From Oceanicaulis sp. HLUCCA04 (GTDB lineage Bacteria > Pseudomonadota > Alphaproteobacteria > Caulobacterales > Maricaulaceae), in contig LJSH01000001.1 of NCBI GenBank assembly GCA_001314625.1, forward strand, positions 62,001 to 126,000: a stretch of DNA of 64,000 nucleotides, written 5' to 3'. A program made the position numbers and the translations under genes. The notes below the pieces were generated by a model. It did not search any database and was not told where the DNA came from. It saw only the letters and a program-made list of their open reading frames with translations. Positions 1-64,000 of the stretch are shown one piece after another. Within the stretch, counting starts at the first letter, position 1, and every line of letters begins with the position of its first letter.

Positions 1-1574
1 CCCCCCAGCTCGCTGAAATCGGTTTCTTCCTCGGGGCCGAAGCCCTGCGGCAGCTGGCGCGTGGTAATGGCGGTCTGAACACCGCGCAGGATGCGCGCCA
101 GATTCAGGCCTTCAATCGCCCCGTCGCTGAGGCGCAAATTGCCGTTGCCCGACAGCGAGTTCATGATGGCCGCCGTGCTCGCCCCGGAGCTGGACAGATC
201 AACCGCGAAATTGCCCAGGCCCCGCAGAGCGGAAAAATCAGCTGCCGCACCGAGGAAGGGCTGGGTCTGCAAACCTTCCAGCTGCGCATTGAGCGTATAG
301 CTCGGCGTCGCACTGCGGGCATTGACGACCAGCTGGCCCGAGCCATTGCCGCCATAGAGCGTGAAGCGCGACAGATCAGCCACCAGCCGGCCATTGGTCA
401 GCCGCGCCCGGACATCGGCCTCGCTAACCTCGATCTCGCCGAAGATGAGCCGTCCGGCGGTCAGGCGCAGATCGGCGTCGACAAGACGCAGCGCGGCAAG
501 GTCGATCTCCTCGCTGCTCCACTCTGTCTGCCCGCCAGAGGTCGTGCCCGACTGTTCTTCGGGCATGTAGGGATTAAGGTCCAGCACCGGGATGGCCAGC
601 TGGCCGGTCAGGACGGGCCGCTCACCCCCCGTATTGGCGGTGATCGAGCCGGTGGCGGAAATCTCGTCCAGGCTGAGGCGGGCATCTTCAAAGCGGATTT
701 CACCGGGCACGCTGGTAAAGCGGCCCTCGGCCGAGGCGCTGCGCAGCGCCGATCCCGGCGGCAGCGGCTCACCGGCCAGCCGGGCGAGCCCGACCAGATC
801 GGCGTCCATGCTGGCATCTCCGGCCAGTTCAAGTTCGGCGCTTTCCAGTGCCTCGCCATCGAAATTCAGGTCCAGCGGGTCTGAGGAGATATTCAGCACC
901 AGCGCCGTGCGCTGCCCTTCCATGAACGGGCGGAACCCGCCAAGGCGCGCGTCCAGCATGATTGTTTCGCCGCGCAGGGCGAAATCGCCGTGAAGGCGCG
1001 CTTCGCTGTCGAGATCAATCGCGTCGAGGCTGAGATTGAGCTGCGAGGCATCCCAGGTCTCGCTGCCATCGGAATAGCTGAGCGTGCCGTTTTCAATGCG
1101 GATGCCGGAGAAGGTGGCGTCAAAGCCCGGCGCGCCGGGCTGGCGGAACCCGCCTCCATCATTGGCCGGCGGCTGGTCAGACGCTCCGGCCCCTGCAAAC
1201 GTCCAGTTATTGCCGCTGGCGTTCTGACGCAGGCGGATGACCGGCTCCACCAGCACAAACTCGCTGACCTCCACCCGGTTGGAAAAGAGCGGCCATAGCG
1301 CCAGGCCCAGGCGCAGGCTGGAAAGCTCTGCAAACGGTTCCTCGCCAAAGCCCTGCGCATTGCCGATAGCCACATCGCTGGCGGTGATCTGCACGGCGGG
1401 CAGGATGGTCAGGCCGATATCGCCGCCAATCGTCACCTCGCGGCCGAGCTGTTCGCTTGCGCGCCGCTCTATCTCGCCGCGCCAGTTTTCCGGGCTGACG
1501 AGCATTGGCACGATCAGCGCGGCGGCTACGCCCAGTCCGGCAAGAACGACGAGGATGAGGAGTAGGCGGCGCAT
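1..1574 (-). CDS. AsmA family protein (3' end truncated by window edge)
   Basis: Minus-strand frame open from ATG at 1574 to window start: MRRLLLILVVLAGLGVAAALIVPMLVSPENWRGEIERRASEQLGREVTIGGDIGLTILPAVQITASDVAIGNAQGF..., typical AsmA N-terminus (single TM then repeated beta modules). Confidence 0.8.
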   Translation of the reverse strand, partial: MRRLLLILVVLAGLGVAAALIVPMLVSPENWRGEIERRASEQLGREVTIGGDIGLTILPAVQITASDVAIGNAQGFGEEPFAELSSLRLGLALWPLFSNRVEVSEFVLVEPVIRLRQNASGNNWTFAGAGASDQPPANDGGGFRQPGAPGFDATFSGIRIENGTLSYSDGSETWDASQLNLSLDAIDLDSEARLHGDFALRGETIMLDARLGGFRPFMEGQRTALVLNISSDPLDLNFDGEALESAELELAGDASMDADLVGLARLAGEPLPPGSALRSASAEGRFTSVPGEIRFEDARLSLDEISATGSITANTGGERPVLTGQLAIPVLDLNPYMPEEQSGTTSGGQTEWSSEEIDLAALRLVDADLRLTAGRLIFGEIEVSEADVRARLTNGRLVADLSRFTLYGGNGSGQLVVNARSATPSYTLNAQLEGLQTQPFLGAAADFSALRGLGNFAVDLSSSGASTAAIMNSLSGNGNLRLSDGAIEGLNLARILRGVQTAITTRQLPQGFGPEEETDFSELG

Positions 1575-1735
1575 GATGTGTTAGCTCCCGTTTTTGCGGC
1601 AGGGCCGGGTAAGACAGCAGTTCCGCTGCCCCCGGCATTATGTTTAACTCCTTCGGGTAACGGTTTCCATCGCCCGCGCGTTCAATTTCGTGACGGGCGG
1701 GAAAACACCGGATTTTTTCAAGGGGAGGGCCTGAC

Positions 1736-2554
1736 ATGTCTGATTTCGTCGATACGCCTGCGGGCCGCCTGCCATTGGTCAAAATGGACCGGCGCGAGAT
1801 ACTCCTCGGGCTGGCCGCTGGCAGCGTGGTGCCTCTGGTGGCGGGCTGCACCGCGCACAATGAAGCGTTGGGCCGCAGCCAGCTGATGATGGTCTCGGAC
1901 GCGCAGATCGCCCAGCTTTCCCAGCAGACCTGGCAGCAATCGCTGGCGCAGGAGCGCGTCAGCCGCGATGCCGGCAAGCGCCGGCGGGTGGAGCGCGTAG
2001 GCGACCGTATTGCGCAAGGCTCCGGCCTGACCCAGTATGACTGGGAATACGTGGTCTTCGAGAATGAACAGATCAACGCCTGGGTTCTGCCCAATGGCAA
2101 GGTGGCGATCTATTCGGGCCTGCTCGACGTGGTCTCCAATGATGACCAGCTCGCCACTGTGATGGGTCATGAGGCAGGTCATGTGGCGGGCCGCCACGCA
2201 CAGGAGCGCGCCTCCCAGCAGATGGCCGCAGGCATGGGCGCACAGCTCGCCGCCGTCGCGCTGGATTCCGGCGGGGTGGAGAATGCCGGCATGTGGGCCG
2301 GCGTGCTGGGCGCGGGCCTGACCTTCGGTGTCCTGCTGCCCTATTCGCGCCGCCATGAATACGAGGCCGACCGGCTGGGCGCGGACTATATGACGCGCTC
2401 CAATTACCGGGCCAGCGAGGCGCTGACCTTCTGGAACGGCATGATGGCGCGCAGCTCGCGCGGCTCACAGCCCGCCTTCCTGTCCACCCACCCGTCCGAT
2501 GCCCAGCGCATGCAGGCCCTGCAGGCGCACATCACCTCGGCCGGATACGCGTAA
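1736..2554 (+). CDS. M48 family metallopeptidase, probable Tat-type lipoprotein
   Basis: HExxH motif in VMGHEAGHVAGRHAQER and downstream HEYEADRLGADYM; N-terminal DRREILLGLAAGSVVPLVAGC (twin Arg plus lipobox-like). Confidence 0.88.
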   Translation: MSDFVDTPAGRLPLVKMDRREILLGLAAGSVVPLVAGCTAHNEALGRSQLMMVSDAQIAQLSQQTWQQSLAQERVSRDAGKRRRVERVGDRIAQGSGLTQYDWEYVVFENEQINAWVLPNGKVAIYSGLLDVVSNDDQLATVMGHEAGHVAGRHAQERASQQMAAGMGAQLAAVALDSGGVENAGMWAGVLGAGLTFGVLLPYSRRHEYEADRLGADYMTRSNYRASEALTFWNGMMARSSRGSQPAFLSTHPSDAQRMQALQAHITSAGYA

Positions 2555-2661
2555 GACCACCGATTTTCGACATGGCCGCCGGTCTTGCATCGCAAGGCGG
2601 GCGGCGCTATGTCAGCGCTCCGCCGCCATGAGGGCCTCGCCCCTCGGGCCGGGATATGCGT

Positions 2662-2738
2662 GCCGCCTTAGCTCAGTTGGTTAGAGCGCTAGATTGTGGA
2701 TCTAGAGGTCCCCCGTTCGAGCCGGGGAGGCGGTACCA
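2662..2738 (+). tRNA. tRNA-His (anticodon GTG)
   Basis: Cloverleaf by eye: acceptor GCCGCCT/AGGCGGT, anticodon stem CTAGA/TCTAG with loop TTGTGGA, T-arm CCCCCGTTCGAGCCGGGG, encoded CCA. Confidence 0.93.
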
Positions 2739-2827
2739 TTTTTCCTATGATGTTGAGCAGGCTAAACAGCGAGCGCGCATGCTCAAAGTTGTGGTTGGGT
2801 TGTCCGCCTCACTTCGGTCCATAGCTG

Positions 2828-3238
2828 TCAGTTGGGCTTCCGTGGCACCACGGGAATGATGTTAATGTCGGAAAATCCACTGTCGTCCATGTACACACTC
2901 ATGAGGCGCGCACGCATTTTTCCGGCAGCGACTAGCGGAGCGGCCTCAGCGGCGAGATCAGCCGGCAGGTAACCGATGTGCCGCATCGCTTCGACCATTC
3001 GGAGAATTCCTCGTCGTTGCCAGTGACCCAATACCTTCACTGCATTTGAGTCAAAGCGGTTGGCAGGTTCGCACCGAAGGCTAACCCACGCACTATGTCC
3101 TGATCTGTTGGCTAGCTCGCACCCATGAATGAAGTCCAATACTTCTGGCCTGCGATGCTGGACGCCGACGACTTTCACTTGTGTAGGTGTGTAGTTTTTC
3201 CAACCGTCGATGGGTTGTCCGAATTGAATTTTCACCAT
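2828..3238 (-). CDS. HIRAN domain-containing protein
   Basis: WVSLRCEPANRFDSNAVKVLGHW...IGYLPADLAAEAAPLVAAGK matches the HIRAN pattern (RxPxNxxDxNAV...GYLPxxLA); start taken at internal ATG 3238 (MVKIQFGQ) within ORF 2828..3289. Confidence 0.75.
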   Translation of the reverse strand: MVKIQFGQPIDGWKNYTPTQVKVVGVQHRRPEVLDFIHGCELANRSGHSAWVSLRCEPANRFDSNAVKVLGHWQRRGILRMVEAMRHIGYLPADLAAEAAPLVAAGKMRARLMSVYMDDSGFSDINIIPVVPRKPN

Positions 3239-3364
3239 CGCCCCCAATATTAATTCGAACAGGATGCAGGCGTTAAACTGGATACGCAAGACAATCCACT
3301 CTTGGCGACAAGTCCTCCGATGAATATTAAATAGCCCTTATCTGCGCCTGCTGGGAATATTGCC

Positions 3365-3703
3365 ATGAGTGAGATGCGTTACAGGGGCTATCGCGCCCGC
3401 GTCGATTACGACAGCCAGGACAAGGTGTTTGCGGGCCGCATTCTCGGTATTGCCGATGTGATCGACTTTCACGCCGACACCGTGGCAGCACTGGAGTGGG
3501 CATTTCACGAAGCGGTTGACGACTATCTGGAAACCTGCGCGGCGCTCGGCAAAAACCCGGACAAGCCTTATTCGGGTAATCTGATGCTGCGCATCGACCC
3601 TGAGCTGCACCGCGAAGCGGCGATGTCGGCGGAGTTGGGCGGCAGCAGTCTCAATCAGCTGGTCGAACAGGCGTTGAAAGACCGTCTGGCCCATTCCGGC
3701 TGA
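3365..3703 (+). CDS. HicB family protein (type II antitoxin-like), no adjacent HicA
   Basis: MRYRGYRARVDYDSQDKVFAGRILGIADVIDFHADTVAALEWAFHEAVDDYLETCAALGKNPDKPYSGNLMLRIDPELHREAAMSAELGGSSLNQLVEQAL: HicB fold followed by RHH-like tail. Confidence 0.82.
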   Translation: MSEMRYRGYRARVDYDSQDKVFAGRILGIADVIDFHADTVAALEWAFHEAVDDYLETCAALGKNPDKPYSGNLMLRIDPELHREAAMSAELGGSSLNQLVEQALKDRLAHSG

Positions 3704-3872
3704 CGGCACAGCGCGCAGGCTGCTTCATCCTCACCCACCCCTCATTTTCCACAGGAAAGTGTGACACTGCCGCGCGTGGCAGGCGACGGGTTGCTTAACG
3801 ATAGGTTAATCTGTCACAGAGGGTTGCCGCATAAAAACAAGGCCGGTTGAGGGGCCGGGGCAGGGAGCACGC

Positions 3873-4547
3873 ATGTCCAGACTGACCAGCGAGACCGGCA
3901 CCAGCTTTATCATCCTCGATGATGGCGAGCTCTACGACGAGGCCGATATTGACCGCATCTGCGCGCGTCACGCCATCAGTGACGCGGACTCCAAGATGGC
4001 GCTCTGGCGCCTGCTGGAGGAGAGCGGGCGCGCCCTGATCGATCAGCGGCGCCTGCAGACGCGGCGCACCCAGATCGCCCGCCTGCGTCAGGACTTGCAG
4101 ATGGGCCTGCGCCTGACCGGCCAGCTGGCCGGGCTGGTGCCCGATGCGGCCCGGCTGCGCGACGATACGCCCACTCCGGTGCTGACCCGGCGCCATCTGG
4201 CCGCGCTGCGAGAGGCGGAACGCCGTCTTGATGCGGGCCGCGAAGGCCGGGCGCGCACCCGTCTGGAAGATGCCGCCCCGGCGCTGGACTGCCTGCAGCG
4301 CGTGTTTGAAATGGCGCTGGAGGCGTGCGGCGAACGTGAAGACGAAAACGGCCCGGAGGATGCCTGGCGCGGCACCGTCACGGCGTTTTACACCCGCGCC
4401 CTGTCGAGGCCCTGGTCGCTTCAGGGCGATAATGCCGGTGAACGCTTCCTGGCCGATTGCCGCGTCGCGCTGGAGCGGGCCGACGAGGAGAGCGAGCCGG
4501 CCGAACGCATCAGCCCGGTGCGTCTGGCCAGCCAGCCGGCCGAATAG
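3873..4547 (+). CDS. hypothetical protein
   Basis: 224-aa ORF, alpha-helical/charged; no family recognised. Confidence 0.6.
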   Translation: MSRLTSETGTSFIILDDGELYDEADIDRICARHAISDADSKMALWRLLEESGRALIDQRRLQTRRTQIARLRQDLQMGLRLTGQLAGLVPDAARLRDDTPTPVLTRRHLAALREAERRLDAGREGRARTRLEDAAPALDCLQRVFEMALEACGEREDENGPEDAWRGTVTAFYTRALSRPWSLQGDNAGERFLADCRVALERADEESEPAERISPVRLASQPAE

Positions 4548-4568
4548 CCCGCCGCAAAGACCAGCCCG

Positions 4569-4970
4569 CTAATCGTCTTCGCGCTGCTCGACGATTTCGC
4601 GCGCGGCCTCCTCGCTATCCACCTCCTGGATCGAGGCAATGCGGCAGCGCCAGCCATCATCGGGAATGACAAACTCGTTCATGGGCTGGCAGATGCGCTG
4701 ATTGCCATTGATCGAGGTAGCAATCTCCACTCCGAAATTCAGGCCGGCGCACCGTGTCGCCGTCGTGACGAGGAAAAAGCTGCTCGCCCCGGAACGCAGG
4801 ACCAGATTGCGGTCATCAATGACCGAATATCCGCTGATACTGCCGATCCGCACGCAGCGGTCTTCCTGCATCAGGCTGCCTGCACTGGCTGCGCCGGAAA
4901 GGGTGATTGCGGCAAGCGCAGCGGCTATAGCTGCGCGTCTGCAAGCGATGGTCAGAGATTTTGCGGTCAT
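4569..4970 (-). CDS. secreted hypothetical protein (possibly DUF6491-like)
   Basis: Signal peptide MTAKSLTIACRRAAIAAALAAITLSGAASA; short Cys-containing mature domain (CVRIGSISGYSVIDDRNLVLRSG...CAGL). Confidence 0.6.
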   Translation of the reverse strand: MTAKSLTIACRRAAIAAALAAITLSGAASAGSLMQEDRCVRIGSISGYSVIDDRNLVLRSGASSFFLVTTATRCAGLNFGVEIATSINGNQRICQPMNEFVIPDDGWRCRIASIQEVDSEEAAREIVEQREDD

Positions 4971-5035
4971 GGTAATGCCCACCTTTTCTGTACTGCGTGC
5001 CCGCACGGGCCAAAATCAGCCAGCACGGGGCCTTC

Positions 5036-6160
5036 ATGCGTAGAGATGCGCCGCGCGTCGTTATTGCCGGTGCCGGTGCAGCGGGGCTGTCACTGGCGCA
5101 TGCGTTATCCTTACGCGGAATTAATACGCTGATTTGTGACGCTGGTAAGGCAGGGCAAGGCGCTTTGGCGGCGTCAGCAGGTATGATTGCACCGGGCGCG
5201 GAAATCGGCGAGGCCAGATCGCGTCCGCATGACCGCTCAAGGGCCTTTGCCGCGTTGGCGCAGCATAGCGCGGCGATGTGGCCGGACTGGGCCGCGCGCC
5301 TGCTTGCGGAAACCGGCATTGATCCGGCCTACCGGCCTTGCGGCTCGCTGGTTCCGCTGCGCGAAGCCGGGATGGTGGACAGCTTCGCTGCGCTCGGCGT
5401 GGAAGGCGAATGGCTGCACGGCGCAGCGCTGCAGGCGCGTCTGCCCGGTGCCTGCCTGCCTGATGGCGCGCTGTTCCTGCCCGGCGACGCACAGGTCAGC
5501 AGCCTGCAGCTCACCCATGCCCTGATGACAAGTCTGGACCGCAAGGGCGTGGAGATTCGCGAAAACACCCGTGTCACATCCTTGGTGCGGTCAGGCGGTG
5601 GCTGGCGGGTCTTCACTGAAAGCGGCGAGACCATCGATACAGATTACGTGGTGTTGGCCGCGGGCTGGGCGGCCACGCAGCTGCACCCATCGGCAGCCGA
5701 GATCTATCCGGTCAAGGGGCAGGCGGTGATGCTGGATGCGGGCGAAGAGTCTGCCAGCTGGCCATTGCTGCGCGCCGGGAATGTATATCTCGCGGCGAAG
5801 CCCGGCGGGCGGTTGATCGTGGGCGCGAGCGTGGAGCCGGGACGCAGTAATGGTGCGGTTGATCCGGCGGTGGCACAAGGCATGCTGCAGCGGGCTGCGC
5901 GCTATCTGCCCGGCGTGGCGCAGATGAATCTGCTCGCACACTGGGCCGGGGTGCGTCCGGCCCTGCCGGGCCTGATGCCGCGTGCCGGTCTGGCCGAACC
6001 GGGTCTGGTGGTGGCGCTGGGCGCCTATCGCCATGGCGTGATGCTGGCCCCTGCGCTGGCCGAAGGGCTGGCGGCACTGATCGATGAGGGGCGGTTGCCG
6101 GATATACTGGCGCCGTTCGCCCCGGATACGGTTAACGAAGGCTTATCCTCCGCCAGGTGA
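5036..6160 (+). CDS. FAD-dependent oxidoreductase, DAO family (ThiO/glycine-oxidase-like)
   Basis: N-terminal VVIAGAGAAGLSLAHALSLRG dinucleotide-binding motif; C-terminal HWAGVRPALPGLMPRAGLAEPGLVVALGAYRHGVMLAPALAEGLAALI typical of DAO family. Confidence 0.85.
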   Translation: MRRDAPRVVIAGAGAAGLSLAHALSLRGINTLICDAGKAGQGALAASAGMIAPGAEIGEARSRPHDRSRAFAALAQHSAAMWPDWAARLLAETGIDPAYRPCGSLVPLREAGMVDSFAALGVEGEWLHGAALQARLPGACLPDGALFLPGDAQVSSLQLTHALMTSLDRKGVEIRENTRVTSLVRSGGGWRVFTESGETIDTDYVVLAAGWAATQLHPSAAEIYPVKGQAVMLDAGEESASWPLLRAGNVYLAAKPGGRLIVGASVEPGRSNGAVDPAVAQGMLQRAARYLPGVAQMNLLAHWAGVRPALPGLMPRAGLAEPGLVVALGAYRHGVMLAPALAEGLAALIDEGRLPDILAPFAPDTVNEGLSSAR

Positions 6161-6205
6161 GATAGGGGCCGTAGCGATTCTTTCGTCCCGGAGACCCGTG
6201 TTCTC

Positions 6206-7048
6206 ATGCCCGACCGCATTGGCAACGCGCTGGCTGGCCAGCTGCAGAACGCCTTCTCGCCCTCGCGCCTCATTTCCGATGCGGCCAGCGCGACGGGTGC
6301 CAATTTCGATTTTCTGATGCGCACCGCCGCGCGCGAGAGCAATTTCGACGCCGGTGCGCGCGCCAGCACGTCCAGCGCTTCGGGCATGTTCCAGTTTATA
6401 GAGCAGACTTGGCTGGCCATGGTCGCCCGCCATGGCGAGCGTCACGGCTATGGCGAGATGGCCGCTGCGGTGCGCCAGGAGGGCGGCCGGTTCGTGGTCG
6501 ATGATCCGCAGAGCCGCCAGGACATTCTCGACATGCGCTTTGATCCGCGCGCGGCCAGCCTGATGGCGGGTGAACTGACGGCGGAAAATGCGTCCATCCT
6601 GCGCGAGGCGACAGGGCGTGAGCCGACAACGGGCGAGCTTTATGCGGCGCACTTTCTGGGCGCGTCACGCGCGGCCCGCCTGATAGAGACCGCCCACACC
6701 AATCCGGACATGCGCGCCGACGCGCTGTTTCCCGATGCGGCCTCGGCCAACCGGCGCGTATTCTTTGACGGGGCCAGCCCGCGCAGCGCATCGCAGCTTT
6801 TGTCTTTCCTCACCCGCGAACGCCCGGCGGTGAATGTGCCTGACAGCGTTGCCACGCCGCGCATGACGGCCAGCGCCGCCAATGCCAGTGAGGCGGGCGC
6901 AGCCCTGACCCAGGTGCGCGAGAATCTGCGCGCTGGCGTCTCCGGTTATGCAGCAGGCGGCGGGCACGGCGCGGTGCTCTCGCCGGCCATCATGGAAATT
7001 CTCAACACGCTGGACATGCCGCTGCGCGGCGGCGGCCGGCGTTCATAA
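6206..7048 (+). CDS. lytic transglycosylase SLT-domain protein
   Basis: LMRTAARESNFDAGARASTSSASGMFQFIEQTWLAMVARHG: catalytic Glu in RESNF and SGMFQF signature. Confidence 0.82.
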   Translation: MPDRIGNALAGQLQNAFSPSRLISDAASATGANFDFLMRTAARESNFDAGARASTSSASGMFQFIEQTWLAMVARHGERHGYGEMAAAVRQEGGRFVVDDPQSRQDILDMRFDPRAASLMAGELTAENASILREATGREPTTGELYAAHFLGASRAARLIETAHTNPDMRADALFPDAASANRRVFFDGASPRSASQLLSFLTRERPAVNVPDSVATPRMTASAANASEAGAALTQVRENLRAGVSGYAAGGGHGAVLSPAIMEILNTLDMPLRGGGRRS

Positions 7049-7127
7049 TGCCTGGCAATAAGCCGTTAATATTTGAAGCGCAGGCTTGTGGACGCTGTTT
7101 GTCCTTGTTTTCTGGGAGTTTGGGGCG

Positions 7128-8294
7128 ATGAGCGTAAAAGCCTTGAGAGCGCGCCTTACCCGCGAGGATGTGGCCCGGCTTGCCAGCGCACAGGATGATG
7201 AAGGCCGGGCGCTGGCCGCCCGCAAGATCTGCGCGCGCATTTCCATGCCCGGCATGACCGAGGCGGAACGCACTGCCGCCAACGCCATTCTCGAAGTGCT
7301 GGCAAATGACGCCGCCGAGATCGTGCGGCGCGCGCTGTCAGTGACGCTTGCCCGTTCGCCCAGCCTGCCGCGCGAAGTCGCGCGCAAGCTGGCCGCTGAT
7401 ATCGACTCCATTGCCGTCCCGGTTATCGCTGGTTCTCCATCGCTTACTGAAGACGATCTGACCGAGATTGTCCGCTCGGGCGTGGTCATCCGCCAGCTTG
7501 CCATTGCCGGGCGCGCCGAAGTGCCCGGCAAGGTGGTGCGCGAGCTGGTCATGCGTGGCGGTGATCCGGCCGTGCAGCGCGTGATTGCCAATGACGGAGC
7601 GCATTTCGATGCCGGTTCCTATGCGCTGACCTTTGAGCGCTACCGCCAACAGCCTGCCATGCTGGAGCAGTTTGTCGAGCGTTCCAGCCTGCCGCTGGAG
7701 GTGACCGAGAAGCTGATCAATGTGATTTCCGAGGCGGCTGTCGAGCGGCTGATTTCACGTCATGCCCTGCCGCCGCAACTGGCTGTCGAGCTGGCGGAAA
7801 ACACCCGCGAGCGCGCCACGGTCGATCTGGTGGAGCAGGCGGGCCTCAGTCAGGATCCGCGCCGCTTTGTCCAGCAGCTCCAGATGAACGGGCGCCTGAC
7901 GCCCTCGCTCATCCTGCGGGCATTGTTCCGGGGACATATGAGCTTTTTCGAACATTGCATGGCCGAGCTGGCGGGCGTCCCGCACGCCAAGGCTTGGCTG
8001 CTCATCCATGATGCCGGGCCGCTGGGGCTGGACGCGCTGATGGAGCGGTCAGGTCTGCCGCGCCGCATCTTGCCGGCCGTGCGCGCGTCGGTCAGTGCCT
8101 ATCATTCGCTGGAAGTGGGCGCGCAAGGGCCCGAAGACATCGTCAAATTCCGCACCGCGCTGACGCAGCGCATTTTCACCCATTTCCAGGGCGCGCCGGA
8201 AGCCGATCTGCAATATTGCATGGACCGGCTGGAGCTGGACATGGCCACGCTGGCCGAAAAGGCCATCCCGTCAGACGCCCGCAAAGCTGGCTAG
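7128..8294 (+). CDS. DUF2336 domain-containing protein
   Basis: Repeated HEAT-like segments (LAKDDAAEIVRRALSVTLARSPSLPREVARKLAADIDSIAVPVIAGSPSLTEDDLTEIV) characteristic of DUF2336. Confidence 0.8.
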   Translation: MSVKALRARLTREDVARLASAQDDEGRALAARKICARISMPGMTEAERTAANAILEVLANDAAEIVRRALSVTLARSPSLPREVARKLAADIDSIAVPVIAGSPSLTEDDLTEIVRSGVVIRQLAIAGRAEVPGKVVRELVMRGGDPAVQRVIANDGAHFDAGSYALTFERYRQQPAMLEQFVERSSLPLEVTEKLINVISEAAVERLISRHALPPQLAVELAENTRERATVDLVEQAGLSQDPRRFVQQLQMNGRLTPSLILRALFRGHMSFFEHCMAELAGVPHAKAWLLIHDAGPLGLDALMERSGLPRRILPAVRASVSAYHSLEVGAQGPEDIVKFRTALTQRIFTHFQGAPEADLQYCMDRLELDMATLAEKAIPSDARKAG

Positions 8295-8317
8295 CCGGGT
8301 AAAAAGGCAAGGCCGGA

Positions 8318-8815
8318 TCAGGCCGGCGCGCCTACCAGCGCAATCACACGGGTTTCCAGCTCTTCAGCCAGCGTGCGGCCAATCGTGTGCTCGTCGGTGC
8401 GGATATTCTGGCGCAGGGCAGCGCGGATAGCGCCCACATGGGCATCCACCAGATCGACCGGTACCAATGTCCGCTTCTCGCTGGTTTCAACCAGGCGTGA
8501 GAGCGAGGCTGCCATGCGCGTGACCAGCGGGAACTCGTAGGTTGCGCCAAGCCCGCGCAGATCGTGCGCGACGGTGAACAATTCGTCGCCCGCTGCGCTG
8601 GCGAGCCCATCGGTGTGGACTTTGACCAGTGCCGCTTCCAGCTTGTCGACCTCTTCGGTCAGCCAGTCGGCGAACTCTTCCTTCATGTCGGCGAGCGCCG
8701 CCTCGGCGCGCGCAATGGCGGCCGGGTCTGCCGGTGCAATGCGCCCGCCCACTTTTACTTTGAGCATGTTGGGCGGATTGATGATCTCGATAGGCCGTTC
8801 GCGCTGCTGGGTCAT
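8318..8815 (-). CDS. Hpt domain (histidine phosphotransfer) protein
   Basis: ELFTVAHDLRGLGATYEFPLVTRMAASLSRLVE: Hpt motif with phospho-accepting His. Confidence 0.78.
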   Translation of the reverse strand: MTQQRERPIEIINPPNMLKVKVGGRIAPADPAAIARAEAALADMKEEFADWLTEEVDKLEAALVKVHTDGLASAAGDELFTVAHDLRGLGATYEFPLVTRMAASLSRLVETSEKRTLVPVDLVDAHVGAIRAALRQNIRTDEHTIGRTLAEELETRVIALVGAPA

Positions 8816-8839
8816 TGGCTTGTCCCTTCCCCTGTCACT

Positions 8840-9349
8840 TTAGAGCGCCGCATCTTCGCGGCGTTCCGGACCTTCATATTCATTGTTGAGCCGGCGCCTG
8901 TCGGGGCCGAAAAACGCCTTCGTGCGCACAAAAGGGCGCGGACGGTTCACGATCACCTGCAGGCGTTTGAAAAGCTGTTCAGACGAGAACGGCTTGACCA
9001 GAAACTCGGTCACCCCGGCATCGCGCGCCTCGCGCACCCGTGAGGGCTCGGCATAGGCGGTCAGCATGATCACGGGAATAAACGGATTGGAGCTCTTTTC
9101 CGGATTGCGCAAATGGCGCACCAGGGACAGGCCATCGACGGGCGTCATCTTCCAGTCGGTGATGATCACATCGATTTGCTCAACCGACAAAATGCCGAGC
9201 GCCCGCTTGGGATCAGCGGCCTCAAACACATTGTCGCAGCCAAACGCCCCCAGAACCGCACGCACCAGTCCGCGCATGGCCGCGTTGTCATCGACCAGCA
9301 GCACGCGCAGTTTTGCAAACGCCACCCCGGCAGGAAGTTCTCCAGCCAC
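8840..9349 (-). CDS. response regulator, receiver domain
   Basis: LRVLLVDDNAAMRGLVRAVL...DVIITDWKMTPVDGLSLVRHLR...IPVIMLTAYA...GVTEFLVKPFSSEQL. Confidence 0.92.
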   Translation of the reverse strand: MAGELPAGVAFAKLRVLLVDDNAAMRGLVRAVLGAFGCDNVFEAADPKRALGILSVEQIDVIITDWKMTPVDGLSLVRHLRNPEKSSNPFIPVIMLTAYAEPSRVREARDAGVTEFLVKPFSSEQLFKRLQVIVNRPRPFVRTKAFFGPDRRRLNNEYEGPERREDAAL

Positions 9350-9440
9350 TATGCTACCTCGTCAGCAAGATCCCCCAATTCACCGGTGAGGATAGACAGG
9401 ACTTGCTTAATATCAGGTAAGCCTTGGACAGAAGTCTTCC

Positions 9441-10199
9441 CTAGGCTGAAAATTGTTCAAGTATGATCCGCTCGTCCAGTGCCCGCCCCGCGTCAAACAG
9501 CATGGTCAGTGTGACGTCGGCGGCCTCGGCAATGGTCACGCTGCGAACATCGCGGAACTCGCGATTATCGGCCACGGCGGCCACCGGGCGGCGTTCGGGT
9601 TCGATCACTTCAAACTCGACCGTGCTGGTGTGGCTGAGCAGCGCGCCGCGCCAGCGGCGGGGCCGGAACGCGCTGATCGGGGTCAGGGCCAGCAGGCTGG
9701 CATCAATGGGCAGGATCGGCCCGTGCGCGGAGAAGTTATAGGCCGTGGACCCGGCAGGCGTGGACACCAGCACGCCATCGGCGGCCAGCTCGTCCATGCG
9801 CACAACGCCGTCGATGGAAATGCGCACTTTTGCAGTCTGGCGCGTCTGGCGCAGCAAGGAGACCTCGTTGATTGCCAGCGATTCGAATGCCTTGCCGTCC
9901 AGTCCGGTGCCGCGTGCGCGCAAGGGATGGATGATCGCTTTTTCAGCGGCGGCCAGCCGGTCTGGCAGATGGTCATGCACCGGATCATTCATCAGAAAAC
10001 CGACAGAACCGAAATTCATCCCGTAGACCGGAATGTCGTGCCCCATCACCGCGTGCAGGGCATCAAGCATGCAGCCATCCCCGCCCAGTGCGACGACGCA
10101 GTCGGCCTCCAGCAGAGGGCAATCGCCATAGTGCTCTGTCAGCGCGGTTTTCGCCGCGAGCGCGTCGGGCCGGTTGGAAGCGTGAAATGCAAGACGCAT
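9441..10199 (-). CDS. nadK: NAD kinase
   Basis: [19 protein letters not shown] (GGDG), [38 protein letters not shown]; start ATG at 10199. Confidence 0.93.
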
Positions 10200-10368
10200 G
10201 TGGCGATACCAATCGGCTCTGACAGAAACGGGCAAGCACAGCGCATTGAACCGCCCGGCGCACACTCGTGCAAGGGGTGCAAATGCGCATGAAGCGGCAT
10301 GTGCGCCTTCCCGTGTCCGGGCCTGCTGTGCCAAGCTGGCCGCAAGCAGACGGGAAGTGGACCGTGTC

Positions 10369-11661
10369 ATGGCCGTAGAAGCCGCCTTTGCCGCATCCGG
10401 CGTTTCAGACGCCGCCACCCGCCGCACGCTTGCCGGGCGCTATCTTGCGCTCAGATCGCGCAGCACGGCATTGGCCGCGCCCCTGTCCGGGGAGGATATG
10501 GGCGCGCAGACCATGGAAGACGTGTCGCCGACGAAATGGCATCTGGCCCATACAAGCTGGTTCTGGGAGACCTTCCTGCTGGAGCCGCATCTGGCGGGCT
10601 ATGAGGTGTTCGATCCAAGGTTCGGCTTCCTGTTCAACTCGTATTACGAGGCGCTGGGCGAGCGTCAGCCGCGCGCCGCGCGCGGCCATATCACCCGGCC
10701 CGGCGTGGAGCATGTGCGCGCCTACCGCGCCCATGTCGATGCCGCGATGGAGCGCCTGATCGAGCGGTGCGAGGAGGGCGATCTGGCGCGCCTTGCCGCC
10801 CTGGTGGAGACCGGCATCGCCCACGAGGAGCAGCATCAGGAACTTATCCTGACGGACATCAAGCACGTGCTCAGCGTCAATCCGTTCGGTGAGAGATATC
10901 TGGACGCCGCGCCGCCATCTGCTCGTCCCGGTGAGACGGCCGGCTGGGTGGAGTTTGCCGGGGGTCTTGAAACGTTCGGCGCTGACGGTGCCGGTTTTGC
11001 CTTCGACAATGAGGGGCCGGGACACCAGGCCTGGCTGGCCTCGTTTGCGCTGGCCAGCCATTGCGTGACCAATGGCGAGTACGCGCAGTTCATCGCAGAT
11101 GGCGGCTATCGCAATGCGTCGCTTTGGCTGTCCGATGGGTGGGCGCGTGTGCAGGCGCAGGCGCGCTCGATGCCGCTCTACTGGCGCGGCGCGCCGGGCG
11201 AATGGCGCGAATTCACTCTCCATGGTGAACGGGAAATCGATATGGCAGCCCCGGTCAGCCATCTCGATTATTTCGAGGCCAGCGCCTTCGCCGAGTGGAC
11301 CGGCTACCGCCTGCCTGAAGAACGCGAATGGGAGCTGGCGGCACGCAGCGCAGACCCGGCCAGTGCGCGGGCGATGTCTCCCGATGGCTGGCTGCATCCG
11401 TGCAGCGCTGATCAGGGCAATCTGTTTGGCGGGGTCTGGCAATGGACGCGGTCAGCCTATGCGCCCTATCCCGGCTACCGGGCCCAGTCGGGCGCCATTG
11501 GCGAGTATAATGGCAAGTTCATGTGCGGGCAGTTCGTGCTCAAGGGTGGCTCGGCGCTGACCGCGCCGGGCCATGTGCGCGCCAGCTACCGCAATTTCTT
11601 CCCGCCCGATGCGCAGTGGCAAATGACCGGACTGCGGCTGGCGAGGGATTTGCCGAGTTGA
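10369..11661 (+). CDS. egtB: EgtB-like ergothioneine biosynthesis sulfoxide synthase (DinB_2 + FGE-sulfatase domain)
   Basis: [20 protein letters not shown]-terminal His motif, [17 protein letters not shown], and SUMF1-like [16 protein letters not shown]...[10 protein letters not shown]...[20 protein letters not shown]. Confidence 0.9.
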
Positions 11662-11745
11662 TTTGACCTTCGCCGTCCGGCGCGCAATTCTTGACAGAAC
11701 AATCAGCGAAAGCCCGCAGGACGGGCCGCGACCGGGAGATATGCC

Positions 11746-12510
11746 ATGGATGACCGCGCTCAGATTTCCGTAAAGGACCAGGTGACCGCCGAGGAGTGGA
11801 AGGCGCGCTGTGATCTGGCGGCGCTCTACCGGCTGGTCTTCATGCATGGCTGGGATGATCTGTTCTTCACCCACATCTCCATGCGCGTGCCGGGGCCGGA
11901 GGAGCATTTCCTGCTCAACCCGTTTGGCCTGCTGTTCGAGGACGTGACCGCCTCCAATCTGGTCAAGGTGGATCTTGAGGGCAATGTCCTGCCGCCCAGC
12001 CAGTACGGCATCAACCCGGCCGGTTTCACCATCCATTCGGCAATCCACCATGCCCGGCCGGATGTGAAGGTGATCATGCACCTGCACACCGATCAGGGCG
12101 TCGCGGTGTCGGCCCAGAAGCGCGGCCTTTTGCCGATCTCGCAAAGCGCGATGACGGTGATGAAAGATGTCGCCTATCACGGCTATGAGGGCATTGCGCT
12201 GGAGCATGAGGAACGTGATCGCCTGGTCAGTGATCTGGGCGACAAGCACCTGATGATCCTGAATAATCACGGCACGCTGACCTGCGGCGACCATCCCTTC
12301 TCGTGCTATGTGCGCATGTACATGCTGGAGCGCGCCTGCAAGATGCAGACGCTCGCGCAGGGCGCGGAACTCGTCGAGTGGGGCAAGGACATGCAGGACC
12401 GGGTCTACGGTCAGGGCGAGCAGGCTTTCACCAACGAGTTTTTCAAGGAAATCGCCTGGGCGGCCCTGCGCGGCCGGGTGGACCGGCAGTCTCCCGGATA
12501 CGATTCCTGA
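11746..12510 (+). CDS. class II aldolase/adducin family protein
   Basis: LFFTHISMRVPG...HSAIHHARPDVKVIMHLHTDQGVAVSAQ...MILNNHGTLTCG. Confidence 0.9.
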   Translation: MDDRAQISVKDQVTAEEWKARCDLAALYRLVFMHGWDDLFFTHISMRVPGPEEHFLLNPFGLLFEDVTASNLVKVDLEGNVLPPSQYGINPAGFTIHSAIHHARPDVKVIMHLHTDQGVAVSAQKRGLLPISQSAMTVMKDVAYHGYEGIALEHEERDRLVSDLGDKHLMILNNHGTLTCGDHPFSCYVRMYMLERACKMQTLAQGAELVEWGKDMQDRVYGQGEQAFTNEFFKEIAWAALRGRVDRQSPGYDS

Positions 12511-12523
12511 AGGCGGCGTCACG

Positions 12524-13312
12524 ATGCGCGGGGCATGGGCATTCTTTGCCTGTGCGCCCCTGCTGACGGCTGCCCTGCCGGCTGACGCGCGGGCAGGGGC
12601 GTGGACCCAGAAGCGCGGTGAAGGCGTTCTGCTGACCGGCTACTCCACCCATTGGCTGACAGCGCCCGGCGGCACAGCCTTGCGTAAGTCCGAGGTGAGT
12701 TTCTTTTCCGAGCTGGGCCTGACCAGCCGTGTCACGCTTGTCGGGCGCTTTGCGCTGCAATCGCTGACCGAAACGCGCGCCGCACCGGACGACGTGGCCG
12801 ACGAGGCGTTCAGCAATGCCCTTGTTGCGCTGGGCGGCAGTGAGGCCGGGTTGCGGGTGAAGCTCTATGAGCAGGGTCCGTGGGCGGTTTCCGCACAGCT
12901 TTCGCGCACGTTTGAGTCTGGCGGCGAGAACCGCAATAACCAGCGCTTCGGCACGGGCGGCGGCGATGTCGAGGCGCGCCTGCTGGCCGGACGCGCCCTT
13001 GGCCGCGATGGCTTTGCCGATGTGCAGATCGCCTACCGGGCGCTCGATGCACGCGGCGGGGGAGAATGGCGGATGGACACCGCCATAGGCCTGGCGGTCG
13101 CGCCTCGCTGGCGCATGATGGCCGAGACGTTTTCGGTCAGCGCTGAACGCCGGCCCGGCTCGCCGGCCTATTCGGGCCATCGCGCGCAGCTGAGTGCCGT
13201 CTATGACGCACCGGCGGGTTTTTCGGTGTCTGTCGGCGTGCTGGGGACAGTGCATACGAATAACACCGCGCGCGAGCAGGCGGTGACCGTGCGCCTATGG
13301 CGGCACTTCTGA
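12524..13312 (+). CDS. secreted/outer-membrane hypothetical protein
   Basis: Signal peptide MRGAWAFFACAPLLTAALPADARAGA; beta-rich repeats; start at internal ATG of ORF 12308..13312. Confidence 0.65.
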   Translation: MRGAWAFFACAPLLTAALPADARAGAWTQKRGEGVLLTGYSTHWLTAPGGTALRKSEVSFFSELGLTSRVTLVGRFALQSLTETRAAPDDVADEAFSNALVALGGSEAGLRVKLYEQGPWAVSAQLSRTFESGGENRNNQRFGTGGGDVEARLLAGRALGRDGFADVQIAYRALDARGGGEWRMDTAIGLAVAPRWRMMAETFSVSAERRPGSPAYSGHRAQLSAVYDAPAGFSVSVGVLGTVHTNNTAREQAVTVRLWRHF

Positions 13313-13403
13313 TTTCCGCGCCGGCTGCTCATCACGGCGAATTCATTTTGCTTTTTGCCGGCTGCGACGCATATCGCTACGCAAGGAAAAAAGAGAGCAA
13401 GTC

Positions 13404-14540
13404 ATGCGCCGCGCCATATTCCTCATCATCGTTGCCATCATTTTCGCCGGTATGGCGACTGCTGTCTTTGTCCGCGCGGTGTCGCAAGGCGGCGGCGGCA
13501 ACGAGATGCGCGGCGCGGCGACGCCGGTTGCGCTCCACGAGGTGGAAACGCGCACATTCGCTGACATCGTCGAGGCGCTGGGCACGGCCAATGCCAATGA
13601 GTCGGTTCTGGTGACAGCGAAAGTCTCCGACACGATTTCGCGCATTCAGTTCGATTCCGGCGAGAGCGTATCTCAAGGCGACATTCTGGTTGAATTGAGT
13701 GATGCGGAAGAAGCGGCAGGGCTCTCCGAAGCGCGTGCGTCAATGCGCGAGGCGCAGCAGGAACTGACGCGCATTCGCGACCTGACCGAGCGCGGCGTCG
13801 CCTCGCGTTCGTTGCTGGACGAGGTTCAGGCCAATTCAGAGCGCGCCCGCGCCCGCGTCTCCGCGCTGGAGGCCCGCGTGGCCGACCGTATCATCCGGGC
13901 CCCGTTCGACGGCGTGATCGGATTGCGGGCGGTCAGCCTGGGCCAGCTTGTCGGTCCTGGCGACACGATTGCCCAGCTCGACGACACCTCCATCATCAAG
14001 CTGGACTTCACCTTGCCAGAGCGCTTCCTGGCGACTGTGTCGGCGGGCATGGAGATTGCCGCGTACACATCGGCCTTTCCCGACGAGGAATTTCTCGGCG
14101 AGATCACCCAGATTGACAGCCGCATCGATACGGCGACGCGTTCGGTGACTGTGCGTGCCGAGATTGCCAATGCAGACGGACGCCTGCGTCCGGGCCTGCT
14201 GATGACGGTGGAGATCCGGCGCGATCCGCGCACGCGGCCCTCGGTGCCGGAAACGGCCGTCACGCGCTTGCGCGACCAGGTCTTTGTCTACGCCGCCGTG
14301 CAGGATGAAGAGGGCCATTACGCTGTTCAACGCGAGATCCGTGTGGGCGCACGCTCGGATGGCTATCTGGAAGTGCTCGACGGGGTCGAACCGGGCGACA
14401 TCATTGTCCGCCAGGGCGTTCACCGTATCCGCGACGGCGCCCGGATTGAACCGCGCGATGATGGCGACAGTGCCCGCACCGCCAGTAACGGGGTGGCTGC
14501 CGCAGGACAGGGAATCGCTGCCGGGAGTGCCAATCCATGA
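13404..14540 (+). CDS. efflux RND transporter periplasmic adaptor subunit (HlyD/MFP)
   Basis: N-terminal TM, lipoyl/barrel-sandwich pattern ...IIRAPFDGVIGLRAVSLGQLVGPGDTIAQLDD..., immediately upstream of an RND permease with ATGA overlap. Confidence 0.93.
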   Translation: MRRAIFLIIVAIIFAGMATAVFVRAVSQGGGGNEMRGAATPVALHEVETRTFADIVEALGTANANESVLVTAKVSDTISRIQFDSGESVSQGDILVELSDAEEAAGLSEARASMREAQQELTRIRDLTERGVASRSLLDEVQANSERARARVSALEARVADRIIRAPFDGVIGLRAVSLGQLVGPGDTIAQLDDTSIIKLDFTLPERFLATVSAGMEIAAYTSAFPDEEFLGEITQIDSRIDTATRSVTVRAEIANADGRLRPGLLMTVEIRRDPRTRPSVPETAVTRLRDQVFVYAAVQDEEGHYAVQREIRVGARSDGYLEVLDGVEPGDIIVRQGVHRIRDGARIEPRDDGDSARTASNGVAAAGQGIAAGSANP

Positions 14541-17500
14541 CGCTTTCAGATGTCGCCGTACGCCGTCCTGTCATCGCGTTTGTGGCCAGCGCGCTCATCA
14601 TCGTGTTCGGCATTCTCGGTATTCGCGACCTGCCCTTGCGTGAATTGCCTGATGTCGACCAGCCGGTCGTCTCGGTGGATGCGGAGTTTCCCGGCGCCAA
14701 TGCGGAGGTGATCGAAAATCAGGTCACCCAGCCGATTGAAGGCGTGCTGGGGGGCATTGAGGGCATCGATACGATCGAATCGAGCTCAGAGGATGGCGAA
14801 TCGCGCATCTCGATCACTTTTGATCTGGGTCGCGATCTTGAAGCGGCAGCCAACGATGTGCGCGAGGCAGTGGCCCGTGTCCGCCGCCAGCTGCCGCCCG
14901 ATGTCGAGGAGCTGACCGTTACAAAGCGCGATTCCGATGCGCGCCCCTTCCTCTGGTACAATCTCCTGTCGGAATCGATGACAGCCGAAGAGCTGACCGA
15001 TTATGCCGACCGCGTGCTGGTTGACCGGTTCTCGGTGATTGATGGCGTGTCCCAGGTGCAGATTGGCGGCCAGCGCCGCTATGCCATGCGCATCTGGCTG
15101 GACCCGCAGGCGATGGCGGCCCGTCAGCTGACTGTTGCCGATATCGAGAATGCATTGCGCACCGAGAATGTGGAGCTGCCCGGCGGTTCACTGGAAACCA
15201 CTTCGACGCAGCTGATCGTGCGCGTGGAGCGGCTTTTCGGCAATGAAGACGCTTTCCGCCGTCTGCCGATCACCCGCTCGGACGGCCATGTCGTCCGGCT
15301 TGGCGAGATCGCCGATGTCGAGCTTGCCGCCGAGCAGGACCGGGCCCTGTTCCGGGGTAACGGGCAAAACATGATCGGCATCGGTTTTATCCGCCAGAGC
15401 CGGTCCAACGCTGTAGCCGTGGCCGATGCGGTGCGCGAGGAAGCGGCGCGTGTCATGCCGCAACTGCCCGAAGACATGCAGCTGCTCAACGCCTCGGACG
15501 ACACGGTGTTCATTCGCGAGTCCATCAATGAAGTCTGGCGCACGCTGGCCGTTGCCGCCACGCTGGTCGTCCTGGTGATCTATCTGTTTCTGGGCAGTTT
15601 CCGCGCCGCCGTCATCCCGGCAGCCGTTGTGCCGGTCTGCCTGATCGGCGTGTTTGCGGTGCTTGCCGCCTTCGGGTTCTCTATCAACATACTCACCCTG
15701 CTGGCACTGGTGCTGGCGATCGGTCTGGTGGTGGACGATTCCATTGTCGTGATGGAAAATATCCAGCGGCGCGTGGATCTGGGCGAACCGCCGACGCTCG
15801 CCTCCTTGCGGGGGTCACGCCAGGTCTTCTTTGCCGTCATCGCCACGACGGCCACGCTGGTGGCGGTGTTTGTGCCGCTGGTGGTGCTGCCCGGCATTAT
15901 TGGGCGCATTTTCACCGAGCTGGCGGTCGCCATTACCGCCGCCGTGATCCTCTCCAGCTTTGTTGCGCTGACGCTGTCGCCGATGATGAGCTCCAAGCTG
16001 GCCCGCCCCAGCTCCGGTTCACGGGGCCCGGCGCGCTGGGTCGACAATGTGCTCGGCAAGCTGCGCAATGCCTATACTGAATCGCTGGACGTGGTGATCG
16101 GGCTGCCCTGGCTGATCGTGCCCTTCCTGGTGGCGGCCGTAGGCGGTTCGGTATTCCTGTTTAACGCACTGCCCAGCGAGCTGACCCCGCCCGAAGACCG
16201 GGGCAGTTTCTTCAGCCGCTTCAGCGCCGCCGACGGGGCGAGCTTTGAGTACACGGCAGAGCAGGGCGCCATTATCGAGGATATTCTCCTGGAGTATGTC
16301 GAGGCGGGCGAGCTGCGCCGCGTGCTGATGATCGTGCCGGGGTTTGGCGGCGGGTCGGACTTCTCCAGTGGAATCGTGATCGGCACCATGACGCCATGGG
16401 GCGAGCGCCGTCCCGGCATGGAAATCGTCAATGAGGTAAACCAGCGCCTCGGCCAGCTGACCGGCGTGCGCGCCTTCGCCTCCATGCGCTCCTCGCTGGG
16501 CGGTGGTGGTGGCGGCGGCGACGATATCGAGATCGTGCTGCAGGGACCTGACTACGAAACGATTGACCGTGAAGCCGACCGGCTGATTGCGACGATGGAA
16601 GAGACCAACGCCAATCTGCTGCGCGCCCGCAAGGATTTCGAGCCGACATCGCCGCGCCTGGTTGTAGACATCAACCGCGAGCGCGCCGCCGGGCTTGGCG
16701 TGTCGGTATCCGATATCGGGCGGACCTTGCAGACCCACCTGGGCTCGCGCCGCATGGGCCAGTTCATTGACCGTGGCGAAGCCTATAACGTCATTGCCGA
16801 GAACCGGCGGGAAGACCGTGCCAGCCAGTCCGATCTGGAAATGCTCTATGTGCGCGGCGGTTCGGGTGAGCTCATTCCGCTGTCTAACCTCGTCACCTTG
16901 CGCGAGACGGGCGAGGCCCAGGAGCGCAACCGGCTGAACCGGCAGCGTTCCATCACCATTTCGGCGACACTGGCTGAGGGCTACACGCTGGGCGAGGCGA
17001 TTGAGTGGCTGGAAAGCTACGCGCAGTCCGAGCTGCCTGCGGAGATGTCCAGCGAGTTTGTCGGCAGCGCCCGCGAATTCCTGGAATCCAGCAATGCGAT
17101 GCTTTTCGCCTTCGGCATGGCTCTGCTGATCGTGTTCCTGGTGCTGGCGGCGCAGTTTGAAAGCTTCATCCAGCCGCTCATCATCATGCTCACCGTGCCG
17201 CTGGCGGTCGCGGGCGGGCTGTTTGGCCTCTACATGGCCGGCTCATCGCTGAACATCTATTCCCAGATAGGATTGATCATCCTTGTGGGGCTGGCGGCCA
17301 AGAACGGCATTCTCATCGTCGAATTTGCCAACCAGCTGCGTGAGGAGGGGATGACTGTCGCCGAAGCAACCATCGAGGCTTCCGCCACGCGTTTCCGCCC
17401 CATCCTGATGACCGGTATCTCTACCGCCATCGGTGCGTTCCCGCTGGTGCTGGCTTACGGGCCCGGATCGGAAAGCCGCATCACGATCGGTGTGGTGATC

Positions 17501-17677
17501 TTCACCGGCGTCATGGTGGCCACGCTCTTCACGCTGTTTGTGGTGCCCGTCGCCTATGCGGTGTTTGGCAAGTACACCAAGACGCCCAACTGGGTGTCGC
17601 GCCAGCTGGAGAAGGAAGCGCGCCAGAGCGGTGATGATGTAGGCGCCTCGGCGCCCGTCCATCAGCCTGCCGAATAG
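14537..17677 (+). CDS. efflux RND transporter permease subunit (AcrB/MdtB family)
   Basis: 1046 aa; ...LALVLAIGLVVDDSIVVMENIQRR..., GxxGxxxAKNGILIVEFA, RND topology. Confidence 0.95.
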   Translation: MTLSDVAVRRPVIAFVASALIIVFGILGIRDLPLRELPDVDQPVVSVDAEFPGANAEVIENQVTQPIEGVLGGIEGIDTIESSSEDGESRISITFDLGRDLEAAANDVREAVARVRRQLPPDVEELTVTKRDSDARPFLWYNLLSESMTAEELTDYADRVLVDRFSVIDGVSQVQIGGQRRYAMRIWLDPQAMAARQLTVADIENALRTENVELPGGSLETTSTQLIVRVERLFGNEDAFRRLPITRSDGHVVRLGEIADVELAAEQDRALFRGNGQNMIGIGFIRQSRSNAVAVADAVREEAARVMPQLPEDMQLLNASDDTVFIRESINEVWRTLAVAATLVVLVIYLFLGSFRAAVIPAAVVPVCLIGVFAVLAAFGFSINILTLLALVLAIGLVVDDSIVVMENIQRRVDLGEPPTLASLRGSRQVFFAVIATTATLVAVFVPLVVLPGIIGRIFTELAVAITAAVILSSFVALTLSPMMSSKLARPSSGSRGPARWVDNVLGKLRNAYTESLDVVIGLPWLIVPFLVAAVGGSVFLFNALPSELTPPEDRGSFFSRFSAADGASFEYTAEQGAIIEDILLEYVEAGELRRVLMIVPGFGGGSDFSSGIVIGTMTPWGERRPGMEIVNEVNQRLGQLTGVRAFASMRSSLGGGGGGGDDIEIVLQGPDYETIDREADRLIATMEETNANLLRARKDFEPTSPRLVVDINRERAAGLGVSVSDIGRTLQTHLGSRRMGQFIDRGEAYNVIAENRREDRASQSDLEMLYVRGGSGELIPLSNLVTLRETGEAQERNRLNRQRSITISATLAEGYTLGEAIEWLESYAQSELPAEMSSEFVGSAREFLESSNAMLFAFGMALLIVFLVLAAQFESFIQPLIIMLTVPLAVAGGLFGLYMAGSSLNIYSQIGLIILVGLAAKNGILIVEFANQLREEGMTVAEATIEASATRFRPILMTGISTAIGAFPLVLAYGPGSESRITIGVVIFTGVMVATLFTLFVVPVAYAVFGKYTKTPNWVSRQLEKEARQSGDDVGASAPVHQPAE

Positions 17678-17680
17678 GTC

Positions 17681-18190
17681 CTAGCGCCGGGTTTCTACCG
17701 CCAGAAAGGCGATGAGATCATTGCGGTCTGCCTCGTTGCGCAGGCCTGCAAAGCTCATCCGGTTGCCCGGCAGATAGGTGCGCGGATTGGCAAGCCACTG
17801 GTCAAGCTCCGCCGCGCTCCATTCAAAACCGGCCTCTTCCAGCGCACGCGAATAGCGATACCCCTCAGCCGATCCGGCAACCCGGCCGAACATGGCGTTG
17901 AGATTAGGGCCGACAAGGTGGCGGTCGCCATCGCCCAGCGTGTGACAGGAGGCGCAGCGCCGGAACAGGCGGCGTCCATTGTCCACGCTGGCAGACAGGT
18001 ACGGCTCGCCCATTTCGGCCAGAATGACTTGCGCATCTTCCGGACTGATGGCCGGCTCCGGTGCGCCGCCATGGGTTTCAGGCTGGGGCGAGGGCGAGGG
18101 CTCGTTGGAAGCGCTGCCTGAATCCCCGCACGCAGTCAGGCAAAGCAGTGCGGCGGACGCCAGAAACGTGGTACAGCGGGTCATTATCAA
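17681..18190 (-). CDS. class I c-type cytochrome, lipoprotein-like
   Basis: LCLTACGDSG lipobox; heme motif CASCH; VGPNLNAMFGRVAGSAEGYRYSRAL...YLPGNRMSFAGL. Confidence 0.9.
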   Translation of the reverse strand: MIMTRCTTFLASAALLCLTACGDSGSASNEPSPSPQPETHGGAPEPAISPEDAQVILAEMGEPYLSASVDNGRRLFRRCASCHTLGDGDRHLVGPNLNAMFGRVAGSAEGYRYSRALEEAGFEWSAAELDQWLANPRTYLPGNRMSFAGLRNEADRNDLIAFLAVETRR

Positions 18191-18242
18191 AGCTCCTGCA
18201 AATCTGGTGTGGCCTCAGAGGTATAGCCGCTTGATGCGCTGA

Positions 18243-18707
18243 TCAATCGCCGTGTGGCGCGCGCGCCTGCGTCCTGTCAGCACGCCGCGCCGTCAGGATA
18301 AACAGGAACTCACCCTCCAGCGTCACCTTTTTGTCTGCCGTTGAAATGGATGCGTGCGTGATTGCCTTGCGCCCGCTGCGTCCGGTCACTTCGGCAATGG
18401 CCAGGGCCGGGCCTTCATCGGGCGCGAACGGTCGGCGGTATTGCAGGCTGGCGGTAGCGGTTACAAACACGTCGTCCGCCCCCGCCAGCGTGTTGGTGGC
18501 CAGACCGGCCACCTGATCGAGCCAGCCTGCGCTGGCTCCGCCATGCACCGCGTCATTGAGGTTCAGCCAGTGTCTGGCGACCGGAATTTCCAGCCGCGCG
18601 CGGCCTTCACCCAGCTCCAGCACACGCGCATCCAGCAAGCCCCAGAAGCGCGCATGCGCTTCGTGGCTGCCGAAATGGTCCATCAGTCGGTCGGGCAGTT
18701 TCGTCAC
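18243..18707 (-). CDS. PaaI family thioesterase (hotdog fold)
   Basis: HWLNLNDAVHGGASAGWLDQVAGLATN...ATASLQYRRPF. Confidence 0.82.
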   Translation of the reverse strand: MTKLPDRLMDHFGSHEAHARFWGLLDARVLELGEGRARLEIPVARHWLNLNDAVHGGASAGWLDQVAGLATNTLAGADDVFVTATASLQYRRPFAPDEGPALAIAEVTGRSGRKAITHASISTADKKVTLEGEFLFILTARRADRTQARAPHGD

Positions 18708-20230
18708 GGGGAGCTGCGCGCTTCTTCATCGTCTGGCGGATAGATGACACTGCGTACGCTGCTGCGCGTGACCTTGCCAACCGGATTGCGCGGCAGGCGG
18801 GCCAGTACGTGGATGGCCTTGGGTGTCTTGACCGCACCGAGCAGTTCGCGCGCCAGCAACAGGAGCTGGCGTGTGTCCAGGGTCTGGCCGCGAAACGCGG
18901 TCACCGCCACTTCCAGCCGCTCGCCCCATTGCGGGTCGGCGACGCCGAAGGCACACGCTTCGTCAATGCCCGGCAAGGTCAGCAGCGCCGCTTCCACCTC
19001 TGCAGGATGAATATTATAGCCGCCGGAAATCAGCATGTCGGACGCGCGCCCGGTGATGAACAGATAGCCGTTGCGGTTGAGATGGCCCAGATCGCCTGTA
19101 TGCAGCCATCCCCGGCGCAGCACATCGCCCGTGCGTTCGCGGTCATCGAGATAGCCGTCCATCAGGAGCGGGCCTTTCACGGCAATCTCGCCGGTCTGGC
19201 CGGGGCCAAGCGGCTCGCCCTCGCTGCCGATAATGGCGATCTCGCAGACGCGGCCCGCCTTGCCGACGGAGCCTGTCAGCATCGGATTGGTCAGCTCTTC
19301 GGCTGTGATCGCCGCGATGGTCATCGGTGCCTCGGTCTGGCCGTAGAGCCCGGCAATACGCGGTCCGAACGCGCGCTGCGCACGCAGGAGCTGCTCTTCG
19401 GGCAAGGGCGCTGCCCCATAGATGATCCGTTGCAGGGCGGGCGCATTGACGGGCCGGTCGAGCAGGGCGCACAGCCGCATGATCAGTGTGGGCGCCATGA
19501 AGCTTTCGGTCACGGCCTCGTCGCGCAGCAGGCGCAAGAGCAGGTTGGCGTCCGGCTTCTGCACCAGAACCAGCCGGCCGCCGCGCGCCAGTGTCGGCAG
19601 AATGAAATGGGATGCGCCATGGGTGAGGGGCGCGCAGGCGAGGAAAACCGGCACGCCCTGCTGGCCGAACCGGTCATCCATATTGATGATATTGGCCATC
19701 ACCGACGCGTTCGACTGGATGACGCCCTTGGGCTCGCCTGTGGAACCGCCGGTGAATTTGATCGCCATCGTGTCTGACGGGCGGCGCATGACCGGCTCAA
19801 AGCCGGGCGCCGGTGGCAGATGGGCCGGTATCAGCTCTACATTTCCCGCAAAGGGTTTGAGTGCCTGCGCCTCGTCAGGCCCGGCCAGCACCAGGGCGGG
19901 TTTCACTTTCGCCAGCGCTGCGGCGTTCAGCTGCGCGCCATTGCTGGGGTTGAGCGGCACCCAGACCAGACCCGCTGACTGGATCGCCAGAAAGGCGGCC
20001 ACATGATCAATCGTGTTCGGCGCGGACAGCGCGATGCGCGCGCCCGGCGCAAAGCGCCTGGCCAGATGGGCAGCGAGGCTGCTGACACGCTGCGACAGCG
20101 CAAAAAAGCCGATACGGCCAACAAGGCGTCCCTCGGCATCATATTCGCAAGCGGCCCCATGATCGGGAAACTGGCGCGCCGCATCCCAGAACAGGCTGAC
20201 CGGATGGGTGGAGAGAGCTGACAGATTCAT
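18704..20230 (-). CDS. class I AMP-forming acyl-CoA synthetase/ligase
   Basis: KFTGGSTGEPKGVIQSN, YGQTEAPM, GWLHTGDLGHLNRNGYLFITGRASDMLISGGYNIHPAEVE; start at 20230. Confidence 0.92.
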   Translation of the reverse strand: MNLSALSTHPVSLFWDAARQFPDHGAACEYDAEGRLVGRIGFFALSQRVSSLAAHLARRFAPGARIALSAPNTIDHVAAFLAIQSAGLVWVPLNPSNGAQLNAAALAKVKPALVLAGPDEAQALKPFAGNVELIPAHLPPAPGFEPVMRRPSDTMAIKFTGGSTGEPKGVIQSNASVMANIINMDDRFGQQGVPVFLACAPLTHGASHFILPTLARGGRLVLVQKPDANLLLRLLRDEAVTESFMAPTLIMRLCALLDRPVNAPALQRIIYGAAPLPEEQLLRAQRAFGPRIAGLYGQTEAPMTIAAITAEELTNPMLTGSVGKAGRVCEIAIIGSEGEPLGPGQTGEIAVKGPLLMDGYLDDRERTGDVLRRGWLHTGDLGHLNRNGYLFITGRASDMLISGGYNIHPAEVEAALLTLPGIDEACAFGVADPQWGERLEVAVTAFRGQTLDTRQLLLLARELLGAVKTPKAIHVLARLPRNPVGKVTRSSVRSVIYPPDDEEARSSP

Positions 20231-21450
20231 CGTGACAGCACCGTCACCAGCGTGACGGCCTCCTCGATACCCAGAAAGCCGCCCCCGTTCTCGCATACGC
20301 CTGCGCGCGCGCCCTCAACCTGCATATCGCCTGCCTCCCCCCGTAATTGCCGGCACATCTCTACAATCTGCACCACGCCTGTTGCCCCCACCGGATGACC
20401 CTTGGCGATCAGCCCGCCACCGGCATTGACCGGAATGCGTCCGCCCCGCCGGGTTGCCCCTGATGCGGTAAACGGCCCGCCCTCACCCCGGGCACACAGG
20501 CCCAGATTCTCGATCTGCAGCACTTCGGCAAAGCTGGTCGCGTCATGCACCTCGGCGATCTGCATGTCGGCAGGACCCAGCCCGGAAGCCTCCCACGCCA
20601 GATCCACCGCCCGCTTGCCGATATGATTGTCCCAGTCATCGATGGGGCGCTTGCGCGCCGTCGCCCACCCCGTTCCGGCCAGCTTCACGCTTCGCGCATT
20701 ACCTTTTGCGGCGCTGGCCGATTGCAGGATGAGCGCGGCAGCACCATCGCTGACCGGTGCGCACATGGCGCGTGTCAGCGGCCAGATCACCGGCTTGTCA
20801 GCCAGTACCTCGTCCATCGTGAAGGGGGTGCGGTATTGCGCGTGGTGGTTGGCCGCTGCGTGGGTATGGTTCTTGGCCGCCGCCATGGCCAGATGTTCGC
20901 GCGTTGTGCCGAACGTTTCCATGTGCGCGCGGGCGATCCCGGCATAGATGTCCATGAAGAAGCTGCGCGGGGATTCTCCGGCTCCGGCAGGGATCAGGTC
21001 TGCGCCAAGCGCGGCCATCGCACCCGCGGTTTCCTCAATGCATTCGATATCGGTGCCGCCCCGGAAGGCGGCCATGACCTGATCCATGCGGTCGGGAAAG
21101 ACCATTTTCTCGGCCCCGACGACGAGCACGGTTTCTGCTTCACCGGCCCGGATCATCGACGCGCCAAGCGCGACGGCAGACGATCCTGACGCGCAAGCAT
21201 TTTCCACATTGACGATTTTGATGCCCTCAATTCCCAGCGGGCTGAGCGCGATCTCGCCGCGCACGGCATTTTGTCCTTCCAACATGGGCTGGCGTGTATT
21301 GGAGAAGAGCGCGGCGTCTATCCGCTCCGCGCTGATGCCCGCATCGGCCAGAGCAGCGCTCACCGCCTCGCGCGTCAGATCCTTGACCGAACGCGCCGGG
21401 TGCTTGCCCAGCGCTGTCATGCCGGTGCCGGTAATGAAAACGGGATCCAT
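20227..21450 (-). CDS. thiolase family protein (acetyl-CoA acetyltransferase-like)
   Basis: VENACASGSSAVALGASMI (active Cys), NAGGGLIAKGHPVGATGVVQIVE. Confidence 0.9.
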   Translation of the reverse strand: MDPVFITGTGMTALGKHPARSVKDLTREAVSAALADAGISAERIDAALFSNTRQPMLEGQNAVRGEIALSPLGIEGIKIVNVENACASGSSAVALGASMIRAGEAETVLVVGAEKMVFPDRMDQVMAAFRGGTDIECIEETAGAMAALGADLIPAGAGESPRSFFMDIYAGIARAHMETFGTTREHLAMAAAKNHTHAAANHHAQYRTPFTMDEVLADKPVIWPLTRAMCAPVSDGAAALILQSASAAKGNARSVKLAGTGWATARKRPIDDWDNHIGKRAVDLAWEASGLGPADMQIAEVHDATSFAEVLQIENLGLCARGEGGPFTASGATRRGGRIPVNAGGGLIAKGHPVGATGVVQIVEMCRQLRGEAGDMQVEGARAGVCENGGGFLGIEEAVTLVTVLSR

Positions 21451-21587
21451 AAATATACGCGCCTGATAATGGGGCAGGGCTGGTTGCCCTGTAACTTCGA
21501 TAAAGATACTTTCTAATTCGACGATACCGGCACGCGCCGGTTATGCAATCATCTTGGCACAGGAAATTCTGCCCCGGAGGATATTTG

Positions 21588-23273
21588 ATGAGCGTTGCAG
21601 CACGGCTTTACGAGTCTCACCGCGAAACACTTCAGACTGCATTGAAGGCCGTAAGGGTGCGCGATCACTGGAGTCCGTTCCGCGAATCACCGAGTACGAA
21701 ACTGCATGGCGAGGACGCGCCGCGCGACGGCAAGGCGCGGTTTCAGGCCCAGCTTGGCAAGCCGTTCGACCTCGATCAGCCCGGAACCATCGGCACGCTG
21801 GGCGCGGAAGTATCGCCCTATACGCGCCAGCCGCTGGGAATCACCTATCCCAAATCGGACCCGGCGGCGCTGTTTGCCGCCTCGCGCAAGGCGATGAGCG
21901 GCTGGATGAAGGCCAGCGCTGCCGAACGCGCCGGTGTCATCACCGAAATGCTGTTTGCGATGGAGAAAAACGCGTTCGAAAACGCGCACGCCACCATGCA
22001 CACGGCGGGGCAGGGCTATGTGATGGCGTTCTCCGGCTCCGGCGCAAACGCGCTCGACCGGGGTCTGGAGGCGCTGGTCTACGCCATGAAGGCGATGGAC
22101 GATGTGCCCGACACGGCCAGCTGGACCAAGCGCTTCCTGGAGCCTGAACCGGTCCGGCTGAACAAGCGCTATGTGCGCGTGCCGCTGGGCCCCGCCGTGG
22201 TGATCTGCTGCGCGACCTTCCCCTTGTGGAATGCCTATCCGGCGATGACGGCCAATCTGATGACCGGCAATCCGGTGATCGTGAAGCCGCACCCGACAGG
22301 CGTGCTGCCGGTGGCCATGGCGGTGCGCACCTGCCGCGAGGTGCTCGAGAAGGCGGGCTTTGACCCCAATCTGGTGCTGCTGGCAGCCGATGAGCCTGAT
22401 GACCAGATCACGATCAGACTGCTCGAACAGCCTGATTGCCGCATTGTCGATTACACAGGTTCGCAGCGCTTCGGCACCTGGATCGAGAACAACTGCCCCG
22501 GACGGCTGGTCTTTACCGAGACAGCGGGCTGCAACTCGGTGGTCATTCATTCGGCCAACGATTTTGGCCGCGTCGCCCACACGGTCGCGCGCGCCATGGT
22601 CACCTTCTCCGCGCAGATGTGCACCGCGCCGCAAAACGTGTTCATTCCGCGCTCCGGCGTTCAGACCCCTGACGGCGTGATCAGCTATGATGCAGCCGTG
22701 GAGACGCTTGTTTCCGCGCTGGACACGATCGCCGGCGACAACAAGCTGGGTCCGGCCATCGTGGCTGCGGTTCAGGCTGATGCGACGATCGGCAATGTGG
22801 AAGCCATGACCCGCAAGGGCGAAGCGGAAGGCACGATACTGCGCCGCTCCGGCCCGGTGGCGAACGCCGACTACCCGGACGCGCGCACGGCCAGCCCGGT
22901 TCTGATCGAGTGTGATCCGGCCAATGAGGATTTCTATGGCGAGGAGCGCTTCGGCCCGGTCAGCTTCGTGGTGCCGGTCGACAGCGCGGAGGATGGCGTG
23001 CGTCTGGCCACCTCGCAGGCCCGCACGCGCGGTGCCATCGCCTCCTATCTCTATTCCACCGATGAAAGCTTCATCGACGCCGCCGAGCCCGACTATCTGG
23101 CCGCCGGGGCTTCGGTGAGTATCAATATAGACCGGGGCATGCCGATGAACTTCATGGGCGCCTACACCGATTTCCACGTCACCGGGCTCAATCCGGCGGG
23201 CAATGCCAGCCTGACAGACCTCGCCTTTGTCGCGCCGCGCTTCCGGGTGGTGCAGATGCGCAGACCCGCCTGA
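21588..23273 (+). CDS. paaN: PaaN-like aldehyde dehydrogenase (phenylacetate-degradation type)
   Basis: ARLYESHRETLQTALKAVRVRDHWSPFRESPSTKLHG...GAEVSPYTRQPLGITYPKSD; ALDH core FTETAGCNSVVIHSANDF, SAQMCTAPQNVF. Confidence 0.75.
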   Translation: MSVAARLYESHRETLQTALKAVRVRDHWSPFRESPSTKLHGEDAPRDGKARFQAQLGKPFDLDQPGTIGTLGAEVSPYTRQPLGITYPKSDPAALFAASRKAMSGWMKASAAERAGVITEMLFAMEKNAFENAHATMHTAGQGYVMAFSGSGANALDRGLEALVYAMKAMDDVPDTASWTKRFLEPEPVRLNKRYVRVPLGPAVVICCATFPLWNAYPAMTANLMTGNPVIVKPHPTGVLPVAMAVRTCREVLEKAGFDPNLVLLAADEPDDQITIRLLEQPDCRIVDYTGSQRFGTWIENNCPGRLVFTETAGCNSVVIHSANDFGRVAHTVARAMVTFSAQMCTAPQNVFIPRSGVQTPDGVISYDAAVETLVSALDTIAGDNKLGPAIVAAVQADATIGNVEAMTRKGEAEGTILRRSGPVANADYPDARTASPVLIECDPANEDFYGEERFGPVSFVVPVDSAEDGVRLATSQARTRGAIASYLYSTDESFIDAAEPDYLAAGASVSINIDRGMPMNFMGAYTDFHVTGLNPAGNASLTDLAFVAPRFRVVQMRRPA

Positions 23274-23431
23274 CGCGGTTTTTGCGCCACACTCCGGATC
23301 TTGATGAAAGTTTCTTAAAGAAAGTGACCTTGAGTTAGTTCGTTTAATGAAGTTATGGTGTGTGTGATACGGTGATGCAGGCGATTCCGCCTGTCTTACC
23401 GTAATCCAACGAGATTACAGGGGAGGTTCAA

Positions 23432-25636
23432 GTGAACAGATCAAAAGCGTTGCTGCGTCTGTCGGTTGGTGCGATGGCACTGACTGGCGCGCTAGCCACG
23501 GCGGGTACCGCGATCGCGCAATCTGCCGAAATCATCACCGTGACGTCACAGCGCCGCGAGCAGTCCGTGCAGGACGTGCCGGTCGCCGTGACGGCGTTCA
23601 GCGCCGCCGATTTGCGCGATTCCTCGATTGATGGCGTTGAAGGTATTGCCGAGCGCACGCCGGGCTTCACCATGACCCGGTTCAATATCGGCGAGCCGCA
23701 GCTCTATATTCGCGGCATCGGCTCCACGTCGGATTCCGCTGCCGGTGATCCGTCGGTCGCGGTGTCGATTGACGAGGTCTATATCGGCCGCGCCGGGGGC
23801 GGCGCGCTCAGCTTCTTCGATATCGAGCGCGTGGAAGTGCTGCGCGGGCCGCAAGGCACGCTCTATGGCCGTAACGCCGCTGGCGGCGCGGTCAATATCA
23901 TCACGGCCCGCCCGGACATGACCCAGTCCTTTGGCGAGTTCACCTTCGGCTATGGCGATTACAACGACCAGCATGTCAGCGCCGTGCTGAACGGGCCGAT
24001 GGGCGAGAATGCTGCCGGACGCGTGGCTTTCCTCTACCAGTCCAATGACGGCTATTCGACGAGCGTTCCCTCAGGCGACGATCTTGGCGGGTCGAGCACC
24101 TGGGGCGTGCGCGGCGCGATAAGCTGGGATGCGGGTAATTGGAGCTTCCTGGCGCAGGCCGACTACGCCTCGGACGAGACCGATGGACAGGCGCGCGTTC
24201 CGGTAGTCGGGCCGAACACCAACCCGGCCTTTATCGGCCTGATCGGCGCGATCCGCACCGGGCTCGACGAGCGTCAGAGCTTCTCTGATCCCGACACTTT
24301 CCAGGAGCGCGACAGCTGGGGCGTGCTTTTCCGGGCCGATACCACGATTGGCGATATGGATTTCACCTCGCTGACCTCCTATCGCGGCCTTGAATTCTCA
24401 TGGTTTGACGATCTGGGCGGCCTGCCGACCCCGCCTTACGTCTTGCGCGTGGAAGACATCAACCAGGATGAAGCCTGGCAGTTCACCCAGGAATTCCGCC
24501 TGTCGCGTACGCTTGATAATGGCGCTTTCTGGGTCGCTGGCCTCTATCTCTTCAATGAGGAAGTGGACCGCAACGAGCAGTTCATCGTCGATGCGCGCGC
24601 ACCGCTTCCCCCGATTGCTTCGGGCGATGTGACCTTCTTCCAGGAAGCCACCAACCAGTCGGCCGCGCTGTTTGCCCAGCTTACCTTGCCGCTGGCTGAC
24701 ACGTTGAACCTGACGGTCGGAGGTCGCCTGACCTACGATTCCAAGGATATTTTCGCACGCGGCGTCGACAATGCGACCCCGGGCGGACCTTTCCCCGGCA
24801 TCCCGCTTGGTCCGCCTCCGGGCGTAGCCTACCCGGCTGGAGCGTCGGGCAGCGAGAGCTGGACCGAGCCGACCTGGCGTCTGGCGCTGGACTGGCAGGC
24901 TGCGGACAATGTGATGCTCTATGCGTCCTATGACCGGGGTTACAAGTCCGGCCTCTATCCCAGCCAGGCGCAAAGCGCGGTGCAGGCGACCACGGCGCTG
25001 GAGCCGGAAATCCTCGACAATTTCGAGGTGGGCATGAAATCGACCTTTGCCGATGGCCGGGGCATTTTCAATCTGGCGGCATTCTATACCGATTATCAGA
25101 GCCTGCAGGTCTATGAGCTGCTGGGTCTGGCGCTGTCGACATCCAATGCCGACGCAGAAATCCGCGGCGCTGAGGCCGAGCTGGTCTTCCAGCTTACCGA
25201 GAATTTCGAAATCGGTGGCTCCTATGCTTATCTCGATGCGCAATACACCACTGATGCGGTCTCCAATCTCGGCGTGCTGCCCTATAATGGCAACCAGCTG
25301 ACCCGCTCGCCGGAGCAGCAATACAATATCTACGCGGCCGTGGAGATGCCGATTGCCTCTGGCACGGCGCGTGCGCGCGTCGATTACAACTGGACGGGAG
25401 ACTATTATTTCGACCCGTCCAACGCGCCTGAAACGCTGGTGGAGTCCTACGGCACGGTCGATGCACGGCTGAGCTGGGGACCCGATGATGCCAACTGGGA
25501 CATCTCGCTGTGGGGCCGCAACCTCACCGACGAGCTCTATCCCAGCCATATCATCAAGAACCTCGATATCGGGTTCACGGTGTTCGCGCCTCCACGCACA
25601 TTCGGCGCACAATTCCGGATGCGTCTGGGCGGATAG
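23432..25636 (+). CDS. TonB-dependent receptor
   Basis: Signal peptide, plug (VTSQRREQSVQDVPVAVTAFSAADL), RVEVLRGPQGTLYGRNAAGGAVNIIT, C-terminal beta-barrel ending FGAQFRMRLGG; GTG start. Confidence 0.95.
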   Translation: MNRSKALLRLSVGAMALTGALATAGTAIAQSAEIITVTSQRREQSVQDVPVAVTAFSAADLRDSSIDGVEGIAERTPGFTMTRFNIGEPQLYIRGIGSTSDSAAGDPSVAVSIDEVYIGRAGGGALSFFDIERVEVLRGPQGTLYGRNAAGGAVNIITARPDMTQSFGEFTFGYGDYNDQHVSAVLNGPMGENAAGRVAFLYQSNDGYSTSVPSGDDLGGSSTWGVRGAISWDAGNWSFLAQADYASDETDGQARVPVVGPNTNPAFIGLIGAIRTGLDERQSFSDPDTFQERDSWGVLFRADTTIGDMDFTSLTSYRGLEFSWFDDLGGLPTPPYVLRVEDINQDEAWQFTQEFRLSRTLDNGAFWVAGLYLFNEEVDRNEQFIVDARAPLPPIASGDVTFFQEATNQSAALFAQLTLPLADTLNLTVGGRLTYDSKDIFARGVDNATPGGPFPGIPLGPPPGVAYPAGASGSESWTEPTWRLALDWQAADNVMLYASYDRGYKSGLYPSQAQSAVQATTALEPEILDNFEVGMKSTFADGRGIFNLAAFYTDYQSLQVYELLGLALSTSNADAEIRGAEAELVFQLTENFEIGGSYAYLDAQYTTDAVSNLGVLPYNGNQLTRSPEQQYNIYAAVEMPIASGTARARVDYNWTGDYYFDPSNAPETLVESYGTVDARLSWGPDDANWDISLWGRNLTDELYPSHIIKNLDIGFTVFAPPRTFGAQFRMRLGG

Positions 25637-25661
25637 CCTCTTGGGGAGGACGCTGACGGAG

Positions 25662-25694
25662 AAGGGCGGTGCCGGCTGGCGCCGCCCTTTTTTG
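25662..25694 (+). terminator. rho-independent terminator after TonB receptor
   Basis: AAGGGCGGTGCC-ggct-GGCGCCGCCCTT hairpin (one G-T) followed by TTTT. Confidence 0.8.
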
Positions 25695-25746
25695 TGTGGG
25701 TCTTTCTGCGTCTGGACAGATGAACTTTGGCTGTGGTGTTTCAACC

Positions 25747-25850
25747 GGGGTCCCCGCCCCCGAGCGGGGACCCAGAGCGAGTGCAGAAATGAAAGTCGCA
25801 GCGCGCTCCAGCGATGGCAGTGCTGGGCCCCCGATCAAGCCGGGGGCCCC
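25747..25850. repeat. intergenic palindromic (REP-like) element, two hairpins
   Basis: GGGTCCCCG-cccccgag-CGGGGACCC and GGGCCCCCG-atcaagc-CGGGGGCCC between convergent genes. Confidence 0.6.
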
Positions 25851-25894
25851 GGTGTGAGGGCAGTGCCATGGCGAAGCCTGTCTATATTGCCGCC

Positions 25895-26863
25895 CTACCG
25901 AACCGCGCTGACAGCAGCGCGTTCGCTGGCCGACAGGGCCGGGACGGGCCGTACGCCGCGCGGATCGATTTCCTCACCCGTCAAGGCATTGCGCAACACC
26001 GGCAGCACTGTCTGCCCCGTGGTTTGCGAGACCAGCTCGACGGGCAGCTTGCCGGGCTCGCACAGCCAGCGCGCGCCCCAGGCGAAGAAAGCCAGCACGG
26101 TGGGGTAAAGCGCAAGCCCGCGCGGCGTCAGCACGTATTCAAAGCGCTCGGGGCGCATCTGATAGCGCTTGCGCGCCAGAATGCCGTGCTCGACAAGGCC
26201 CTCCAGCCGGTCGGCCAGCACGCTGGTGGAAATGTCGAGCGTCTTGATGAAATCATCATAGCGCCGGACGCGGTAGAAGCAGGCCGCCAGCACCAGATTG
26301 GTCCAGTAATCGCCAAACAGCTCAATGCCCAGCTCGATGGGTTTGCCGCTGGCGCGCATGGCCGGCTGCACCCGGCGGCGGCGCATTTCCTTCAGCGCGG
26401 GGGCACGTCCGGGGACGGGGCCGGGACGGGGCAGCACGTCGCCGGGCAGGATCGGCCTGCCGGGGTCTTCGCCCGCCATGATAGGCTCGACAGGGCCTGA
26501 CCCGTCGCGGGCATTCAGCCGGATGGCGCGGGCCGCATCAGCGCGCGGCGACCAGTCCTGTTCCCACAGGATCAGCATGATGGCCACGCCATAGAGATCG
26601 CGCCCCATCGCCGTTAGCACGTATTCAAACCGCTCCGGCCGCTGCTGGTAGGGCCGCCGCCGGAGCAGGCCCGCATCGGTCAGGGTTTTCAGCCGCCGCG
26701 CCAGCACGGACCGGGCAATGGCGAGCCGGTCCAGCCAGTCATCAAACCGGCGTGCGCCCCGGAATGCCTCGCGCAGGATCAGCATGGTCCACGCCTCGCC
26801 CACCACATCCATGGCGTGGGAGACCGGATTGTTCTGAATCATCTGCTTGAGCGTGGAATCCAT
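25895..26863 (-). CDS. tandem HxlR-type winged-helix transcriptional regulator (two HTH HxlR domains in one polypeptide)
   Basis: First copy NPVSHAMDVVGEAWTMLILREAFRGARRFDDWLDRLAIARSVLARRLKTLTDAGLLRRRPYQQRPERFEYVLT; second copy GIELFGDYWTNLVLAACFYRVRRYDDFIKTLDISTSVLADRLEGLVEHGILARKRYQMRPERFEYVLTPRG. Confidence 0.9.
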   Translation of the reverse strand: MDSTLKQMIQNNPVSHAMDVVGEAWTMLILREAFRGARRFDDWLDRLAIARSVLARRLKTLTDAGLLRRRPYQQRPERFEYVLTAMGRDLYGVAIMLILWEQDWSPRADAARAIRLNARDGSGPVEPIMAGEDPGRPILPGDVLPRPGPVPGRAPALKEMRRRRVQPAMRASGKPIELGIELFGDYWTNLVLAACFYRVRRYDDFIKTLDISTSVLADRLEGLVEHGILARKRYQMRPERFEYVLTPRGLALYPTVLAFFAWGARWLCEPGKLPVELVSQTTGQTVLPVLRNALTGEEIDPRGVRPVPALSASERAAVSAVR

Positions 26864-26988
26864 ATGCCCACTAGAGCCGAAGGATTTGTATTACGCAAAC
26901 ACCCGTGCGGGGTTGAGGCGGCGGGCAAAACCGGCTAGAGTTAGTTTCGCTAACAAAGTGACCTCGGCGGCTGCCGGGGCCACGCCAG

Positions 26989-27984
26989 TTGAAAGGCCGC
27001 CGCTTGAGCCGTTTGCCCGACACAATCGCCCGTAATCTGCGCCTGCCGCTGGTGGCCGCGCCGATGTTTCTGGTGTCAGGGCCGGACATGGTGCTGGCAT
27101 CGTGCAGGTCCGGTGTGATCGGCTCGTTTCCCGGTCCCAACTGCCGCACCATCGAAGATGTCGAAGCGTGGATGAAGACCATCAGCGAGGCACTCACCGA
27201 TGAGGACGCGCCCTGGGCCTATAACATGGTGTGCCATTCCTCCTATCCGCGCTTTGATGCCGAGCTGGAGCTGGTGAAGAAATATCAGCCGCCGATTGTC
27301 ATTACCGCTCTGGGCGGGCCGCATCGCGTGGTGGAGGCCGTTCACCAGTATGGCGGTCTTGTCTTTGCCGATGTGAACTCGGTGGAGTTTGCGCGCAAGG
27401 CCGCGCTGACCGGCGTTGACGGTCTGGTGCTGGTGTGTGCCGGCGCGGGCGGGCACACGGGGCAGATCGCCAATGTCGCCTTCATTGAAGCGGTGCGCGG
27501 CTTTTTTGACGGCATCATTGCCGTCGCGGGCGGTATCTCGACCGGGCGCGGCATCCGCGCTGCGCAGGCAATGGGCGCGGATCTGGCCTATATGGGCACC
27601 GCCTTCATCCCGGCAGAGGAAAGCCTGGCCCACGCCGATTACAAGGACATGGTCGTGCGCTCTGGCGCATCGGACATTGTCGTCTCGGCCTCGGTTACCG
27701 GCGTGCCGGCAAGCTGGCTGAAGGAAAGCCTGAAACGCTCCGGGCTGGACCCGGAAAACCTGCCCGAAAAGGGCAAGGTGCAGTTTGAAGACCCGTCCAA
27801 AATCCTCAAAGGCTGGAAAGATGTCTGGTCAGCGGGACAAGGGGTCGGGTCGGTCAATGCGGTCGAGCCGCTGGGCGCCATCGTGGCCCGGCTCGCGCGC
27901 GAATATGGTTTGCACGAACAAGGGCCGGTTGCGGCCGGTCTCGGTATGGAAAGGAGTGCGCATAATGAACGCCCCGGTGCATGA
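26989..27984 (+). CDS. nitronate monooxygenase (NMO/2-nitropropane dioxygenase family)
   Basis: LPLVAAPMFLVSGPDMVLASCRSGVIGSFP, AGAGGHTGQIANVAFIEAV, AGGISTGRGIRAAQAMGADLAYMGTAFI; TTG start assumed. Confidence 0.9.
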   Translation: MKGRRLSRLPDTIARNLRLPLVAAPMFLVSGPDMVLASCRSGVIGSFPGPNCRTIEDVEAWMKTISEALTDEDAPWAYNMVCHSSYPRFDAELELVKKYQPPIVITALGGPHRVVEAVHQYGGLVFADVNSVEFARKAALTGVDGLVLVCAGAGGHTGQIANVAFIEAVRGFFDGIIAVAGGISTGRGIRAAQAMGADLAYMGTAFIPAEESLAHADYKDMVVRSGASDIVVSASVTGVPASWLKESLKRSGLDPENLPEKGKVQFEDPSKILKGWKDVWSAGQGVGSVNAVEPLGAIVARLAREYGLHEQGPVAAGLGMERSAHNERPGA

Positions 27985-29452
27985 TCCCAACGGCCGCATG
28001 GAGCGCGATGCGCCCTCATGGCTTGCCGATATCGACAATGCCTATCTGCGTGGCCTTTACGCGCCGGTAGCCCACGAGACGACGGCTGATGCGCTGAAAG
28101 TCATCGGCGAGATCCCGGCCGATCTGTGCGGCGCCTATATGCGCAACGGACCCAATCAGGTCTATGAGCCCAAATCCAAGCATCACTGGTTTGACGGTGA
28201 CGGCATGGTCCACACAATCGCCTTCAAGGACGGCAAGGCGAGCTATCGCTCGCGTTTTGTCCAGACCGCGCACTTCAAGGCCAATGCCGCCAGAGGCCAG
28301 GAGCAATGGCCGGGCTATATGGGCCATCCCGATCCGAACGCGCCTGCCGGCGCGGGCTCTGATGGCTGGCTGAAGGATTCAGGCAATACCGACCTGATCC
28401 TGCATAATGGCGAGGTGCTGGCGCTGTGGTATCAGGCCGGTGTGCCGGTGCGTCTTGATCCGGCGACGGGCGAGACGCTGGGCGAGCAGACCTGGGGCGG
28501 CGCACTGACCCGTCAGGTATCAGCCCACGCCAAGACCGACCCGGTCACCGGCGAGCTGTTCTTCTTCGACTACAACACCAAGCCGCCTTTCATGACCTAT
28601 CACGTGGTCTCGCGCGACGGTCAGATGATCCGCAATGTGCCGATTGATGTGCCGGGCCCGCGCCTGCCGCACGATATGGCGATGACGGAGAACTACGCGA
28701 TCCTGCACGATCTGCCGCTGTTCTGGGATCCCGAACTGTTGCCGCGCGGCATCCACAAGGTCACCTTCTATCCCGACATGCCCTCGCGCTTCGGCGTGAT
28801 CCCGAAATATGGCAAGGAGGGTGATGTGCGCTGGTTCGAGGCCGAGCCTTGCTACATCTACCATGTCACCAATTCCTGGGAAGAAGGCGACTGGATCGTC
28901 ATGGAGGGCTGCCGGGTGACCGAGCCATGCCCGGAATCCAAACCCGGACAGGGCATGTATTCGCGCATGATGGCCTTCCTGCTGCTCAAAGCGCGCTTCC
29001 ACCGCTGGAAGTTCAACCTGAAAACCGGCGAGACGCGCGAGGAATGGCTGGACGACCGCAATGCAGAGTTTCCGACTGTCAACATGGATATAGCCGGGCG
29101 CCCGTCGCGCTATTCCTACCATGTCTCCATCCCGACCAACCGCGAGACGATGGTCTTTGACGGGCTGATCAAGTTCGACACCAGGACCGGTTCATCCCAG
29201 AGCCTGAAATTCAAGGATGGCTGGTACGGATCGGAAAGCCCGTTCGCGCCGCGCCTGAATTCCAACGGCGACGAGGATGACGGCTATCTCATCACCTTCA
29301 TCACGAATGAGGTGGACGGCCAGTCAGAGTGCCATATCATCGACGCGAAGGATATCGCAGCCGGGCCTGTGGCCCGCGTGATCCTGCCGTCACGCGTGCC
29401 TGCCGGTTTCCACTCCACCTGGGTGCCGGGCGCGGAAATGGGCTGGGCCTGA
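27965..29452 (+). CDS. carotenoid oxygenase family protein
   Basis: GAYMRNGPNQVYEPKSKHHWFDGDGMVHTIAFKDGKASYRSRFVQT; Fe-ligand His context (SAHAKTDPVTGELFFFDY, LPHDMAMTENYAILHDLPL, C-terminal GFHSTWVPG). Confidence 0.92.
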   Translation: MNAPVHDPNGRMERDAPSWLADIDNAYLRGLYAPVAHETTADALKVIGEIPADLCGAYMRNGPNQVYEPKSKHHWFDGDGMVHTIAFKDGKASYRSRFVQTAHFKANAARGQEQWPGYMGHPDPNAPAGAGSDGWLKDSGNTDLILHNGEVLALWYQAGVPVRLDPATGETLGEQTWGGALTRQVSAHAKTDPVTGELFFFDYNTKPPFMTYHVVSRDGQMIRNVPIDVPGPRLPHDMAMTENYAILHDLPLFWDPELLPRGIHKVTFYPDMPSRFGVIPKYGKEGDVRWFEAEPCYIYHVTNSWEEGDWIVMEGCRVTEPCPESKPGQGMYSRMMAFLLLKARFHRWKFNLKTGETREEWLDDRNAEFPTVNMDIAGRPSRYSYHVSIPTNRETMVFDGLIKFDTRTGSSQSLKFKDGWYGSESPFAPRLNSNGDEDDGYLITFITNEVDGQSECHIIDAKDIAAGPVARVILPSRVPAGFHSTWVPGAEMGWA

Positions 29453-29563
29453 CAGGGTCTTGCCTCTGGAAATCGATGCCCTGCCGGAACGTGCCCGCTA
29501 TAACGAGGCACGGCGGCGGGGTATGACAGACTGAAAAAAACCCGCCAAGGGGAGGCAGACCAT

Positions 29564-31267
29564 ATGAAGCTCGCACCACCAAAGAAGATCGCCGAGTACC
29601 GCAAAAAGGGCTGGTGGGGTGACGACACCTTCTATGATGTGTTCCTGCGGGCGGCCACCAAACAGCCACAGGCGCTGGCCGCCATTGATCCGCCCGACCG
29701 CGAGGCTCTGACAGGACACGCGCCGCGCCGGCTGGTATGGGCCGATCTGGCCGATGAGGTTGAGCGCACCGCCGCCGCGCTTGCTGATCAGGGTCTGGTC
29801 AAGGGTGACCGCGTGGTCATGCAGATGCCCAACGTGGTCGATACGCTCTCCATCTATCTGGCCTGCGCCAAGCTGGGGATCATTCTGAGCCCGGTTCCGG
29901 TTCAGTACTCCGGTCACGAGCTGCGCCATGCCATGTCCAGCGTGCGTCCGAGTGCCTTTATCGTCTCGAAAATGTTCAAGGACCGCGAGCTGGCGCGTGG
30001 CTGCAAGGCGGTCGCCGGGGACCGGGCCAAAGTCCTGTCCATGGATGGCGGCGGCGAGGGGCTGGTTGATTTCTCCGAGGCGATCAAGCGTGCCAATACC
30101 CGCAAGGGCCCGTTCGGGCTCGGCGGATCTGCGACCAGACAGAAGGGCGAGGCTGACGACTGTTTCACCATTTGCTGGACGTCAGGCACAACCGGGGTGC
30201 CAAAGGGCGTGCCGCGCTCGCATAATCACTGGCTGGCCATCGGCCCGGCGACCTATCACGGGATGGCGATCGAGCCCCATGACGTGCTGCTCAACCCGTT
30301 CCCGATGACCAATATGGCCGCGATTGGCGGCATGTTCGTTTCCTGGCTGTTGAGCGAGGGCACGCTGGTCCTGCATCACCCGTTCGATCTGCCGGTCTTC
30401 CTCCAGCAACTGGTGACGGAAAAGGTGACGGCGACCATCGCGCCGCCGGCCGTGCTGACCATGCTGCTCAAGCAGGAAGGCCTGCTGGACCAGTTCGACC
30501 TGTCGCGCCTGCGTGTGATCGGTTCAGGCTCCGCGCCATTGTCCGAATTCATGGTGACGGGCTGGAAAAAGCGCGGCGTGGAGATCGTCAACCTGTTCGG
30601 CTCCAACGAAGGTATCTCGCTGTGCTCGGGCCCGGAAGACGTGCCGGACTCGTCCTTGCGCGCCACCGCCTTTCCGCGCTTTGGCCACAGGCACGCAAAT
30701 TTCTCCAACCCGATGCACGCGCGTCTGGCCACAAAGCTGGTCTCCATCGAGACCGGGAAGGAAATCACCGCTCCGGGCGAGGATGGCGAGCTGCTGGTGC
30801 GCGGCCCGTCCGTGTTTGAAGGCTATTGGGCGTCCACCGCGGCTGATCTGAAAGAAGTCTTTGATGCGGATGGCTATTTCCGCACCGGCGATTTGTTCCA
30901 GATATCGCCCGATGACGAGAATTTCCTGCTCTTCCGCGGGCGCGCGAAGGACATCATCATCCGCGGCGGGGTGAATATCTCGGCTGCCGAGCTGGACACG
31001 CTGCTGGAGGGCCATCCCAAGCTCGCCGAGGCCGCCGTCTTTGGCATGCCCGACGATGTGATGGGCGAGCGTATCTGGGTCGCGGCGGTGCCCAAGGAAG
31101 GCGAGACCATCACGCTGGAGGAGATCATCGCCTTCCTCAAATCCAAGGAAATCGCCAATTTCAAACTGCCCGAACAGATGATCCTGGTGGAGGCCTTGCC
31201 GCGCAATCCGCTCAACAAGGTGCTGCGCTGGCGGCTGGTGGAGATGGCGAAGGAGAAGCAGGCATGA
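29564..31267 (+). CDS. class I AMP-forming acyl-CoA synthetase/ligase
   Basis: CWTSGTTGVPKGVPRSHNH, NLFGSNEGIS, YFRTGDLFQISPDDENFLLFRGRAKDIIIRGGVNISAAELD. Confidence 0.93.
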   Translation: MKLAPPKKIAEYRKKGWWGDDTFYDVFLRAATKQPQALAAIDPPDREALTGHAPRRLVWADLADEVERTAAALADQGLVKGDRVVMQMPNVVDTLSIYLACAKLGIILSPVPVQYSGHELRHAMSSVRPSAFIVSKMFKDRELARGCKAVAGDRAKVLSMDGGGEGLVDFSEAIKRANTRKGPFGLGGSATRQKGEADDCFTICWTSGTTGVPKGVPRSHNHWLAIGPATYHGMAIEPHDVLLNPFPMTNMAAIGGMFVSWLLSEGTLVLHHPFDLPVFLQQLVTEKVTATIAPPAVLTMLLKQEGLLDQFDLSRLRVIGSGSAPLSEFMVTGWKKRGVEIVNLFGSNEGISLCSGPEDVPDSSLRATAFPRFGHRHANFSNPMHARLATKLVSIETGKEITAPGEDGELLVRGPSVFEGYWASTAADLKEVFDADGYFRTGDLFQISPDDENFLLFRGRAKDIIIRGGVNISAAELDTLLEGHPKLAEAAVFGMPDDVMGERIWVAAVPKEGETITLEEIIAFLKSKEIANFKLPEQMILVEALPRNPLNKVLRWRLVEMAKEKQA

Positions 31268-32496
31268 CCGCTCCCGTCTTTATTCTCGGCGGCGCGCAGA
31301 GCGATTTTGCCGCCAATTGGACACGCGCCGATAAATCGCTCTTTGACCTGATCGCCGAGACCACGCACGCGGCGCTGGCCGATGTGGACATGGATGCGGC
31401 GGAGATCGACGCCGTGCATGTCGGCAATTTTGCCGGCGAGCTGTTCTGCGGGCAGGGCCTTCTGGGCGGCTTCATGGGTCATGTCGATCCGGGCTTTGAG
31501 GGCAAGCCGACCAGCCGCCACGAGGCGGCGTGTGCGTCGGGCTCCATGGCGATCCTGGCCGCGATGAGCGATATACTGGCGGGCCATTACGACACTATCG
31601 CGGTGGTCGGCGCCGAGATGATGCGCAACGTGCCCGGTGAAACGGCAGCCCAGAATCTGGGCACGGCAGCCTGGGCGGGCCGCGAGGCGCAAGGTGCCCG
31701 CTATGTCTGGCCGGCCATGTTCTCCGATCTGGCGCAGGAATATGACCGCCGCTACGGCCTGAAATACGAGCATCTGGCCGCCATCTCGAAAATCAATTTC
31801 GACAATGCCAAGCGCAACCCGGCGGCCCAGACGCGCGGCTGGCAGTTTGGCGAGGGTAGCTTTGCCCAGGACGATGCCGCCAATCCGGTCATTGAAGGCT
31901 GGATGCGCAAATCCGATTGCGGGCAGGTGACTGACGGCGCTGCGGTCATCGTGCTGGCGGGCGAGAAATCCGCGCGCGAATACGCAAAGCGGCGGGGTCT
32001 TGATCTGGCCAGCATTCCGCGCCTGAAAGGCTGGGGCCATACCACAGCGCCGCTGCTGATGGAGGCCAAGCTGGAAAAATCGCGAAAGGAGGGCGGTCAC
32101 GCCCTGCCTTGGACGCGAAAAGCGATCACGGATGCGTATTCACGCGCGCAGATTGCCGGGCCTGAAGCGCTGGACGGTATAGAGACGCATGACTGCTTCT
32201 CCATCACCGAATACATGGCCATTGAGCATTTCGGCCTGACCGCTCCGGGTGAAGCCTGGAAAGCGGTCGAGGACGGCTCCATCGCCTTTGACGGCAAGCT
32301 GCCGGTCAATCCGTCCGGCGGCCTGATCGGGCTGGGCCATCCGGTCGGCGCGACCGGCGTGCGCATGGCGCTTGATGCCGCGCGCCAGACCTCGGGCAAG
32401 GCCGGTGACATGCAGGTGGAAGGCGCGAAAACGTTCGGCACCTTCAATGTCGGCGGTTCGGGCACGGCCAATGTCTCGTTCGTGATCGGGGTTTAG
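31264..32496 (+). CDS. thiolase family protein
   Basis: SRHEAACASGSMAILAAMSDI, NPSGGLIGLGHPVGATGVRMALDA; ATGA overlap with upstream ligase. Confidence 0.92.
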   Translation: MTAPVFILGGAQSDFAANWTRADKSLFDLIAETTHAALADVDMDAAEIDAVHVGNFAGELFCGQGLLGGFMGHVDPGFEGKPTSRHEAACASGSMAILAAMSDILAGHYDTIAVVGAEMMRNVPGETAAQNLGTAAWAGREAQGARYVWPAMFSDLAQEYDRRYGLKYEHLAAISKINFDNAKRNPAAQTRGWQFGEGSFAQDDAANPVIEGWMRKSDCGQVTDGAAVIVLAGEKSAREYAKRRGLDLASIPRLKGWGHTTAPLLMEAKLEKSRKEGGHALPWTRKAITDAYSRAQIAGPEALDGIETHDCFSITEYMAIEHFGLTAPGEAWKAVEDGSIAFDGKLPVNPSGGLIGLGHPVGATGVRMALDAARQTSGKAGDMQVEGAKTFGTFNVGGSGTANVSFVIGV

Positions 32497-32512
32497 CGCT
32501 TTCCCCTTTCTT

Positions 32513-32606
32513 CGTCATTCCGGGGGAGCAAAGCGACACCCGGAACCCAGCGTTTATAAAAAGTTCTGGGTTCCGGCTCTGCAGCTTCGCTGCGGACGGA
32601 ATGACG
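32513..32606. repeat. intergenic palindromic (REP-like) element
   Basis: Outer arms CGTCATTCCG/CGGAATGACG and inner arms CCGGAACCCAG/CTGGGTTCCGG with AT-rich loop. Confidence 0.7.
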
Positions 32607-32640
32607 CGTGAATTTGAACTTTGAAGAGAAACACACTCCC

Positions 32641-33849
32641 ATGACCCACACCTATATATACGACGCCGTGCGTTCGCCGCGTGGCAAGGCCAAGGAAGAT
32701 GGCGGGCTGGCCCGCCTGAAACCCCACGCGCTCACCGGCCAGCTCATTGACGCGCTTTCGCTGCGCAATGGCGCTGATCCGGTAAAGGGCGCGGCCAGCC
32801 TGACGCTGGGCTGCGTGGGTCAGGTGGGCGCGCAAGGCGGGCATCTGGCGCTGGTCACGCGCCTGCATGCGGGCCTGCCCGATGCGATGCGGGCGCTGAC
32901 CATCAATAATTACTGCGTATCGGGCCTGACGGCGGTGGGCATGGCGGCCAGCGAAGCCATGGCCAGCGGCGATGATGCGCTTCGCCTGGCAGGCGGCGTG
33001 GAGATGATGAGCGCGGTCCCCTTCATGGGCGACAAGGCGCATTATTATGCCGACCCGAAAACCGCTTCGGCCCTGCGCTATGTTCCGGTCGCCCTGTCAG
33101 CCGATCTGATGGCGACAATGGAAGGTTACACGAAAGCCGATCTGGATGCCGTCACGGCCCGCTCTCACCAGCGCGCCACTGCCGCGTGGGAAAAGGGCGG
33201 GATGGACGAGATTATCGCCATCCAGAACGACGATGGCTCTTCGGCCCTTACCCATGATGAAAGCGTGCGCGCGGGCATGAATGTCGAGGGACTTGCCCGT
33301 TTCGGGCCTGCCTTTGGCGAAATGGGCGCGGCCGGATTTGATGCGGTGATGCTCAAAGCCCGCCCGGAGCTGACGGAAATCAATCACGTCCACTCGGTCG
33401 CCAACTGTCCGCCCGTGTGTGACGGCGCGGCGCTGGCGCTGGTCGGCTCAAAGGCGGCCGGTGAGGCGGCGGGGCTGCAACCCAAAGCGCGCATCCGCGC
33501 CTTCACCGAAGCGACGGGCGATCCGGTCCTGCAGCTCACGGCCGGGTTCACGGCGATGGATCAGCTTCTGGCGCGCACCGGACTGAAACTGTCTGACTTT
33601 GACCGGATCGAGTTCATGGAGGCGTTTGCCGCCACGCCGGTCAAGTTCGAGCGCGATTATGCCCCGGACATGGACAAGGTGAACCCGGAAGGGGGCCATC
33701 TGGCCATGGGCCACCCGATGGGCGCGTCCGGTGCCATCTTGCTGGCGACCATGGTGGCAGGGCTGGAGCGTTCCGGCGGCACGCTGGGCCTGATCGTCGC
33801 CCATGGCGGATCGGGCGTCGGCAGCGCGATGGTGATTGAGCGCGTGTGA
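32641..33849 (+). CDS. acetyl-CoA C-acyltransferase (thiolase)
   Basis: IYDAVRSPRGKAKEDGGLARLKPHALTGQLIDAL, NNYCVSGLTAVGMAASEAM, NPEGGHLAMGHPMGASGAILLATM. Confidence 0.93.
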   Translation: MTHTYIYDAVRSPRGKAKEDGGLARLKPHALTGQLIDALSLRNGADPVKGAASLTLGCVGQVGAQGGHLALVTRLHAGLPDAMRALTINNYCVSGLTAVGMAASEAMASGDDALRLAGGVEMMSAVPFMGDKAHYYADPKTASALRYVPVALSADLMATMEGYTKADLDAVTARSHQRATAAWEKGGMDEIIAIQNDDGSSALTHDESVRAGMNVEGLARFGPAFGEMGAAGFDAVMLKARPELTEINHVHSVANCPPVCDGAALALVGSKAAGEAAGLQPKARIRAFTEATGDPVLQLTAGFTAMDQLLARTGLKLSDFDRIEFMEAFAATPVKFERDYAPDMDKVNPEGGHLAMGHPMGASGAILLATMVAGLERSGGTLGLIVAHGGSGVGSAMVIERV

Positions 33850-33955
33850 CCGTTTTATTGCCCGCTTGCGGGCGGCCTCCCATGCGCTACTCTCCCTGAA
33901 GGTTAACGCGTCGATGACCGCAAGGGTGATCGCGGGCGTGAAGGGGGAACAGCCT

Positions 33956-36133
33956 ATGGCTTTCGTTATGCGCGATGCGCTTGCCGCCGCAATTCTGGCT
34001 GGTTGCCTGTCAGGCGCGGGCTGGGCCTGGCAGGACGAAGCCAGTGATGAAGAGGTCCCGGCTGGCGAGGCCGAAAGCCAGACCGCCGATACCGTAACGC
34101 TCGAGGACCCTGCAGCATCCCTTGTGGAGCCGGAAAGCCTTCGCGAGGCGCCGGGTTACACGCTGGCCGAAGGCGATATTGTTCCGGTCATCTGCCCGTT
34201 CGGCGACGCCATTGATTACGAACCCGGCGAGATAAGCTGCGGTCTTCTGGCCGTGCGCGAGAACCGCGAGACCGAGACCAGCCGCATCATCCAGCTTCTC
34301 TATGTGCGCATCCATGCGCGCGGGCCGGAAGACGATGAGAACGGCGATGATGAGGGCGACGATGATTTCGAGCCGCGCCCTGATCCGATTGCCTATCTGA
34401 CCGGCGGGCCGGGTGTAGGCGTGACCAGCTATGTGGAGCGCTTTGTCGAGCACGCCGCCACCGAAACCAGAGACCTTTATATCCTCCAGCAGCGCGGCAT
34501 CACCCAGTCGGGCGATTTCTGCCCGCTCTTCTCTCTGGAAGAACCGGCGCTCAATGTTGGCCGCACGGTAGCGGAGCAGGAAGAGTTTGCGCTTGCGCGC
34601 CAGGCGCGCTGCTTTGACCGGGCGGTCGCGGAAGGTGTGGACCTGTCGGCCTACAACACGGTGGAAAATGCCCGCGATGTGCGGACCTTGCGCGAGGCGC
34701 TGGGCTTCGAGACCTGGAATGTCTGGGGCATTTCCTATGGCTCGCATCTGGGCCAGATGCTCACGCAAATAGACCCTGACGGCATCCGCGCGCTGGTGAT
34801 TGATGCCATCGTGCCGAATGACCTTGAAAACCTGATGCGCATTCACCGCTGGGCGGGCCGGGTTCTCGATAACATCGTCACGACCTGCGCTGCCGATACC
34901 GCCTGCGCACGCGCCTATCCTGACCTCGAGGCGCGCACTTTTGCCGCGATGGCAGACTTGCAGGAAAACCCGGTTGTCGTGACCGTGTCCGACACCGAGA
35001 CCTTTCCCGGCGGCGAAGTTGCGGTCGGCGGGGCAGCGATTGCGTTTGCACCCTTCTCCATGATGTATGAACAGAGCAGCCATGCCGGCATGGCTGCGGT
35101 GCTGGACGCGCTGGTTCGCGCGGCAGAGCGCCGTGACGAGACGGTGTTCACGGCGATTGCGGTGGGTGCGAACGGTGATCCGACCGGCGGGGATTTCTCA
35201 CCCGGCATGAATGCCGCCATTTCCTGTAATGATGGCTATACCTGGCACAACGCACAGGTGATCGCAGAGGACATGGACGAGGTGCCGGGGCTGGCCGGTC
35301 TGATCGGCTCTGTGGCCGGGGCGGGTGCCAGTCAGGCGCTGTGCGAGCAGTACGGGATGGGGCTTCGCGACCGGGCCGACTACATGCCCGTCAGCTTTGA
35401 CGGCCCGGCACTGGTGGTAAATGGCGCGTGGGATCCGATCACGCCGCCAGACCTTGCCCGCCAGATCATGCCGGGCTTTTCCAATGGCCAATATGTGGAA
35501 GTGCCCTTTGCCGGACACGGCCCCACCCGCTCTGACGAGTGCGCGGCTGATATCATGGTCGCCTTCTTCGACGATCCGTCGGCCGAACTGGATATGTCCT
35601 GCGTGGAGACCGCCAATAGCCAGCCGGAATTCATTATCCCGATGTCATCGGATTTTGCGGCGCGCGCGATCGTGGCGATGGAAGAAGACCCGCCCGCCCT
35701 GATCAGGCTTCTGGCCTGGGGCGGTCTGTCAGGACTGGTTCTGGGTCTGGCGCTGATCGTGTTTCCGGTTGCCTTTGTCCTGCGCCGCATAGATGGCGCC
35801 GCGTCGGCCAATACCGGCGGCGCGCGTGCGGCCAGCATCATCGCGGCGGCGCTGGGTGTGGGCGGCATGGCGGTGCTGGGCTACGCCGCATACGTCACCA
35901 GCGAGATATCGCCCATCGTGCTGATCGCCGGTTTTGCCGGTCCGGCGCGTATCGGAGCGTGGGCGGTGCTGCTGGGCGGGCTTGCCGGACTGGCGGCATT
36001 GTTCCTGGTGGCCGGCGCACGCCTGTCATCGGGCCGTATGGCCTTTGGCACGCTGGGCGGCATTATCATCACCGCGATAGCAGCGGTGTCTCTGGCCGTG
36101 TTTGCCGCTGTCGCCGGCCTGACACCGTTCTAG
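33956..36133 (+). CDS. alpha/beta hydrolase (TAP-like) with C-terminal transmembrane domain
   Basis: YLTGGPGVGVTSYVERFV, WNVWGISYGSHLGQM (GxSxG-type elbow), NGAWDPITPPDLARQI, FAGHGPTRS; C-terminal about 150 aa with about 4 hydrophobic helices. Confidence 0.82.
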   Translation: MAFVMRDALAAAILAGCLSGAGWAWQDEASDEEVPAGEAESQTADTVTLEDPAASLVEPESLREAPGYTLAEGDIVPVICPFGDAIDYEPGEISCGLLAVRENRETETSRIIQLLYVRIHARGPEDDENGDDEGDDDFEPRPDPIAYLTGGPGVGVTSYVERFVEHAATETRDLYILQQRGITQSGDFCPLFSLEEPALNVGRTVAEQEEFALARQARCFDRAVAEGVDLSAYNTVENARDVRTLREALGFETWNVWGISYGSHLGQMLTQIDPDGIRALVIDAIVPNDLENLMRIHRWAGRVLDNIVTTCAADTACARAYPDLEARTFAAMADLQENPVVVTVSDTETFPGGEVAVGGAAIAFAPFSMMYEQSSHAGMAAVLDALVRAAERRDETVFTAIAVGANGDPTGGDFSPGMNAAISCNDGYTWHNAQVIAEDMDEVPGLAGLIGSVAGAGASQALCEQYGMGLRDRADYMPVSFDGPALVVNGAWDPITPPDLARQIMPGFSNGQYVEVPFAGHGPTRSDECAADIMVAFFDDPSAELDMSCVETANSQPEFIIPMSSDFAARAIVAMEEDPPALIRLLAWGGLSGLVLGLALIVFPVAFVLRRIDGAASANTGGARAASIIAAALGVGGMAVLGYAAYVTSEISPIVLIAGFAGPARIGAWAVLLGGLAGLAALFLVAGARLSSGRMAFGTLGGIIITAIAAVSLAVFAAVAGLTPF

Positions 36134-36209
36134 CGTCTCCCCTTGCGGGGCGGACCGGTTAAGTCCATGACACCATGGAGTTGAGCCGCCCTCAGGTGTG
36201 AGTCCTGCC

Positions 36210-38048
36210 ATGACAATGCCGACCATCCTTCTCGGGCTCGTGCTGCTTGCGATGATGGCGCTTTTCCTGTCGGGAAGGTTGCGTCACGACGCGGTTGCAC
36301 TGGCCGCGCTGGTGGCGTGCGTTGTGCTGGGCCTGATCCCGGCGGGTGAGGCGTTCGCCGGCTTTGGCCACCCGGCGGTCATCACGGTGGCAAGCGTGCT
36401 GATCCTGTCGGGCACCATGCAGTCCGCCGGTACGGTGGACGTGCTGGCCCGCACAGTGCTGCCGAAAAACGCGCACCCTGCGGTCATGCTGATCGTGCTG
36501 TCGGTGCTGGCGGCGTTCCTGTCGGCCTTCATGAACAATGTCGGCGCGCTGGCGCTGCTCATGCCGATTGCGTTGCAGATCGCGCGCAAGAAGGGGCTGC
36601 CGCCGGGCCGCCTGCTGATGCCGCTCTCCTTTGCCTCCATTCTGGGCGGCATGATCACGCTGATCGGCACGCCGCCCAATCTGATTGTCTCCGGCTTTCG
36701 CGACGAGGCGGGGCTCGGCGCGTTCGAGATGTTTGATTTCACCCCTGTGGGCCTTGCGATTGCCGGTGTCGGGGTGATCTTCGTGCTGACGCTGTCGCGC
36801 TTTCTGGTGCCGCACCGCAAGCCGCCCGGCGCGGAAGCGTTCGAGACAGGCAATTACCTGACCGAAGCGCGCGTGCTCGAAGACAGTAGCGCCAATGGCA
36901 AGACCTTGCGCGAGCTGGAAGAGAAGCTGTCGGAGGCCGGCGCGCATATTCTGGCCCAGATCCGCGATGGCGAACGCTTTCCCAACCCCCATGCCAACCG
37001 CAAGCTCAAGGCCGGTGATCTTCTGGTCATCGAAGCTGATCCGGACGGGCTGACGGCCGCCCTGTCCGCGCTGGGACTGCAGCTGGAAGAAGAGGCCTCG
37101 ACCGTCCCCGAAGCCGAAGGGGACGATGCTGCGCGCGAGGTGGAGGACAAGGACAGCGCCGATAGCGGCCGCCGCCGCGTCATCCATGCCGACGAGGTGC
37201 ACCTGGCCGAATACGCCGTGTCGCCCGGCTCGGCGCTGGCCGGGCGCTCGGCCAGCGATGTCCGGCTGCGCACCCGCTTTCAGGTCAATCTGCTGGCGGT
37301 CTCGCGCAATGCCACGCACTCGCGTGCGCGCCTGCGCACCATGAAGCTCAAAGACGGTGATGTCCTGCTGCTTCAAGGCAGCGAGGAGGCACTGGCCGAG
37401 TTTGCCTCCCACATGGGATGTGTGCCACTGGCTGAACGCACATTGCGCATCCCTGACGCACGCAAGGCGATCAGCGCCGCTGCGATTATGGGCGTATCGG
37501 TGGCGCTGGCGGCCACCGGCACGCTACCTGCCGCGATGGCCTTTGCTGCCGGTGTGCTGGCCGTGATGGTGCTGCGCGTCACACCCATGCGGCGTATCTA
37601 CGAGAAGGTGGACTGGCCGGTCATTGTGCTGCTGGGCGCGCTGATGCCGGTGGCCGGAGCGCTGGAGACTACCGGGGCGGCAGACTTCATCGCCTTGCAA
37701 CTGCTTGTACATATCGGCGATGCCGGGCCTGTGCTGGTCCTTCTGATCATCCTGGTGGCCACGATGACGCTGTCTGACTTCATGAACAATGCCGCGACAG
37801 CTGCCGTGATGTGCCCCGTGGCGATCAGCCTGGCCAATGCGATGAATGTCAGCGCCGATCCGCTTCTGATGGCTGTCGCGGTGGGGGCGAGCTGCGCCTT
37901 CCTGACGCCGATCGGCCACCAGAACAATACACTGATCCTGGGGCCTGGCGGGTTCCGGTTCGGTGATTACTGGCGCCTTGGCCTGCCACTGGAAGTGGTG
38001 GTCGTGGCGGTTGGCGTGCCGATGATCCTTCTGGTCTGGCCGCTATAG
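36210..38048 (+). CDS. SLC13 family permease with TrkA-C domains
   Basis: Multiple TMs, LIGTPPNLIVSGFRDEAG and FLTPIGHQNNTLILGPGGF signatures, central RCK_C-like region. Confidence 0.88.
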   Translation: MTMPTILLGLVLLAMMALFLSGRLRHDAVALAALVACVVLGLIPAGEAFAGFGHPAVITVASVLILSGTMQSAGTVDVLARTVLPKNAHPAVMLIVLSVLAAFLSAFMNNVGALALLMPIALQIARKKGLPPGRLLMPLSFASILGGMITLIGTPPNLIVSGFRDEAGLGAFEMFDFTPVGLAIAGVGVIFVLTLSRFLVPHRKPPGAEAFETGNYLTEARVLEDSSANGKTLRELEEKLSEAGAHILAQIRDGERFPNPHANRKLKAGDLLVIEADPDGLTAALSALGLQLEEEASTVPEAEGDDAAREVEDKDSADSGRRRVIHADEVHLAEYAVSPGSALAGRSASDVRLRTRFQVNLLAVSRNATHSRARLRTMKLKDGDVLLLQGSEEALAEFASHMGCVPLAERTLRIPDARKAISAAAIMGVSVALAATGTLPAAMAFAAGVLAVMVLRVTPMRRIYEKVDWPVIVLLGALMPVAGALETTGAADFIALQLLVHIGDAGPVLVLLIILVATMTLSDFMNNAATAAVMCPVAISLANAMNVSADPLLMAVAVGASCAFLTPIGHQNNTLILGPGGFRFGDYWRLGLPLEVVVVAVGVPMILLVWPL

Positions 38049-38069
38049 GAAACAGGAAGCTCTGACACG

Positions 38070-39278
38070 ATGACTGACGGTGCATTATCCCATATCAAGG
38101 TGCTTGATCTTTCGCGTGTGCTGGCCGGGCCATGGTGCGCGCAGATTCTCGGTGATCTGGGCGCCGACGTCATCAAGGTGGAAAATCCCGATGGCGGCGA
38201 TGACACCCGCGGCTGGGGGCCGCCCTTCATGCCCGATGAAAATGGCGGGCAGGGCGATGCCGCCTATTATCTGTGCGCCAACCGCAACAAGCGCTCCATC
38301 GCGGTAAACTTGCGCGAGCCCGAGGGGCAGGAGATTGTCCGCCGGCTCGCCGCGCAGAGCGACGTCGTCATCGAGAATTACAAGACGGGCGCGCTGAAAC
38401 GCTTTGGTCTCGACTATGAAACACTTAAAGCGCGCAATCCCTCTATTGTATATTGCTCGGTAACCGGATTTGGCCAGACCGGGCCGAACGCGCACCTGCC
38501 AGGCTATGATTTCCTCATCCAGGCCATGGGAGGGCTGATGAGCGTGACCGGCCAGGACGAGCCGGTGAAGGTCGGCGTTCCAATCGTCGATCTGTTCACC
38601 GGAGTCTATGCTGCAGGCGCGGTTATGGCGGCCCTGATCGCGCGCGATCAGGGCAAGGGCGGTCAGTATATCGACATGGCGCTGTTTGATGTTCAGGCCG
38701 CGATGCTGGCCAATCAGGCCTGCAACTATCTGGTCGGCGGCAAGGTGCCCGGCCGCATGGGCAACCGCCATCCCAATATTGTTCCCTATCAGGACTTCCC
38801 GACATCGGACGGCCGCATAGCAGTCGCGGTGGGCGCTGACCGCCAGTTCCGCGCCTTTGCCGGTGTGATGGGGCGGGCCGAATGGGCCGATGACCCGCGC
38901 TATGCCCGCAATGCCGGACGCGTGGAGTATCGCGAGGAACTGTGTGGTGAAATTGCCGCTATCATGCGCACGCGTTCAACCGCTGACTGGCGCACCGCTC
39001 TCGAGCAGGCGGGCATACCGTGCGGCCCGATACAGGGCCTCGACAGCGTGTTTGCCGAACCACAGGCGCTGGCGCGCGAGCTTGCATTCACAATGGATGT
39101 GACCGGGTCGGGCGCGGCCACGCTGGTGGCCAGTCCGATGCGTCTGTCCGCTACACCGCCCCGATACACTAATGCGCCGCCACGATTCGCCGAACACACG
39201 GCAGAAGTGTTGCAAGAACGCCTCGGGCTGTCACAAAACGATGTCCGCAGCTTCCAAAAGCTGGGAATAGTGGCGTAG
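38070..39278 (+). CDS. CaiB/BaiF family CoA-transferase
   Basis: IKVLDLSRVLAGPWCAQILGDLGADVIKVENPDGGDDTRGWGPPF, NRNKRSIAVNLREPEGQEIV. Confidence 0.94.
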   Translation: MTDGALSHIKVLDLSRVLAGPWCAQILGDLGADVIKVENPDGGDDTRGWGPPFMPDENGGQGDAAYYLCANRNKRSIAVNLREPEGQEIVRRLAAQSDVVIENYKTGALKRFGLDYETLKARNPSIVYCSVTGFGQTGPNAHLPGYDFLIQAMGGLMSVTGQDEPVKVGVPIVDLFTGVYAAGAVMAALIARDQGKGGQYIDMALFDVQAAMLANQACNYLVGGKVPGRMGNRHPNIVPYQDFPTSDGRIAVAVGADRQFRAFAGVMGRAEWADDPRYARNAGRVEYREELCGEIAAIMRTRSTADWRTALEQAGIPCGPIQGLDSVFAEPQALARELAFTMDVTGSGAATLVASPMRLSATPPRYTNAPPRFAEHTAEVLQERLGLSQNDVRSFQKLGIVA

Positions 39279-39292
39279 GCGGCATTTTTTTT

Positions 39293-39318
39293 GGAACCTT
39301 AGCTCTGGCAACTACGTT
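39293..39318 (+). promoter_or_regulatory. candidate EcfG-type (general stress sigma) promoter upstream of ompA-like gene
   Basis: GGAAC-N17-CGTT (GGAACcttagctctggcaactaCGTT) about 115 nt upstream of start codon. Confidence 0.5.
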
Positions 39319-39433
39319 AGAAATCCGCTAATCCAATAGCAGAGGCGCCGGGCTCCGGCGGTTTCGTGCGTCCAAACGGCGCTTTGTACATCACGCTCAA
39401 CGAAGGACGTGTTCCGCGTCCGGAGGGGGAATT

Positions 39434-40510
39434 ATGAAAAAACGGCTTCTTACAGCTGCTGCTGTCGGTGCTTTTCTTGCTCTGCCGTCCGTAGCGGCCG
39501 CCCAAGAAGGCTGGTACGTCCGCGGCGCTCTCGGTTACGGTGCCCCTGGCGATGCCAATGTCACCAGCCCGGCGTTCACCGCCAACCCGTCCCGCGAAAT
39601 CAATGGCGAAGGCAATCTTCGCGAAGCGCTCGCGATCGGTTATCAGTTCAGCGACAACTGGCGGATTGAAGGTGAGCTCGCTCACCGTTTCAACCAGACC
39701 GGCGCGCTCGGCGCGTTTGAAGAGAGCGACAGCTCTGTTCACGCCTGGTCGGTAATGGCCTCGGCCATTTACGAGTTCGGCGGTTCCACCTGGTACCGTC
39801 CGTATGTCGGTGCCGGTCTCGGCATCGTTCGCTCCAACTTCTCCGCCGTCGCTTCCAGCACGGGCACCACTGTTGCCACCTCCGTGCCGGTTGTGATCCG
39901 TGACGAAGACAGCGCAATTGGCTACCACCTTCTGGCCGGTATCGGCTGGACGCTGACCCAAAACCTGACCCTGGACACCGAGTACCGCTATTTCGGTTAC
40001 GGCTCGACGTCCTACGGCAATGCCAGCGTAGAATCGCTGCGTGGCCACGAGGCTTGGATCGGTCTGCGCTATCTGTTTGCAGCGCCTGAAGCTGCAGCGC
40101 CGCCGCCCCCGCCGCCTCCGCCCCCGCCGCCCCCGCCGCCTCCTCCGCCTCCGCCGCCGCCTCCGGCATGCGAAGACGCGCAGTTCGTGGTTTACTTCGA
40201 GTGGGATCGTTCCAACCTGACCGATCAAGCCCGTCAGGTCATCAACAACGCCGTCAACAACGCCCGCAACTGCGGCGTCGGCAGCGTGCAGATTGCTGGC
40301 CACACCGATACGTCGGGTTCCAACGCCTACAACCAGGGCCTCTCCGAGCGCCGCTCCCGTGCGGTGCGTGACGAGATGGTTCGCCTGGGTGTTCCCACCG
40401 ACGCGATCTCTCTGAGCGCGTTTGGTGAGAGCCAGCTGGCTGTCGAAACGCGGGATGGCGTGCGTGAGCCGCTGAACCGTCGTGCCGAAGTGATGATGGA
40501 CCTGCGCTAG
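39434..40510 (+). CDS. OmpA family outer membrane protein (beta-barrel + polyproline linker + OmpA_C)
   Basis: N-terminal Opa/OmpX-like barrel; 22 consecutive prolines (40100..40165); FVVYFEWDRSNLTDQARQVI...IAGHTDTSGSNAYNQGLSERRSRAVRDEMV...RRAEVMM. Confidence 0.95.
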   Translation: MKKRLLTAAAVGAFLALPSVAAAQEGWYVRGALGYGAPGDANVTSPAFTANPSREINGEGNLREALAIGYQFSDNWRIEGELAHRFNQTGALGAFEESDSSVHAWSVMASAIYEFGGSTWYRPYVGAGLGIVRSNFSAVASSTGTTVATSVPVVIRDEDSAIGYHLLAGIGWTLTQNLTLDTEYRYFGYGSTSYGNASVESLRGHEAWIGLRYLFAAPEAAAPPPPPPPPPPPPPPPPPPPPPPACEDAQFVVYFEWDRSNLTDQARQVINNAVNNARNCGVGSVQIAGHTDTSGSNAYNQGLSERRSRAVRDEMVRLGVPTDAISLSAFGESQLAVETRDGVREPLNRRAEVMMDLR

Positions 40511-40542
40511 TCGCACGATCCACTATCCAGACGCCTGAAAGG

Positions 40543-40576
40543 CGGCCCGGTGCACACGCACCGGGCCGTTTTTCTT
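40543..40576 (+). terminator. rho-independent terminator of ompA-like gene
   Basis: CGGCCCGGTGC-acac-GCACCGGGCCG perfect 11-bp stem then TTTTTCTTTT. Confidence 0.92.
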
Positions 40577-40780
40577 TTCCGGTATGGCTGCCGGCTGGAA
40601 TATTCGTCCCGCCTGCAATGCTGCGCTGGCTCAAGGGTATGGCGCCGGGTTGACCCGCCTGCCGCCGGAGAGCAAGACAGGGCTGTGAGACATTACCCGG
40701 CAGCGACAGGGCTGCCGGCCTGCTTGCAGGCGCGCCGGCGTGCCGCGGCAGTTATTCCAGATTGAGAAAAAGGTCATCAG

Positions 40781-42073
40781 ATGAGCAAACCGGACACTCC
40801 CTACCGCAAGCGCGCGCTCGGCAATCGTGCGCTCCGGCCCGAAACACTGATGATGAGCTATGGCTTTGATGCCAAGCTGTCCGAAGGCGCGATCAAGCCG
40901 CCCATATTCCAGACATCAACTTTCGTGTTTTCCAGTGCGGAAGAGGGCGCAGCCTTTTTCCGTGTCATGGGCGGCCGTGCGGTTGACGGAGATCCGGCCG
41001 CGCCCGGCCTGATGTACTCGCGCTTCAACAATCCCAATGTCGAAGTCCTCGAAGACCGGCTGACCCTGTTTGATGGCGCCGAGGAGGCGTGTGTCTTTTC
41101 CTCAGGGATGGGGGCGATTTCCACCGTCCTGCTGGCGTTCGCGAAGGCAGGCGATGTGGTGTTGCAATCAACCCCGCTTTATGGCGGCACCGAGACGCTG
41201 ATCCGCAACATCATGCCCAATTACGGGATTGCGATGCAGGACTTCGTGGCCGGGGCCCCGGAAGCGGAAATCCGCGCCAATGTTGACCAGGCGATGGAGC
41301 GCGGGCGGATCGCGATGATCTATACCGAGACGCCGACCAACCCGACCAACGAGATCGTTGATCTGGCGCTGATGAAAACCCTCGCCGACGAAATCGGGAC
41401 GCGTCAGGGCCACCGGCCCGTCGTGGTCGTGGATAACACCGTGCTTGGCCCTATCGGCCAGTCGCCGCTGGCGCACGGCGCGGATCTGGTTGTCTATTCG
41501 CTGACCAAATATATCGGTGGCCATTCCGATCTGATCGGCGGCGCGGCGATGGGCTCCAGCGCGGTGATGGCGCCGGTGCGCAAGCTGCGCTCGGCCATCG
41601 GTACCAATCTGGACCCGAACACCTGCTGGATGCTCGCGCGCTCGCTGGAAACGGTCAGCTTGCGCATGCAGGCGGCTTTTGATGGTGCGGCACAGGTGGC
41701 CGCTTTCCTGAAAGACCATCCCAAGGTGGAGAAGGTGCGCTATCTGGGCTTTCTGGAGCCGGGTTCACGCGATCACACCATCCATCACCGCCAGTCGGGT
41801 GAGTTTTACGGCTCGACCTTCGCGTTTGACGTTCAGGATGGCCAGGATGGCGCATTCCGGATGCTCAACGCGCTCAAAGTGGTCAAGCTCGCGGTCAGCC
41901 TGGGCGGAACCGAAACCCTGATCTGCCATCCAGGCTCCACGACGCATTCGGGCGTCGATCCGGCCTTGCGCGAGCGGCTGAAATTCGGCCCCGGCATGGT
42001 GCGGGTGTCGATCGGTATCGAACACCCCGAGGACCTGATCGCTGATTTCGAGCAGGCGTTGTCGCACGTCTGA
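40781..42073 (+). CDS. cystathionine gamma-synthase family PLP-dependent enzyme
   Basis: MYSRFNNPNVEVLEDRLTLFDGAEEACVFSSGMGAIS, VVYSLTKYIGGHSDLIGG (PLP Lys). Confidence 0.93.
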   Translation: MSKPDTPYRKRALGNRALRPETLMMSYGFDAKLSEGAIKPPIFQTSTFVFSSAEEGAAFFRVMGGRAVDGDPAAPGLMYSRFNNPNVEVLEDRLTLFDGAEEACVFSSGMGAISTVLLAFAKAGDVVLQSTPLYGGTETLIRNIMPNYGIAMQDFVAGAPEAEIRANVDQAMERGRIAMIYTETPTNPTNEIVDLALMKTLADEIGTRQGHRPVVVVDNTVLGPIGQSPLAHGADLVVYSLTKYIGGHSDLIGGAAMGSSAVMAPVRKLRSAIGTNLDPNTCWMLARSLETVSLRMQAAFDGAAQVAAFLKDHPKVEKVRYLGFLEPGSRDHTIHHRQSGEFYGSTFAFDVQDGQDGAFRMLNALKVVKLAVSLGGTETLICHPGSTTHSGVDPALRERLKFGPGMVRVSIGIEHPEDLIADFEQALSHV

Positions 42074-42107
42074 TCCGGCAAAGAATCAGTAAAGCGGACG
42101 GTCTGGC

Positions 42108-43379
42108 ATGAGTGCGATGACGCTATCGGCTGACGAAAAATCGGTGCTGAACCATCTGGAATCCCAAGGCGATTCCATGATCGCGGACGTGCGCCGCTGG
42201 TCGGCCATCAATTCGGGCAGCCGCAACGCGGATGGCCTCGAAAGAATGCGTGGCGAGCTGGAGACGGCCTTCTCCCGCCTTGATGCCCGCATGGAGGCGG
42301 TGGAATTGCAGCCGTCCGAGACCGTCACCCCGGATGGCGAGATACGGCCCGTCGAGTACACGCCGGCGCTGAAAGTCTCCGCGCGCCCCGATGCGCCGGT
42401 GCGCGTGGTGCTGACCGGCCATTCCGATACGGTGTTTGCAAAGGATCATTCCTTTCAGGCCTGCCGCGATCTCGATGATGATACGCTCAACGGTCCCGGA
42501 GTGGCCGATATGAAGGGCGGGCTGCTGGTCATGCTGCATGGTTTGCTGGCGCTCGAACGCAGCCCATGGGCCGGGCAGCTTGGCTATGACGTGCTGATCA
42601 GCCCGGATGAGGAAATCGGCTCTCTGGGTTCCGGTCCGGTGCTGGCACAGCTCGGTGCAAAAGCGCATATCGGCATGACCTATGAGCCGGCGCTGGCCGA
42701 TGGTTCGCTGGCCGGCGCGCGCAAAGGGTCGGGCAATTTCTCACTGCGCGTTAAGGGCCGGGCGGCCCATGCGGGCCGCGAGCACCATCTGGGCCGCAAC
42801 GCCATTGTCGCGGGCGCCGACTTTGCGCGGGCCATAGACACGCTGAACGGCCAGCGCGAGGCAGTCACTATCAATGTCTCGCGCATTGATGGCGGCGGCG
42901 CGCCCAATGTCGTCCCCGATATTGCCGTGGTGCGCTTCAATGTGCGCGTCGGTGATGAGGAGGATGCGCGCTGGGTGCGCGACGGGATCGAGCGCGCGGT
43001 GGCGCAGGTGAATACGCGCGACGGCATAAGCGCCGATCTGCATGGCGGATTTACCCGCCCGCCCAAGCCGATGACACCGGCAAACTTGCGCATGTTTGAA
43101 TGGACGCGCGAGGCGGGTCTGGCCATTGGCCTTGATCTGAAATGGAACCCGACGGGCGGGGTGTGCGAGGGTAATAATCTGTGGGCGTCGGGCTGTCCGA
43201 ATGTGGATACGCTGGGCGTGCGCGGCGCGGACATCCATTCAGACCGCGAGATTGCGAAAATCTCCAGCTTTACCGAGAAGGCAAAGCTATCTGCCGTCAT
43301 GCTGATGAAGTTTGCCAAGGGCGAGTTTGATGCGCGCCAGGCGCGTGCGCTCGCCCGCGCAGGACAGGAAGGACATTAG
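42108..43379 (+). CDS. M20 family metallohydrolase (carboxypeptidase G2/ArgE-like)
   Basis: VVLTGHSDTVF, GPGVADMKGGLLVMLHGLLAL, SPDEEIGSLGSGPVL, GGVCEGNNLWASG. Confidence 0.9.
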   Translation: MSAMTLSADEKSVLNHLESQGDSMIADVRRWSAINSGSRNADGLERMRGELETAFSRLDARMEAVELQPSETVTPDGEIRPVEYTPALKVSARPDAPVRVVLTGHSDTVFAKDHSFQACRDLDDDTLNGPGVADMKGGLLVMLHGLLALERSPWAGQLGYDVLISPDEEIGSLGSGPVLAQLGAKAHIGMTYEPALADGSLAGARKGSGNFSLRVKGRAAHAGREHHLGRNAIVAGADFARAIDTLNGQREAVTINVSRIDGGGAPNVVPDIAVVRFNVRVGDEEDARWVRDGIERAVAQVNTRDGISADLHGGFTRPPKPMTPANLRMFEWTREAGLAIGLDLKWNPTGGVCEGNNLWASGCPNVDTLGVRGADIHSDREIAKISSFTEKAKLSAVMLMKFAKGEFDARQARALARAGQEGH

Positions 43380-43383
43380 GCCC

Positions 43384-44394
43384 ATGTTGTTGGTGCGTTC
43401 GGCGCGCAGCGCGGACCACGCTGCTTTCACCGCGCTTGCCGCGTCGACCGGAGCTGGCTTCACCAGCCTGGCGGTTACGCCCGATGCGCTGGCCGAAAAG
43501 CTGGTGAAGTCGGAAAAATCCTTCGCCGGAGATTTCCCGGACCGCTCCGATGCCGCCTACCAGCTCATGCTGGAGGATACCGACACCGGCACCGTGCTCG
43601 GCACCGCTGCGGTCAAGGCGGCGGTGGGTATCAAGAAGCCTTATTTTGACTTCAAGATCATGACCTTCGCGCAATCCTCGACCGAGGCGAAGCGGCGCTT
43701 CGACATGGAAGCGATGATGCTGGTCAATGATTTTGCCGGCTGCACCGAGGTGGGCTCGCTGTTCGTGTCGGACGCCGCCCGCGGGCGCGGAGCAGGGCGG
43801 CTGATGGCCCAGTCGCGCTATCTGCTGATGGGAGCGGATCGTTCGCGCTTTGGCGAGCGGGTGGTGGCTGAACTTCGCGGCGTGGTCGACGAAAAAGGCG
43901 ATTCTGTCTTTTTCAATCACGTCACCCGGCCCTTTTTCCGCATGACATTTGACGAGGCGGACCGCATGAGCGCGGCCACCGACAACCAGTTCATTCTCGA
44001 CCTGATGCCCACCCATCCGATCTATCTCGATCATCTGCCGCCCGGCGTGCGCGAGGTGATGGGCAAGACCCATCCCCACGGCGTCAACGCGAAGAAATTG
44101 CTCGAATGGGAAGGGTATGAGTACCATCGCTATGTCGATATTTTCGACGGCGGGCCGCTGATGGATTGCGCCATCAACCGCATCCGCACCCTGTCGCAAA
44201 GCCGGGTGCTCAAGATCGGCGCGGCGGACGGCGACCCTGTCGAGGCGATGGTCTCCACCGACCGGATGGACGATTTCCGCCTGACCCGGTGCCGGGTGCA
44301 GCTGGGCGCGCAAACGGTGCAGCTTGATGATGATGCGCGCCGCGTGCTCGATCTGAACGACGGCGACACGGCAAGAATATGGGTGAATTCATGA
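43384..44394 (+). CDS. astA: arginine N-succinyltransferase
   Basis: MLLVRSARSADHAAFTALAASTGAGFTSL, TEVGSLFVSDAARGRGAGRLMAQSRYLLM; adjacent to astD and astB. Confidence 0.93.
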   Translation: MLLVRSARSADHAAFTALAASTGAGFTSLAVTPDALAEKLVKSEKSFAGDFPDRSDAAYQLMLEDTDTGTVLGTAAVKAAVGIKKPYFDFKIMTFAQSSTEAKRRFDMEAMMLVNDFAGCTEVGSLFVSDAARGRGAGRLMAQSRYLLMGADRSRFGERVVAELRGVVDEKGDSVFFNHVTRPFFRMTFDEADRMSAATDNQFILDLMPTHPIYLDHLPPGVREVMGKTHPHGVNAKKLLEWEGYEYHRYVDIFDGGPLMDCAINRIRTLSQSRVLKIGAADGDPVEAMVSTDRMDDFRLTRCRVQLGAQTVQLDDDARRVLDLNDGDTARIWVNS

Positions 44395-45845
44395 GTGGCA
44401 AAAGCCTTTACATCGATGGGCGCTGGCAGGCGGGCGCCGGCGAGGCCTTCGCCTCGCTCGACCCGGCGACCGCAGACACGGTCTGGAGCGGTAGCGCGGC
44501 CGCGCCCGGCGATGTCCGCTCTGCCTTTGCGGCGGCGCGTACGGCCTTTGCCGATTGGGCACTGACAGGGTTTGAGGCGCGCCGCGCCATTGTCGAGCGC
44601 TTCGGCGCGATCCTGGCCGGGCGCAAGGACCAGTTTGCTGAACTGATTGCACGCGAAACCGGCAAGCCCTTGTGGGAAGCGCTGGGCGAAGCGGGCGCGA
44701 TGACCGGCAAGATTGCCATATCGGTCAAGGCCCATGATGAGCGGGCAGGGCGGCGCGTGGAGCCGTCGGACTTTGGCGAGGCGGTGCTCGATCACAAGCC
44801 GCTGGGCGTGCTCTTTGTACTCGGCCCCTATAATTTCCCCGGCCATCTGCCCAATGGCCATATCGTGCCCGCCCTGCTGGCGGGCAATACGCTGGTCTTC
44901 AAACCGTCTGAACTGACACCGGCTACCGGCGCGCTGATGGTGGAATGCTGGCAGGAAGCGGGCCTGCCTGCGGGCGTGCTTAATCTGGTGCAGGGCGCGC
45001 GTGAAACCGGCGCAGCGACGCTCGACGATCCTGATCTGGACGGTGTTCTGTTTACCGGCTCATGGGCCACGGGCGCCTTCATCCACAAGAAATTCGCAGG
45101 GCGCACCGGCATTCAGCTCGCGCTGGAAATGGGCGGCAATAATCCGCTTGTCGTCTGGGACGCAAAGGATGCCGATGCCGCCGCGCGCATCGCCATCCTG
45201 TCGGCCTATATCAGCGCCGGTCAGCGCTGTTCGTGCGCGCGCCGTATGATCGTGCCGCAAGGCGCAGCCGGTGATGCCATCGTCGCGGCGGTCGCCGATA
45301 TGGCCGCACGCTTGCCCATCGGGGCGTGGAATGCCAGCCCGGAACCCTTCATGGGGCCATTGGTGACCGCGCGCGCCGCCGACGCGGTGATAAAGGCGCA
45401 GGAAGAGCTGGCATCGCAGGGCGGCAAACTCCTGCTGGCGGCAAAACGCCTCGATGCGGGCCCCGCCTTTGTCAGCCCCGCGCTGATCGATGTGACCGGC
45501 CTTCAAACCCCCGATGAGGAAGTGTTCGGACCCTTGTTGCAGGTGCGCCGGGCGGCGAGCTTTGAAGACGCGCTTAAAGAAGCCAACAACACGGCCTATG
45601 GCCTGGCGGCTGGTCTCGTCAGTGATGATGAAAGCCTGTGGAAGCGCTTCTGGGCGGGATCGCGCGCAGGCATCGTCAACTGGAACCGGCCGACGACGGG
45701 GGCTGCCTCGTCCATGCCGTTCGGCGGGCCGGGACAGTCGGGCAATCTGCGCCCCAGCGCCTATTATGCGGCTGACTATTGCGCCTACCCGGTTGCCACT
45801 CAGGCCGCGCCGGAACTGGTATCCATGCCCGTGAAAGGCATCTGA
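44391..45845 (+). CDS. astD: succinylglutamate-semialdehyde dehydrogenase
   Basis: ALDH core (LGPYNFPGHLPNGHIVPALLAGNTLVFKPSELTP, ALEMGGNNPLVVWD, SAGQRCSCARR) in ast cluster. Confidence 0.93.
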   Translation: MSGKSLYIDGRWQAGAGEAFASLDPATADTVWSGSAAAPGDVRSAFAAARTAFADWALTGFEARRAIVERFGAILAGRKDQFAELIARETGKPLWEALGEAGAMTGKIAISVKAHDERAGRRVEPSDFGEAVLDHKPLGVLFVLGPYNFPGHLPNGHIVPALLAGNTLVFKPSELTPATGALMVECWQEAGLPAGVLNLVQGARETGAATLDDPDLDGVLFTGSWATGAFIHKKFAGRTGIQLALEMGGNNPLVVWDAKDADAAARIAILSAYISAGQRCSCARRMIVPQGAAGDAIVAAVADMAARLPIGAWNASPEPFMGPLVTARAADAVIKAQEELASQGGKLLLAAKRLDAGPAFVSPALIDVTGLQTPDEEVFGPLLQVRRAASFEDALKEANNTAYGLAAGLVSDDESLWKRFWAGSRAGIVNWNRPTTGAASSMPFGGPGQSGNLRPSAYYAADYCAYPVATQAAPELVSMPVKGI

Positions 45846-47185
45846 TGAGCGCCATTGAGGCCAATTTCGACGGGCTGGTCGGCCCGACCCATAATTATGC
45901 CGGTCTGGCTGAAGGTAATCTCGCCAGCGCCAAAAACGCCGGCAACACCGCTGCGCCGCGCGCCGGTGTGCTCGAAGGGCTGGCCAAGGCCAAGCGCCTG
46001 GCCGATGCCGGGCTGGTGCAGGGCTTCCTGCCGCCCCATGAGCGGCCCTTCATTCCCGGCCTGCGCGCGCTCGGCTTTACCGGCATTGACCGGCAGGTCT
46101 GGGAGGCTGCCTTCCGCCGCGCGCCGGTACTGGCAAAGAATATGGCCTCGGCCAGCGCGATGTGGGCAGCGAATGCGGCCATGGTCTCGCCCGGCGCCGA
46201 TACGGCAGACGGCCGGGTGCATTTCAGCGCGGCGAACCTGCTCTCCACCTTGCACCGCTCCATCGAAGGCCCGCAGACGGCGCGCGCCCTTCGGGCGATT
46301 TTCCCCGGCGCCAGCCATTTCGCGGTCCACGACCCCTTGCCCATGCAGGCCGGTTTTGCCGATGAGGGCGCGGCCAATCATGTGCGCCTGTGCGCCGAGC
46401 ACGGCGCGCCGGGGGTGGAAATCCTGGTCTATGGCCGCGATGCGTTTGAAAGCTGGCAGGCGCGCTTTCCCGCCCGCCAGACGAAACAGGCCTGCGAGGC
46501 GATTGCCCGCCGACATGGTCTCGATCCTGAACGCACCGTGATCGCGCGCCAGTCGCGCGCCGCCATCGAGGCTGGCGCCTTCCACAATGATGTGGTGTGC
46601 GTGGGCAATGGGCCGGTGCTCTTCTTTCACGAGCTGGCGTTTGAAGACACCGAAGACACGCTGGACGCCATCCGCGCGGCGGCCAAGGGCCTGTTTGATC
46701 CGGTCTTTTTCGAGGTGGCGCAGGCGGACGTGCCCATCGGCGATGCCATCACCAGCTATATCTTCAACTCCCAGCTTCTCGACTGGCCGGGCGAGGACCG
46801 TATGGTCCTGCTCGCCCCGAAGGAGACCGAAGAAACCCCGTCAACGCGCGCCTTTTGTGAAGCCATGGTAGCCGGTAACGGACCTATCGGCCGGGTGGAC
46901 TATGCCGATGTGCGCCAGTCCATGCGAAACGGCGGCGGGCCGGCCTGCCTGCGCCTGCGCGTGGTGCTGACCCCGGTCGAGCTCAAAGCCGTCAATCCGG
47001 GTGTGATGCTCGATGACCGGCTGTTCGGCGCGCTGACGGGCTGGGCGCAGACCCATTACCGCGAGAGCCTGAAGCCTGCCGATCTGGCTGATCCGGCCCT
47101 GATCACCGAAAGCCGCGCCGCGCTTGATGCGCTCACACAGATCCTCAATCTGGGCGGTGACTTCTACGATTTCCAACGGGCCTGA
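45845..47185 (+). CDS. astB: N-succinylarginine dihydrolase
   Basis: EANFDGLVGPTHNYAGLAEGNLASAKNAG, FHNDVVCVGNGPVLFFHE, MRNGGGPACLRLRVVL. Confidence 0.95.
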   Translation: MSAIEANFDGLVGPTHNYAGLAEGNLASAKNAGNTAAPRAGVLEGLAKAKRLADAGLVQGFLPPHERPFIPGLRALGFTGIDRQVWEAAFRRAPVLAKNMASASAMWAANAAMVSPGADTADGRVHFSAANLLSTLHRSIEGPQTARALRAIFPGASHFAVHDPLPMQAGFADEGAANHVRLCAEHGAPGVEILVYGRDAFESWQARFPARQTKQACEAIARRHGLDPERTVIARQSRAAIEAGAFHNDVVCVGNGPVLFFHELAFEDTEDTLDAIRAAAKGLFDPVFFEVAQADVPIGDAITSYIFNSQLLDWPGEDRMVLLAPKETEETPSTRAFCEAMVAGNGPIGRVDYADVRQSMRNGGGPACLRLRVVLTPVELKAVNPGVMLDDRLFGALTGWAQTHYRESLKPADLADPALITESRAALDALTQILNLGGDFYDFQRA

Positions 47186-47313
47186 CCGGGCGGCGCGAGG
47201 GCGTGCCTGGCAAGGATATCGCCCGGTTTGGCCGATAATCCTTGCGTTTTTGATCCTGCATGGAGGAAGCTCGGCACGCAGGCCGCGTTCTGGCCGCCGC
47301 TTCGGTATGCTCC

Positions 47314-48036
47314 ATGATCCTCGCCCGCCTCTCCCGCGCCATCCGGACACAGAACTGGTTCGCGGTTGTGCTCGAATTCATCATTGTCATCGCCGGCGTG
47401 GTGATCGGTTTCCAGATCACGGCGTGGAATGCGGGCCGGTCGGACCGGGCCGAGGAAAGCCGGTACCTTTTGCAGGTCGGCGCGGACCTCGCCCATGATT
47501 TGAGCCGGGTAGACCATTTTCTGGAGCTCTACGCCTCGCAGACCGAAGCGGCGCAGCGGGTGATCGGCTATCACGAAGCCCAGGGCGACGTGGACCTGGC
47601 GGCCTATTACGGCGACGTGATCGCGGTCCTGTATTTTGAGGAGCATGTCCCGCGGTACGGATCGCTCGACGCGCTTCTGGGCTCGGGAGACGTGGGCCTT
47701 CTCAGAGACGAGCGTATCGTCACCCAACTGCTTGAAATCAGTCTGCGCTACGAAGAGATCGCCAAGCTCCAGGCGCATAAATATGACGATGTGCGCGAGT
47801 TCCTCTACGCCACCTATGGCGACACTCTGGACTACGCCGCCGGGATCGATGCCTGGCTGGGCGATCCGCCCCCGGTGCTGGCGCCGGAAGTGGTCGAGCA
47901 GTCGCGCGGCGATCTGCGGATCAAGAACGGCCTCACCGTGGTGATCTTCAACAACAATCTGCTGGTCGAGAAGCTGCAGGCGATCCGCGCGATGATCGTC
48001 GAGGCGCAAGGCTTTGTCGCAGAGGGGCGGTCATGA
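47314..48036 (+). CDS. single-TM protein of unknown function (DUF6090-like), paralog 1
   Basis: MILARLSRAIRTQNWFAVVLEFIIVIAGVVIGFQITAWNAGRSDRAEE; start at internal ATG of ORF 47260..48036. Confidence 0.75.
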   Translation: MILARLSRAIRTQNWFAVVLEFIIVIAGVVIGFQITAWNAGRSDRAEESRYLLQVGADLAHDLSRVDHFLELYASQTEAAQRVIGYHEAQGDVDLAAYYGDVIAVLYFEEHVPRYGSLDALLGSGDVGLLRDERIVTQLLEISLRYEEIAKLQAHKYDDVREFLYATYGDTLDYAAGIDAWLGDPPPVLAPEVVEQSRGDLRIKNGLTVVIFNNNLLVEKLQAIRAMIVEAQGFVAEGRS

Positions 48037-48097
48037 GCCCGGCCCGTATTTTTCATGCGGCGCACGGCCGGATCCCGCCTGAACCCGGAGTGGGCCG

Positions 48098-48646
48098 ATG
48101 ACCCTTGAATCGATCTATTATGTCGGTCAGACGATCGCTGTATTCGCCATTCTGATTTCACTGATCGCCCTCTGGGTCCAGCGCCGGCAGACCTACAGCG
48201 TGGAGAAATCAAACGCGCAGCGCCAGCTGCTGGACGGCTGCCGGTCCTTCTTCTGGAGCCTGAGCCATGACCGGGCGCTGTTTGAGGACGTTCGCTTCTG
48301 TCTCCACCGATACGGCGAGGCGGACGATTTTCAAAAGCAGCGCTTTTCAGGCTGGGCGTTCGACATCCTGATGATGACCGAGCAGGTCTTCTATCAACAC
48401 CGCGAAAAGCTCATCAACGAAGCGCAATTCAATGGCTTCACCACCGGCATGATCATGGTGATCAACACGCCCGGCGGCCGGGTGTGGTGGGAAGAAGCCC
48501 GGCAGCTGGTCAGCGCGGACTTCTCCAGGTTTCTCCACGAACGATACCAGCGGGACGGTGCGAGCGTGCCCCGCTGGGACGAGATTCAATCCCAATTGCG
48601 GCTGCCGGCCGGTCAGGAAATAAGGATTGAGGGACCCACCCCATGA
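48098..48646 (+). CDS. membrane-anchored hypothetical protein
   Basis: N-terminal TM MTLESIYYVGQTIAVFAILISLIALWVQRRQ; soluble domain ending before ATGA overlap with next gene. Confidence 0.75.
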   Translation: MTLESIYYVGQTIAVFAILISLIALWVQRRQTYSVEKSNAQRQLLDGCRSFFWSLSHDRALFEDVRFCLHRYGEADDFQKQRFSGWAFDILMMTEQVFYQHREKLINEAQFNGFTTGMIMVINTPGGRVWWEEARQLVSADFSRFLHERYQRDGASVPRWDEIQSQLRLPAGQEIRIEGPTP

Positions 48647-49410
48647 TCCTTCGCCGTCTGACAAAACACGTCAAAGACCAGAACTGGTTCGCCGTGGGGC
48701 TGGATTTCCTGATCGTGGTGCTAGGCGTTTTCATCGGTCTGCAGGTTCAGCAATGGGCCGGCGAACGTGAGCGCAGGGCCACGGAGAGCGCTTATACTGC
48801 TCGTCTCCATGAAGAAGTCGTGGAACTACAGGCGCTCCGCAGGCCGATCATCGACTATCGCAAGCGCTGGAGCGCTGGTCTCGAGACCCTTACAGCCGGA
48901 CTTTACGGCGAAACGGATCGAGCGATCACGTCCGAGGAATGTCTGAGCGTTGCGCTCGCTTCAGTCGTGACGAATCCGACAGACGACCTCGCCACCCTCA
49001 TAGAATTGCAGGAAAGTGGCGGCCTCTCACGGATCCGGGATCAAGAGGTGCTCGCAGCCCTGCGCGGCTTGCTTCTGACCCGCGCGCGCGCGCGGGATTC
49101 CCGCGAGGGGGTCGCCGTTTCGGTACGAGATGTGTTCGACCGGTATCCAGCCCTGATTAGAATAAGGCCCGTTGATCGTTCGCGGTTGACGGACCCGCAT
49201 GGGCAGCCGGACTCGGATGCGTTTCCGAACTTCGAATGCGACGGCGCGGCAATGCGGACTGACAGGGCCTTTCTCAACGATCTGGAATGGACGCGCCTGG
49301 TCCTCGGCCAGCACCTGGAAGACAATGCCATCGTTGACCGAAGCCTCGCAAATCTCCACAGAGTCCTCGACGAGACGCTCGGCCTCTCTCACGAAGCGAG
49401 CACGCCATGA
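48643..49410 (+). CDS. single-TM protein of unknown function (DUF6090-like), paralog 2
   Basis: MILRRLTKHVKDQNWFAVGLDFLIVVLGVFIGLQVQQWAGERERRATE; ATGA overlaps on both sides. Confidence 0.78.
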   Translation: MILRRLTKHVKDQNWFAVGLDFLIVVLGVFIGLQVQQWAGERERRATESAYTARLHEEVVELQALRRPIIDYRKRWSAGLETLTAGLYGETDRAITSEECLSVALASVVTNPTDDLATLIELQESGGLSRIRDQEVLAALRGLLLTRARARDSREGVAVSVRDVFDRYPALIRIRPVDRSRLTDPHGQPDSDAFPNFECDGAAMRTDRAFLNDLEWTRLVLGQHLEDNAIVDRSLANLHRVLDETLGLSHEASTP

Positions 49411-50113
49411 TCCTCGACAATCTCACCCGCGCCTTCAAAAGCCAGAACTGGTTCGCCGTGGTCCTCGAATTCATCATCGTCATCGCAGGCGTGGTGATCG
49501 GTTTCCAGATCACGGCGTGGAATGCGACGCGCAACGCAGTCGTGCTTGAGCAGACCTATCTGGAAAGGCTGCATGACGACATGGTGCGCTCGCGATCCGT
49601 GCTCGAAAGCGAAATCAGCCGTTCAAGGGAATGGCATGCGGATGGAGACGCGATACGGGTCGCCCTGTTGACCGGTGATCGCGAGGCCGCCGGCACGGGA
49701 CGCCAGCTCAATGCCCGACCCGTCTGGTCGTCGGCTCGCCGCAAATGGGCACGCTGAACGAGCTGATCAGCGGCGGCCAGATGAATCTGATCCGCGATCC
49801 CGATCTGCGCCGGCGCATCGCGCAGACGGACGCCGCGCTGCGCAGCTATGCCGAGTACATCTCGCTGATGAGCAATAATGCTCCCCCCTTCGGATACGCC
49901 ATCCAGACCCGTCTGCAGACAGCGCCGGACGACCCCGAAAACGTGACGTATGACTTTGAAGCGCTCGCCGAAGACGAAGAATTCCTCAATGCGCTCGGCC
50001 ACATGCTGCGTCTGAGTTTGGTCAATCGCTACTGGCTCGAGGGCATGCTGGCCGAAGTGAATGAGCTGGAAACCGCCCTTGCCGAAGCGCTGGATATCGA
50101 GGCCACGCCATAA
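49407..50113 (+). pseudogene. DUF6090-like paralog 3, frameshifted
   Basis: MILDNLTRAFKSQNWFAVVLEFIIVIAGVVIGFQITAWN... leaves frame near 49700-49725; remainder (TRLVVGSPQMGTLNELISGGQMNLIRDPDLRRRIAQTDAALRSY...) continues in frame of ORF 49745..50113. Confidence 0.75.
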
Positions 50114-50227
50114 TCCTCGCCTGCTTTGCGGCTCAGCGCCTGTCCTTGTTTCCAGCGATTCAATATTTGCGTTGACAGGGGGCACCTCAGAGGCCCCAAT
50201 CTTCACTGGGTAAGGCGGGGGCGGAAT

Positions 50228-50869
50228 GTGAATCCGTCACAACGCGGGGAGCGCTTTTTCTTTGTCTACAGCCTGGTGCTGTTTGGCATTGTCGCGGTTT
50301 TCTTTCCGCTCCATGCGCTGGTGAATGCCGATTATCTGCCGCCGATACGGCCAGTATTGCATATTCATGCGGTACTGACCGGAAGCTGGTTTGCCCTGAT
50401 CGTGCTGCAGACCTGGCTGATCGGGCAGGGACGTACGGGCCTCCACAAGGCACTGGGCGCGTCCAGTATTGTGCTGGTTCTGGCCATGCTGCCAACGGGC
50501 GTCTGGGTCTCGTATGAGAACTTTCAGCGCACCGGCGCAGCGCAGATTTTCTACAGTAATTGTGTCAACGTGACGTTCTTCGCGCTCTACTACGCGATGG
50601 CGCTGAACTGGCGCAAAACCGCCGCGCTGCACAAGCGTTTCATGATGTTGGCTAGCCTGTCGATCATGTTCCCGGCACTGGCGCGCGTGGGCTATGTGTT
50701 TGATCTCAATCCGTTTGCAGTCCTGCCCATGTAGCTGATCCTGCTGTTTGCCTTGCCGGTTTATGACATTGTCCGTGAACGGAAGATAAAGACCGCAAGC
50801 GCTGTCGGGCTGGGCCTGACACTGGTTTATATCGGTATCTTACTTGTCATCGGACCGCCGCCGGAGTGA
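50228..50869 (+). pseudogene. multi-TM membrane protein interrupted by in-frame TAG (50732..50734)
   Basis: Same frame continues after TAG as LILLFALPVYDIVRERKIKTASAVGLGLTLVYIGILLVIGPPPE* with hydrophobic helices; GTG start assumed at 50228. Confidence 0.7.
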
Positions 50870-51222
50870 CCCGAAGCGCGCCCTGTCCGAATACCGCCGG
50901 ATCAGTGGGCCGATACATTGAGCATGCGGGCGGGCCCGGACACGGCGAAATGCCAGACCGGTGTTGACTGCACAGCCTGCCGGAACGCCGGACCATGGCG
51001 CCCCGGTCGCGCGGGAGACCTGCGGATGTTGAAGATCGGTTGACCATTGGCGGCGCTCTGCGCCAGACGTTTCCCGCACAGGCACGCCCCGGCGTTCACC
51101 TCCCCGATCCCGGCATCTGCAAAGCCGTCTGCCGGGGCTTTCGCCCATGCGCACCGATCTTGTGCCCCGTCCCGCGCCAAACTCGCTCGCTGCGCCGCAC
51201 TCACCCCACTGCACACACCCCA

Positions 51223-51250
51223 TTGTGTTACTGCGCTAACACGCTATATG
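51223..51250 (+). promoter_or_regulatory. candidate promoter/operator upstream of yerC-his operon
   Basis: TTGTGT-N16-TATATG with perfect inverted repeat GTGTTA-ctgcgc-TAACAC (51225..51242) between the boxes. Confidence 0.5.
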
Positions 51251-51335
51251 GATGACACAACGCAGCGTCACGACACCAAATGGGCCGGCGCCCTGGCGGG
51301 CGGGGCCTGGGCGGACAGGATGGAGGAGGGCGGTG

Positions 51336-51641
51336 ATGCGCCTTGACAGAGCAGCGAAGACCCGTGATTTCAACGCTTTGTGCGAGGCCTTGCTGGCTGC
51401 CCGCACGCAAGGCGAGATGGCGCGCTTCCTCACAGACCTGACCACGCCGGGTGAGCGCGAGGCACTGGCCGAGCGCTGGCGGGTGGCCCAGCTTCTCGAA
51501 GCGGGCAAATCCTATCGCGAGATCAGCGCCGAGACCGGCGTTTCCACCACCACGGTCACGCGCGTGGCGCGCTTTCTCGCGCAGGAGCCCCATCAGGGCT
51601 ACCGCCTGATCCTTGACCGCCTGAAGGAGACAGCACAATGA
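51336..51641 (+). CDS. YerC/YecD family TrpR-related protein
   Basis: EMARFLTDLTTPGEREALAERWRVAQLLEAGKSYREISAETGVSTTTVTRVARFL: TrpR-like HTH. Confidence 0.9.
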   Translation: MRLDRAAKTRDFNALCEALLAARTQGEMARFLTDLTTPGEREALAERWRVAQLLEAGKSYREISAETGVSTTTVTRVARFLAQEPHQGYRLILDRLKETAQ

Positions 51642-52522
51642 GCGCGAACCGTCTCACCCTTGCCATGCAGAAAAAAGGCCGGCTCGCCGAAGGCGGGTTG
51701 GACCTTCTCAAACGCGCAGGCGTGAAGCTCGCCTATGCGCGTGACGAGCTGATGCGCCGCGCGGAAAACCTGCCGCTCGACCTGATGCTGATCCGCGATG
51801 ACGATATCCCCAGCTTCGTCGCCTCAGGCGCGTGCGGGTGCGGTATTGTCGGCGAGAATGTGCTGGCCGAGGCCGCCGCGCGTTCGCCGCGCGTGGCGGG
51901 GCTGGAAATCGTCCAGCGTCTGGCCTTTGCCCGATGCACGCTCAAACTTGCTGCGCCGGTGGACGGGCCGGTGAAGACGGTCGCTGACCTTGAGGGCCGT
52001 GCCATCGCCACCTCCTATCCGGCGCTGACAGCGAAATTCCTCAAAGAGCGCGGCATAACGGCCGAGATCGTCGAGATGGGCGGCTCGGTGGAGGTCGCTC
52101 CGCGTATGAATATCGCCGATGCGATCTGCGATCTGGTCTCTACCGGCGCGACTCTGGAGGCCAATGGGCTGACCGCCTTCGAGACCGTGCTGGAAAGCGA
52201 GGCGGTGCTGATCGCCAACCCGGATGCGCTCAATGGCTCAGGCGCGACGCTGGACCTGCTGGTGGAGCGCTTCAAGGGCGTCATCGCGTCTCGCCAGACC
52301 AAATATATCCTTCTGAATGCCCCCAAGGACCGGCTGGACGAGATCCGCGCCGTGCTGCCGGGCGCCGATTCGCCGACCGTGGCAGCGGTGGTAGGCCGTG
52401 ATGATGTGGTCGCCATCCATGCGGTGTGCACCGAGGAGGTGTTCTGGTCGACGCTGGAGAAGCTCAAAGCCGCAGGCGGGCGCTCCATCCTGGTTCTGCC
52501 GATCGAAAAGATGATGGCGTAA
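51638..52522 (+). CDS. hisG: ATP phosphoribosyltransferase (long form)
   Basis: LAMQKKGRLAEGGLDLLKRAG, ADAICDLVSTGATLEANGL; 294 aa including C-terminal regulatory-type domain. Confidence 0.95.
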   Translation: MSANRLTLAMQKKGRLAEGGLDLLKRAGVKLAYARDELMRRAENLPLDLMLIRDDDIPSFVASGACGCGIVGENVLAEAAARSPRVAGLEIVQRLAFARCTLKLAAPVDGPVKTVADLEGRAIATSYPALTAKFLKERGITAEIVEMGGSVEVAPRMNIADAICDLVSTGATLEANGLTAFETVLESEAVLIANPDALNGSGATLDLLVERFKGVIASRQTKYILLNAPKDRLDEIRAVLPGADSPTVAAVVGRDDVVAIHAVCTEEVFWSTLEKLKAAGGRSILVLPIEKMMA

Positions 52523-52525
52523 ACG

Positions 52526-53839
52526 ATGGCATTATTGACCCGATATGTCTGGGCGCAGCTGTCGCCCGAAGAGCGCGTGGAGCTCATGGCGCGGCCCAGT
52601 GCGGGCTCGGATGCGTTGGCGGTAGCCGCAAATATCCTGTCTGAGGTGCGCAGCGAAGGCGAGGCGGCGGTGCGCCGTTATGCGCAAGAGCTCGATGGCT
52701 ACGCGCCCGATGATTTGCGCGTCCCCGCCGCCGATCTGAAAGCCGCAGCCGATGCGCTGGACCCCGAAGACGCGAGGGCCATTCTGGCGGCCGCCGACGC
52801 CGTGCGCCGCTATCACGCCGAGCAAGGATATAAATCCTATTCGCTGGAGACCTGGCCGGGCGGCGTGGCGCAGCGGCGCGTCTCGCCGCTGGATGTGGCC
52901 GGGCTCTACGTGCCTGCGGGCACCGCGCCGCTGGTCTCAACCCTGGTCATGCTCGCTATCCCGGCCCAGATCGCGGGCGTCAGCCGGATCGCGGTTCTCA
53001 CCCCGCCCGTGAACGCCGCCGGGCCTGACCGCACCATTCTGGGCGCGGCGCATCTGCTTGGCCTTGACGAGGTGTATGCGCTTGGCGGCGCGCACGGCGT
53101 TGCCGCGCTGGGGCTCGGCGTTGCCGGCCTGCCGCGCGCTGACCGTATTTTCGGCCCCGGCAATGCCTATGTCGCTGCCGCCAAGGCGCTTCTCGCGCAG
53201 ACGCAAGGCGGCGCGGCCACCGACCTGCCGGCCGGTCCCAGCGAGGTCATCATCATCGCCGATGACGGCGCCGACCCGGACTTTGTGGCCCTTGATCTTC
53301 TCGCCCAGGCCGAACATGACCGGCTCGCGCAAGTGGTCCTCATCGCCTTCTCCGATGCCTTCATCGACAAGGTGGAAGCTGCTCTGGAAGCCCGCCTTGA
53401 TGGACTTGCGAGGCGTGACATTGCGCTTGCGGCGCTCCAGGGCTCGAAGGTATTCCTCGTGAACGACGATGCGGATGCGGTGGCGGCGGCGGACGCCTAT
53501 GCGGGCGAGCACCTCATCATCCAGACAGCCGACCCGGAAGCGCTCTGCGCCCGCATCACCCATGCCGGGTCCATATTCCTCGGTCCATGGACGCCCGAGG
53601 CGGCGGGCGATTACGCCGCCGGTCCCAACCATTCCCTGCCGACCGGCGGCGCGGCCAGGGCCTATGGCGGTGTCAGCGTCGAGATGTTCCAGAAGACGAC
53701 CAGCATCTTGCGTTTCGACGCCAGAGGCGCAGCGGCCATCGCGCCCACCGTGGAGCGGCTCGCCGCCCTCGAAGGGCTCGATGCGCACCGGCTCGCCATG
53801 GCGGCGCGCCGCGAGAAAGCGCAAGAAGGAGGGCTGTGA
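52526..53839 (+). CDS. hisD: histidinol dehydrogenase
   Basis: YVPAGTAPLVSTLVMLAIPAQIAG, DLPAGPSEVIIIADDGADPDFVALDLLAQAEHD, GPNHSLPTGGAAR. Confidence 0.96.
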   Translation: MALLTRYVWAQLSPEERVELMARPSAGSDALAVAANILSEVRSEGEAAVRRYAQELDGYAPDDLRVPAADLKAAADALDPEDARAILAAADAVRRYHAEQGYKSYSLETWPGGVAQRRVSPLDVAGLYVPAGTAPLVSTLVMLAIPAQIAGVSRIAVLTPPVNAAGPDRTILGAAHLLGLDEVYALGGAHGVAALGLGVAGLPRADRIFGPGNAYVAAAKALLAQTQGGAATDLPAGPSEVIIIADDGADPDFVALDLLAQAEHDRLAQVVLIAFSDAFIDKVEAALEARLDGLARRDIALAALQGSKVFLVNDDADAVAAADAYAGEHLIIQTADPEALCARITHAGSIFLGPWTPEAAGDYAAGPNHSLPTGGAARAYGGVSVEMFQKTTSILRFDARGAAAIAPTVERLAALEGLDAHRLAMAARREKAQEGGL

Positions 53840-53840
53840 C

Positions 53841-55049
53841 ATGAGCGCCATTATGGACCTGTCAGCCGGGCCGGGGACAAGATCGGATCTATCCCGCAAG
53901 GCGCTCATCGCGCGGCTGTCGGATGTCTTGAGCTGCGATCCGGCGCGGCTGGTGCTGGCGCTCAACGCCGCTGCCGCGCAGCAAGCGCTGGCAGCAATGG
54001 ATATAGCGTTCGATGCCAGCCGTCTGGCAGAGGGCCTTGCGGCGCTGGAAAGCCCGTCAAAAGAAGGCGTTACGCTCTACCTGCTGGGCGCGGATACCAG
54101 CGATATTGTGGTAATAGATACCGCCGATCCGGCGCTGGCGGCCAAACTCACCCCGCATCTGAGCCTGCCATACCCTGTTTTCGGCCCCGAAATACTGCCG
54201 CGCCTCTCGCCTGCTGCAATTTTGTCGGCAAAAGCCGATTGGGATCAACGCGCTGCACTGATGTCGGTGTGTGCTGCGCGAATAGGCGAACTGACCGGCG
54301 CCCAGGTGGATAGCGAGGGGGATAAACTCACCCTCTCCAGCCCTGACCGGGCGGCGCTGACGCAGCGCCTCAATGCTCTGGGGTTGAAGCTGGACGAAAC
54401 GCAAGACGGCTTTGCCGCCTGGGTGTTGTCGCTTTCCGAGGCGAAGGCATTGGCTGCGTATCTGGGTGGGCTCAAGGCGCCGCGCACGGCCTCCATCCGG
54501 CGCACCACGAAAGAGACCGATATCGCGCTCTTCATCGATCTGGATGGCGAGGGCGGGCGGTTTGAAACCGGCGTTCACTTCTTTGATCACATGCTCGAAC
54601 AGGTCTCGCGCCATGGCGGCTTCCGTCTCGATGTGGTGTGCGAGGGCGATATCGAGGTCGATACCCACCACACGATCGAGGATGTCTGTCTGGCGCTGGG
54701 CGAAGGCTTGCGCGTCGCGCTGGGCGACAAGGCGGGCATTGCCCGTTTCGGCTTCTCCCTGCCCATGGATGAAACGCGCGCAGGCGTCTGGATCGATCTG
54801 TCGGGCCGTCCCTTCCTGCGCTTTGATGGCGAGATCCCCGGCGAGCGGGTGGGGGATTACCCGGTGGATATGTGCGCGCACGCTTTCCGCTCGATCTCCG
54901 AAACGCTCAAAGCGGCTATCCATGTCGAGGTCAGCGGGGATAACCCCCACCACATGATCGAGGCCTGCTACAAGGCGTTTGGCCGCGCGCTGCGTCAGGC
55001 CATCCGGATAGAAGGCGCCGCCATCCCCTCCACAAAAGGGGTATTGTGA
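53841..55049 (+). CDS. hisB: imidazoleglycerol-phosphate dehydratase with about 213-aa N-terminal extension resembling degenerate HisC
   Basis: C-terminal IGPD domain [47 protein letters not shown]...[18 protein letters not shown] from about 54483; N-terminal part lacks HAD phosphatase motifs. Confidence 0.93.
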   Translation: [402 protein letters not shown]

Positions 55050-55132
55050 TGGGGGGCGGACGAGGGTTGTGCGCGATCTCCCCTGAAACCCCGGACGACC
55101 AGAGGGAGACCCGGGGCCTCTCTCCGCTTCTC

Positions 55133-55176
55133 CTGAAACAGGTCCCGGACAGCGCTGCGCGCTTCCGGGATTTCAG
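55133..55176. repeat. intergenic palindromic (REP-like) hairpin inside his operon
   Basis: CTGAAA...TCCCGGA-c-AGCGC-tgc-GCGCT-TCCGGGA-TTTCAG; a further CCCCGG/CCGGGG pair at 55089..55116. Confidence 0.6.
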
Positions 55177-55191
55177 AGAGTTAATAGCTGC

Positions 55192-55800
55192 ATGACCCTC
55201 GCCCTGATCGATACCTCCACCGCGAATATTGCGAGCGTGCGCTATGCGCTGAACCGGCTGGGCATGGACCCTGTCCTCGCAGCGACACCGGGAGACGCGC
55301 AAAGCGCTACGAAACTTGTCCTGCCGGGCGTGGGCGCGGCGGGCCCCGCAATGCGGGCGCTGGAGCGCTCTGGCTGGGCCGATGCCCTGCGAAATGACAC
55401 ACGGCCGCTGCTGGGTGTGTGCCTGGGTATGCAGCTATTGTTCGGGGAAAGTGACGAGGATAGCGGCGCGGGCGGGCCGGTATCGTTGCTGGGACTTGTC
55501 CCCGGCCGGGTGGAGCGTCTGGACCCAGCGGGCGCGGGTCCGTGGCCGCACATGGGCTGGAATACCCTCGATTTCCTGCCCGGTTCAGACCCGTTGCTCG
55601 AAGGGATAGAGCCCGGCGCCCATGTCTATTTTGTCCATGGTTTTTACGTGCCCGAAGGCCCCGCCACCATCGCCACAACAACCTATGGACCGGGGATAAG
55701 CGCCATGATCCGCCATGGACATATTGCCGGCTGCCAGTTCCACCCGGAACGTTCCGGCGCGGTGGGTGCACGCATTTTGTCCAATTTTATCAAGGGCTAG
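55192..55800 (+). CDS. hisH: imidazole glycerol phosphate synthase, glutamine amidotransferase subunit
   Basis: GVCLGMQLLFGESDE (nucleophile Cys), GWNTLDF, HGHIAGCQFHPERSG. Confidence 0.95.
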   Translation: MTLALIDTSTANIASVRYALNRLGMDPVLAATPGDAQSATKLVLPGVGAAGPAMRALERSGWADALRNDTRPLLGVCLGMQLLFGESDEDSGAGGPVSLLGLVPGRVERLDPAGAGPWPHMGWNTLDFLPGSDPLLEGIEPGAHVYFVHGFYVPEGPATIATTTYGPGISAMIRHGHIAGCQFHPERSGAVGARILSNFIKG

Positions 55801-55803
55801 GAA

Positions 55804-56526
55804 ATGATACTTTATCCAGCCATAGATGTCCTTGACGGTCGGGTCGTTCGGCTCGCAAAGGGGGATTTCTCTGCCGTCACCGATTATGGCGATGATCCGG
55901 TAGCCGTCGCCAGCGCCTATCGCGATGCCGGGGCAGACTGGCTGCATCTGGTCGATCTGTCCGGTGCGCGCGATGGCGCGAGACGCCAGCTATCCCTCGT
56001 GGAGAACGTCGCCGCGACCGGCATCAAGGTGCAGACCGGCGGCGGTGTACGCACGGGCGAAGATATTGAATCGCTGCTGGAATCGGGGGCGTCACGGGTC
56101 GTGATCGGATCACTCGCCATTACCGATCCGGCGCGCGTTTCGGCATGGCTTGTCCGCTATGGGGCGCAAGCCATCGCCGCCGCTTTTGATGTGCGCATGA
56201 AGGGGGATATCCCGGTGCCTGTGGTCAAGGGCTGGACGGAAGAAGCGGGGACAACACTGGGCGAATTGCTGCAAGCCTATCAGCGCCATGGCCTGCGCCA
56301 TGCGCTGGTCACCGACACGGGCCGCGACGGCATGCTGGAGGGCATAAATACCACGCTTTATCAAAGCCTTGTCGCCTCCCGGCCGGAGATCGCCTGGCAG
56401 GCGTCCGGCGGTGTCGCCACGCTGGACGATATCCGGCAGGCGAAAGCCCTCAAAATGGGCGGAGTAATCATCGGCAGGGCGCTGTTTGAAGGCCGCTTCA
56501 CGCTGACCGAGGCATTGGCATGCTAG
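55804..56526 (+). CDS. hisA: phosphoribosylformimino-5-aminoimidazole carboxamide ribotide isomerase
   Basis: [64 protein letters not shown]. Confidence 0.95.
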
Positions 56527-57287
56527 CCCGGCGCATCATTCCCTGTCTGGATGTACGCGATGGCAAAGTGGTCAAGGGCGTGCGCTTCAAGGACCACGAG
56601 ATCGTCGGCGATATCGTCGACCTTGCAAGGCTTTACGCGCAGCAGGGCGCCGATGAGCTGGTCTTCTACGACATCTCCGCCAGCCCGGAGGGCCGCGAGG
56701 TGGAGCCCGCCTGGGTGGGCCGCGTGGCGCAAGTGATCGACATACCGTTCTGCGTGGCCGGCGGCATACGCTCGGTGACGGCGGCGCGTGCGCGCCTGCA
56801 TGCGGGGGCAGACAAGATATCCATCAACACGCCCGCGCTTGAAAACCCCAGCCTGATCAATGATCTGGCCGATGAATTTGGCTCCCAGTGTGTGGTTGTC
56901 GGCATGGATAGCCGAAAAATTGGGGGGATATGGCGCTTGCATCAATATACTGGCGACCCGGACCGTACCCTGACCAGCGAGCGTGATACGCTGTCATGGA
57001 TAAAGGAAGTCGTGGACCGGGGCGCAGGCGAGATTGTCCTTAATTGCATGGACCAGGACGGTGTACGCCAAGGCTATGATATTGAACAGTTAATTGTCGC
57101 CAGAGAAGTCTGCCCGGTGCCCCTGATATCCTCCGGCGGAGCGGGCGCGATGGACCATTTCGAGGACGTGTTCAAAAAGGCCAATGTTGACGGGGCGTTA
57201 GCGGCAAGTGTGTTCCACAAGGGCGTGATTTCCATCCCCGATCTGAAGACTTATCTCGCACAATCCGGCATCGAGGTGCGCCCATGA
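56520..57287 (+). CDS. hisF: imidazole glycerol phosphate synthase, cyclase subunit
   Basis: [59 protein letters not shown]. Confidence 0.96.
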
Positions 57288-57913
57288 GCGACGATCTCTC
57301 CGCGCTTTCCGCAGCGCAAGTCGACTTTGAAAAAGGCGATGGCCTGGTTCCTGCCATCGTCCAGCACAGTCTGACCGGCGAAGTGCTGATGCTCGGCTAT
57401 ATGAATGCTGAAGCGCTGCAGGTGACGCAAGCCAAGGGCCTTGTAACCTTCTGGAGCCGTTCAAAGAACCGTCTCTGGACCAAGGGTGAAACCTCCGGTG
57501 ATGTGCTGCGCCTTGTCAGTCTCGCCGCCGATTGCGACCGCGATGCGATATTGGTGCAGGCTCTGCCCGAGGGACCGACCTGCCATCTGGGCACGCGCTC
57601 GTGCTTTGGTGAGTATCCCGGCCCGGCGCTGGCTTTCTTGGGCGAACTGTCCGCAATCGTGGACAAGCGGGCAGGGGCCGATCCCGAAGACAGCTACACT
57701 GCGCGGCTATTAGCCAATGGAATCAACAAGGTAGCGCAAAAAGTGGGCGAAGAGGGCGTGGAAACGGCGCTCGCGGGCGTTTCAGAGGATAATTCGGCCC
57801 TCACCGGTGAGGCGGCGGACCTCGTCTTCCACCTCATTGTCCTCTTGAAAGCGCGCGGCCTGTCCCTCACGGATGTCACCGAAGAATTGAAGCGCCGCCA
57901 CGCCAGGGCGTGA
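57284..57913 (+). CDS. hisIE: bifunctional phosphoribosyl-AMP cyclohydrolase/phosphoribosyl-ATP pyrophosphatase
   Basis: HisI part [37 protein letters not shown]...DCDRDAILV and HisE part [28 protein letters not shown]. Confidence 0.95.
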
Positions 57914-57939
57914 CAGCGCTTGGCTTTTGTGACCCGGCC

Positions 57940-60528
57940 TTACTGCGCGCTCCGGTAGGGATTGCGGAAATCATCCCCGAAGAAGACCGCGTTTGTCAGC
58001 ACCCGCGCAGAGCCGCGGAAATAGGCCCGGAAGTAGGGATTGTCGGCAAACAGGATCACCGCGCCGCTCCCGCGCCGCTCGGCATGAACAGCTCCAAGCC
58101 CTTGAATAGCTTGGATATTCGCCTCGGACGCATAGCCTGACAGCAAGCCATTTTCCGCGTAACGTATTGGAAGTGCAAAGGGATTGTCGCCCGGAGCAAA
58201 GCCGCTTGCGCTTTCGCGGTGAACCGGAAGACGGTTGGAGGCAAGGCCGAAGAGGAGGGGGTGGGAGAGATCCACATCTGTCGCGAAGATAGCCCCCGAA
58301 ACACCCTCGACCGTGTCCCATCGAGAAATCGTCTCATAGGCCAGGGCATCGGGGCCAGCGCTATCCCCCTCGCGCTCGGCGTAGCGGGCCGAGGCGAGCT
58401 CGTTGCGGATCGCCAAGTTGGCGCCCCCCTGGATGCCGATCAGCACCCCGCCTGCGCGCGTCCATTCGCCCAGCCTTTCAGCATCGGATTCGCCAAAGCC
58501 CGCATAGCCGCCATTGGGCAGGATGATATGGGTGTAGCGTGACAGATTGGCGCCGGAGAACTCGCTGATATCAATCATGGAAACCGGCATTTCCAGTTCA
58601 TGATCGAACAGGTGCCAAAGCTCGCCTGCGGCGTTCACATCCTGACCGCGTCCCGTCAGCAGCAGGATTTCCGGCCGGCGCACCGTGTTCACACCGAACC
58701 CGCCCAGATACGACCCTTCGCCGCTGGTGCCGGTGATGGCGGCATGAACCGTCACACCGTCCCCGGCTGCCCTCTGGACAAGGGCGTGGACAGTTTGCGG
58801 GTCGACGCCCTGCTGGCGCACCTGAATCACCACTGAACCGGGCGGGACAGTCACCTCGCCATCCGCCGTTGTGACAGTGATAGAATCCGGAACCATCCGC
58901 GCGCGGATGCCCGCTTCGAGGAAGCGGTATACGGCTCTCGGCGCGTAAAAGTTAGTCCAGTCAATGACATAGGCGTAGCCGGTAGTGGGCGGGGCAGGGA
59001 CCGCCCGGTCAGGCGCGCCGGCCCGCTCGCCAGCAAGATCCGGCGCGAAGAAACCGGGTCTAACGGGAGCAAAATCAAGGCCATAGGCCAGCGGCTGGGT
59101 CCAGCCGGAGACATCGTAAAACTCGGTCATGCCCTCCACGATGCGGGTCTCGAACAGGGCTTCGACAACGCGGAACTCACGCTGGCGGGCATTGACTACG
59201 TAGCTGTTTGCCGGGTCGAAATCTGTATTGTCCAGTCTTACGCGGCGCGAAAGCCGGTGAACCTCGATGCCATGAACATCCAGCATCTCAAGGAAATCAT
59301 TCAGCCTTCCGCTATCGGGCGAGCTGAACACATAGGCGAGGTTGGTTGCCGCACCGGCAAGCCGCGCGCCTTCGCGGTAGAAATCGCGCTGGAAGGACAG
59401 AAGTTGTTCACGGTTGGCAAGACCGGCGCGGATCAGTGCCAGACCGACGCGAGCCTGCTGGCCGATCTTGTCGTCGTAACGCAATGTTCCAAAATCGGTT
59501 TCCTGAATGATGCCGCGCACGGAGCTTTGCTCGAACAGATAGGGCACCGAGCCGACAAGGCCGGGATAACTCGAGCCGTAGCCGAGGTAGAAATCGTCGA
59601 AGAATTCCTCGCTTACATAGAGCGCGCCCTCGCCGTCGAGTTGCTCGTTCAGAAAGCTGTTCATGCGCAGATTAAGTTGCAGCCCGTCCTGTGACAGAAT
59701 CGGGTGCAGTCCGGCCGGTGGTCCGGGAGAAAAGAAATAGGTGGAATTGGTACCCATCTCGTGAAAGTCAGCCGCTATATTGGGCATCCATTCACGCGTC
59801 GCGCGCACCAGGGCCGCCGCCTCGGGCTGGGTAACGGGCAGCCACTGGCGGTTGATGTCGAACCAGTAATGGTTGGTCCGGCCCCATGGCCATTCATTGT
59901 AATGTTCCCGGTGCTGCGGGTCGGCGACCGGCACCCGCGCGCGGTGCATGTTCGTCCAGCTAGCAAAGCGGTCCGCGCCGTCAGGGTTGATTGGCCCGAT
60001 CAGGTGGATGACCGAACGGTCAAGCAAATCAGCGACTTCCGACCCCTGGCCGGCGGCCAGAAAATAGAGAAGCGGCATGATGGCATCGTAGCCGGAGGGC
60101 TCTGATCCATGCACGCCATGCGTGAACTGGATGATCACCGGATGGTCTTGCGGGATGGCATCGTTGTTGCTGGCCTGCGAAATTTCGTGCTGGGCATCGC
60201 GGATTTCCCCCAGCCGGGCGTGATTTTCCGGCGAGGTGATCGTTACCCGCATGATCTGACGGCCAAAATGGGAGCGCCCTACGGAATCGACGCTGACCCT
60301 GTCCGACGCTGCAGCGACAGCGCGCATATAGTCGGCGATCATGGCAGGCGTGTAGATGATGCTGCCGACGGCAAACCCCGTCACATCTTCAGGCAAGGGG
60401 ATTGCAGGATCGTACTCGACATCCTGGCCGATCAGATCAACTAAGGGGGCAGGCTCATAGGCCTCCGCCGGGAAGACCCAGAGACAGGCGGCCAGCACAA
60501 CGACCACCACGAACCGGCAAAGCACCAT
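57940..60528 (-). CDS. M14 family zinc carboxypeptidase-like metallopeptidase
   Basis: Signal peptide MVLCRFVVVVVLAACLWVFPAEA; Zn motif FTHGVHGSEPSG, later AADFHEMGTNSTYFF; start ATG 60528. Confidence 0.88.
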   Translation of the reverse strand: MVLCRFVVVVVLAACLWVFPAEAYEPAPLVDLIGQDVEYDPAIPLPEDVTGFAVGSIIYTPAMIADYMRAVAAASDRVSVDSVGRSHFGRQIMRVTITSPENHARLGEIRDAQHEISQASNNDAIPQDHPVIIQFTHGVHGSEPSGYDAIMPLLYFLAAGQGSEVADLLDRSVIHLIGPINPDGADRFASWTNMHRARVPVADPQHREHYNEWPWGRTNHYWFDINRQWLPVTQPEAAALVRATREWMPNIAADFHEMGTNSTYFFSPGPPAGLHPILSQDGLQLNLRMNSFLNEQLDGEGALYVSEEFFDDFYLGYGSSYPGLVGSVPYLFEQSSVRGIIQETDFGTLRYDDKIGQQARVGLALIRAGLANREQLLSFQRDFYREGARLAGAATNLAYVFSSPDSGRLNDFLEMLDVHGIEVHRLSRRVRLDNTDFDPANSYVVNARQREFRVVEALFETRIVEGMTEFYDVSGWTQPLAYGLDFAPVRPGFFAPDLAGERAGAPDRAVPAPPTTGYAYVIDWTNFYAPRAVYRFLEAGIRARMVPDSITVTTADGEVTVPPGSVVIQVRQQGVDPQTVHALVQRAAGDGVTVHAAITGTSGEGSYLGGFGVNTVRRPEILLLTGRGQDVNAAGELWHLFDHELEMPVSMIDISEFSGANLSRYTHIILPNGGYAGFGESDAERLGEWTRAGGVLIGIQGGANLAIRNELASARYAEREGDSAGPDALAYETISRWDTVEGVSGAIFATDVDLSHPLLFGLASNRLPVHRESASGFAPGDNPFALPIRYAENGLLSGYASEANIQAIQGLGAVHAERRGSGAVILFADNPYFRAYFRGSARVLTNAVFFGDDFRNPYRSAQ

Positions 60529-62614
60529 GATTTCAACCCCCGCAAAAGACAGCGTAAACCTAGGCAAGCAAGCGTTTGCGTCAAGCGTGACGCGCGTCTG
60601 CGCACTGGCTCTGCTGGGGGGTGCCTGCCTTGCGGCGCCATTGCATGCCCGCCAGGCCGAACCCGACGGCGGCGAGGTGATCGTCGTCAGCGCGACGCGT
60701 AGCGCACAGGAGCGCGGAGCCGCCGCTGTGCCGGTGGCGGTGATCGACAGCGATGCCATCCGGTCTGCCGGCGCGCAGCACGTGGCCGAGCTTCTGAACC
60801 GCGCGCCGGGCGTTCATATTCATCGCGGCAACGGGGTGGAGCATCTCACGTCGATCCGCTCGCCAGTCTTGAGCGCGGGCGCGGGCGCCGGCTCGTTCCT
60901 GTATCTGGAGGACGGCATATCGCTGCGCGCTCCGGCGTTTGCCAATATTAACGGCCTGTTTGAGGCGGTCGATGAGCTGGCCTCTCGTGTCGAGATCATT
61001 CGCGGGCCGGGCGGCGCGGTCTATGGCTCCAACGCCCTGCACGGGCTGGTGAATATCATCACGCCAGACCCGGCAGATGCGGACAGTCGCGCTGAGCTGG
61101 AAATTGGCAGTTTCGGGCGCGCGCGGCTTACGGCCATGGCCAGCGGCGCAACGCGGGCAGGGGACGGCTACATCGGTATCTCGGTGCGCTCCGAGGACGG
61201 TTGGCGCGAGGATGCCGCCCTGCTGCGGGCCGGGCTTCAGGCGCGGCTGGACTGGGGTGCTGGCGCGACCCGCTGGAGCCTGCGTGCCAGCGCAATTCAC
61301 CTGGAGCAGGAAACCGCGACCTTCGTGGACGGGTTCGAGGCTTATCGTGATGAGGCGGCCTCGCGCCGCAACGCCAACCCGGAAGCATTCCGCGATGCAC
61401 GGGCCGTCCGGGTCAGCCTGCACGCCGATCACGTTGTGTCAGAAGACTGGACGTTGGCCGGCGCGGTGTACGCGCGCAGCAATGATATGGACTTCCGCCT
61501 GCATTTTCTGCCCTCCACAGCGCTTGAGGAAACCGGCCATGACAGTATCGGTTTCCAGTCTGCCCTGACGCGCCAGACGGTTTCAGGGAGTGTCACGGCG
61601 GGTATCGATGGCGAGTGGACGCGCGGCTATCTGGTCGAGGACCAGACGCTGGCAAGCTTTGGCGCGTTTCCGCAAGGCATCCACTATGATTACGACGTTG
61701 AGGCGCTGACCGGCGCGCTCTTTGTGCAGGGCCGGCAAAGCCTGACCGGGGCGCTGGAGCTGGAGGGCGGGGCGCGTCTGGAAACCACGCGCTTTGACTA
61801 CACCAACAATACCGCCGACGGCGCGGTGGGGCGCTTCTTGCGCCTGCCCGGCCGCTCTGACCGTTTCACCACCTTTGCGCCCCATGCCGGGCTGGTCTGG
61901 CAGGCAGCCGATGGCGTCAGCGCCTTTGCCCGCATCGCGCGCGGGGTGCGTGCGCCGCAAACCGATGAGCTTTACCGCCTCCAGCCCGGTCAGGAGATTG
62001 ACGGTATCGAGCCGGAAGTCCTCGACAGCCTCGAGGCGGGCGTGCGTCTGTCGCGGTCTGACGGCCTTTCGCTGGAGCTGACCGGCTTCACCATGCTCAA
62101 GCGCAACGTGTTCTTCCGCGATGCCGACGGCATCAACGTCACCGACGGGCGCACCACACATGAGGGCATCGAAATAGAGGGCGCCTGGCCTGTCACGGAC
62201 ACGCTCACGCTCTCCGGCGCGCTGACCTGGGCCATCCACAATTACGATTTCGACAGGCCTGTCTCGCAGGCATCAGAAGTCATCTTGCGCGGCAATCGCG
62301 TCGATACGGCGCCGGAATGGCTGTGGAATCTGCGGGCCAGCTGGCAGCCGGTGGACGCCGTGCGCGCCGAAGCCGAATGGCTCTATGTGGGCGAGTACTT
62401 CGCCGATGCCGCCAACTCGGCGCGCTATGACGGGCACGACATTCTCAATCTGCGCGCCTCGCTGCGGGTCCGCGACGGTGTTGATCTTTTCGCCTCTGTC
62501 CGCAACGCGGCGGATGTCGGCTACGCAGAGCGGGCCGATTTTGCCTTTGGCGGTTACCGCTATTTCCCCGGAGAGCCGCGTAGCGTGTCGGTAGGCGTGC
62601 GCCTTGGGGGATAG
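60527..62614 (+). CDS. TonB-dependent receptor
   Basis: VIVVSATRSAQERGAAAVPVAVIDSDAIRSAGAQHVAELLNRAPGVHIHRGNG, VEIIRGPGGAVYGSNALHGLVNIIT; start may instead be the GTG giving MTRVCALALLGGACLAAPLHARQ. Confidence 0.9.
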   Translation: MISTPAKDSVNLGKQAFASSVTRVCALALLGGACLAAPLHARQAEPDGGEVIVVSATRSAQERGAAAVPVAVIDSDAIRSAGAQHVAELLNRAPGVHIHRGNGVEHLTSIRSPVLSAGAGAGSFLYLEDGISLRAPAFANINGLFEAVDELASRVEIIRGPGGAVYGSNALHGLVNIITPDPADADSRAELEIGSFGRARLTAMASGATRAGDGYIGISVRSEDGWREDAALLRAGLQARLDWGAGATRWSLRASAIHLEQETATFVDGFEAYRDEAASRRNANPEAFRDARAVRVSLHADHVVSEDWTLAGAVYARSNDMDFRLHFLPSTALEETGHDSIGFQSALTRQTVSGSVTAGIDGEWTRGYLVEDQTLASFGAFPQGIHYDYDVEALTGALFVQGRQSLTGALELEGGARLETTRFDYTNNTADGAVGRFLRLPGRSDRFTTFAPHAGLVWQAADGVSAFARIARGVRAPQTDELYRLQPGQEIDGIEPEVLDSLEAGVRLSRSDGLSLELTGFTMLKRNVFFRDADGINVTDGRTTHEGIEIEGAWPVTDTLTLSGALTWAIHNYDFDRPVSQASEVILRGNRVDTAPEWLWNLRASWQPVDAVRAEAEWLYVGEYFADAANSARYDGHDILNLRASLRVRDGVDLFASVRNAADVGYAERADFAFGGYRYFPGEPRSVSVGVRLGG

Positions 62615-62679
62615 CGCCGCACTGCTGGCGTGCTAGCTTTGGCCGCAACGCGCAGGTTCAGGCCCTTGGGGGAGATATC

Positions 62680-63864
62680 ATGAAAAAACTTGTGAGTGCG
62701 ATGCTGGCGCTGGCATGGACGGGTCTGGCGGGCGCGCAAGAGTATTTTCCGCCCGAAGGCGCAGAAAACTGGGAGCGGGTTGAGCCCGCCGCCGCCGGTT
62801 TCGAGCCTGATGCGCTTCGTGCCGCGATTGACTTTGCCGTTGCCAGCGAGACGCAAAATCCCGCCCCTCTGGGCGATGTGGTGAACGCGCGCGAACTGAC
62901 CGTGATGGTGCCGCTGCAATGGGCTGCCGAACCCTATTCCGATCCGGTCGGGCCGCTGGCAGACCGCGGCGATCCGTCGGGTCTCATCGTGCGCGGCGGA
63001 CGTATCGTGGCCGAGTGGGGTCAGCCTGAACGCGTCGACATGACCTTCTCGGTGACCAAGAGCTTCCTCGCACACGTGGTCGGCCTTGCCCTTGATGACG
63101 GCCTGATCGGCGATGTGAACATGCCGGTTTCGGCGCAAGTGGCCGATGACCGCTTTCACACCGCACACAATGCGGCAATCACATGGGACCAGATGCTGCG
63201 CCAGACCAGCGGCTGGTGGGGCGAGCTGTGGGGCAAGCCCGCCTGGGCTGACCGGCCCGGCGAGAACGCCTTTGACGATCTGGTGGCCGGACCGCCCGAG
63301 CCCGGCAGTGCCTATGAATACAATGATGTGCGTGTGAACGCGCTGGCGCTGGCGGCGACCCATGTGTTCGGCCGCGAGCTGCCTGACGTGCTGCGCGAGC
63401 GGATCATGGATCCGATTGGCGGGTCTGACGGCTGGGTCTGGCATGGCTATGCCAACAGCTATGCCGAGATTGACGGGCAGAGCCTGCTCTCGGTGTCGGG
63501 TGGTGGCCACTGGGGCGGCGGCATGTTCATCGACGCGTTTGACATGGCCCGGCTGGGGCTTCTCGATCTCCATCGCGGTGAATGGGATGGTGAACGCCTC
63601 CTCAGCGACGAGTTCTACAATGCGGCGCTGACCCCGGGCGAGCACAATCCGGGTTATGGCTATATGAATTTTTTCCTGAATGCGCCGGGAACCGGCTTTC
63701 ACTCTGAGGCGATACCGGCCAATGCGTATTTTCACCTCGGCGCGGGCGCGAACATCATCTTCGTCAGCCCGGACCATGATCTGGTAGCGGTGGTCCGCTG
63801 GATCGACGGCGCTGCGGCGACCGCGTTTTTCGAGCGCCTGATCGGGTCCATCGAAGGCGAGTGA
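62680..63864 (+). CDS. serine hydrolase (beta-lactamase/class C family)
   Basis: Signal peptide; SVTK (SxxK) in MTFSVTKSFLAHVVGLALDDGLI; YEYNDVRVNALALA (Y-x-N). Confidence 0.9.
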   Translation: MKKLVSAMLALAWTGLAGAQEYFPPEGAENWERVEPAAAGFEPDALRAAIDFAVASETQNPAPLGDVVNARELTVMVPLQWAAEPYSDPVGPLADRGDPSGLIVRGGRIVAEWGQPERVDMTFSVTKSFLAHVVGLALDDGLIGDVNMPVSAQVADDRFHTAHNAAITWDQMLRQTSGWWGELWGKPAWADRPGENAFDDLVAGPPEPGSAYEYNDVRVNALALAATHVFGRELPDVLRERIMDPIGGSDGWVWHGYANSYAEIDGQSLLSVSGGGHWGGGMFIDAFDMARLGLLDLHRGEWDGERLLSDEFYNAALTPGEHNPGYGYMNFFLNAPGTGFHSEAIPANAYFHLGAGANIIFVSPDHDLVAVVRWIDGAAATAFFERLIGSIEGE

Positions 63865-63947
63865 TCCATCTCACCGCCCCCTCTTGCCCCGGCTTCTGAC
63901 TGCCGTTAGCTGTGCAGCGAAATAATTTTTCTGAAAGGAAAGTCGCC

Positions 63948-64000
63948 ATGCCCCGCCAGACCGGTGCCGAGCACCTTGCCGATGCGCTGCTTGCCAACGG
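63948..64000 (+). CDS. start of a truncated CDS, possibly a thiamine-pyrophosphate-dependent enzyme
   Basis: MPRQTGAEHLADALLANG resembles the N-terminus of acetolactate-synthase-like TPP enzymes; only 17 codons visible. Confidence 0.4.
   Translation, partial: MPRQTGAEHLADALLAN

Follow-up and report, generated by a model that had tools for sequence, protein, structure and literature searches.

A HisC remnant without its catalytic middle at the N-terminus of an alphaproteobacterial HisB

The histidine operon of Oceanicaulis sp. HLUCCA04 encodes a HisB protein of 402 amino acids, and our results support the identification of its residues 1–214 as a remnant of HisC, the histidinol-phosphate aminotransferase, that lacks the catalytic middle of the enzyme. 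An earlier reading of the sequence alone had proposed such a HisC as an in-frame fusion with HisB, and the evidence from profiles, predicted folds and relatives now agrees with it. The gene lies in a window of 64,000 nucleotides (contig LJSH01000001.1, positions 62,001 to 126,000), the whole stretch of DNA that we analysed, and was compared with its counterparts across the family, where 121 of 137 genomes gave a match; 77 loci were read besides that of the window. A single bacterial family, together with near relatives, holds a whole series of forms (working fusion, lysine-less, coreless and gone), and the decay of an enzyme domain inside a living gene can be observed across them. The redundancy with a native hisC is an apparent cause of the decay, and in one lineage the remnant has come back under constraint. 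We think it likely that the extension is the decayed HisC of a former fusion, in which redundancy led to loss of the core and left a passive folded leader.

The HisB extension and its relation to HisC

The operon reads hisG-hisD-hisB-hisH-hisA-hisF-hisIE, with an extended hisB and no hisC, just as the sequence-only reading had described it. Its features are as follows (window coordinates).

51638..52522, forward strand: hisG, 294 amino acids, first gene of the operon (operon reading)
52526..53839, forward strand: hisD, upstream neighbour of hisB (operon reading)
53826..53832, forward strand: Shine-Dalgarno sequence AAGGAGG, which sets the hisB start ahead of the remnant
53841..54482, forward strand: coreless HisC remnant, HisB residues 1–214 (profile alignment, shuffles, AlphaFold2, Foldseek)
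53895..53990, forward strand: residues 19–50, the HisC N-terminal helix, first strand and helix (HisC profile 64–95; E 4.3e-4)
53991..54119, forward strand: residues 51–93, a short substitute for about 137 HisC residues (profile 96–232; profile alignment)
54120..54485, forward strand: residues 94–215, the HisC long connecting helix and C-terminal small domain (profile 233–367; E 1.2e-5)
54483..55049, forward strand: intact HisB imidazoleglycerol-phosphate dehydratase domain (PF00475), residues 215–402 (Pfam)
55192..57913, forward strand: hisH, hisA, hisF and hisIE, the remainder of the operon (operon reading)

The hisB reading frame (53841–55049, forward strand) begins with ATG just downstream of the hisD stop codon, which ends at 53839, and the AAGGAGG at 53826–53832 is the sole RRGGAGG within 52440–58251. 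The remnant lies between this only strong ribosome-binding site and the dehydratase, and HisB made from that site therefore includes it. The dehydratase domain, which begins at about residue 215, is complete (PF00475 positions 1–144 of 144, E 5.5e-55), and the NCBIfam model NF002111 matches the window HisB with 233 bits against a cut-off of 231. HisG is of the long form. Between hisB and hisH (55083–55176) there is a dispersed repeat of approximately 95 bp with strong hairpins, which has 29 matches in the genome at E <= 0.001; a hisB-hisH gap of approximately 200–400 bp is also found in three other Glycocaulis genomes, while in most other genera the gap is a few bases.

Domain libraries say little about the extension. 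Pfam and NCBIfam gave no significant family match for residues 1–214, and scans of the extension with 31 relatives returned only scattered sub-threshold matches, none of them to an aminotransferase model. The HisC model TIGR01141 matched neither the extension nor any of the 32 members, and sequence searches of the PDB, with the extension as a single sequence and as a profile, found nothing significant. The NNPTG, DEAY and SLSK (PLP lysine) motifs had been read as absent, and motif scans bear this out: NNPTG, DEAY and the C-terminal Arg motif occur in 0 of 32 coreless forms, and the PLP-binding lysine motif [ST][LF]SK in 0/32 coreless forms and 0/3 intermediates, compared to 27/27 intact fusions. 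The extension had also been distinguished, correctly, from the HAD phosphatase of the bifunctional HisNB. The DxDGT motif is absent from the window HisB, and we rejected the HisNB identity (NF003937), since the match covers only profile positions 163–355 and scores 268.7 bits against a cut-off of 443. A second “extension” match in another genome (G029, locus L082) was set aside as chance; we read its ORF as resembling a potassium/proton antiporter.

The relation to HisC emerges when the profile of the 32 coreless extensions is compared (hhalign, profile against profile) with that of the 27 intact HisC sequences from the fusions described below. Residues 94–221 of the extension align to HisC 233–367 (E 1.2e-5, probability 81%, score 44.9), and with the intermediate forms added the alignment improves to E 5.9e-7 and a probability of 92%. 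Residues 19–50 align to HisC 64–95 (E 4.3e-4, score 34.7), collinear with the second segment; these are the same two stretches that had been aligned to HisC by eye. Among 500 column-shuffled HisC profiles none reaches either segment score (best shuffle 24.4), control profiles of HisG, HisD and IGPD score at most 20.6 against the extension, and the C-terminal register is the same in a run with 12 extensions and in one with the extension of genome G008 alone. The identity between extension and HisC is approximately 10%, and the hhalign probabilities of 81–92% are below 99%. The extension has lost HisC 96–232, which bears the PLP core, and the bulk of roughly the first 60 residues; in the window HisB, approximately 43 residues take the place of the approximately 137 of HisC in which NNPTG, DEAY and the PLP lysine lie. 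In the retained C-terminal part (residues 94–215), the arginine of the RISIG motif is missing.

The predicted structures point the same way. AlphaFold2 folds the window extension into a compact domain (pLDDT 86.5, pTM 0.77), with two strands predicted in the substitute segment (residues 77–81 and 90–93), and gives pLDDT 90.4 and pTM 0.80 for the extension of G116, which is 29% identical to that of the window. In a Foldseek search of the PDB with the window extension, each of the best seven matches is a histidinol-phosphate aminotransferase, with a probability of 1.00 and query TM-scores of 0.39–0.55. For the G116 extension, the top matches are fold-type-I PLP enzymes including HisC, with weaker E-values. 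A profile search without any relation to fold-type-I aminotransferases, or with a match to a known domain of another family, had been named as grounds for rejecting the HisC reading; the search gave neither. It might still be asked whether an unrelated domain, or random coding sequence, was joined to HisB and resembles HisC by chance, as the very low identity and the lack of library matches for single sequences would allow; given two collinear profile matches that shuffles do not reach, HisC as the best fold matches in the PDB, and, in related bacteria, lysine-less intermediates and an intact HisC at exactly this place, we regard such an origin as very unlikely on present evidence.

Four states of the fused HisC among relatives

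In the sister genera, 27 loci in the same operon slot encode an intact HisC of approximately 345–365 residues fused in frame to HisB, and all 27 carry the NNPTG-like loop, DEAY, the PLP lysine and AG-R. In three species of f3, a different family within the order, the HisC part measures 278–289 residues; NNPTG and DEAY are lost and, in the sequences read, SLSL stands in place of SLSK. The coreless form, 186–230 residues long, occurs in 32 species of seven genera including that of the window (g1, Glycocaulis; g5; g8; g11; g14; g15, Marinicauda; and G008 of g4). Finally, at 16 loci, in g10 and in G073 of g8, the fused HisC is absent and HisD and the dehydratase share one reading frame. Such single frames, with a short junction, were seen at L056, L070, L209–L216 and L223–L228 (G014, G030, G073, G099 and others); they amount to a HisD-HisB fusion of which we know no description. 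G030 of g10 is presumably Maricaulis maris MCS10, and species with this form are called Maricaulis-type here. Among the loci read there is no bare HisB within the operon: loss of HisC has always left a dehydratase fused to HisD. One genome, G140, has a second, short HisB (199-amino-acid frame; G140:C10:4398-4979) in addition to a longer form.

Outside this group the fusion occurs in a few other alphaproteobacterial families. Among 385 sampled genomes of the class, 8 gave a match over nearly the entire HisC-HisB fusion; the full-length forms seen outside the order of the window are those of G465, G371, G460, G537, G377, G276, G292 and G380. The ancestor of the window gene was probably a HisC-HisB fusion enzyme of the kind that is still intact in the sister genera.

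Redundancy and history of the operon

The sequence-only reading had found no separate hisC in the operon. None lies there, but the genome has a complete hisC elsewhere, at G000:C1:362958-364010 (approximately 305 bits, against the TIGR01141 cut-off of 276.55). A HisN-type phosphatase candidate in the same genome lies just below its cut-off (269 versus 275 bits). Every one of the 46 genomes checked in which the fused HisC is dead or missing (31 coreless, 3 intermediate and 12 HisD-HisB) has a separate hisC above the TIGR01141 cut-off, while among the intact-fusion genomes 7 of 27 have one and 20 of 27 do not; these are counts of related species and not of independent events. In a HisC tree, the separate HisC of the coreless species groups with the canonical HisC of Caulobacterales (that of family f2; support 100), and the fused HisC lies at a distance from both.

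The remnant should lack transaminase activity. That it still acts as a HisC, by another mechanism or with an active site completed by another protein, is suggested by its place in the operon's hisC slot; with the PLP lysine, DEAY, NNPTG and C-terminal Arg motifs missing in 32 of 32 forms, and a complete separate hisC in each genome checked that has a dead or missing fused HisC, this idea is scarcely credible and, to our minds, the least probable of those weighed here.

For the dehydratase, the closest outside relatives are mostly Bacteroidota among the matches listed in one scan. On account of these matches and of the HisC tree, the operon was probably acquired by horizontal transfer from a source of gamma- or Bacteroidota-type. 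The simplest reading is reciprocal loss after the transfer: the fused copy could decay in lineages that retained the native hisC and would stay intact in those that lost it. A working HisC-HisB fusion enzyme would have arrived with the transferred operon. Because the native separate hisC was also kept, the fused HisC would have become redundant, in an order of events that we infer. The fused copy would then have dropped its PLP-binding core of approximately 137 residues and its catalytic motifs, leaving an alpha/beta domain of 186–230 residues, and the transamination step would be supplied by the separate HisC, with the remnant inactive.

A tree of HisG, HisD and IGPD, rooted on operons of Bacteroidota, Balneolales and Blochmannia, contains three clades. 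One holds intact fusions; another, of 47 rows, holds the coreless and HisD-HisB forms; the third is small and mixed, with intact forms, the f3 intermediates and G008. The coreless extension of G008 (locus L050) is homologous to those of the main coreless clade (blastp 5e-12, in the 32-sequence set), while its HisG and HisD group with the mixed clade that holds intact fusions; its IGPD is nearest to g8, without support. The AU test rejects the placement of every coreless and HisD-HisB form, G008 among them, in one clade (p 0.003) and does not reject one origin of the HisD-HisB forms (p 0.15). Because the extension of G008 has other affinities than its HisG and HisD, one simple loss is not sufficient; a transfer of hisB or a parallel loss may account for this. 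The his operon at L050 is possibly a mosaic.

Constraint, persistence and known systems

We estimated dN/dS between close species by YN00, with NG86 values for some pairs. In most pairs the extension has a dN/dS of approximately 0.2–0.4, compared to approximately 0.02–0.05 for the dehydratase, and it is below 1 in all pairs. The most conserved columns of the extension (M1, L22, G83, L122, P124, A201, L204, L208 and R215) are structural residues (Gly, Pro, Leu, Ala) and one linker Arg, with no conserved polar or catalytic-type site among them. Since dN/dS is well below 1 and hydrophobic positions are conserved, the remnant is not simply neutral. From branch lengths on a fixed clade tree, the extension evolves at 3.4 times the rate of the HisG+HisD+IGPD reference outside the G116 lineage, and at 0.8 times that rate in G116, G118 and G127, with approximately 50 inferred changes against approximately 205 expected (the Poisson figure ignores rate variation, and the lineage was chosen after the rates were seen). 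The remnant is therefore relaxed yet not free in most lineages, and under approximately enzyme-level constraint in one.

We suggest that the main reason for its persistence is its position: the remnant stands in frame, downstream of the only good ribosome-binding site and upstream of the dehydratase, where it would be obligatorily translated and, in that sense, trapped. As a passive leader it would have to fold without damage to HisB, and nothing short of a clean deletion in frame could remove it; the Maricaulis-type lineage would be such a case, with HisD-HisB as the outcome. A passive leader explains the moderate constraint, the variable and shrinking lengths and the full loss; it does not explain the constrained lineage. 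The sequence-only reading had suggested that the dead domain is retained for reasons of structure, assembly or regulation; since most lineages constrain the remnant weakly and Maricaulis-type species lack it altogether, it is unlikely to be essential.

The alternative is that the remnant is a working non-catalytic module, involved in assembly of the HisB oligomer or in docking of the separate HisC or HisD, comparable to the inactive dihydroorotase chain of Pseudomonas aspartate transcarbamoylase. The confident folds predicted for two sequences only 29% identical fit such a role, as do dN/dS values below 1 in every pair, an extension in G116, G118 and G127 as slow as the enzymes (approximately 50 versus 205 changes), the absence of a bare HisB in the operon among the loci read, where loss leads to a HisD fusion, and precedents in other proteins (PMC7053772, PMC8659124). 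However, the extension evolves approximately three times faster than the operon enzymes in most lineages, its conserved columns are Gly, Pro, Leu and Ala with the linker Arg and offer no conserved polar site, and Maricaulis-type species dispense with it. We consider a role of this kind possible but doubtful, and prefer the passive leader for most lineages.

For G116, G118 and G127, the strong constraint suggests re-use, and a secondary role is the better guess there, perhaps in HisB assembly or in contact with other His enzymes. It is tempting, if still speculative, to suppose that in at least this one lineage the remnant was re-recruited as a non-catalytic module of HisB, e.g., to dock the separate HisC to the dehydratase. 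If true, these bacteria would record how an enzyme decayed and how a new function then arose from what was left of it. Whether a dead domain persists by mutational trapping or by new function becomes directly testable in a small gene.

Dead pathway-enzyme domains in fusions and complexes are already known, from Ura2 and from the Pseudomonas pseudo-dihydroorotase, while neither the HisC-HisB fusion nor the dead form derived from it seems to have been described: the eight fused genes named in reviews of his-gene fusions do not include hisC (PMC1963479; also PMC10138114). We found no HisC-HisB fusion in the titles and abstracts of the open-access literature. The direct homologue, and likely the ancestral state, is the fusion of the sister genera and a few other alphaproteobacterial families, which differs in its full-length, motif-complete HisC. 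HisNB, the bifunctional HisB of enterobacteria and some Bacteroidota (PMC1963479), likewise joins an N-terminal pathway-enzyme domain to the same dehydratase; its N-terminal part is an active HAD phosphatase, whereas that of the window is a dead HisC. In the same pathway, HisZ, the histidyl-tRNA-synthetase-like regulatory subunit of short HisG (PMC10795190), is also a relative of another enzyme serving as a non-catalytic partner, but it is a separate, functional allosteric subunit, and HisG here is of the long form. In Pseudomonas, an inactive pseudo-dihydroorotase chain is needed for the activity of aspartate transcarbamoylase (PMC7053772). It too is a dead relative of a pathway enzyme retained in an enzyme complex, but as a separate chain with a demonstrated role, in contrast to the fused remnant here, for which any role is conjectural.

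Yeast Ura2 contains a defective dihydroorotase-like domain within a CPSase-ATCase fusion, next to a separate active dihydroorotase (PMC8659124, PMC4581275). Both cases present a dead pathway-enzyme domain in a multi-domain biosynthetic protein with a separate gene supplying the activity, and the window HisB, from its sequence, shares the lost catalytic residues and the separate enzyme gene; the pathway and the fold are different. As far as is known, the dihydroorotase-like domain of Ura2 is approximately full length, whereas approximately 137 core residues are lost here. Unlike in Ura2, all stages from intact to absent coexist here among close relatives.
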